NCBI GenBank assembly: GCA_016217725.1
Contig: JACRHB010000030.1
Coordinates: forward strand, 1 to 38,683
Length of the DNA stretch: 38,683 bases
Origin: Nitrospirota bacterium
Lineage (GTDB): Bacteria > Nitrospirota > Thermodesulfovibrionia > UBA6902
Direction of reading: 5' to 3'
Part shown: positions 1 through 38,683 of the stretch, one piece after another
Position numbering within the stretch: the stretch's first letter is position 1
Layout of the letters: each line of letters opens with the position of its first letter
The notes under the pieces: model-generated
Databases searched by the model: none
What the model was told of the DNA's origin: nothing
Seen by the model: the letters and a program-made list of their open reading frames with translations, nothing else
Translations under genes and position numbers: made by a program

Positions 1-411
1 CCGTTACAGTTGCAGTACGTTCACTCTCAGACCAATGCAAGCGCATATGACTATAAGTACAACGGCGTGAGCTTCTATCTTGAGTACAGCGGTTTCGGGA
101 ACCTCCACGGCATCCCCGGCACATGCATCGACATGGATACCGGAGAGCCTACAAACTGCGGTCCCGACACAAGGTGGTCGCCTGAATTCACGATTGCAGA
201 CGGCTCGGATTGCAGCGACGGAACCAATGAGTATCTTATAAAGGCCCTCAGGAAGGAGCAAAGGATGCAGAACGTTGCCCTCAGCAACTGCTCGGCATTG
301 ACGCTTACTTCATATGATCTGCCTTCAATATCTCTTTGGGTAGACCCGGATATCGGCTCTGAGCCGACGGTTACCAATGCGCCTGCCGTAATAGGCGGAG
401 TGCTTCAGTAA
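1..411 (+). CDS. C-terminal part of a hypothetical protein, 5' end outside the window
   Basis: ORF open from position 1 in the frame of 10..411, ends with TAA, followed by a terminator-like hairpin. No family recognised. Confidence 0.55.
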   Translation, partial: PLQLQYVHSQTNASAYDYKYNGVSFYLEYSGFGNLHGIPGTCIDMDTGEPTNCGPDTRWSPEFTIADGSDCSDGTNEYLIKALRKEQRMQNVALSNCSALTLTSYDLPSISLWVDPDIGSEPTVTNAPAVIGGVLQ

Positions 412-415
412 ACTA

Positions 416-446
416 AGCTGTCAGCTATAAGCTGTCGGCTTTCAGT
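416..446. repeat. Heptanucleotide array (agctgtc/agctata/agctgtc/ggctttc), family C
   Basis: Direct reading: four degenerate 7-bp units just after the stop codon of the preceding CDS. Confidence 0.6.
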
Positions 447-448
447 AA

Positions 449-483
449 ATCCCCCCATCCCGAAGGATGGGGGGATTTTTTTA
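449..483 (+). terminator. Rho-independent terminator
   Basis: aatccccccatcc-cgaa-ggatggggggatt hairpin followed by a T-run. Confidence 0.8.
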
Positions 484-490
484 AGGGTTT

Positions 491-580
491 CCCTCTCCCC
501 TTGTGGGAGAGGGTTAGGGTGAGGGGGAATTAAAAAGAATTTTCACCCTCCCCTTAATCCCCTCCCATCAAGGGAGGGGA
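491..580. repeat. Family A inverted pair of GC-rich hairpin+tail modules (MITE-like, no gene)
   Basis: ccctctccccttgtgggagaggg + ttagggtgagggg, about 16 nt AT spacer, then caccctccccttaat + cccctcccatcaagggagggg. The right half matches the reverse complement of 7723-7758 across about 37 nt. Confidence 0.85.
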
Positions 581-625
581 GATGCCGTTATTAATTTTGA
601 TGTGACGAAGTGATAAAATAGCCCC

Positions 626-1228
626 ATGCAGTTTTTAATAATTTCCATTTTACTCCTTCTTCTTAATGCCTCGTGTGCAAGCACGGAGGTTCTCATGCAC
701 ATAACACCTGACGATATTCAAGGGAGCATCAGCGATAATGCCGTAATAACTATATTTGACGGAACCGCTCTTAAAAACGTCCCGGTATCAAACGGCAAAT
801 TCACCGAAGCGCACGGCATTACGCCGGGATATTACGGCGTGCTTTTTTTCACAAAAGAGGGGTCTTATCCGGAGACGATTCTTTTTAAGGCGCAGGATAG
901 GTCGATGAAAGGTGATTCGGTTTCCTTGAAGTCGTTGAAGGATGCCGGTAAAGGTGTCCTGACTGGAGTCGTTTATAAACCCGTAACAGGCGGCAAGCTG
1001 AGAGAGCATAAAGGTATTTTTCAGACTTTTAAAGGCGAGAAGATACATCTGGTTAAAGACAGTGTCTCAAGGGAGACGACAACAGATGATAAAGGTATTT
1101 TCATGATTGAGCTTTTACCGGGAGAATATGAAATTGTCTTCAACGGCAGGAACGCCGGTAAGGCGCTTATCGAAAAAGGTAAAACCACTGTTAAGAATAT
1201 CCAAAAAGGGGTCGTGCTGAAAGATTGA
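626..1228 (+). CDS. Secreted/lipoprotein-like hypothetical protein
   Basis: 200 aa ORF with an N-terminal hydrophobic signal and LNASC lipobox-like motif; stop overlaps the next start (TGATG). Confidence 0.65.
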
Positions 1229-3192
1229 TGAGAAAGCTGTTTCCCCCCCTTCAAATTTTATTACTTGCATCTTGCATCTTGCATCCTGCCTCTTCCTTTG
1301 CCGGGGAAGACAGCGTCAGGCTTTTACAACGGGCTTACGAGAGCGGGGAGTTGAATTATCAGACCGCGCTGAATTATAAAGTCGATGCCGTCTTCAACAA
1401 GAAAAAACTCCCCGGGGCTTACCAATCCGACACACCGATTAAGTCGGCGACCCGTGTGATCCTTGAAGCAAGACAAAACAGCAGCCTTCTCTACAAAGAG
1501 AACGAATTTGTCCTTTTCAGGCCCACTGATCAAGGCGATGAGGATTACTACGGAACCGGCATAGCAGTGTGGACATATGACAGTCCCGGAGGGCATTTCA
1601 AGATCCATTATACGGAAGATAATACTTATGGAGACGCGGTTTACGGCTTTGACGGGATGCAGGCCACTGTTCCGCAATATGTCACAGACCTTGCCGGCGA
1701 CCTCGAAGATCCCGGATATCTTGAAAATTCGTGGACACAGGTTATTACAAACATGGGTTATTCCGCACCGCCTTCAGACGCACCGGCAGGCGGAGACGAC
1801 AAGCTTGACGTATATCTGGTTGAAATGGATGCCTACGGGTATACGAGCTTTGATTCGGGGCCTTCCGATATCTATATTGTATTAGAAAACGATTTTACGG
1901 GATTTCCTGAAAACCTTGATCACGAGCAGAGACAAGGGGCGCAAAAAACGACTGCCGCACATGAATTCTTTCATACATCCCAGCTTCAATACACTACTAA
2001 CGTATTGGCAAACGGATGGTGGATGGAGGCTGCGTCTACGTGGATGGAAGACGTTGTGTATCCGGGGGTAAAGGATTATCTCAATTATTCCGGCTTTAAA
2101 TTTAATGACGCAAATGACAACGGACGCTGGGACAGCGGCGAGACATGGTATAAGATAGACGGCTCAACGATTGAAGGCGCAGCCGGAAGACCTAACAGAT
2201 GGTTTGACCGGCCCGAGTATTCTCTTAATTCTACTGAAGGCTCTCATGAATACGGTACGATTGTATTTGTGAAATATCTCTCAAAGACATACGGCAGCGA
2301 TGCGATCAAATCCGTCTGGGACAGGATCGGAAGCGGCGCAACGGCGCTTGACGCGATATCAAATGAGATCTTATCGCGGGGCGCTTCTTTAAGCGCGGCA
2401 TTCGGCTCGTTTCAGACCGCGAATTATAAGAGAGATTATCCTGACGGAGCGTATTATCCGCTTGTCCGGCATGAGGCGACATATGCGTCATATCCTCAAA
2501 GTATAAGCGGAACCGTAAATCATCTCTCCTCCCGCTATTATGCCTTTAAACCCGAGGACGCTTCATCAACCATTTCATTCACCTTTAATAACATGGATTC
2601 GGGAAACCTTGCCGTCAAGCTTATCTTGACCAAAACTTCAGGCGGATATGACGAACAGGATATAACGTTGAACGGTTCTCCCGTATCGTACCAGATAAAC
2701 AGCTTCGGCTCAGCCTCAACTTATTCAAAAATAGTGATGACCGTTATGAATATATCACCTTCTCAGGACGGCGCGGCATATTCCGTATCGGCAGAAAAAG
2801 CCGGAAGCTCCTCCGGCGGCGGAGGCTGCTTTATAGCAACGGCTGCATACGGAAGCTATCTTTCAGAGGAGGTGCAGGTTTTAAGGAGCTTCAGAGACGA
2901 ATGGCTTATTGCGGATTTCAGATTGCGGATCGCGGATTATAAAATTGAAATTACGAATATTCCGGGCAAGGCCTTTGTGAATCTCTACTACAAGTGTTCA
3001 CCGCCGATTGCGGATTATATAAGCAGACATGCCGCCTTGAAGATCACTGCAAGGTCCGTTCTTACGCCCGTTGTATACGCGATCAAATATCCTGCGCATG
3101 CGCTGATCGTTATTTGTATTTCCGCATTTGTTTTAACCAGGAAAATGCAACCAGGGGCCAATAAACGCGGAAACCGTATGATCGTGAGATAA
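1228..3192 (+). CDS. MXAN_6640-like putative metalloprotease with CFI-box C-terminal region
   Basis: Signal peptide; HEFFH (HExxH) in [45 protein letters not shown] motif; C-terminal TM segment. ATG at 1228 preferred over TTG at 1225. Confidence 0.75.
2907..2955. repeat. Heptamer array inside the metalloprotease CDS
   Basis: attgcgg/atttcag/attgcgg/atcgcgg/attataa, encoding [12 protein letters not shown] in frame. Confidence 0.65.
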
Positions 3193-3354
3193 GAAGTTAT
3201 CTGCTTTATGGACGGAACATTTCTGTGTTTCGGGACTCTCCCCCGAAACCTGTCCGGCTTTTACTTCGCCGGCGGAGCAGGCTGCGGCCGGGCTGCCTGG
3301 CTCTGTTGTGTTGCTGCGGGCTGCTGTTGAGGCAGTTGACTCTGCGGCTGCGCC

Positions 3355-3702
3355 TCACTCTGCGCGGGCGCTCCCGGCGCCGGGGTCTGGCTGTATCGGG
3401 CCGCCCGCTGTATCCGTCGGGGTAGGTACAGGTGGTTGTGTTGCAGGCACGGTGACTGAAGACACGACGGAGCCTCTTTTTACGGAGTAGATAGCGAGGG
3501 AAAGGGAAGTGATCATGAATAAGATGGCTGACGCCGTCGTAAGCTTGCTCAAAAAGGTCGCCGCCCCCCTGCTTCCGAAAAGGGTCTGGCTCGAGCCGCC
3601 GAAGGCCGCGCCCATTTCAGCGCCCTTGCTGCTCTGGATCAATATTATGAAGATAAGAAAGAGGCAGACTATTAAATGAAGAATGACTACTAAAGTAAAC
3701 AT
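3355..3702 (-). CDS. secG: Preprotein translocase subunit SecG (possible C-terminal frameshift)
   Basis: MFTLVVILHLIVCLFLIFIILIQSSKGAEMGAAFGGSSQTLFGSRGAATFLSKLT is SecG-like; adjacent to tpiA. Confidence 0.93.
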   Translation of the reverse strand: MFTLVVILHLIVCLFLIFIILIQSSKGAEMGAAFGGSSQTLFGSRGAATFLSKLTTASAILFMITSLSLAIYSVKRGSVVSSVTVPATQPPVPTPTDTAGGPIQPDPGAGSARAE

Positions 3703-3735
3703 GTGAATTATTTATCCTCCTGTTGATGACTGCTT

Positions 3736-4482
3736 TTATTGCTTCCTCGCGCCCTTCACTATTTTAGCAAAACTGTCGGGTTTAAGGCTCGCCCCCCCGA
3801 CAAGCGCGCCGTCCACTTCCGGCTCGGACATGAGCGCTGCGACATTTTCAGGGGTGACGCTCCCGCCGTAAAGTATTCTAAGCGTATCTGCGCCTTCCCT
3901 GTTTTTCTTCAGCCAGCCTCTTATATATGCATGCGCCTCGTTGGCCTGTTCTTTTGTGGCGGTCTTCCCGGTGCCGATCGCCCAGATGGGTTCATAGGCG
4001 ATTGTCATGGCGTCGAGATTTATATCTTTTAAAGAGCCTGAAAGCTGCCTGTCCAATACCTCGAACGTCCTGTTTTCTTCTCTTTCATTTAATGATTCGC
4101 CTATGCAGAGTATGACCTCAAGCCCGTTTTCCCTTGCGGTCTTGATTTTTCTATTGACAATCTCGTCGGTTTCCATGAAATACTGTCTTCTTTCGGAGTG
4201 TCCGATGATGACGCAGGAGCACCCGGCGGACAAGAGCATCGCCGGAGAGATCTCTCCGGTGAAAGCGCCTTTCTCCTCATAAAAGACGTTCTGCGCCCCG
4301 AGCTTTACACCGGTGTCCTTGAGGAGCCGGGAAGCGGCATGCAAAGAGGTAAAGGGCGGCGCAATGAGCATATCAACGTCCGTGACGTCTTTTACCATCG
4401 GCAGGAAGGAATTGATGAACTCCCCCGTCTCCCCGACGGTCTTGTTCATCTTCCAGTTTGCTGAAATAAAGGGTTTGCGCAT
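3736..4482 (-). CDS. tpiA: Triosephosphate isomerase
   Basis: MRKPFISANWKMNKT, IIGHSERR, IAYEPIWAIGTGKTA, ILYGGSV motifs. Confidence 0.98.
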   Translation of the reverse strand: MRKPFISANWKMNKTVGETGEFINSFLPMVKDVTDVDMLIAPPFTSLHAASRLLKDTGVKLGAQNVFYEEKGAFTGEISPAMLLSAGCSCVIIGHSERRQYFMETDEIVNRKIKTARENGLEVILCIGESLNEREENRTFEVLDRQLSGSLKDINLDAMTIAYEPIWAIGTGKTATKEQANEAHAYIRGWLKKNREGADTLRILYGGSVTPENVAALMSEPEVDGALVGGASLKPDSFAKIVKGARKQ

Positions 4483-4616
4483 AGAGAATACTTTAGTGGA
4501 ATTAACGTTTTAAAGTCAAGGCTGCGAGGCGTGAAGGCTCGTATCTGTTGTAAAAAAAGAGGCCGTATGTTACCCTTTGAAATCCGCATGCAAGCATCGG
4601 CAAAGGAGAATTTCAA

Positions 4617-5165
4617 ATGGTGAAAAACGACCGCTGGATAAAGGCAATGGCGAAAAAAGGGATGATAACGCCTTATTCGGAGAAGCAGGTGAGAAAGGGC
4701 GTTATCTCATACGGTGTCAGCTCATACGGTTATGACATGAGGGTGTCCGAGGAATTCAAGATCTTTACAAATGTAAATACGACGGTGATCGATCCTAAAA
4801 AGTTCGATCCCCGGAGCTTTACCGATTTCAAGGGAGACGTCTGCATAATCCCGCCGAATTCTTTTGTCCTCGCCACCTCAATGGAATACTTTAAGATACC
4901 GCGAGAGACGATCGTCATCTGTCTCGGCAAATCGACGTACGCAAGATGCGGGATAATCGTCAACGTGACCCCGCTTGAGCCTGAATGGGAAGGTCACGTG
5001 ACTATCGAGATATCAAACACAACCCCCCTGCCCGTAAAGGTATATGCAAATGAAGGGATCGCCCAGATAATATTTTTAGGCGCAGATGAGGCGTGCGAAA
5101 GGTCCTATGCGGACAAGGCCGGAAAATACCAGGCGCAGAAGGGGATAACGCTTGCGAAGATATGA
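4617..5165 (+). CDS. dcd: dCTP deaminase
   Basis: [47 protein letters not shown] upstream of the ATG. Confidence 0.97.
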
Positions 5166-5183
5166 AATGGTAAAACCAGCAGC

Positions 5184-5259
5184 GTCATTCCCGCGAAGGC
5201 GGGAATCCAGAGTCTTTTAACAAGGAACTGGATTCCGGCTTAAAGACTGCCGGAATGAC
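5184..5259. repeat. Family B MITE-like inverted element (GTCATTCC...GGAATGAC)
   Basis: gtcattcccgcgaaggcgggaatccag ... ctggattccggcttaaagactgccggaatgac. Confidence 0.85.
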
Positions 5260-5305
5260 AGCATCAAGATATTTTAAGATCAATGACAACAGAATTGAAC
5301 TATCC

Positions 5306-6028
5306 ATGCAACCAAGAGAGCGCATAATACTGGCCCTTGACGTTGCTGAATACGGCGAGGCGGTCAGGATCGTAAATAAATTTAAAAAGCACATCGACGT
5401 ATTCAAGGTCGGCTCGGAGCTTTTTACCTCTGTCGGCCCGAAGCTTGTTGAGAAAATTCATTCGGCGGGCAAGAAGGTCTTCCTGGATCTAAAATTCCAT
5501 GACATCCCGAACACCGTCGCCAAATCCGCAGTGGCCGCAGCCAGGCTCGGCGTGTTCATGTTCAACGTTCACACCCTGGGCGGCCTGGAAATGATGAAGC
5601 AGGCGGCGCAGGCGCTCCGCAAGGTTTCTCTTAAAGAGAATGTGGAAAGGCCGAGGATTATCGGCGTGACCATATTGACCAGCATCGACCAGGCTGCATT
5701 ACGGGACGAGCTCGGCGTCAGTCTGCGCATGAGCGCACAGGTTAAGCATCTTGCGGGTCTTGCGCATAATGCGGGACTGGACGGAGTAGTAGCCTCGCCT
5801 GAGGACGCGGAAAGGATACGCTCCCATTACGGGAAGGACTTTCTGATCGTCGCTCCCGGAATAAGGCCATCCTGGGCGGCGGCAGACGATCAGAAGAGGA
5901 CGTTGACGCCGAAGGAGGCATTAAGGAGGGGCGCCGATTACCTCGTGATCGGAAGGGCCGTCCTGTCGCAGCCGGATCCGGTCAAGGCGCTGAAGCGCAT
6001 TGAAGAGGAAATAGAGAATTTTAGTTAG
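5306..6028 (+). CDS. pyrF: Orotidine 5'-phosphate decarboxylase
   Basis: RIILALDV, KVFLDLKFHDIPNTV, VAPGIRP, DYLVIGRAV motifs. The ORF-track start at 5255 falls in the family B repeat; ATG at 5306 (MQPRERIILALDV) fits the family. Confidence 0.95.
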   Translation: MQPRERIILALDVAEYGEAVRIVNKFKKHIDVFKVGSELFTSVGPKLVEKIHSAGKKVFLDLKFHDIPNTVAKSAVAAARLGVFMFNVHTLGGLEMMKQAAQALRKVSLKENVERPRIIGVTILTSIDQAALRDELGVSLRMSAQVKHLAGLAHNAGLDGVVASPEDAERIRSHYGKDFLIVAPGIRPSWAAADDQKRTLTPKEALRRGADYLVIGRAVLSQPDPVKALKRIEEEIENFS

Positions 6029-6098
6029 AAGTTAAAAGTTATGATGCTAATTATTTGTTTTTTCCACTCTTCACTTTTAACTTTTCACTTTTAACTTA
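6024..6098. repeat. Inverted pair of heptamer arrays between pyrF and trpE (family C)
   Basis: gttagaa/gttaaaa/gttatga, spacer, then cactctt/cactttt/aactttt/cactttt/aactta, ending 3 bp before the trpE ATG. Confidence 0.75.
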
Positions 6099-6101
6099 TT
6101 T

Positions 6102-7667
6102 ATGCTCATCTCTCCTTCCAAAGATAAATTTATCAAAGCGGCAAAGATCGGGAAGCTTTTTCCTGTCTACACAGAGCTGCCTTTCATGCCGCCGCAGCAA
6201 ATTTATGAAAGCGTAAAATCACCATATAGCTTTCTCCTTGAAAGCATAAAAGGGCCTGAAAAGATCGCCCGGTATTCCTTCATCGGCTCGGAGCCGTTTC
6301 TGATCTTTAAGGTGAAGGACGGGATTGTGGAAGTGGAAGACAGGAGTCAAGAGTTAAGAGTTAAGAGTCGGGAGTCAGAAGTCAGAAGTCATAATACGGG
6401 AATAAAAATTCAGCCTTCAGCCTTCAGCCTTCAGCCTTCAAAAGCTCCCCTGAAGGTTCTGAAAAAGATCCTAACGGCGTACAAAGTTGAAAGGCCCGCT
6501 GATCTTCCGCCTTTTATAGGCGGGGAGGTGGGGCTTATCAGTTATGATTTCGTGCATTATTTTGAAAACCTGCCGAAGACCGCCGTTGATGACATCGGGA
6601 TACCGGATGCACATTTTCTACTGGTTGATACCGTAATAGCTGTAGACCATAAGCTTCGGAAGACATTTATAATGTCATGCCCGACGACAAGTGCAGAAGT
6701 GCAAAAGTGCAGAAGTGCAGAAGCGCAAGAGTGGGGAAATTGCTATGAAAAAGCTTGTGAGAAAATATATGCAGCGTATGAAAAGATTAAATCCGTTCCC
6801 CAACCTTCCGTAGGGGCGGGTTTGAAACCCGCCCCTACAAATATTCACATCCATCACGAAATGGGCAAAGTAGCTTACATGGATATCGTAAGGCGGGCAA
6901 AGGAATACATAAAGGCAGGCGATATATTTCAGGCTAACCTCTCACAAAGGGTATCCGCGCATATCGACGATATTGACCCCTGGCAGGTTTATAAGATTTT
7001 ACGCAATATAAATCCCTCTCCTTTTGCGGCATATCTCGACATGGGAGATTACTATATTGCAAGCTCTTCACCGGAAAGGCTGATAAGGGTGTCCGGCAAG
7101 GTGGTGGAGACGAGGCCGATCGCGGGCACAAGGCCGAGGGGGAAAGACGCCAAAGGCGACCACAAAATGAGGACGGAGCTTTTGCTGAATGAAAAAGAGC
7201 GGGCGGAGCATCTCATGCTGATCGATCTTGAGAGAAACGACCTGGGGAAAATCTCCGACTACAGCACCGTCGAAGTCGATGAGTTTATGATTACCGAGGA
7301 CTATTCACACGTCATCCATATCGTGTCGAATATTAAAGGGTCTCTTGCCGGGGGGAAGGATTGTTTTGACGCCGTACGCGCAGCCTTTCCCGGCGGGACC
7401 ATAACGGGCGTTCCGAAAGTGCGATGTATGGAGATCATCGACGAGCTTGAGCCCGTGGCGCGCGGCCCTTATACCGGTTCCATCGGCTATATAAGTTTTA
7501 CAGGCGACATGGACTTGAACATCATCATAAGGACTTTTGTAATTAAAGACAAGACCGCTTATGTTCAGGCCGGCGCCGGCATCGTCGCCGATTCAGACCC
7601 CGAGAAGGAATACTATGAAACGCTGAAAAAGGCGGAGGCGCTGATAAAAACATTGGAGGTTTTATGA
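6102..7667 (+). CDS. trpE: Anthranilate synthase component I
   Basis: DIFQANLSQRV, SSSPERLIRV, ETRPIAGTRPRG, HLMLIDLERNDLG, FPGGTITGVPKVRCMEIIDELEP, YTGSIGY, QAGAGIVADSDPEKEYYE. Confidence 0.95.
   Translation: MLISPSKDKFIKAAKIGKLFPVYTELPFMPPQQIYESVKSPYSFLLESIKGPEKIARYSFIGSEPFLIFKVKDGIVEVEDRSQELRVKSRESEVRSHNTGIKIQPSAFSLQPSKAPLKVLKKILTAYKVERPADLPPFIGGEVGLISYDFVHYFENLPKTAVDDIGIPDAHFLLVDTVIAVDHKLRKTFIMSCPTTSAEVQKCRSAEAQEWGNCYEKACEKIYAAYEKIKSVPQPSVGAGLKPAPTNIHIHHEMGKVAYMDIVRRAKEYIKAGDIFQANLSQRVSAHIDDIDPWQVYKILRNINPSPFAAYLDMGDYYIASSSPERLIRVSGKVVETRPIAGTRPRGKDAKGDHKMRTELLLNEKERAEHLMLIDLERNDLGKISDYSTVEVDEFMITEDYSHVIHIVSNIKGSLAGGKDCFDAVRAAFPGGTITGVPKVRCMEIIDELEPVARGPYTGSIGYISFTGDMDLNIIIRTFVIKDKTAYVQAGAGIVADSDPEKEYYETLKKAEALIKTLEVL
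6345..6440. repeat. Inverted pair of heptamer arrays inside trpE
   Basis: Seven units agtcaag/agttaag/agttaag/agtcggg/agtcaga/agtcaga/agtcata (6345-6393), spacer, four units ttcagcc (6409-6436). Confidence 0.85.
6691..6738. repeat. Octamer array (6 x 8 bp) inside trpE
   Basis: gtgcagaa/gtgcaaaa/gtgcagaa/gtgcagaa/gcgcaaga/gtggggaa; 48 nt, frame-neutral. Confidence 0.85.
6810..6838. repeat. Perfect palindrome inside trpE (GTAGGGGCGGGTT-TGA-AACCCGCCCCTAC)
   Basis: 13-bp perfect arms around a 3-nt loop; translated in frame as VGAGLKPAP. Confidence 0.9.
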
Positions 7668-7716
7668 TGTGAAGGTCATTCTGGTATTTCTGTGGAAACT
7701 TTTCTCTTCCGTAGCG

Positions 7717-8112
7717 TTATTTCCCCTCCCTTGATGGGAGGGGATTAAGGGGAGGGTGTTTTAAACATTTTTCCCAAATAACCTCAAGCACTTCTCTTGT
7801 ATTCTTCAATACTTCATTGTCCCAATACCTTAATACCTCGTAACCTTGTTGTTCAAACCATCTATCCCTTTCTCTATCCTTCCGAATCTGCTCCGGCTGT
7901 GTATGTTGGCCACCATCAAGTTCAATGATTATTTTTCTCTCAAAGCAAACAAAAGCCACAATGTACTTGCCGATAGGCTGCTGACGCTTGAATTTGAAAC
8001 CATACATACGCTTAGCCCTTAAATATTTCCATAGTACTTGCTCTGTATCTGTCGTCTGCTTTCTAAGATTTTTAGCTAATTTTGTTAATCTATCCGCCAT
8101 TTGATGATACAC
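7717..8112 (-). CDS. DUF559 domain protein (Vsr/restriction-endonuclease-like fold)
   Basis: LRKQTTDTEQVLWKYLRAKRMYGFKFKRQQPIGKYIVAFVCFERKIIIELDGGQH...WFEQQGYEVLRYWDNEVL is DUF559-like. GTG start lies in the right repeat, C-terminal HPPLNPLPSREGK is encoded by the left repeat. An internal ATG (MADRL) may be the real start. Confidence 0.9.
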   Translation of the reverse strand: MYHQMADRLTKLAKNLRKQTTDTEQVLWKYLRAKRMYGFKFKRQQPIGKYIVAFVCFERKIIIELDGGQHTQPEQIRKDRERDRWFEQQGYEVLRYWDNEVLKNTREVLEVIWEKCLKHPPLNPLPSREGK

Positions 8113-8147
8113 CCTCTCCCTAACCCTCTCCCATCAAGGGAGAGGGG
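7723..8147. mobile_element. Candidate DUF559-carrying mobile element bounded by imperfect inverted hairpin+tail repeats (family A)
   Basis: Left cccctcccttgatgggaggggattaaggggagggtg (7723-7758); right caccctctccctaaccctctcccatcaagggagagggg (8110-8147); same architecture as the gene-less pairs at 491-580, 31686-31766 and 13982-14091. Confidence 0.6.
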
Positions 8148-8181
8148 ATATGGATGATCCCATCCGATTTTCACTCATTCC

Positions 8182-9810
8182 TCATTTCCCGGCTGCAGAC
8201 AGCCTCCTCGACAGATAAGAGCCTGTAAGGGCGTCGATATCGGCGGTGAGCTCCTGCAGGCGAAGCTCTTTGTCTATTTTACTTTTTATATCCCGGGGAG
8301 GCGAGAGCAGCAGCTCCACCTGCAGTTTTCTCCTCTCAAAGTAAAGCCTCGTGACCTCGTTCAGTACGTTATCCCTCAGCTCGACCATGAGCTTGGACCG
8401 AGAATCAATCGAAGTCTGGTCGTCGTTCCAGATAAGGTCTCCCAGTTGCCAGGTTAGAGATATCGACCATGCTTTATCCTTATCTTTAGTAATATCATTA
8501 TCAATGTATTTGCCGGAATAATAGTAGCTGCCGCCCTGCCAGGATCTGTTTAGATCGTATGCAACCTTCAATTCGGGCAGCAAGGCCTTCTTTGCCGCAG
8601 CCTTTCTCCACCCCGCTATCTTATCCGGATGCACTTCGGCATACGTTATGGCGGCCTCACGGATTTCTTCTATGGAAGGCTCATGGGCAAACATGGAAAA
8701 CACTTCCCCTGTTTCAGCGCTCCTATTGCCTGCGTCTGCATCCCGGCTCACGAATGACGTCTTGAAGAGGCCCCTTTTTGTTGCAGCCCAAAGGGTCGGA
8801 TGGTTTTTATGATTTTGAATTACTGCGAGATAACGGACGGCTTGCGAAGCGATCCCCTTATAGAGCGCCTCCCAGCTTTCGGAAACCCCGGAGTATCCGA
8901 AAATCCCTCTGCCTGTCGCGGCATACACGCTGTAAAGGTCTTTTGAGCCGACAAGATGCCGTATATCGCGGCTTATAAGCCCTGATTTGCCGGCCTCCTT
9001 CCATGTCAGTCCGCCGTCGCCGGTCACAAAGAGACTTGCCGATGTGCCGACATATATTATTTTACCGTCGGATGGATCAACAGCAATGCTCTTTATCCGT
9101 GCTTCGGGTGCGATTTCATCAGGCTCTGTCTCATCATCGGATGTATCACTGTCTTCTTCAGAAGGGGTTGTCACAAAAATTCTCTGCCAATCGCTTCCGC
9201 CGTTTACGCTTTTATACAGACCTTTGTCAGCGGCGGCATAGATGGTAACGGGCTCAGACGTATCTATTGCAAGTGAAGTAACCGGAGACCCGGCAGGTAA
9301 GTTTCGTCCCTTTCTCCATTCTTTCCCGTTATCGTTTGTAAAGTAGGCCCCTATTCCGGCTCCGATAAATATAACCCCGGAATCCACGGGATGCACGGCT
9401 ATTGAAAATATGGAATTCTCCGGCTCTCCGACGCCTGTGAAAATCCTTTCCCATTTCATCCCGCCGTCATTGCTTTCGTAAAGACCTTTCTGCGTTCCGA
9501 CAAAAACAATATTTGCATCCGAGGGCGACGTCGCAACCGCATTTATCTTATTCCCCGCGGACATGAAAACCTCATCCCAATTTTTCCCTCCGTCCGCAGT
9601 CCTGTAGACTGAATGGAGTGAGCTTGCATAAACCAGGTCCGTATTTTCACTGCAAGCCGCAACCCTCTGAAGGTCGCGCTCCCTGATGCCGTCGCTGACG
9701 TCCTCCCACACTGCCTCCCGTATACCGGCGTTTACTGCTGAAATTGATGCGAGCTGAAGAAAAAGACAGACCGCCGGGATAAAAAAACCACCTGCTTTAA
9801 CCATAGACAA
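8182..9810 (-). CDS. Secreted BNR/YCF48-like repeat protein
   Basis: Signal peptide; repeated SVYRTADGGKNW, GLYESNDGGMKWERIF, GAYFTNDNGKEW, GLYKSVNGGSDWQRIF, LFVTGDGGLTWKEA motifs; C-terminal coiled-coil-like region. Confidence 0.75.
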   Translation of the reverse strand: MSMVKAGGFFIPAVCLFLQLASISAVNAGIREAVWEDVSDGIRERDLQRVAACSENTDLVYASSLHSVYRTADGGKNWDEVFMSAGNKINAVATSPSDANIVFVGTQKGLYESNDGGMKWERIFTGVGEPENSIFSIAVHPVDSGVIFIGAGIGAYFTNDNGKEWRKGRNLPAGSPVTSLAIDTSEPVTIYAAADKGLYKSVNGGSDWQRIFVTTPSEEDSDTSDDETEPDEIAPEARIKSIAVDPSDGKIIYVGTSASLFVTGDGGLTWKEAGKSGLISRDIRHLVGSKDLYSVYAATGRGIFGYSGVSESWEALYKGIASQAVRYLAVIQNHKNHPTLWAATKRGLFKTSFVSRDADAGNRSAETGEVFSMFAHEPSIEEIREAAITYAEVHPDKIAGWRKAAAKKALLPELKVAYDLNRSWQGGSYYYSGKYIDNDITKDKDKAWSISLTWQLGDLIWNDDQTSIDSRSKLMVELRDNVLNEVTRLYFERRKLQVELLLSPPRDIKSKIDKELRLQELTADIDALTGSYLSRRLSAAGK

Positions 9811-9856
9811 ACTCTCCTTCCCCTCTTAAAAGAGATGCATGCCCCGTAAGTCGGGG

Positions 9857-10144
9857 TTATGACAATAATAATGTTGCTTTGAAATTTAAGACGGGTTTAC
9901 AACAGCCGTCCCCTTGATAACTTGGATTATTATATGGATCACAAAGGAAGAGGTCAAGGGGCGGTTCGAGAATCACGGACCTGCCAAGGAAATCATTTAT
10001 GATTTTGACCACTACCCCGTCGGACATTGCCGGGATATTCGTTTTTTCATCAAGCCGCAAGATATCATCTTCCATATTCCTGTACAGACACAGATCCAGC
10101 CCCTCATGAGGGTTATCACGCTCCCCGCAATCACCCCACCACAT
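9857..10144 (-). pseudogene. Fragment of an M23-type peptidase
   Basis: NPHEGLDLCLY (HxGxD-like) and IPAMSDGVVVKIINDFLGRSVIL resemble M23 peptidases. An in-frame stop lies upstream and the sequence after VILE does not continue the domain. Confidence 0.5.
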
Positions 10145-10184
10145 GAAAGACTTGACCCCAACGCCCCAACGCCCGCTCTATGGG

Positions 10185-11342
10185 TCAAAGAGGTTTGATA
10201 TCCTGCAGCAGCCGGGACAGAGCGACTGCCCTTATGTTCTTGTCAAGCTGAAACGTTGTTTCCCCGGCATGGATAACGGATAGACTTTTAAGCTTCAGAT
10301 CGGACAGGGCGCTTCTCATTGAGGGTGTGATATTAGGGGAGCTGGTGCGTTTGACCTCAAACCCGTACCGGTCCCGTCCATTTATTACCAGCAGATCAAG
10401 CTCGGCTCCGCCATGCGTTGCCCAGAAAAAACATTGGTCTGCAGAAACTCCCAGCCTTCGTATGACCTGGTCCAGGACAAAACCCTCCCATGATGCTCCC
10501 AGCTTGGGATGCCCTTCAACGTCTGCGGCGGTTTTTAACCCGAGCAGCGAATGTAATATGCCGCTGTCCGCGATATATAACTTGGGTGATTTGACCTGAC
10601 GCTTGGATATGTTTTCATGCCACGGAGGCAATTGCCGCACAACCAGAGCTGACGTAAGAAGATCGAGATAGCTCCTGACAGTTGTATCGGCTACTCCGAA
10701 AGAACGTCCGAATTCCGATGAGTTCCATATCTGGCCATGGTAATGTGCGAGCATGGTCCAGAACCGCCGTAATGTAGTCGAACGAATGGTGATGCCCAAC
10801 TGAGGAAGATCCCTTTCCAGGAAAGTACGGATAAATCCCCGGCGCCACTCATCACTTTCCGCATTGGTGCGTGCAAGATATGATTTGGGGAATCCTCCCC
10901 TTAACCACAGCCGTAAAGAATTTTCAGCCCCGATCTCATCAATAGAGAAGCCTCCCAGCTCATGATAGTGAATTCGACCGGCAAGTGTTTCAGAGCTCTG
11001 GCGCAGAAGTTCGGGCGAAGCGCTCCCGAGGACCAGAAAGCGGGCGGGCGTATTCGGCCTGTCCGCCAGCACGCGGAGCACGGGAAAGAGCTCCGGATGC
11101 CTCTGTATTTCATCAATTACCACAATTCCCCTCAGTCCCTTAAGGGCCAGCATGGGATCACGGAGTTTTGCCGTGTCTTCCGGATTTTCCAGATCAAAGA
11201 ATGAGGACGGGCCGCGGGTCTTCTCAATGAATGAGCGGGACAGTGTTGTCTTACCTACCTGGCGGGCGCCGATAATTCCTACCACCGGATGACGCTTAAG
11301 CAGGCCGCGAAGCATTTCGATTTCCTTTACACGCTCTATCAT
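10185..11342 (-). CDS. AAA ATPase of the DUF4143-containing ATP-binding family
   Basis: GIIGARQVGKTTLSR Walker A, GIVVIDEIQRHPELFPVLR, LVLGSASPELL; C-terminal GAELDLLVINGRDRYGFEVKRTSSP nuclease-like motif. Confidence 0.92.
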   Translation of the reverse strand: MIERVKEIEMLRGLLKRHPVVGIIGARQVGKTTLSRSFIEKTRGPSSFFDLENPEDTAKLRDPMLALKGLRGIVVIDEIQRHPELFPVLRVLADRPNTPARFLVLGSASPELLRQSSETLAGRIHYHELGGFSIDEIGAENSLRLWLRGGFPKSYLARTNAESDEWRRGFIRTFLERDLPQLGITIRSTTLRRFWTMLAHYHGQIWNSSEFGRSFGVADTTVRSYLDLLTSALVVRQLPPWHENISKRQVKSPKLYIADSGILHSLLGLKTAADVEGHPKLGASWEGFVLDQVIRRLGVSADQCFFWATHGGAELDLLVINGRDRYGFEVKRTSSPNITPSMRSALSDLKLKSLSVIHAGETTFQLDKNIRAVALSRLLQDIKPL

Positions 11343-11351
11343 GAAAATAGA

Positions 11352-11394
11352 CTACCTTGAAATTTCGGTAATGTCAACAGAATTTTCAAGGTAG
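11352..11394. promoter_or_regulatory. Inverted repeat immediately upstream of the DUF4143 ATPase (candidate operator)
   Basis: ctaccttgaaa (11352-11362) ... tttcaaggtag (11384-11394), perfect 11-bp arms, about 10 bp from the start codon. Confidence 0.5.
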
Positions 11395-11423
11395 ATGTAA
11401 CCCCTCAGTTACAGGGCATACCC

Positions 11424-11503
11424 TGTCATTCTGAGGAGCGAAGCGACGAAGAATCTCCTGCTTTATTAACGTATTGAGATTCTTCGCTTCGCTCAGAATG
11501 ACA
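11424..11503. repeat. Family B-like inverted element (TGTCATTCTGAG...CTCAGAATGACA)
   Basis: tgtcattctgaggagcgaagcgacgaagaatctc ... gagattcttcgcttcgctcagaatgaca. Confidence 0.85.
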
Positions 11504-11555
11504 ATGTCATGCACTATTGCCACCCTTCACTGAAGGGTTACTTATCAAGCTCAAA

Positions 11556-14500
11556 TTAAGCCGCGTCCTCAAGCTCCTCCATCACGTCTTTAACCGCCTT
11601 AAACACATCGTCCCATGCCTTCCCCCTCAGATCAAGCTCAACACCGCCTTCGGGGAGGAACTTTAGCATCTTCTTTCTTGTGTCATGGAGCGAGAATATC
11701 TTTTCCGAAGTGACGGGCGTGTCAGGCGCAAAGACGATTTGTACCCTGCCCGAAATGTTCTGTATTTTCGTTATGAGGAACTTTTTCGCCGACAGCTTCA
11801 GCTCCATTATATCGATAAGCCTCTTTGTCTTTTCAGGCGGCGGACCGAACCTGTCTTTCAGCTCCTCAAGGATCCTCGCAAGCGCTTTGACGTCCTTTGC
11901 AGAAGATATTTTTCTGTAGACGCTTAATCTCAGATCGGGGTCTTCAATATATTCATCAGGGATCAAAGCGTTAATCTTCATATCGATGACCGGCTCAAGC
12001 TTCGGCTCTATCTTTTCTCCCTTAAGCTCGGCCACCGCCTGTTCGAGCATCTCCATGTACATGTCGAATCCGACCGCCTCTATGTGCCCTGATTGTTCTG
12101 CGCCCAATAAATTCCCGGCGCCTCTTATCTCAAGGTCTTTCAATGCAAGCCGGAAGCCTGCGCCGAGATAGCCGAGCTCCTGTACAGCCTGGAGCTTTTT
12201 CCTCGCATCCTCCGTGATGATGTCCTCTCCGGGGATGAGGAAGTAGGCATACGCCTTTACATTGGATCGTCCTACTCGCCCCCTCAATTGATAAAGGTCG
12301 GCAAGCCCGAACCGGTCTGCCCTGTCGATGATGATCGTATTGGCTGAAGGTATGTCAAGGCCGGAGCCGATGATGGCCGTGGAGACGAGGACGTTAATCT
12401 CTTTGTGAAAGAAGGCCCTCATCACGTGCTCAAGCTCCTTTTCATTCATCTGCCCGTGAGCGACGCCGAGCTTTGCCTCAGGCACAAGCTCTCTTAAGAA
12501 ATTCCCGATCTTGTAGATATCCTGAATGCGATTATGCACGAAAAAGGTTTGGCCGCCGCGTTCAAGCTCTTTCTCAAGCGCCTCTTTGATTGCAGCCGGA
12601 TTGAACCGCGTGACGATGCTCTTTACTGCAAGCCTTTCCTCAGGCGGGGTTTCAATTGTGCTCATGCTCCTTATGCCGGAAAGCGCCATATGGAGAGTCC
12701 TGGGGATCGGCGTTGCAGACAGGGTGAGCACGTCAACGTTTTCCTTTAAGGCCTTAATTTTTTCCTTGTGAGTCACCCCGAACTTATGCTCTTCATCAAC
12801 GACCAAAAGCCCGAGGTCATAAAAGCTCACGTCTTTTGCAAGCAGCTTGTGAGTGCCGATAATAATATCTATCCCGCCTTCTGCAAGCGCCCTGAGGGTC
12901 TGCTTCAGCTCCTCCCTGTTTTTAAACCGGCTGAGGTAATCTACCCTGATAGGGAAGGCGGAGAACCGCGCGGTAAAGGTCTCGTAATGCTGCTCGGCGA
13001 GTATCGTTGTAGGGACGAGCACCGCAGCCTGCTTTGAATCGTAAACCGCCTTAAAGCACGCCCTCATTATCACCTCCGTCTTGCCGTAGCCGACGTCTCC
13101 GCAGAGGAGCCTGTCCATCGGGGTTATATTTTCCATGTCGCGCTTGATTTCATTAATGGATGTAAGCTGGTCCGGCGTTTCTTCATAGGGGAAAAAATTG
13201 TCAAACTCTCCGTGCAGGTCCGTGTCCTCTGAAAAGGCGTGTCCCGCTGCCGTCGAGCGTTTTGCATAAATGGCAAGAAGCCGCTCCGCCATGTCCCTGA
13301 CCTTCTGCTTGACCTTCTGTTTTGTTCTCTCCCAGGTCTTGCCGCCGAGCCTGTCGAGCTTGGGCCTGACGCCTTCGGGGGCGTGATATTTCCGGACGGA
13401 GTCGATGTGCTCAAGCGGGACGTAGAGCCTTGCGCCGTCAAGATATTCTATGAGTATGAAATCTCCTTCGTAGTCTTCGATCTTCTGCTTTTTCAGCCCG
13501 AGGAAGGTCCCTATGCCGTGCTCCGCGTGGACCATGCAATCCCCTTCTTTGAAATCCTCTATCGAAGAAATGAGCGTGGAGACGCGCGATTTCTTTGCAG
13601 GCTTAAAGGCCGGGCGCTGTCCGAAGACGTCCCTGTCCGAAAGGACGATTATATTTTGATATGCAAAGCCCCTGCTTAATCCGCCCATAGCGATCACCGG
13701 GCTGCGGGTGTCTTTTATAACGACGCCGCTGCTTAAAATGGGCGCGTCCGCGTCATGATCAAAGAACAATTCCTTTAATCTCTTTGCCTGCCCCTCCGAT
13801 GAACAGGCCGTGAGAATGAAATACTGCTCTCGCAGCGCGATGACCCCTTTGACAAAGTCTTCAAGGGTCGTCCTCTCCTCCGGCAAAAGGCCGAGACCCG
13901 TGACGCTTTTGATGGGAAAATGAAAGCCGCCGTCCTGTAATGGAAGTGAGGTGAAGGAGAGGACGCGTTGTTCGGAAAATTCCCCTCTTGAGAGGGGTGC
14001 AGGGGTGTGTTCCCCTTCCTCGCTTAACCCCTCTGAGTCTCCCCTTGTTAATGGCTCAACCCCACCTGTCCTCCCCTTATCTAAGGGGAGGAACAAGGAG
14101 GGGTTATGCCTCTTAATATCATCCGGCTCATTTAAGATAACTGTGCAGTCCGGCAAAAGCCCAAGGAGATTAGGCCCTTCCTCCGGCTCTTGTGCTGGGC
14201 ATATGTTTATGTCGTTTATCTCCTGCAAAGATAGTTGCGTGTCAATATCAAAGAACCTGAGCGACTCTATCCCGTCGCCGAAAAACTCTACCCTCACGGG
14301 ATTCTCTTCATCGGGCGGGAATATATCGAGGATGCCTCCCCTGACGCTCATTTCACCTTCTCCCGTAACAATGCTGACGATACGGTATCCCTGCTTTTGA
14401 AGGTTTTGAACAATAACGTCCCTGTCAATAATGACCCCTTTTGTAATAGTGAATACCGGGAAGTCTTCTATCTTCCACAGGGGTGAAAGGGCTGCGTCAA

Positions 14501-14801
14501 CAGAGGCGATGAATTTTCCCCTGTTGAGGGTGTAGAGGCTGAGAAGATTTATGGACCGTAAGGGATTATCTTTTGCCGGGATGAGCACGGGGGCTTCAAC
14601 CTGAAATAATTTCGACCAGAAAGCGGCGTCTGCATGAAATGCAGCGGCTGATTCCTCCGAGGAGCAAAGGAGCAGACAGGTCCCTTTAAACAGCGAAAAA
14701 AACAACGCCCCCGAAGAGCCTGACAGCGAGGTAAAGGCATCCGCACTTTTTTCTTCGACGGCCTTAAGGGCTTCTTCAAAGATGGAGAGGTCAAGCGGCA
14801 T
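11556..14801 (-). CDS. mfd: Transcription-repair coupling factor Mfd
   Basis: KSRVSTLISSIEDFKEGDCMVHAEHGIGTFLGL, DRLLCGDVGYGKTEVIMRACFKAV, GTHKLL, LVVDEEHKFGVTHKEKIK, LSATPIPRTLHMALSGIRSMSTIETPP, RGRVGRSN. Confidence 0.97.
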   Translation of the reverse strand: MPLDLSIFEEALKAVEEKSADAFTSLSGSSGALFFSLFKGTCLLLCSSEESAAAFHADAAFWSKLFQVEAPVLIPAKDNPLRSINLLSLYTLNRGKFIASVDAALSPLWKIEDFPVFTITKGVIIDRDVIVQNLQKQGYRIVSIVTGEGEMSVRGGILDIFPPDEENPVRVEFFGDGIESLRFFDIDTQLSLQEINDINICPAQEPEEGPNLLGLLPDCTVILNEPDDIKRHNPSLFLPLDKGRTGGVEPLTRGDSEGLSEEGEHTPAPLSRGEFSEQRVLSFTSLPLQDGGFHFPIKSVTGLGLLPEERTTLEDFVKGVIALREQYFILTACSSEGQAKRLKELFFDHDADAPILSSGVVIKDTRSPVIAMGGLSRGFAYQNIIVLSDRDVFGQRPAFKPAKKSRVSTLISSIEDFKEGDCMVHAEHGIGTFLGLKKQKIEDYEGDFILIEYLDGARLYVPLEHIDSVRKYHAPEGVRPKLDRLGGKTWERTKQKVKQKVRDMAERLLAIYAKRSTAAGHAFSEDTDLHGEFDNFFPYEETPDQLTSINEIKRDMENITPMDRLLCGDVGYGKTEVIMRACFKAVYDSKQAAVLVPTTILAEQHYETFTARFSAFPIRVDYLSRFKNREELKQTLRALAEGGIDIIIGTHKLLAKDVSFYDLGLLVVDEEHKFGVTHKEKIKALKENVDVLTLSATPIPRTLHMALSGIRSMSTIETPPEERLAVKSIVTRFNPAAIKEALEKELERGGQTFFVHNRIQDIYKIGNFLRELVPEAKLGVAHGQMNEKELEHVMRAFFHKEINVLVSTAIIGSGLDIPSANTIIIDRADRFGLADLYQLRGRVGRSNVKAYAYFLIPGEDIITEDARKKLQAVQELGYLGAGFRLALKDLEIRGAGNLLGAEQSGHIEAVGFDMYMEMLEQAVAELKGEKIEPKLEPVIDMKINALIPDEYIEDPDLRLSVYRKISSAKDVKALARILEELKDRFGPPPEKTKRLIDIMELKLSAKKFLITKIQNISGRVQIVFAPDTPVTSEKIFSLHDTRKKMLKFLPEGGVELDLRGKAWDDVFKAVKDVMEELEDAA
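13982..14091. repeat. Family A inverted pair inside mfd
   Basis: cccctcttgagaggggtgcaggggtgtg (hairpin+tail) ... ccccacctgtcctccccttatctaaggggagg (tail'+hairpin'); encodes the in-frame segment SLFLPLDKGRTGGVEPLTRGDSEGLSEEGEHTPAPLSRGEF. Confidence 0.85.
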
Positions 14802-14813
14802 AGTTAAATTTAA

Positions 14814-14918
14814 GAAGTAGGAAGTTGGAAGTGAGAAGTAGGAAGTTAAAAGAAAGACAGAAACTCATTAAGTCATTTTTTTTACTTCTCACTTCTTACT
14901 TCCCATTTCTCACTTTAA
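14814..14918. repeat. Inverted pair of heptamer arrays upstream of mfd (family C)
   Basis: gaagtag/gaagttg/gaagtga/gaagtag/gaagtta (14814-14848) and acttctc/acttctt/acttccc/atttctc/actttaa (14884-14918). Confidence 0.85.
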
Positions 14919-15018
14919 ATATTCGTGTGCATTCGTGGCTTACTGCAGTTTTTTAAGTTGAAAAGTTATGTAACAGTATATCACATTTGCAAAGCCGTTC
15001 AGTTATAATAATTCCACT

Positions 15019-15948
15019 GTGAAGTTAATGTGTAAATCACTATTACTCCTCTGCCTTCCCTTTCTGCTCTTCTCCGGCTGCGTCAGGGGAGAGACGCCCA
15101 AGAAGGTGAGTCTTTCACAAAAGACGGTTGAAGCCCCGGCGGAAGAAATTTCATATCCCCCGCAGGATACCCTCTGGTTCGGGTTCGACCTCAGGCTCGG
15201 GCCGAAGGAAGATTTCAGGATTTATATCCCGCTGCTTAAGTATCTTGAAAATGAAACCGGCAGGCGTTTCCGCATAAAATTCTCGGAAAAATATGAGGAC
15301 ACGGTTGAGGACCTCGGCAAGGGCGTCACGCAATTTGCCGCAGTCGGCGCCCTCAGCTTCGTTATCGGCGAGGCAAAATACGGGATCAAGTATCTTGTGA
15401 GCGGGGTGAATAAAGAGGGTGACGCGACATATCATTCCATAATCTTTACGAAGCCGAAGAGCGCAATACGGGATTTAAAAGACCTGAAAGGAAAATGCTT
15501 CGCGTTCGGGGCGAAAATGTCCACACAGGGACACCTCATCCCACGGAAGATGCTGGAGGATGATGGGATTACACTTAATGAGCTCGGCAAATACCTTTAC
15601 ACAGGCTCCCACTTCGACACCGTAAAATCGGTCTTGAACGGAGAATGCGATGCGGGAGGCATACAGGACGTCCTGGCAAAGAAATTGGAATCCGAGGGGA
15701 AGATAACGATATTAAAAATATCCGGGCCTTATCCCAACAGCCTCATCGCATATAACAACGCCGTAGACGGCAAGACGGTTGAGGCGGTCAGGGCCGCGCT
15801 TCTTGCATTTGAGCCGATGGGGAAGCATAAGGATATGCTCGCTGACTGGGATAAGACGGAAATGCCCCTGGGGTTTACAAAGGTGAATGAGCTTGAGCTG
15901 GAGAAGGTGAAAGCTCTTGCAAGGGGGTACGGGTTGTTAGTCAGGTGA
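15019..15948 (+). CDS. PhnD-like phosphate/phosphonate substrate-binding lipoprotein
   Basis: Lipobox LLFSGC; LGPKEDFRIYIPLLKYLENETGRRF, KDLKGKCFAFGAKMSTQGHLIPRKML, SGPYPNSLIAYNNAV. Confidence 0.8.
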   Translation: MKLMCKSLLLLCLPFLLFSGCVRGETPKKVSLSQKTVEAPAEEISYPPQDTLWFGFDLRLGPKEDFRIYIPLLKYLENETGRRFRIKFSEKYEDTVEDLGKGVTQFAAVGALSFVIGEAKYGIKYLVSGVNKEGDATYHSIIFTKPKSAIRDLKDLKGKCFAFGAKMSTQGHLIPRKMLEDDGITLNELGKYLYTGSHFDTVKSVLNGECDAGGIQDVLAKKLESEGKITILKISGPYPNSLIAYNNAVDGKTVEAVRAALLAFEPMGKHKDMLADWDKTEMPLGFTKVNELELEKVKALARGYGLLVR

Positions 15949-15980
15949 AAAAAGCCTTTCATCCTAGAAACGGCAGTTAT

Positions 15981-16113
15981 ATCCACAGATTTCGCAGATA
16001 AAGACAAGGAGATAAATAAGTTAGACACATATTGTTTATTCACCCAAAAGGTGAAAGACAACAACTGATTAAGCTTTTAATAAATCTGTGATAATCTGCG
16101 TTACTCTGTGGAT
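15981..16113. repeat. Inverted element ATCCACAGAT...ATCTGTGGAT-type
   Basis: atccacagatttcgcagata ... gataatctgcgttactctgtggat, imperfect inverted ends with a spacer of about 90 nt. Confidence 0.7.
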
Positions 16114-16261
16114 AAATGCTTTTTTTAGCTTCATCTAAAACGCGATTGAATGTGCTTGGATGATCCTCCACACTTTTAATCCCCAAGCAAGATAGTAAAG
16201 ATACTTCTGCCGGAAAAAAATTGGGGTAGAAAACAGGATTGGTATCGAAATAAAAAATTGG

Positions 16262-16335
16262 CCGGGGCGGGCTTGCACTTGTTTTAATTGAAGCGCATAT
16301 GCTTCAGCCATGTCCCCTAAGTGAGCCCGCCCCGG
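16262..16335. repeat. GC-rich inverted repeat near the 3' end of the PEP-CTERM gene
   Basis: ccggggcgggct (16262-16273) and agcccgccccgg (16324-16335), perfect 12-bp arms. Confidence 0.65.
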
Positions 16336-16351
16336 TCGGGAAAGCAATTAT

Positions 16352-16924
16352 TTACCTTTTCCTCAAACACCTCCTTATTCCCAACGTCGCTCCGCCTATC
16401 ACAAACAAAACAGAGCTTATAGGCTCGGGCGCTACGGGCGCAGCGGTCACATCGCCGTCACGAACCGCCCATGCGTAACGCTTTTGCGTCTTATCGCTCG
16501 TGCCCTGGGTTCCATATAAAAAATTAAACCGCCATGCCTGTGAGAGGTTGTTTTCGTTCTCGGTTTCCGACCAATAATAAGAAGGTCTTACATCCTGAAA
16601 CAATCCGCTTGAGCTTGACGTAATGCCCTCCTCATAAAAGAGATGTCCCATTTCGCTTCCCGTACAATTGTTACCTGAACAATTAGTGTCGGATTTGGAT
16701 AGCCGCCAGTCGTCGAAGTCTTCAAAGACAAGGGCGTCCGCCCAAGCAGTGGCTTCGAGCCACGTCATCGTGCCGCCGGGATAATTCGCATTCTGAAGCC
16801 ACGTTATATTCAAGTCGTCGTCATATATAAGCCCGTTCCCTCTGTCAATCAGGTCTGCGTTTGAAGGGTTTGCAACTGCAAGCGCCAGCATCGCCGCCGC
16901 CAGGAAGATAGTAAATTTTCTCAT
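16352..16924 (-). CDS. DUF1566-like PEP-CTERM sorting domain protein
   Basis: Signal peptide; RGNGLIYDDDLNITWLQNANYPGGTMTWLEATAWADAL and YYWSETE (DUF1566-like); C-terminal VAPEPISSVLFVIGGATLGIRRCLRKR (PEP motif, TM, basic tail). Confidence 0.85.
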   Translation of the reverse strand: MRKFTIFLAAAMLALAVANPSNADLIDRGNGLIYDDDLNITWLQNANYPGGTMTWLEATAWADALVFEDFDDWRLSKSDTNCSGNNCTGSEMGHLFYEEGITSSSSGLFQDVRPSYYWSETENENNLSQAWRFNFLYGTQGTSDKTQKRYAWAVRDGDVTAAPVAPEPISSVLFVIGGATLGIRRCLRKR

Positions 16925-17574
16925 GGATCTTCTCCGTTTCTTTTTTAATGATTTTAATAAAATGATGGATTTCAGTTTGGTGATCGGTCAATAAAATGCG
17001 CTTTTCATTTCCATGTCCCCCTTAACATTAATTTGCTCGGTCAGGTCTTATGAGCTGACAAAATTATATTAAACTGATTATGGCTTATTGAAAGGAAGAA
17101 TTATCTTGGAGCCCTGTCGTCATTTTTATCGTCCCCTTTTTTTGTTTAATATTAAAATCTATTTACTGAAACTTGTCAAGGATTTTGCTTGTGAAGTTTT
17201 TATTCTCCAAATAAGGTCAATACAAAGCAATTCTTATGCCAATTTCCTAAAGGAATAAATAAATCTTTGCCGACGCCGAAACTCAAGACGGATAAAATCA
17301 CTAACCTTTTAATATTAATGAAAAAATCAACATTGATATACGCCGCCTGAAAGCGTCTCTAAAGTATACAGGGATTTTTTCCGTATTAAATACTAAATGT
17401 ATGGCACTGTGACCGGTGTGCAAATTTTGTGCTGTCACATATTATTATATGGTATCCTAAAGGGTATTCCGGGATGGGCCGAAGCAATTAAGTAGTTTTT
17501 AAGGTTTTTAAAATTTGACACCTTAATATATCATCAATCCTAAATTCGGTAACTGTTTTTGAAAGGAACCGTTT

Positions 17575-18333
17575 ATGTCATTTATAGTTAATATTGCATC
17601 AGGCGAAAAAGAATTGGCGGAGATTTACAGGTTGAGATATAAGGTGTACTGCCTGGAATGGGGTTATGAAAAGCCGGAGAACCATTCCGAGATCATAACG
17701 GATGCGTATGATAATGACGCCTTACACTTTACCGCAAGAGATCCCGCGCAAAAAGTTGTAGGAGCGGTCAGGCTGCTGTTTGATCCGCATGAAGGTTTCC
17801 CCATTGAGAGATATTGCGAATTGGACTTTAACAGGGAAGCCCTTCCCAGGGATAAAACGGCCGAGATCTCAAGACTTGTGATCCATAGGGATTACAGGAG
17901 AAGGACCGAGGATAAATATATATACGGTCCCGACGAAGAGAGAAGAAGCATCGGGAGCTTCAATCCTCAATATCAATCGACAAACAGTAATTACTACGCC
18001 AGGAGATTTGAGGACAAATATAGATATAAACAGAACCCGTCGCGTACGAATATGTCGCAGAGCGAGAGGCGGAACAGGCATGAGCTTATCATAAGCTTGT
18101 ACAAAGCCGTATATCAGGAAAGCAAGCGGAGGCAGTTAAGCCATTGGTACGCCATTATGACCAAGGGGATCGTGCTGCTGCTTGAAAAATTCGGATTAGA
18201 GTTTGAAGCGATCGGAGATCCTGTGGATTATTACGGCATCCGGACCCCTTATCTGGCTGAAATAACGAAAATAGAGCAGAGGATGTCGGAAATGGATCCG
18301 GAGCTGTATAAAGAATTTACGGATGGCTTATAA
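17575..18333 (+). CDS. PEP-CTERM/exosortase-associated acyltransferase (autoinducer-synthase-like fold)
   Basis: ELAEIYRLRYKVYCLEWGYE, VVGAVRLL, AEISRLVIHRDYRRR; next to a PEP-CTERM gene and prs-type regulators. Confidence 0.85.
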   Translation: MSFIVNIASGEKELAEIYRLRYKVYCLEWGYEKPENHSEIITDAYDNDALHFTARDPAQKVVGAVRLLFDPHEGFPIERYCELDFNREALPRDKTAEISRLVIHRDYRRRTEDKYIYGPDEERRSIGSFNPQYQSTNSNYYARRFEDKYRYKQNPSRTNMSQSERRNRHELIISLYKAVYQESKRRQLSHWYAIMTKGIVLLLEKFGLEFEAIGDPVDYYGIRTPYLAEITKIEQRMSEMDPELYKEFTDGL

Positions 18334-18391
18334 TCCTTGCTATAATCTCTCTATTAAATAAATTCCGAATTCCGTTGCATATGGATGGAGC

Positions 18392-19423
18392 ATGAAAGCC
18401 AAATACGCTTTTGCCGTTGATAGCGCCCTTGCGATAAAAACCTGGCCCCCGAACATGGAAAAATTAAGCCATAGACCGGCGGCAGGGATTATCGGGAAAA
18501 AGGTGGACAAGATATTCCCTCTGCTGCAGGGCAAAATAGAGCTTGTCTTCAACGACGGCAAAAAGAGGCGCATAACAGACTTCAGGAACACGTGTCTCAT
18601 GGGCACGGACCTTTCTTCCGATGTATATATAAACCCGGTAAAAGATAAAAAAGGCAAGGTCGGAGAAGTACACGTCGAATTCGATAACGTCACCGGGGAA
18701 TGTCCTCTCGGCAGAAGACTCTCGGATTCGGAGAGAATGATAGCCATAGGGAAAGTGGCTTCGTCTCTCGCTCACGGCGTAAGAAATCCGTTAAACGCCA
18801 TAAAAGGCGCCGTAGTTTATTTGAGAGAGAGATACGGGCATGAAGCCACGCTCCTTGAATTCAGCACGATAATCAACGATGAGATAAACAAGCTCGACAG
18901 GTTTATCTCAAATTTTTTAAGCGCGGCAAAAGGGGAGACGAAGTTTGTTCAGGTAAACCTCGAGGACGTCCTCAGGTCCATCATCACGATGATCAAGCCC
19001 CGCGCAGAGATACAGAATATCGACATCCGGCAGGACCTTCGAGTCTTGCCTCCTGTTTCCGGGGACCCTTTCCAGATAGAGCAGGCCTTGTTCAATATAA
19101 TCAATAACGCCATGGAAGCGATGCCGAAGGGCGGCGCAATTAATATAAAGACCTCCCTGAAATGGGAAAAAGACAGCGACTATGCCTCGATAGAGATCTC
19201 GGACACGGGCAAAGGCATCCCCGAAAAAGCGCTGAGCAGACTCGGCGAGCTTTCACGTAAACCCGAGAAAAACGACAGGGGCTTCGGCGTCTTCCTCTCC
19301 CGCGAGATAATAAAATCCCATAACGGGAAGCTGCTGTGGGAAAGCATCAGGGGCAAGGGCACGACATTTAAAATCTTTTTACCTGTAAATTCAATGGGGC
19401 CGATAAGTCCCGGAGGAAAATGA
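18392..19423 (+). CDS. Sensor histidine kinase with PAS-like N-terminus
   Basis: SSLAHGVRNPLNAIKGAVVYL (H-box), NIINNAMEAMPKGG (N-box), DTGKGIPE, RGFGVFLSREII; no obvious TM segment. Confidence 0.9.
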   Translation: MKAKYAFAVDSALAIKTWPPNMEKLSHRPAAGIIGKKVDKIFPLLQGKIELVFNDGKKRRITDFRNTCLMGTDLSSDVYINPVKDKKGKVGEVHVEFDNVTGECPLGRRLSDSERMIAIGKVASSLAHGVRNPLNAIKGAVVYLRERYGHEATLLEFSTIINDEINKLDRFISNFLSAAKGETKFVQVNLEDVLRSIITMIKPRAEIQNIDIRQDLRVLPPVSGDPFQIEQALFNIINNAMEAMPKGGAINIKTSLKWEKDSDYASIEISDTGKGIPEKALSRLGELSRKPEKNDRGFGVFLSREIIKSHNGKLLWESIRGKGTTFKIFLPVNSMGPISPGGK

Positions 19424-19445
19424 GCGGATATTTTCGGAGCGGACA

Positions 19446-20831
19446 GTGAACAGAAAAAATACCGGAACCGTTCTTTTGGTCGATGATGAGCCGAATGCTT
19501 TAAGGGTCTTATCGGCGATCCTGAAGGAGGCCTCATATAATATTTATCAGGCCGACGGAGTCGACAGGGCCCTGGAGATCGTTTCCGCCGAAAACATCGA
19601 TGCGGTCATTACGGACCTTAAAATGCCCGGGAAGGACGGCGTATACTTTTTCAACTATTTGAAATCAAATTACCCCTATATCCCGGTAATTTTTCTTACG
19701 GCCTTCGGGACGGTCGACTCCGCCGTCACGGCAATGACGGAAGGGGCCTTTTTTTATTTTATCAAGCCTCCCGACTACATCAAGCTGAAGGCTATATTGG
19801 CCAAGGCCGTTGAGCAGAGGAGACTCAAAACCGAGATCGCCGACCTTAAAAGCCGGCTTGAATCGACATACGGGTTTTCGAGCATCATAGGAAAGAGCCC
19901 CGGCATGGAGAGCGTATTCAGGATGGTGGAGACCATCAAGGATTCATCCTCCAACGTCCTGATAACCGGAGAGACCGGCACCGGGAAAGAGCTGCTGGCA
20001 AGGGCGGTACATTATACCAGCCGGAGGCACTACAGGCCTTTTGTGGCGGTCAACTGCGCCGCGGTGCCGCGCGAGCTCCTTGAGGCCGAATTTTTCGGGC
20101 ATGAGAGAGGCGCCTTTACCGGCGCCGTCTCGAGGAGGCTCGGAAAATTCGAGGAGGCAAACACCGGGACTTTGTTCCTCGACGAGATAGGCGAGCTGGA
20201 GCTTTCTCTGCAGGCCAAGATATTGAGGGCGATCCAGGAGAAAGAGATTGAGCGCGTAGGAGGGAATAAAAAGATAAAGATCGACATACGTCTTATCGCC
20301 TCTACAAACCGGGACCTGGCAAAAGAGGTGAGGTTGAAAAACTTCAGGGCCGACCTCTATTACCGCTTAAACGTAGTGCAGGTCAAACTGCCGCCGTTAA
20401 GGGAAAGAAAAAGCGACATCCCTCTGCTTGTAACGCATTTTATAGACAAATTCTCCCAGCGTGAAAACAAAGCCGTTGCCTCCGTCTCGCCCGAGGTGAT
20501 GAAGGTTTTTCTTCAATATGATTGGCCGGGGAATTTAAGAGAGCTTGAGAACGTCATAGAGAGGGCGGTCGTCCTTGCCAAAAGGGAGGTTATAGGCATA
20601 AAGGATATACCGGGTGAGATCAAAAAAGGCATAAAGACGGGAACCCTCAATGGCGATGCTCTAAAACCTCTCAAAGAGATGGAGCTCGAGACGGTCATAA
20701 AGGCCGTAAACATGTTCAACGGTAATAAATCAAGAGCAGCCCAGGCACTCGGAATAACGAGGAAGGCCCTCTACGGCAGGCTCAAAGAGGCAGACGCTAA
20801 CCTCCTGAAAAAGACAGAAGGATGGAAATGA
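19446..20831 (+). CDS. prsR: Sigma54-dependent response regulator, PrsR-like
   Basis: Receiver (LLVDDEPNALRVL, VITDLKMPGKDG); GETGTGKELLARAVHY, ERGAFTGAVSRR, GTLFLDEIGEL; C-terminal Fis-type HTH NGNKSRAAQALGITRKALYGRLKE. Confidence 0.85.
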   Translation: MNRKNTGTVLLVDDEPNALRVLSAILKEASYNIYQADGVDRALEIVSAENIDAVITDLKMPGKDGVYFFNYLKSNYPYIPVIFLTAFGTVDSAVTAMTEGAFFYFIKPPDYIKLKAILAKAVEQRRLKTEIADLKSRLESTYGFSSIIGKSPGMESVFRMVETIKDSSSNVLITGETGTGKELLARAVHYTSRRHYRPFVAVNCAAVPRELLEAEFFGHERGAFTGAVSRRLGKFEEANTGTLFLDEIGELELSLQAKILRAIQEKEIERVGGNKKIKIDIRLIASTNRDLAKEVRLKNFRADLYYRLNVVQVKLPPLRERKSDIPLLVTHFIDKFSQRENKAVASVSPEVMKVFLQYDWPGNLRELENVIERAVVLAKREVIGIKDIPGEIKKGIKTGTLNGDALKPLKEMELETVIKAVNMFNGNKSRAAQALGITRKALYGRLKEADANLLKKTEGWK

Positions 20832-21041
20832 CGTTTGTATCCTACAAAATTGTGTGTCTTTCATATACACTTTTCAAGGATTTTGAAACTCTCTTGATTT
20901 TCAATGTGTTTCCCTTCGGACAAGAAAACATTGTTTCCTTTCGATACACTTTCTGAATATTTCCTCAAGAAATTATATCCTTATACAGTGGAGCCATTCA
21001 GCATAATTTCTCAAAATAAAATAAAACAATACGGGCAGTTA

Positions 21042-21071
21042 CACTCCCCTAATCCTCTCCTGGGGGGGAAA
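21042..21071. repeat. Possible degenerate family A module
   Basis: cactcccctaatcctctcctgggggggaaagg resembles the tail'-hairpin' half. Confidence 0.4.
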
Positions 21072-21130
21072 GGCTTACGTGGCATTATAATTGCACTTCT
21101 TAAGTGAGGCGCTTACAGAAGTCTTTATTC

Positions 21131-21230
21131 GTCATTCCCGAGGTAGTAATCGGGAATCCAGTTTCTTTCTTATTCTGGTTCCCCGCTTTCACGGGGACGG
21201 CGTCTGGATACCCGTTTTCACGGGTATGAC
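21131..21230. repeat. Family B element (GTCATTCCCG...CGGGTATGAC), composite
   Basis: gtcattcccgaggtagtaatcgggaatccag ... ccccgctttcacgggg ... acccgttttcacgggtatgac. Confidence 0.75.
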
Positions 21231-21278
21231 GACACAAGTCATTTTGCAGGGACTTTTGCAAGAGGCTCTTATTACATT

Positions 21279-21659
21279 ATGTTTTCTACGAAAAGAATAT
21301 TAATAATAGACGAAGACGGCTTCTCGAAGATCTGCTCGGCTATCCTGAACGAGGAAGGGTATCAGACAAAGCTTGCCATCTCATCGGAAGAAGCCGCCCG
21401 GCTTGTCTCAAACGACGGCATCTCCCTGATCGTCTCGAGTTATCCTTACGCCCTGTCTCTTTTAACATCAAGGATAATAAAGGACATACCTACAATAGTC
21501 TTATCGGATGAATTGAACAATGACCTGATGGAGATAATGAAGCGGATCAAAAATTCAATCTGTCTTGTCAAGCCCCTTGATTTCGAGAGGTTTAAGTATA
21601 TAGTCAGGGGAATTATCAACGGTTATCTGAACTTATCGGGGGGGAATATCATTGCATAA
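21279..21659 (+). CDS. Divergent receiver-like (pseudo-receiver) protein
   Basis: RILIIDEDGFSKICSAILNEEGYQTKLAISSEEA ... SLIVSSYPYA ... CLVKPLDFERFKYIV; receiver pattern without the expected phosphoacceptor Asp. Confidence 0.65.
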   Translation: MFSTKRILIIDEDGFSKICSAILNEEGYQTKLAISSEEAARLVSNDGISLIVSSYPYALSLLTSRIIKDIPTIVLSDELNNDLMEIMKRIKNSICLVKPLDFERFKYIVRGIINGYLNLSGGNIIA

Positions 21660-24417
21660 AATAACGGCGGTCCTTATTTTGTTTTTTGTTTTGGCTGCAG
21701 GCTGCAATAAAGGCCTGAGCAAGCAGCAATATTATGAAAAAGGCGTCAAGTTTCTTGAAAGCGGAAATGCCAACGGAGCGATTATCTCTTTTAAGAAAGC
21801 TATCGAGCTGGACCAGAATTATTTTGAGGCCAGGTATCAATTGGGGCATGCGTATTATTTACAGGGTAAATATGAATCCGCCGAGAAAGAGTTCCTTAAG
21901 GTGCTGAGGTTGAACCCGTCATTTAATGACGCTCACGTAGCTCTCGCAAAGACATACGTCAACACGTCTAAAGTTGAGGACGCAATAAAAGAGATAAATC
22001 TGTATCTGGGGAAAAACAGCGGCAATCCGGAGGCATATGAGACAGCCGCTGCGATATATGCCGTAAAGAAGGACTATGAAAAGGCAGAGGAATATTTGAA
22101 TAAAGCGCTCGGCCTTTCTCCGAAGCGGGTTTCTTCAAAGCTGGTCCTTGCAGAAGTTTATTCGGCAAGAGGGGATATCGATAAGGCGGAGGCTCAGATA
22201 AAAGAAGCGCTTGAGTTTGACGCCAGGGATAAAAAAGCCTTATATGCCCTTGCGAGGATAAGACATAGGCAGGGGAAAAATGCGGACGTGATAAGCATAT
22301 ACCAAAAGATACTCGACGTCGACCCGAATAATCTCGGCGCGCAATTTGAATTAGGCTTGGCTTACATCCAGGACAAGAAGCTTGATAAGGCCAAAGAGAT
22401 AGCCGGGAAAATAAGAAAGGCATATAAACAGAGCTCCGAAGGTTCGTATCTAACGGGACTTGTGCTTTTCTACGAAAAGAAGATTGACGAGGCCCTGGCT
22501 TTATTTCAGAAGTCCTCGCATAAAAAGGACATCCCGGGAGCGTTTTATTATATCGGTCTCTGTTATTTTGAAAAGGGCAATCTGGAGCAGGCTGTAAGCG
22601 AATTCCAAAACGCGATTGATATGATGCCGGGAATGGTCCAACCCCGTCTCTTGCTTGCACTGACACACTTGAGGAAAGGCCGGGCTGAAGAGGCTGAAAG
22701 AGAGACTAAAAGGGTTCTGGAAATGGACGGGGAAAATGCGCTGGCCCATAACCTGCTGGGAAGCGCCTATCTTGCGCTTAAGAAGAGCGACCTTGCCATG
22801 GAGGAATTCGACAGGGCTATCGAGCTTAATCCCGGACTTGTTGACGCGCATATAAAGAAGGGCGCCTTCAGCCTGGTTTCCGGAGATAGTCAGAAAGCGG
22901 AGCAGGAATTTTTAAGCGCCGTCAAGATTGCGCCCGCCTTGCTGGACAGCAGGATCATATTAGCCAAGTACTATATAAGGATCAACAAATTCCAGGAGGC
23001 GGTGAATATTTTAAGAGAGGGCTTAAAGGGCGATGCAAACGACGCGGTCCTTTACAACATGATCGGAGCGGCCTATCTCAGCGCCAATGACAGCGAGAAC
23101 GCGAGGCAGAATTATGAGAAGGCGATATCCTCCAACCCGAAGTTCCTGCAGCCGTATTTTAATTCAGCCGCCGCTTACCTGAATACAGGGGAGAAAGAGG
23201 CCGCGCTAAAGGAATATAAAAGGGTTCTTGCGGTTGATAAGAACAATGTCACGGCCCTGATCATGCTTGCAAGGGTTATGGAGGCGGATAAAAAGGACCA
23301 GGAGGCGGTTTCTTATTATATGAAGGCCAAAGAGCAGGGGAAGCCGGCAGCGTACCTGAACCTCGCGGCATATCACATTAGAAAGAAAGACACTAAGCAG
23401 GCTGCCGAGGTTCTTAAGGAGGCCTTGCACGTCGATCCCAAAAACGTTCAGGCCAGGGAGATGATGGGACTTCTGCACATGAGCAATAAAGATTATAAGG
23501 AGGCCCTTTCGGTATATAGAGATTTAAAAGAAGGATCTCCCGAGATCGGAGCCGTAAGAATGGCCGACGTTTATGCCGCAATGGGCGATTATGACAAAGC
23601 GGTAACGGAGCTTAAGGGACTGCTGGGAAAAGAAACGGACAAAGCGGCGGTACTGAAGGATATAGTAAACCTTTATATAATGAAAAAAGATTTCACGGCG
23701 GCTGAAAAGACGGCAAAAGAGCTCATCTCCTTAAAACCTGAGAGCGATGCCGGCTATCTGACGCTTGCAGCAGTATATTCGGAAAGCAGTCAATTCCGGG
23801 ATGCGATCAACACATTAAAAAAGGCGCAGGAGATCAACCCTAAAAACATTGCGGCTAAAGAGGCCTTGGGGAGGGTTTACACATCGCTTAAAGACTTCCA
23901 GAAGGCGATGGATATTTTCAAGGACATCGAAAAGACAAATCCCGGGTATGCGATTGCCCATTTTCTTCAGGGAAGCGTTTTAGAGCAAATGGACAATAAG
24001 AAGGACGCCGTCGAAAAATATAAGAAAGCCCTCGAGCTTTCTCCGAACCTTACTCCTGCCTTAAATAATCTTGCGTATCTGTATGCGGAAGGCTACGGCC
24101 CGGTTGATAAAGCCGTCGAGCTGGCGGAAAAGGCAAAAAAATTAATGCCGAAGGACGGAAGCATAACCGATACCCTGGGGTGGGCTCTGTATAAAAGCGG
24201 AACATACGATGACGCCTTGAAATATTTTATAGAAGCGACGTATTACCTTCCCGGAGACCCTTCCGTCCGCTATCATCTGGGGCTGGCATATCTTAAAAAA
24301 GGGGTCGAAGACAAGGCCGAGGAGCAGCTTAAGAATTCCATACGTCTCGGACGCTTGAGCTCTTTTGCCGAGTTTAAGAACGCTCAGGAGATTCTGGACG
24401 GTATGAAAAAGAGATGA
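21652..24417 (+). CDS. prsT: PEP-CTERM-system-type TPR repeat lipoprotein PrsT
   Basis: Lipobox VLAAGC; many TPR units (NPGLVDAHIKKGAFSLVSGDSQKAEQEF); overlaps the upstream gene by 8 nt; TTG start. Confidence 0.85.
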   Translation: MHKITAVLILFFVLAAGCNKGLSKQQYYEKGVKFLESGNANGAIISFKKAIELDQNYFEARYQLGHAYYLQGKYESAEKEFLKVLRLNPSFNDAHVALAKTYVNTSKVEDAIKEINLYLGKNSGNPEAYETAAAIYAVKKDYEKAEEYLNKALGLSPKRVSSKLVLAEVYSARGDIDKAEAQIKEALEFDARDKKALYALARIRHRQGKNADVISIYQKILDVDPNNLGAQFELGLAYIQDKKLDKAKEIAGKIRKAYKQSSEGSYLTGLVLFYEKKIDEALALFQKSSHKKDIPGAFYYIGLCYFEKGNLEQAVSEFQNAIDMMPGMVQPRLLLALTHLRKGRAEEAERETKRVLEMDGENALAHNLLGSAYLALKKSDLAMEEFDRAIELNPGLVDAHIKKGAFSLVSGDSQKAEQEFLSAVKIAPALLDSRIILAKYYIRINKFQEAVNILREGLKGDANDAVLYNMIGAAYLSANDSENARQNYEKAISSNPKFLQPYFNSAAAYLNTGEKEAALKEYKRVLAVDKNNVTALIMLARVMEADKKDQEAVSYYMKAKEQGKPAAYLNLAAYHIRKKDTKQAAEVLKEALHVDPKNVQAREMMGLLHMSNKDYKEALSVYRDLKEGSPEIGAVRMADVYAAMGDYDKAVTELKGLLGKETDKAAVLKDIVNLYIMKKDFTAAEKTAKELISLKPESDAGYLTLAAVYSESSQFRDAINTLKKAQEINPKNIAAKEALGRVYTSLKDFQKAMDIFKDIEKTNPGYAIAHFLQGSVLEQMDNKKDAVEKYKKALELSPNLTPALNNLAYLYAEGYGPVDKAVELAEKAKKLMPKDGSITDTLGWALYKSGTYDDALKYFIEATYYLPGDPSVRYHLGLAYLKKGVEDKAEEQLKNSIRLGRLSSFAEFKNAQEILDGMKKR

Positions 24418-25799
24418 GTTTTATGAGGAACCCTTTTACGTCAAAAAGTGTTTTACTCATACTCGGAGACATAGCGGTCTCCGTTGCCTCCATCTATGCG
24501 GGCATCTTTTTAAGGACCCTGGGCGAATATTCATTTCAACTGCAAAAGTATTCCCCTATGGCCCCGAAGGTTGCGGCCTTCGCGTGTATCTTAATATTTA
24601 TGTGTTTTCTGCTGGACCTTTATAACCTTGATAAGAAGGTCGGGAAAAAAGAAATATTTCTGAAGATATTAATTGCGAACGTCTTAGTTGCCGTTCCTCT
24701 CGGCGCAATTTATTATTTTCTGCCTTTTGCCAAGCTCGGGAGGGGTATTTTATTCTTATCTCTTTGCTTCTCCATCCTGCTTCAGTCGGTCTGGCACATC
24801 GGCTATGCCCTGTTCCTGAGACTGCCGGTCGCTACCAAGAGGGTGCTGATACTCGGTACCGGGCCTATAGCGCAGACCATGGGGAACCTGCTTCTTAGAA
24901 ACAATAACGGCTTTGCATTAGCCGGTTACGTTAACTGCGTGGGAGAGCCTATCCATGTCCCCAAGGATGACGTGATCGGTGAAGGAGAAGGGCTTCTCGC
25001 CATCGCCTTGAAAGAAAGGGTGCAGAAGATCGTGGTCTCTCTCAGTGAAAGAAGGGGGACTTTGCCTGTGCGGGAAGTGTTGAACTGCAAGCTGCAGGGG
25101 GTGGATATAGTTGACGGCCCGTCGTTTTACGAACAGCTTACGGGTAAGCTGCTTATCGAGAACATGAACCCGAGTCATCTTATTTTCTCGGACGGCTTTA
25201 AAGTTACCGCTGCCAGACGCTATTTTAAGCGCATATTGGACGTCATCCTTGCCGCCGCCGGCCTTATACTCTCATGGCCGTTCCTGCTCATCGTGCCCGT
25301 GCTCATCAAACTGGATTCAAAAGGCCTGGTGCTGTTCAAACAGGAGCGCGTCGGGGAAGGGGAGAAGCTCTTCACCCTCTTTAAATTCAGGACGATGGTT
25401 GACGGCGCTGAGGAAGAGACGGGCCCCGTATGGTCCATGGACGGAGACAGCCGTATTACGAAGCTTGGAAGATTTTTGAGAAAAAGCCGTCTTGATGAGA
25501 TCCCCCAGTTGTTCAACGTACTCAGAGGGGATATGAGTTTTACGGGTCCAAGGCCTGAGAGGCCGTTCTTTGTCGAATCCTTAAAAATACAAATCCCTTA
25601 TTATTCTGAAAGGCACTGCATAAAACCGGGAATAACGGGGTGGGCTCAAGTTAAATATGAATACGGTGATTCGATAGAGGACGCGATCGAAAAAATGAGA
25701 TACGATCTTTTTTATATAAAATATCAATCCCTCTCTCTTGATATGCTTATCGTAATGGATACCTTTAAGGTGATCCTCTTCGGAAGAGGGGGGAGATAA
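24414..25799 (+). CDS. Undecaprenyl-phosphate sugar phosphotransferase (exosortase-locus type)
   Basis: N-terminal TM helices; KRILDVILAAAGLILSWPFLLIVPVLIKLDSKGLVLFKQERVGEGEKLFTLFKFRTM ... RLDEIPQLFNVLRGDMSFTGPRPERPFFV; ATGA overlap with prsT. Confidence 0.93.
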   Translation: MSFMRNPFTSKSVLLILGDIAVSVASIYAGIFLRTLGEYSFQLQKYSPMAPKVAAFACILIFMCFLLDLYNLDKKVGKKEIFLKILIANVLVAVPLGAIYYFLPFAKLGRGILFLSLCFSILLQSVWHIGYALFLRLPVATKRVLILGTGPIAQTMGNLLLRNNNGFALAGYVNCVGEPIHVPKDDVIGEGEGLLAIALKERVQKIVVSLSERRGTLPVREVLNCKLQGVDIVDGPSFYEQLTGKLLIENMNPSHLIFSDGFKVTAARRYFKRILDVILAAAGLILSWPFLLIVPVLIKLDSKGLVLFKQERVGEGEKLFTLFKFRTMVDGAEEETGPVWSMDGDSRITKLGRFLRKSRLDEIPQLFNVLRGDMSFTGPRPERPFFVESLKIQIPYYSERHCIKPGITGWAQVKYEYGDSIEDAIEKMRYDLFYIKYQSLSLDMLIVMDTFKVILFGRGGR

Positions 25800-25802
25800 G
25801 AA

Positions 25803-25830
25803 AAATTTCAAATTTCAAATTTCAAATTAA
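25803..25830. repeat. Heptamer array aaatttc x3 + aaattaa
   Basis: Direct reading upstream of the export gene. Confidence 0.75.
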
Positions 25831-25849
25831 AAAACAAGATTAAAGAAAA

Positions 25850-26690
25850 ATGAATTTTTATCCGAAAACGAATGTAACCGGAGGAAGCGTGAAATACTTT
25901 ATTTTTATTGTGATTTTTTTATTGTTGTTTTCAATTAACGCCTATGCGAAAGACTATGTTATCGGAGACGGGGATTCCATCAAAATATCCGTGTGGGGGA
26001 ATCCGGAATTAAGCCTTGATACCAGGGTCAGGCCGGACGGAAAGATCGCGATACCTTCTGTAGGTGAAATAAAGGCCTCGGGACTGACCCCGATGGAATT
26101 GACAAAGGTCCTCGAAAAAGAGATGACAAGGGTTGTAAAGACGCCCATTGTAACGGTCATTGTGACGGACATAACGAATTACCGGATATTCGTTTTCGGA
26201 AAGGGCGCGCCTGCGGGAATGAAGACGCTCTCGAGGGAGACGACCCTTCTTGAATTCCTTTCCCAACTGGGTTCCTTGGAAAAAAGCCGATCTGGAAAAC
26301 GCATATCTCGTAAGAGACAAGAAGAAGATAAAGAGCGGGTTCTATCAATTATTTGAAAAAGGCGATTTCAGCCAGGACGTCGTCCTGGAGCCTAACGACA
26401 TGCTGTTTATCCCGGACGTATTTGAAACCAGGATCAGCATAGTCGGAGAGATCAAAAAACCGATGACCATGGATTACAGGGAAGGGCTTACCATCATGGA
26501 TATTCTTTTAAATGCCGGGGGGTTTACGGAATTTGCAAAAAAGAACGACGTCGAGATCCTTAGAAGAAAGGAAAACGGCGAAAGGGTAAAAATACCCGTC
26601 AAGGCCAAGGACCTGCTGAAGGGAGATCTAAACGAGAACATCGCACTCAGGCCGGGCGACGTTGTGGTAGTGAAAGAAAGCCTGTTTTAA
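25850..26690 (+). pseudogene. Wza-like polysaccharide export protein, interrupted by a 1-nt frameshift near 26280-26285
   Basis: ORF 25850..26356 (YVIGDGDSIKISVWGNPELSLDTRVRPDGKIAIPSVGEI) continues in the +1 frame as ...KADLENAYLVRDKKKIKSGFYQLFEKGDFSQDVVLEPNDMLFIPDVFETRISIVGEIKKP. Pseudogene status not proven. Confidence 0.85.
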
Positions 26691-26765
26691 AAAAGCAGAG
26701 GGCCAAGGGCGGAGAGGCCTATGTTTGACTCTATGCTTGATCAAGGATTATATTAAGGAGAAAAA

Positions 26766-28310
26766 ATGGTGGAAACATCACAAATGGACCTAAAAAAATT
26801 CTGGCGTCTTATAGTCATGCGGAGATATCTTTTTATTGCCGTTTCCCTGCTCTGCATGTCGGTAATAGTGTGGGGGAGCTATTTTGTCCCTAAGATGTAT
26901 GAGGCGCAGTGCACGGTCCTGGTTGAAAGGAACGTTATCAACAACCTCGTCAAGGACATTGCGATAACTCCGTCGCTGGATGAAAGGATCAGGGTGATGT
27001 CTTATACCATGACAAGCAGAAATCTCCTCATGAAGGTGATAAGCGAGCTGGACCTCGACGTCGGCAGGGAAAAGGCCGGAGATATGGAAGAGCTCGTAAA
27101 AAACTTCCAGGACAATACGGTGATCAAGATGGTCAACAAGGGAAGCAAAGCAGGGGCTGCGGACTGGTTTTCAGTCACTTACAGGGACCGGAGCCCGAAG
27201 ATCGCAAGGGACTATATCAACACGCTGGTGAGAAGGTATATTGAGGAGAACGTATCGGCCAAAAGAGACGAGTCTTTTGAGGCCAATAAATTCCTTGCGG
27301 AGCAGAGAAAATATTTTAAAGATAAACTGGACGTGGTGGATGAGAATATTATGAACTTCAGAAGGAGCAAAGGCATCTATATCGCCATAGACGAGAAGAC
27401 GATCGTAGGAGAGATAAAGAGCGCCCATGACACCCTTGAATCCATCAAAACCCAGAAGACGGAGCTGGAGGCTAAAAAGAGCGCGACAGAGAAGCAGATC
27501 AAAGAAGAGAAGCCGTATACGGTGGCGATGCTGGGAAAGACGAAAGGCGATTCCTTAATGTCGCTCCAGAATAAATTGAATGAGCTGCTGTTGAAGTATA
27601 CGGAGAATTATCCCGAGGTCATCAAGCTTAAGGCGGAAATTGAGTCTTTGAAGAAACAATTGCAGGACAAGCCTTCCGACGCGGAATCCCCCCGGGACGC
27701 TGAAACGGAGATGACCGCCTTAAACCCTTTCCACCAGAAGCTGAAAGAAGAGCTGGCAAAGATAGACGCGGAGATAGCCGCCCTCTCCGCAAAGGAAAGA
27801 CATCTGATTTCTTTATTGGAATCGAAGAAGGAATATCTCAGGGATATCCCGCTCGAAAAGAAAAACCTGGCCGACCTGGAGAGAGAGAGGGACACCTATA
27901 AGAACATCGACAACGAGCTTGTTTTTAAACTCGGACAAAGCGAAGTCTCCAAGCAGATGGAGATCCAGGATAAGACAGAGACCTTCAGGATAGTCGATTC
28001 CGCCATCCTGCCGGCAAAACCCGTATCGCCCAACAGGTTGTTGTTTATATTAATGGGAATTATCGGCGGCCTTGTCGGGGGTCTTGGGGCCGTTTTTCTG
28101 TTTGATTACGTCGATCATTCGATCAAGTCGGTGGATGAGATAAAAAATTACTTTAAAACGCCGGTGCTTGCCGTTATCCCGCAGATCATCACCGACGAGG
28201 AGATAAACAGGAAGAAAAAATTGGACCTGAAGGTATATGCGATTTCAATAGCATATCTTTCAATCATCGCCGCCCTTTTCGTCAAGGAAGCGATAGGGAA
28301 ATTTTTGTAG
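26766..28310 (+). CDS. Wzz/GumC-type chain length determinant protein of the exosortase locus
   Basis: N-terminal TM; MYEAQCTVLVERN; long coiled coil; PVSPNRLLFILMGIIGGLVGGLGAVFLFDYVDHSIKSVDEIKNYFKTPVLAVIP. Confidence 0.92.
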   Translation: MVETSQMDLKKFWRLIVMRRYLFIAVSLLCMSVIVWGSYFVPKMYEAQCTVLVERNVINNLVKDIAITPSLDERIRVMSYTMTSRNLLMKVISELDLDVGREKAGDMEELVKNFQDNTVIKMVNKGSKAGAADWFSVTYRDRSPKIARDYINTLVRRYIEENVSAKRDESFEANKFLAEQRKYFKDKLDVVDENIMNFRRSKGIYIAIDEKTIVGEIKSAHDTLESIKTQKTELEAKKSATEKQIKEEKPYTVAMLGKTKGDSLMSLQNKLNELLLKYTENYPEVIKLKAEIESLKKQLQDKPSDAESPRDAETEMTALNPFHQKLKEELAKIDAEIAALSAKERHLISLLESKKEYLRDIPLEKKNLADLERERDTYKNIDNELVFKLGQSEVSKQMEIQDKTETFRIVDSAILPAKPVSPNRLLFILMGIIGGLVGGLGAVFLFDYVDHSIKSVDEIKNYFKTPVLAVIPQIITDEEINRKKKLDLKVYAISIAYLSIIAALFVKEAIGKFL

Positions 28311-28341
28311 AGTAAATTTTCAAAAAACAAGAGGAAGCTAA

Positions 28342-29154
28342 ATGAGCAAGATCGAAGAAGCGCTTGAGAAGGCAAGGATATTAAGAGAATCCGAAGGCGA
28401 CGACCAGGGCGATAAATTCGACAACTTCAGGATGCTCGAGCCTAAGAAAGTCGACAACCCTTACATCATAACGGCCACCCTGCCGGATTCGCCGATTTCC
28501 GAGGAGTACAGAAGACTCAAGTCGATGCTGATAAGGGACACAAAAACGAATTTCCTGAACACGATAATGGTCACGAGCTCGGTCGAGGCCGAGGGAAAGA
28601 CCCTCACCGCGATAAATCTCGCGATAACGCTGGCTCAGGAGATAGACCATACGATACTCCTTATCGACGCGGACATGAGGAAACCCATGGTGCATGAGTA
28701 TCTGGGGATAAGCTATGAGCTCGGACTTTCCGATTATCTGACCGGCGATATGGACCTTTCCGAGGTCCTTATAAAAACGGGCATCGGGAACCTGATGCTT
28801 ATTCCCGCCGGGCATACGGTCCATAACCCCGTGGAGCTGCTTTCATCCGACAAGATGAAGACTCTCATAAAGGAAGTCAAGCACAGATATGTGGACCGGT
28901 ACGTCATCATCGACACGCCGCCGATCCTTCCTTTTGCGGACGCCATTTCCATAGGCGAATTGGCGGACGGCGTGCTCTTTGTCGTCAAGGAGAGGCACGT
29001 ACAGAGAAAATCCATCGAGAACGCAATGAACCTGCTCAAGGATTCGAGGATCCTGGGCGTAGTGTTCAATCATGCAAGCGTAGAAAACCTTGACGGGCAT
29101 TATTCACGCTACTACTATTACAACAACAAATATAAGAAGAAGGAGAAAAAATGA
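28342..29154 (+). CDS. BY-type tyrosine autokinase
   Basis: VTSSVEAEGKTLTAINLAITLAQ (Walker A), ILLIDADMRKPMVHEYLG (Walker A'), YVIIDTPPILPFADA (Walker B); Tyr-rich C-terminus HYSRYYYYNNKYKKK. Confidence 0.93.
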   Translation: MSKIEEALEKARILRESEGDDQGDKFDNFRMLEPKKVDNPYIITATLPDSPISEEYRRLKSMLIRDTKTNFLNTIMVTSSVEAEGKTLTAINLAITLAQEIDHTILLIDADMRKPMVHEYLGISYELGLSDYLTGDMDLSEVLIKTGIGNLMLIPAGHTVHNPVELLSSDKMKTLIKEVKHRYVDRYVIIDTPPILPFADAISIGELADGVLFVVKERHVQRKSIENAMNLLKDSRILGVVFNHASVENLDGHYSRYYYYNNKYKKKEKK

Positions 29155-30407
29155 AGAAGCCCGCATGCTTCTGCGCGCTGGCGGCCGTCCTGCTCTCGAC
29201 TCAAACGTCTTCATTTGCCAGGCTCGAGATAACTCCAAGCGTCAGTTTAAGGGAAGAATATAACGACAATATTTTCCTGTCGAGGAACGAGAAGGACGAC
29301 GATTACATAACTACGATCACCCCGGCGGTCTCATTTCAGTACGCCCCCAATAAATTATTGGACCTCGACCTTGATTACAAATTGAACTTCAGGTTCTACG
29401 GAGACCACAACGAATTCAACGACACGAGTCTCAGGGATTCTCAAAATGCAAGCTTTCAGGCGAAGTCCCAGCCGTTGAATTATCTTTATCTCGACGTCAC
29501 GGACACCTACCAGAGAGTGCCGATAGACGTGAGAAAGCCCTCTGCCGAGGGCAATGAGATAATCAACGTTACCGAAAGCAATATGGCTTTCGTTTCTCCA
29601 TATATAAAATACCCCTTGACGCCGAGTTTTTTATCGACGATAGGATATGAATATAACAATAAATGGTACAGGACAGAATTAAGGGATTCTGTAAGCCATG
29701 CGGCTTTTTTGACATTGGGCAAGACTTTTTCGTCAAAATTAAACATGGATCTGAAATACAGGTACTATAAATTTTTTACCGACACATTAGAAGGCTCGGA
29801 TGTGATTAGAGATTATGACAGCCATCGGGGCTCGCTTATGCTTACCTATCAGGCCTCGCAGTATTTCAAGGTCGACGGCGAAGTCGGGGAATCAAAATTT
29901 GATTACAGCTCCGGCAATGATTCCAAAGGCACCTTCTGGAATGTAAGCTCCGATTATGATTTCAGGAATGCGAATGTGACGTCATTGGGTTTAAGCTACG
30001 GCACTTCCTTTAAAGACTCGCCGTTATCAGGCGTATTCAGGAGCAGAGAAGCGGACCTGAGCTTCAAGACGGGGAGGGTCCTTGTGCTGGAGATAAACCC
30101 CTATTATTCGAAAGACACGTTCTTAAGGACCGACAGGACCGACTGGACCACAGGCGTGAAGATCGACCTGGCGCGGCCCTTGACCGAGACGCTGGCGCTC
30201 TCGCTCAATGGAAAATGGGAAAAACATAAATTCCTGCCTGAGGATGAAAGGGTCCGCAAATACGGCGCCGGAGGCGAGCTCAATTATAAAGTGAGCAAGA
30301 GCATTACCGCGGGAATAGGCTACAAATATAACTGCAGGAATTCGAATAACGATGAGGAAGACTTCAACAACAACATTGTCTGGCTGCTGGCGAAAGCTGT
30401 TTTTTAG
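29151..30407 (+). CDS. Outer-membrane beta-barrel protein (PEP-CTERM-associated type)
   Basis: Signal peptide; ITPSVSLREEYNDNIFLSRNEKDDDYITTITPAVSF; alternating aromatic/polar strands. Confidence 0.82.
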   Translation: MKKPACFCALAAVLLSTQTSSFARLEITPSVSLREEYNDNIFLSRNEKDDDYITTITPAVSFQYAPNKLLDLDLDYKLNFRFYGDHNEFNDTSLRDSQNASFQAKSQPLNYLYLDVTDTYQRVPIDVRKPSAEGNEIINVTESNMAFVSPYIKYPLTPSFLSTIGYEYNNKWYRTELRDSVSHAAFLTLGKTFSSKLNMDLKYRYYKFFTDTLEGSDVIRDYDSHRGSLMLTYQASQYFKVDGEVGESKFDYSSGNDSKGTFWNVSSDYDFRNANVTSLGLSYGTSFKDSPLSGVFRSREADLSFKTGRVLVLEINPYYSKDTFLRTDRTDWTTGVKIDLARPLTETLALSLNGKWEKHKFLPEDERVRKYGAGGELNYKVSKSITAGIGYKYNCRNSNNDEEDFNNNIVWLLAKAVF

Positions 30408-30416
30408 GTCGCTAAG

Positions 30417-31625
30417 ATGTATGAGAAGCATTTTTCCTTCAAATATAAACCCTTTGATTTAGTCCCCAACCCGGACTTTATTTTTCTGAGCGGCACCCAC
30501 CACAAGGCGATCACTTACCTTGATTACGGAATAAAGGAGAAGATCGGCTTCATCCTCCTGACAGGCGAGATCGGCTCCGGCAAGACCACCATTATCCGCA
30601 GCCTCATTAAGAACCTCAACGGCTCCGTCAAGCTTTCAAGGATCAATAACACGAAGGTCTCCTCGGAGCAGCTCATATCGATGATCAACGAGGACTTCGG
30701 GCTTGTCGTGGAGGGGAAAGGCAAAAGCAGGCTTTTGAGCGAGTTGAACGAGTTTCTCATCGAGCAGTATTCAAAAAAATCCCAGCCGATATTATTGATC
30801 GACGAGGCGCAGAATCTATCGCCGGACCTCCTGGAGGAGATAAGACTGCTTTCCAACCTCGAGACCGACAGGTCAAAACTGCTGCAGATAATCCTTGTAG
30901 GGCAGCCTGAGCTTAAAAGGGTTCTCATGCTTCCCGAATTGATCCAATTACGCCAGCGCATTAACATCAGCTATCATATCTCGCCTCTTATGATCGATGA
31001 GACCGCCGGATATATAAAACACCGCCTTGCCATAGCGGGCAACCCCGACGCTATAAGACTTCAGGACGACATGCTGCAGATCATCTATCAATTCAGCAGA
31101 GGCATCCCGAGGCTGATCAATATCCTGTGCGATTTCGCGCTGCTTACCGCTTACGCTGAGGGTGAGAAGGAGGTAAGCATCGACATTATCCGTGAAGTTG
31201 CGAAAGACCTTGAAGCCCGTGATTACTGGAGTGAAGCTCAGGATAAAGCCCTTTATGGGCAAAACAGGGAAGGCGGCGCTCCCGAGCTGTTGAAAGCGGC
31301 CGGCGACATCGCCCTGCGGCTTATAAGGCTTGAAGAGATGGTTAAGAACGTTCCCGATCTTAAAGCAATACAGGATAGAGTGGTACGGATGGAGGAAGAA
31401 GTGGCAAGGCTGATAAATGCCGATGAGGGCGATAAAACAGCCGAGATTTTGGACCGGCTTATAAAGCTTGAGCGGATGCCCGTTGTTATGGACGCCGGGA
31501 AAGAGGATGAGCTCCAATCTGAAGATGAAAAGCGCGTGCGGAAGGAATTGCACAGGTTTACGAGACAGATTGAAGAGATCACAAATACAATAACTTATTT
31601 GAATAAAAGACTAAAGGATCAATAG
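30417..31625 (+). CDS. ExeA-like AAA ATPase (exosortase-locus type)
   Basis: MYEKHFSFKYKPFDLVPNPDFIFLS, LLTGEIGSGKTTIIRSL, PILLIDEAQNLSPDLLEEIRLLSNLETD, LRQRINISYHISPL. Confidence 0.92.
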   Translation: MYEKHFSFKYKPFDLVPNPDFIFLSGTHHKAITYLDYGIKEKIGFILLTGEIGSGKTTIIRSLIKNLNGSVKLSRINNTKVSSEQLISMINEDFGLVVEGKGKSRLLSELNEFLIEQYSKKSQPILLIDEAQNLSPDLLEEIRLLSNLETDRSKLLQIILVGQPELKRVLMLPELIQLRQRINISYHISPLMIDETAGYIKHRLAIAGNPDAIRLQDDMLQIIYQFSRGIPRLINILCDFALLTAYAEGEKEVSIDIIREVAKDLEARDYWSEAQDKALYGQNREGGAPELLKAAGDIALRLIRLEEMVKNVPDLKAIQDRVVRMEEEVARLINADEGDKTAEILDRLIKLERMPVVMDAGKEDELQSEDEKRVRKELHRFTRQIEEITNTITYLNKRLKDQ

Positions 31626-31685
31626 CAGAAAGTCGCAATGAACTTAAAATCCTAAGCTTGTAAGCATTCATCTGCAGGCTGAAAT

Positions 31686-31766
31686 CCCCTCCTTTACAAG
31701 GAGGGGTTGGGGAGGTTTTGATAATTTTATCAATACCCCTCCTAACCTCCCCTTGTAAAGGGGAGG
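31686..31766. repeat. Family A inverted pair, gene-less, with palindromic AT spacer
   Basis: cccctcctttacaaggaggggttggggagg - ttttgataattttatcaata - cccctcctaacctccccttgtaaaggggagg. Confidence 0.85.
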
Positions 31767-31857
31767 ATTTTATTTAAAGAAGCTCCCTCAGTGAGGTCCT
31801 TATGTGACTGAGAGGGCGGAGCCGTGTAAAGATTTCGAGATTATTATTTTCTCCCGG

Positions 31858-32694
31858 ATGGACAGCAAGATCTCTTTTGTCATACTTTCATTCAATTCTT
31901 ATAGATACTTAAGAAGGTGTTTTGATTCCATAATAGCGAAGTGCGGGGAAGAAGGCCTTCATTACGAGATTATCGTAATCGACAACGGCTCAGCCGACGA
32001 ATCAAAATCAATTATTGCGTCTTACAAGGAGAGGTACCCGCATAAATTATTGCCCATATTTTTACCTGAAAACATGGGTACGACGTATCCGAGGAATTTA
32101 GGTTTAAAGAAGTCACAAGGCGAATATATATGCATCCTCGATTCCGATACGGAGTTGCTTGACGGCTCCATAAGGAATGTATTGGGAATCCTGAAAGACA
32201 GGTCGGACGTGGGCCTCGTAGCTCCCCGGTTGCTGCTGGATGACGGCGTCATTCAAAATTCTGTAAAAAAATTCCCCACCTTCTGGCACAAAATAATCAA
32301 GCTGCCGAACGCCGTCTTTAAAATAAACACCCCGAACGTTGATTTCTATTCGGACTTTCCTTTCAAGGCCGAGACCCCCGTTGATTCGGCCATTTCAGCC
32401 TGCTGGATTTTCAGGAGCGAGCTGCTTTCCGAGATCGGGTATCTGGATGAAAAGCTGTTTTATTCCCCCGAGGACATGGAGTTTTGCATGAGGGTGCGCA
32501 AAAGCAGCAAGAGCATCATCTATTATCCTTTTCTTGAAATATTGCACCATACCCAGCAAATATCCCATAACGCCCCTTTCTCGAAGATATCGCTCAGTCA
32601 TTTTATGGGGCTGCTTTATTACTTCAGGAAACACGGCGGATGGTTTTCAACCAGGAAAATTTACAACAGATTTAAACAGTCGCGGTCGAATTAA
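31858..32694 (+). CDS. Family 2 glycosyltransferase
   Basis: SFVILSFNSYRYLRRCFDSII, YEIIVIDNGSADES, ICILDSDTELL, FYSPEDMEFCMRVRK. ATG at 31858 preferred over 31804. Confidence 0.9.
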   Translation: MDSKISFVILSFNSYRYLRRCFDSIIAKCGEEGLHYEIIVIDNGSADESKSIIASYKERYPHKLLPIFLPENMGTTYPRNLGLKKSQGEYICILDSDTELLDGSIRNVLGILKDRSDVGLVAPRLLLDDGVIQNSVKKFPTFWHKIIKLPNAVFKINTPNVDFYSDFPFKAETPVDSAISACWIFRSELLSEIGYLDEKLFYSPEDMEFCMRVRKSSKSIIYYPFLEILHHTQQISHNAPFSKISLSHFMGLLYYFRKHGGWFSTRKIYNRFKQSRSN

Positions 32695-32730
32695 AGTCTA
32701 TTTATGACTATAATGAAACGCTCAATAAGG

Positions 32731-32805
32731 TGTCATTCCCGCAGTTTTTTGAGCGGGAATCCAGAGTGGAAGATAGATTCCGGCTTAAGGACTGCCGGAA
32801 TGACA
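32731..32805. repeat. Family B element (TGTCATTCCC...CCGGAATGACA)
   Basis: tgtcattcccgcagttttttgagcgggaatccag ... gattccggcttaaggactgccggaatgaca; closely similar to 5184-5259. Confidence 0.85.
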
Positions 32806-32821
32806 GACAAGCGGGGAAAAG

Positions 32822-34003
32822 ATGAAAATGCTGAAGATCATTAATATCGTAGGCGCGAGGCCCAATTTCATGAAAATTGCTCCTATCATTGAGGCCATCG
32901 GTAAATACAATAATGAGGCTGCAAGCAAACGACATATAAAAAGCCTTCTTGTACACACGGGCCAGCATTATGACGAGAAAATGTCGAAGCTCTTTTTTGA
33001 CGACCTTGAGATCCCGAAGCCCGACATTGATTTAGGGATCGGCTCCGGCACGCATGCAGAGCAGACGGCGGAGATCATGAGACGCTTTGAACCTGTCCTG
33101 CTTAAAGAGAGGCCGGATTACATCTTAGTGGTCGGAGACGTAAATTCTACTATAGCATGCGCCTTGACGGCCTCTAAATTGGGGGTGAAGATCATTCACG
33201 TCGAGGCCGGGCTCAGGAGCTTTGACAGGAGCATGCCGGAAGAGATAAACCGCGTGCTTACGGATGCGATCTCCGACATCCTTTTCACCACTGAAAAAGG
33301 GGCGGAGGATAATCTCTTGCGTGAAGGGATTTCAAAAGAAAAAATATTTTTTGTCGGCAACGTCATGATAGACACCTTGCTCAAACAAAAAAAGAAGGCT
33401 CAGGGGTCCGATGTCCTTTCCCGCTTAGGCTTGACCGGTTCGAAAACCGAAGCCCGGCGCCCGAAGCCTCTTCCTTATGCGGTCTTGACACTTCACAGGC
33501 CGAGCAACGTGGATAAAAAAGAAAACTTATCCGGCATCATGGAGGCGGTTTCGGTGATTTCCGAAAAAACGCCGGTAATTTTTCCGATCCATCCAAGAAC
33601 AAGAAAAAAAATCGATGAATTCCGTCTTCAGCATTTTTTTAACGCATCGGCTGGAAAGCCGGCAAAAAAGGCAGGGATTTATTTGACGGAGCCGTTGGGT
33701 TATCTGGATTTCCTTAATCTAATGTCGAATACCCGGTTGATTTTGACCGATTCAGGCGGGCTGCAGGAGGAGGCCACGGTCCTCGGCGTTCCGTGCATCA
33801 CCCTGCGGGAAAATACCGAGCGCCCCGTAACAGTTACCGAGGGGACCAATAAAGTGGTCGGCACGAATAAACTGAAGATAATCGAGGAAGGCCTTAATGC
33901 GCTGAGAGACGGCGCGCGGAAAAGGCGCATCCCTGAATTGTGGGACGGGAAGGCTGCTGAAAGGATAGTCGAAATTATATTAAGGAATCACAACCCTAAA
34001 TAG
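32822..34003 (+). CDS. wecB: UDP-N-acetylglucosamine 2-epimerase (non-hydrolysing)
   Basis: IINIVGARPNFMKIAPI, LLVHTGQHYDEKMS, VVGDVNSTIACALTASKLGVKIIHVEAGLRSFDRSMPEEINR, LTDSGGLQEEA, LRENTERP. Confidence 0.96.
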   Translation: MKMLKIINIVGARPNFMKIAPIIEAIGKYNNEAASKRHIKSLLVHTGQHYDEKMSKLFFDDLEIPKPDIDLGIGSGTHAEQTAEIMRRFEPVLLKERPDYILVVGDVNSTIACALTASKLGVKIIHVEAGLRSFDRSMPEEINRVLTDAISDILFTTEKGAEDNLLREGISKEKIFFVGNVMIDTLLKQKKKAQGSDVLSRLGLTGSKTEARRPKPLPYAVLTLHRPSNVDKKENLSGIMEAVSVISEKTPVIFPIHPRTRKKIDEFRLQHFFNASAGKPAKKAGIYLTEPLGYLDFLNLMSNTRLILTDSGGLQEEATVLGVPCITLRENTERPVTVTEGTNKVVGTNKLKIIEEGLNALRDGARKRRIPELWDGKAAERIVEIILRNHNPK

Positions 34004-34028
34004 AGTCTGTCCATAAACTCGATTTAGT

Positions 34029-34134
34029 TGTCATTCCGGCTTGTCCGGAATCTGCTGGTTCAATCTTAAAGATTGAACCGAATGTTTTATGGTTCAGGCT
34101 GCAAGCCTGAACCAGCGACAGGGGCGGGAATGAC
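34029..34134. repeat. Family B-like element with two nested hairpins
   Basis: tgtcattccgg ... gggaatgac; inside it ggttcaatcttaaagattgaacc (34057-34079) and ggttcaggctgcaagcctgaacc (34091-34113). Confidence 0.8.
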
Positions 34135-34151
34135 GACAAAGAAGGAGGCAG

Positions 34152-35315
34152 GTGAAGCAAATATTTAAGAAATCCAATTACATTACGCTGATTATCCTTA
34201 TCTTACTAATATTATCAAGCGGTTCAATTGCTTATAGCAGCGAACCGCCGTTTGTCATCATTACAATAGACGTCGAGTCAAGAAAATTCAACGATGCCTC
34301 ATGGCCCATGCCGGAGCAGGTAAACGCCGTATGCATGAATAATGTGCCTTGCGGATTGGGGAAAATGACGGAGCTTTTAAAGGAAAAAGGATTTCCGGCT
34401 GTTTTTTTTCTGAACGTTTATGAATATAAGAAATACGGCGAGAAACCGATAATGGAGCTAGCAAAATGGTTTGACGGGGCAGGGCATGACGTTCAACTCC
34501 ATACCCATCCGCAATGGGCATATGACAAAGCCCGCAATTTGACGCATCAGTACACGCTGGACGAGCAGATTAAAATCATCAAGGACGGCAAGTACCTGCT
34601 CGAAAAATGGCTGGGCAAACCCGTCTTGGCTCACCGCGCAGGCGCTTACGGAGCCGATGAAAATACGTTGAAGGCGCTTATAGAAAACGATATTCTTTAT
34701 GAGAGCTCTCTTTTCATTGCTTCAGAGAACTCGAAGGTCACCGCCCTTGATTTAAGGAAAAACGTTTTATCCATGTACGGGCCGCTTTATGAATTCCCGG
34801 TAACCGTCTATAGGAAACATGAATCCCCTCCTTTTTTAGAAGGTCTCTTAAAACCTGTTTCACGGGTCAGAAAATATGACGTGAACTGGTTTGCCGATGC
34901 GGATGAGGCTGAAAAAGCCCTTCAAAAGGCAGTGGAATTAAAGCTGGATTTTATAATTCTTTTCCTGCACAGTTTTTCATTTGTTGAAGAATATCACAAT
35001 GACGGCGCGAAGAAAGCCCGCATGTCGTCGATTAAGAACTTTGAACGGGCGCTCGATTTTATAGCTAAGAACAAGCTGCCGGTGATTACCTTCAAGGACA
35101 TCAAAGACAAAAACGTTGATCTGACGAAATATTTAAACAAGCCCGACGTTATTCCGGAGGTTTCTGTCCGGGTCGGCGCCGCTCAGTATATTCGCAGGCT
35201 TATCGGAATTAACAGGGGAAATTATAAAGTGGTTGTCTTATCGGCAAGCATTCTCATTATCTTTTCAGTGGTAGTCATTATGCAACTGCGAAAAAGGAGA
35301 CGCCAGAATGCCTGA
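34152..35315 (+). CDS. Membrane-associated polysaccharide deacetylase-like protein
   Basis: VIITIDVES, HDVQLHTHPQW, AHRAGAYGADENTL motifs; N-terminal signal and C-terminal TM. Confidence 0.85.
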   Translation: MKQIFKKSNYITLIILILLILSSGSIAYSSEPPFVIITIDVESRKFNDASWPMPEQVNAVCMNNVPCGLGKMTELLKEKGFPAVFFLNVYEYKKYGEKPIMELAKWFDGAGHDVQLHTHPQWAYDKARNLTHQYTLDEQIKIIKDGKYLLEKWLGKPVLAHRAGAYGADENTLKALIENDILYESSLFIASENSKVTALDLRKNVLSMYGPLYEFPVTVYRKHESPPFLEGLLKPVSRVRKYDVNWFADADEAEKALQKAVELKLDFIILFLHSFSFVEEYHNDGAKKARMSSIKNFERALDFIAKNKLPVITFKDIKDKNVDLTKYLNKPDVIPEVSVRVGAAQYIRRLIGINRGNYKVVVLSASILIIFSVVVIMQLRKRRRQNA

Positions 35316-36735
35316 TATATTGCTTCTCCATCCCAGGGTAAATGAAAGGTCCTTTGGTGGTATGCCCCCCTTGGGTCTTGCTTGGATAGCTTCTTACCTT
35401 GAGGATAAAGGATACTCGCTTGAGCTTATTGATTTTCAGGTTGATCAGAGATCAGTCGAGGAGGTGATCAGAAAAGCCGCTCCAAAGCTCATAGGCATTT
35501 CAGGAACCTCTAACACCAGGTATAAAAGCTTTGAACTGGCAAAGATCGCAAAAAAAATTGATGAAAAGATACTGACCGTATATGGCGGCTCCCACGCCAC
35601 GTTTACTGCAGATGACACATTGAAACATCTGCCTGAGATCGATGTTGTGGTGATCGGAGAGGGCGAAGAGAGCATGCACGAGATCGCCGAATCCGTTTTA
35701 AGGAATGGGAAAAGATTTGCCGACATACCCGGAATCTGTTACAGAGAAAATGGAGAGATCATTCACAATCCGTATCGCCCCCGTATTGAGACACTTGAGG
35801 CCCTTCCCCTGCCGAAACGCCATACGCTGGATATAAAACGGTATGATCTCAGGATGGATTTCCTGAACGTGCCGGGCGCTTCTGTTATGACTTCAAGAGG
35901 ATGTCCTGTCAACTGTTCTTACTGCTCTGCAAGCGCCATGTTCGGAAGGACCTTGACCTTGCGGTCTGCAAAAAACATCGTTGATGAAATAGAGATACTG
36001 ATAAAAGATTACGGATATGAGGGGATAAAATTTTTTGACAGCACATTGACCCTGAGAAAGAGCCATATAACCTCATTATGTGATGAGATCATGAAAAGGC
36101 GCCTGAAATTCCCATGGGAATGCGAAGTGCGTGTTAATACAGTCACGAAGGATCTGCTGCAGATGATGAAAGATGCCGGCTGTTACTATGTGGATTTCGG
36201 TGTTGAATCGGCAAGTGAGCTGGTCTTAAAGGCCATGCACAAAGGGATATCGCTTGAGCAGGTAATTAATGTCTTTAAGTGGACAAAAGAACTCGGGATA
36301 TATACCAAAGTATTTTTTACTTTTGGTCATATCAAAGAGACACTGGAAGACGCAAAGAAAACTATCGAGTTTATAGATACCTATAATGATTACATTACTT
36401 CTCCGGGGATCGGGGTAGGTATAAAAATTTACCCCGGAACACAGGTTGAAAGGTATGCATATGAGATCGGCTGTCTTGACAAGGAGTTTTCATGGATTGC
36501 TCCGTATCACTGTAAGGAGGCTGAATTTATGAGCGGTGAACCTAATGTGCCGCTTCTAATTCAGCCGCAAATGGGTTTCAGGGAATTAAGGCAAATAAGA
36601 TATTTGCTTCTTAAAAGGAGACTTAAGAACCCTGCCGGTATTTTAAGATCCATAAAGGACGCCTGGAATAAAGACAACATCAAAAAAATATGGGTCATAG
36701 CAAAAGGAATGATCCAGGCAAAATTATCTAAATAG
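35308..36735 (+). CDS. B12-binding radical SAM protein
   Basis: B12-binding-like N-terminus (HPRVNERSFGGMPPLGLAWIASYLEDKGY); CPVNCSYC (CxxxCxxC); GIKFFDSTLTLRK. Confidence 0.93.
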   Translation: MPDILLLHPRVNERSFGGMPPLGLAWIASYLEDKGYSLELIDFQVDQRSVEEVIRKAAPKLIGISGTSNTRYKSFELAKIAKKIDEKILTVYGGSHATFTADDTLKHLPEIDVVVIGEGEESMHEIAESVLRNGKRFADIPGICYRENGEIIHNPYRPRIETLEALPLPKRHTLDIKRYDLRMDFLNVPGASVMTSRGCPVNCSYCSASAMFGRTLTLRSAKNIVDEIEILIKDYGYEGIKFFDSTLTLRKSHITSLCDEIMKRRLKFPWECEVRVNTVTKDLLQMMKDAGCYYVDFGVESASELVLKAMHKGISLEQVINVFKWTKELGIYTKVFFTFGHIKETLEDAKKTIEFIDTYNDYITSPGIGVGIKIYPGTQVERYAYEIGCLDKEFSWIAPYHCKEAEFMSGEPNVPLLIQPQMGFRELRQIRYLLLKRRLKNPAGILRSIKDAWNKDNIKKIWVIAKGMIQAKLSK

Positions 36736-36736
36736 C

Positions 36737-38098
36737 ATGCTCGAATTATTATTGCCCCTTCAGAGATTATTTATACCGGGCTTAATTATTTTACTCCTTT
36801 GGAGCAGTTATCGGACTATATTTAAAGGCGACAGGGCTGTCGGCCTCGTCCTTTATCTCGCTTTAGTAATAATCGTAGACAGCTTTTTAAATACTGGAAT
36901 TTTTATTCCGGGTATGGCATATGGAAGTATCCGGTATTCGGAGGTATGTGCTTTCTTTCTTATTCTGAACAACCCTCCCAATAGATACGTAAAGGGCAAT
37001 AATCGTTTATTTTTTTTATTGTTATTTTTATATTTCTCCTTGTTTTTGATTGCGGCTTTCAGAGGAATAACCATAGAAGATGGATTAAATAATTTTAGAA
37101 GATATATCATTCCGCAACTTATTGCTTTTTGGGTATCATATAGAGGTTTTAATAAAAAAGAAGATTATGGAAGATTTCTTTTTTATTTTATGGTGCTTCT
37201 TGTAGTTATTGCTCTCTTTACATTCTGGGACGTTTTTTTTGATAGATGGTTATTGTTTAGTGAGGGATTAAACTCAAACACATACTCAAGCGGCAGGAGA
37301 AATGGAAGATTCGGCAGTTTTTTCCTAAATCCTAATTATATGGGGGCATTTGCGGTTTTAGTGTTTCCTGTTATTTTCATCAGAGCGCTGCTTGAGAAAA
37401 ATATTTTTAAAAGTGTATTTTGCTGGATCAGTTTACTTGCTTTGACGTTTTCTCTTGTTGAAACACAATCAAGGGGACCCATGCTGGGTTTCCTTGTTTC
37501 GGCGATTTTATTTGTTGTTATGCCGACAAAGAGTTATTCATTTATAAAAAAGACAACTTTCTTGATTGTTTTCGTACTTGCTTTATATTTGCTTATGCCT
37601 GGGTTTTATGAACATGCAACAGAAAGATTTTCTGGTGTTGAATCAGAAATGGCTTTGGATAAGAAATCAAGAAGCACGGTTTGGTCATATACAGTTGATT
37701 TAATATTAGATAATCCATTTTTCGGCATTGGATTAGGCGAAAAAGCTTATTTTGTTAAAATGATTCAATCTGGTTTCAGAGAGGAATTTTTGACAAGACC
37801 GCTGGATAATCCCCATAATTCTTATCTTCAAATAGCAGTACAAGCTGGTATTCCTGCTGTTATTATATTTATTTTGATAAACATCTTACTAATTAAGAAA
37901 ACTATATATGCTAATATTAATAGAGAAACTGAGATATCTCTTTTTCTATCAGCTTTTATTTTGGGGATATGTGGTTTTTTAACTACTTTAATTACAGGGA
38001 GTGATATCTTTGTAGAAAGTATTGCTGCGTCTTTTTGGGTAGTTTATGGACTTGTATTTTCAATTATAAATGATAGGGACTTGAGAGTACCGAATTAA
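36737..38098 (+). CDS. O-antigen ligase/polymerase-like membrane protein
   Basis: Many TM helices; SRGPMLGFLVSAILF and NPFFGIGLG...PHNSYLQIAVQAGIPA, typical of Wzy/WaaL-like proteins. Confidence 0.88.
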   Translation: MLELLLPLQRLFIPGLIILLLWSSYRTIFKGDRAVGLVLYLALVIIVDSFLNTGIFIPGMAYGSIRYSEVCAFFLILNNPPNRYVKGNNRLFFLLLFLYFSLFLIAAFRGITIEDGLNNFRRYIIPQLIAFWVSYRGFNKKEDYGRFLFYFMVLLVVIALFTFWDVFFDRWLLFSEGLNSNTYSSGRRNGRFGSFFLNPNYMGAFAVLVFPVIFIRALLEKNIFKSVFCWISLLALTFSLVETQSRGPMLGFLVSAILFVVMPTKSYSFIKKTTFLIVFVLALYLLMPGFYEHATERFSGVESEMALDKKSRSTVWSYTVDLILDNPFFGIGLGEKAYFVKMIQSGFREEFLTRPLDNPHNSYLQIAVQAGIPAVIIFILINILLIKKTIYANINRETEISLFLSAFILGICGFLTTLITGSDIFVESIAASFWVVYGLVFSIINDRDLRVPN

Positions 38099-38109
38099 TC
38101 ATTCAAAAG

Positions 38110-38142
38110 CCCCTAAGCGGCCAACCTTAGGGGGTTATTTTT
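38110..38142 (+). terminator. Terminator-like hairpin between the ligase and the transposase
   Basis: cccctaag-cggccaac-cttagggg followed by a T-rich tract; could also be part of the IS end. Confidence 0.55.
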
Positions 38143-38683
38143 ACTGAAATCAATTTTATCGATGAGGAATTTCGCGAAAGTAGCCTCAGAAGGCGAACCT
38201 GACAGAAAATCGGGGAAGGAATTCCTGAGGGCAAGGGAAGTGACATACTCTGAAGGTGGGATACCGGGGCGGATAGTACGGAGCCAGGAGCCGAACTTAG
38301 CCCAAACGAGCTCGGGAAAGCTAATGGAAAGATACTGAAGTAGCCCCTGAGCGATAAGTCCGACCTGAATAAACCGGTGATACGCATCAAGCTTTCTTCT
38401 GACAGCCGTGCGGTAAGCTTCAGGCTTTCTGTGAAGATACTGATCTCCTGAAGCGTTACGAATAGGAGTCATAGCCTTCATCCAGAAATGATACGCATAA
38501 GAGCCGATAGTACGGACAGCCTGTTTGAAAGAGACCTCAATCTTAAAGCGGAGACCGTACAGGGCGATAATATCGAGGGGTGGTAAAGACAAGTCCGTCG
38601 ACATCAGGATACGCCGCCCCCTGGTCGGATGGATAACGGCCACGAAGCGCACCATGATGCCGATTCTTTTGATCAAGAGGTCG
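38113..38683 (-). mobile_element. C-terminal part of a DDE (IS4-type) transposase, truncated by the window edge
   Basis: YGLRFKIEVSFKQAVRTIGSYAYHFWMKAM matches the Y-(2)-R-(3)-E-(6)-K pattern; frame open to the window end. Confidence 0.8.

Follow-up and report, generated by a model that had tools for sequence, protein, structure and literature searches.

A DUF559 nuclease gene framed by paired inverted hairpins suggests an unrecognised type of bacterial mobile element

Why should a small nuclease gene be enclosed by two inverted DNA hairpins, and does it belong to a mobile element together with the gene-less copies of these hairpins? The question was raised by a locus in a 38,683-nucleotide contig of a Nitrospirota bacterium (assembly GCA_016217725.1, contig JACRHB010000030.1, positions 1 to 38,683), which is referred to here as the window. 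An earlier note, made from the sequence alone, had described the gene as DUF559 endonuclease-like, enclosed by inverted hairpin+tail repeats, and had proposed it as a candidate autonomous element that moves these repeats. The gene lies between trpE and a gene for a BNR-repeat protein. The following features were identified:

7717..8112, minus strand: DUF559 nuclease gene, 131 aa from GTG, with a probable real start at the ATG at 8100-8098; the near-invariant Asp53 is replaced by Ala (YIVAF for YIVDF).
7723..7758, minus strand: right end (RE), hairpin CCCCTCCCTTGATGGGAGGGG at 7723-7743 plus tail 7744-7758; it encodes the C-terminal HPPLNPLPSREG.
8110..8146, minus strand: left end (LE), hairpin CCCTCTCCCATCAAGGGAGAGGG at 8124-8146 plus tail 8110-8123, upstream of the gene; the tail may act as ribosome-binding site.
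491..579, plus strand: gene-less miniature of the same family, LE hairpin 491-513 plus tail, a ~16-bp spacer, RE tail 544-558 plus hairpin 559-579.
31682..31770, no strand assigned: gene-less inverted pair of a different hairpin family (CCCCTCCTTTACAAGGAGGGG), similar to hairpins that frame other DUF559 subfamilies in relatives.

The observation of the earlier note was confirmed. The arms 7718-7759 and 8109-8150 are 83% complementary over 42 nt. The protein matches DUF559 (PF04480) over the whole domain (E 1.2e-39; 135 bits against a gathering cut-off of 20.6, residues 8-116), and its last codons HPPLNPLPSREGK lie in the repeat at 7723-7758. The GTG at 8112-8110 is located in the tail, as the note had claimed, but by our reading the ATG at 8100-8098 is the more likely start, with the G-rich tail as ribosome-binding site. 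Gene-less pairs in the same order, which the note had also described, are present at 491-579 and, with another hairpin family, at 31682-31770. In the 2.77-Mb host genome the hairpin type found at 8124-8146 occurs in 52 copies, compared to 1 for the reversed control pattern. A search of the window against Rfam 15 gave no match at gathering score, and PADLOC returned only a weak local match to DpdF. Two further repeats were noticed in trpE. A palindrome (GTAGGGGCGGGTTTGAAACCCGCCCCTAC) at 6810-6838 lies in frame within the gene (peptide VGAGLKPAPT) and looks like a GTAG-tagged REP with many copies in relatives, a repeat family separate from the one studied here. An 8-bp tandem repeat (AAGTGCAG) is located at 6689-6736, and similar AGAAGTGCAG strings occur between genes in a relative.

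On one point the note had to be corrected. The right boundary had been described as an imperfect inverse of the left, but the two boundaries are not copies of one repeat. They are two distinct ends, the upstream LE (CCCTCTCCC-loop-GGGAGAGGG-TTAGGGTGAGGG) and the downstream RE (CACCCTCCCCTTAAT-CCCCTCCC-loop-GGGAGGGG), which remain distinct in the gene-less copies. To test this further, we analyzed 20 further places of the host genome together with the window. All 12 close pairs consisted of one LE and one RE in the same sense, 9 with tails inward, as around the gene, and 3 permuted with tails outward, while no LE-LE or RE-RE pair was found. If type and orientation were random, one pair in four would be of this kind (about 6e-8 for 12 of 12). 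The permuted RE-LE pairs (loci L258, L261 and L263) and several in-frame insertions inside proteins, which also have hairpins inside and tails outside, could reflect circular intermediates or tandem units. The window gene has exactly the LE and RE ends. Seven DUF559 loci, including Aminicenantes and Desulfobacca, have LE upstream and RE downstream on the same test, three more also match, and none is reversed. When the miniature at 491-579 was folded as single-stranded DNA, LE and RE each formed a hairpin and the two tails paired with each other (z -5.2).

To find out whether the association is general, DUF559 loci were collected from 60 relatives, together with 80 named loci from many phyla. 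In 119 full-length cases, the local inverted-repeat score between the 150 bp on either side was at least 14 in 83%, compared to 13% for sides taken from different loci and 0 of 436 for other windows of the same loci. A GC-rich hairpin was present on at least one side in 97% (control windows 18%). The loci were chosen by protein only, so the flanks are an unbiased test, although the query profile came from this class and very divergent DUF559 proteins are under-sampled. Two Xanthomonas members lack the flanks and may be settled genes. In one locus (L058) a palindromic unit AATCCCCC..TCCCCCTTTAATAAAGGGGGA..GGGGGATT sits inside another DUF559 gene, a nested insertion. Different DUF559 clades carry different hairpins. 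Protein similarity correlated with upstream-repeat similarity (rho 0.39, downstream 0.30, far control 0.06; 0 of 300 permutations), and on a tree of 73 proteins five hairpin families need 10 changes, compared to 30 for shuffled labels (0 of 200 as low). The window protein groups with one from Aminicenantes, another phylum, with the same ends.

In order to analyze whether repeat numbers follow the gene, the LE hairpin+tail pattern was counted in 245 genomes of the phylum. It occurred on average 21.0 times (median 4) in 87 genomes with a strong DUF559 match and 1.8 times (median 0) in 158 genomes without (p 2e-18; one value per genus p 1e-8; within genera p 4e-4). The reversed control pattern was absent in all but one genome. 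However, some genomes without a strong DUF559 hit hold many LE copies (genomes G246, 105; G088, 32; G066, 28; G040, 16); these may have lost the gene or lack it in the assembly. A complete genome without a DUF559 match (G052) has 17 CCCTCTCCC-type hairpins, mostly CCCTCTCCCTTTTGGGGAGAGGG. A preceding hairpin-only co-occurrence test in 60 relatives was weak (p 0.011), as only one hairpin family was counted. The note had named three conditions that would speak against it, namely DUF559 homologues generally lacking the flanks, repeats equally abundant without DUF559, and independent acquisition of gene and repeats. None of these applies, the last because DUF559 clades and hairpin families correspond and because miniatures keep DUF559 remnants (see below). 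That the hairpins are ordinary terminators or regulators and no mobile unit exists is very unlikely. Single hairpins often lie in intergenic regions, and GC-rich hairpins can terminate transcription, but this does not explain the tens to hundreds of copies per genome correlated with DUF559, the LE/RE asymmetry kept in gene-less copies, or the in-frame insertions described below.

The host genome contains a second family of miniatures, ~243-bp elements with B-type ends (CCCCTCTAAAAAGAGGGG). Their ~53-bp interior aligns with the last ~15 codons of DUF559 genes in relatives, in the right place next to the 3' tail, and they are internal deletions of a DUF559-bearing unit. The family-A miniatures, to which family the window belongs, share both ends, but no clear gene remnant was identified in them. 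The B-type units are enclosed by outer inverted repeats (GGYTCTTTCTCATNNNNAGTGGGTA) that make 8-bp target duplications (4 perfect of 13, 70 of 104 positions alike, p 0.0016), so in this instance a transposase of another kind carries the unit. This transposon-like TIR family, with AT-rich 8-bp target duplications and a transposase not identified in our analysis, encloses DUF559 units of several hairpin families and was seen in the host genome (L232-L241) and in genomes G013 and G043 (L242-L249). In contrast, the family-A copies examined show no such outer repeats, 0 of 11 LE-RE copies abut a direct repeat, and the flanks of these 11 copies show no GTAG or CGTC tag at the hairpin foot.

These data bear on the possibility that another enzyme, a RAYT/Y1 or a DDE transposase, moves the hairpin pair, and that DUF559 is a cargo gene that helps the unit persist, for instance by making breaks that favour conversion toward the occupied allele. 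With regard to ALTERNATIVES, Y1 transposases are common in these genomes (47 of 60), and both the B-type units within the TIR element and the genomes with many LE copies but no strong DUF559 hit would fit this view. However, 0 of 20 inspected Y1 genes are framed by the hairpins, and one carries its own CGTC-type repeat (CGTCGGGG), and RAYT as owner of the repeats was rejected on the flanks of these genes, although a trans effect is not excluded. Moreover, family A shows no target duplication, LE numbers follow DUF559 even within genera, and the same pairing recurs in many phyla without the outer TIR. We therefore consider this explanation possible but doubtful.

Comparative evidence for insertion was obtained at several loci. 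In Deinococcus NW-56 the unit separates two genes that overlap in D. deserti and D. ficus, and occupied and empty sites were compared in hsdM and in hpa operons. In Methylomonas and Mariprofundus the unit lies in frame in the same loop of hsdM, where plasmid homologues have none. Others lie in frame in priA (same site in two Gastranaerophilales-like genomes), hsdS, ispE, mfd, metH and peptidase genes, with the hairpins read as linkers (gene names from our reading of the sequences). G013 has several copies with identical ends and different flanks. None of this shows which enzyme acted, and no insertion, excision or DNA cleavage was observed. No empty site at near-identical DNA was obtained for the window family. 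At trpE, the following gene is not conserved in 29 relatives, so only absence of the element is shown. The E. coli gene ycjD is a DUF559 gene located between sapF and fabI in about 3364 of 5426 complete genomes, with CCCTCTGGGGAGAGGGTTAGGGTGAGGGG-type repeats downstream; in the other strains looked at an efflux operon occupies the segment, which is not a clean empty site. At E. coli ypfG-tkt the CCCTCTGGGG-type repeat is replaced by another palindromic repeat in other strains and not simply absent, and a Sinorhizobium pair proved to be a deletion derivative, not an empty site.

DUF559 has a solved member, 3hrl, and is related to the catalytic domain of the EDxHD homing endonuclease I-Bth0305I (PDB 3r3p) by sequence (profile E 3e-5) and by the predicted fold (mean pLDDT 89.8, Foldseek E 1.5e-4, with Vsr further down the list). 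A DUF559 protein of Caulobacter causes a DNA-damage response in cells lacking a methyltransferase (PMC12907096), so the family can act on DNA in cells. While the family as a whole has the complete conserved acidic/His active-site set, the window copy keeps E24, E64, D66 and H70 but has Ala in place of Asp53, which is present in 109 of 111 loci. By analogy with Vsr and I-Bth0305I this is a metal-binding residue, so this copy, the only A-type DUF559 copy found in the host genome (assembly ~93% complete), is probably dead. The relationship to I-Bth0305I raises the possibility that DUF559 is a free-standing homing endonuclease that spreads by cutting empty hairpin pairs and being copied into them, the hairpins having arisen and moved separately. 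The hsdM and priA sites occupied in different species and the ends shared by gene-bearing and gene-less pairs could be read in this way. However, at least the B-type miniatures are derived from gene-bearing units, not the reverse, since they keep a 3' gene remnant, and the insertion contexts of the unit as a whole are very diverse. This reading appears unlikely.

Taken together, we favour the view, with a probability of roughly 0.6, that the DUF559 gene and its two hairpin+tail ends form one selfish mobile unit and that gene-less LE-RE pairs are its internal-deletion miniatures. In this model, LE and RE hairpins would extrude when the DNA is single-stranded, the two complementary tails would pair and bring the ends together, and the Vsr-like/EDxHD-fold DUF559 protein would recognise and nick at the hairpin/tail. 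The unit or its miniature would then be copied into a new site, or into an existing empty pair by break repair, without a target-site duplication; the window copy itself would depend on another copy. Our analysis shows the paired ends, their distinctness, the gene remnants in B-type miniatures, the clade-specific hairpins, the co-occurrence and the fold, whereas nicking, copying, the mobilisation of miniatures in trans and any catalysis by DUF559 are inferred. That nuclease and hairpins form one selfish unit is well supported; that the nuclease drives the movement is the most economical reading, but remains inference. The interpretation of the earlier note is therefore only partly supported: its comparison with RAYT/REP and IS/MITE pairs is apt, but that the element is autonomous and moves the repeats is not shown.

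REPtrons, RAYT/TnpA-REP genes with REP/REPIN repeats (PMC3733652, PMC3116915, PMC8266576), likewise combine one small enzyme gene framed by inverted palindromic repeats with many gene-less inverted pairs in the same genome and a repeat family matched to the enzyme subfamily. Here, however, the enzyme is a DUF559 nuclease and not a Y1 HUH transposase, the GTAG/CGTC tag is missing, LE and RE are distinct, and the gene lies in genomes that also have Y1 genes with other repeats or none. I-Bth0305I and Vsr share the fold and active-site layout, and selfish-gene behaviour is plausible, but DUF559 is a 110-130-aa stand-alone domain without extra DNA-binding modules, is not intron-encoded and is framed by hairpins. 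As in IS/MITE pairs, internal-deletion miniatures share the ends of the gene-bearing element, but there is no DDE transposase and family A makes no target duplication. The unit works like a RAYT/REP or IS/MITE pair but is not a member of either, since the defining enzyme, tags and target duplication are lacking. Rickettsia palindromic elements (PMC10969869) are also inserted in frame inside protein genes, but are ~150 bp long with a short ORF of their own and no nuclease gene, while the in-frame insert described here carries the DUF559 domain with hairpin-encoded linkers.

Searches of open-access papers, which did not extend to subscription papers and preprints, found none that links DUF559 with flanking repeats. 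Short palindromic repeats are among the commonest repeats in bacterial genomes. GTAG repeats have an assigned enzyme (RAYT), whereas CGTC repeats are described as lacking a dedicated transposase and untagged families await study (PMC3733652). DUF559 is a widespread family of unknown function. It is about as likely as not that DUF559 defines a bacteria-wide class of transposable elements whose only protein is a single-domain Vsr/EDxHD-fold nuclease acting on paired, non-identical terminal hairpins, and which is the source of many of the untagged C/G-rich palindromic repeats of bacteria (CCCTCTCC-type, and possibly the similar repeats next to ycjD in E. coli) whose mobilising enzyme is unknown. 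Linking these repeats with DUF559 gives a testable enzyme for orphan repeat families, a function for a DUF, a possible new mobility chemistry based on a one-domain Vsr-fold nuclease with hairpin ends, and an explanation for in-frame insertions in essential genes such as priA, metH and mfd.
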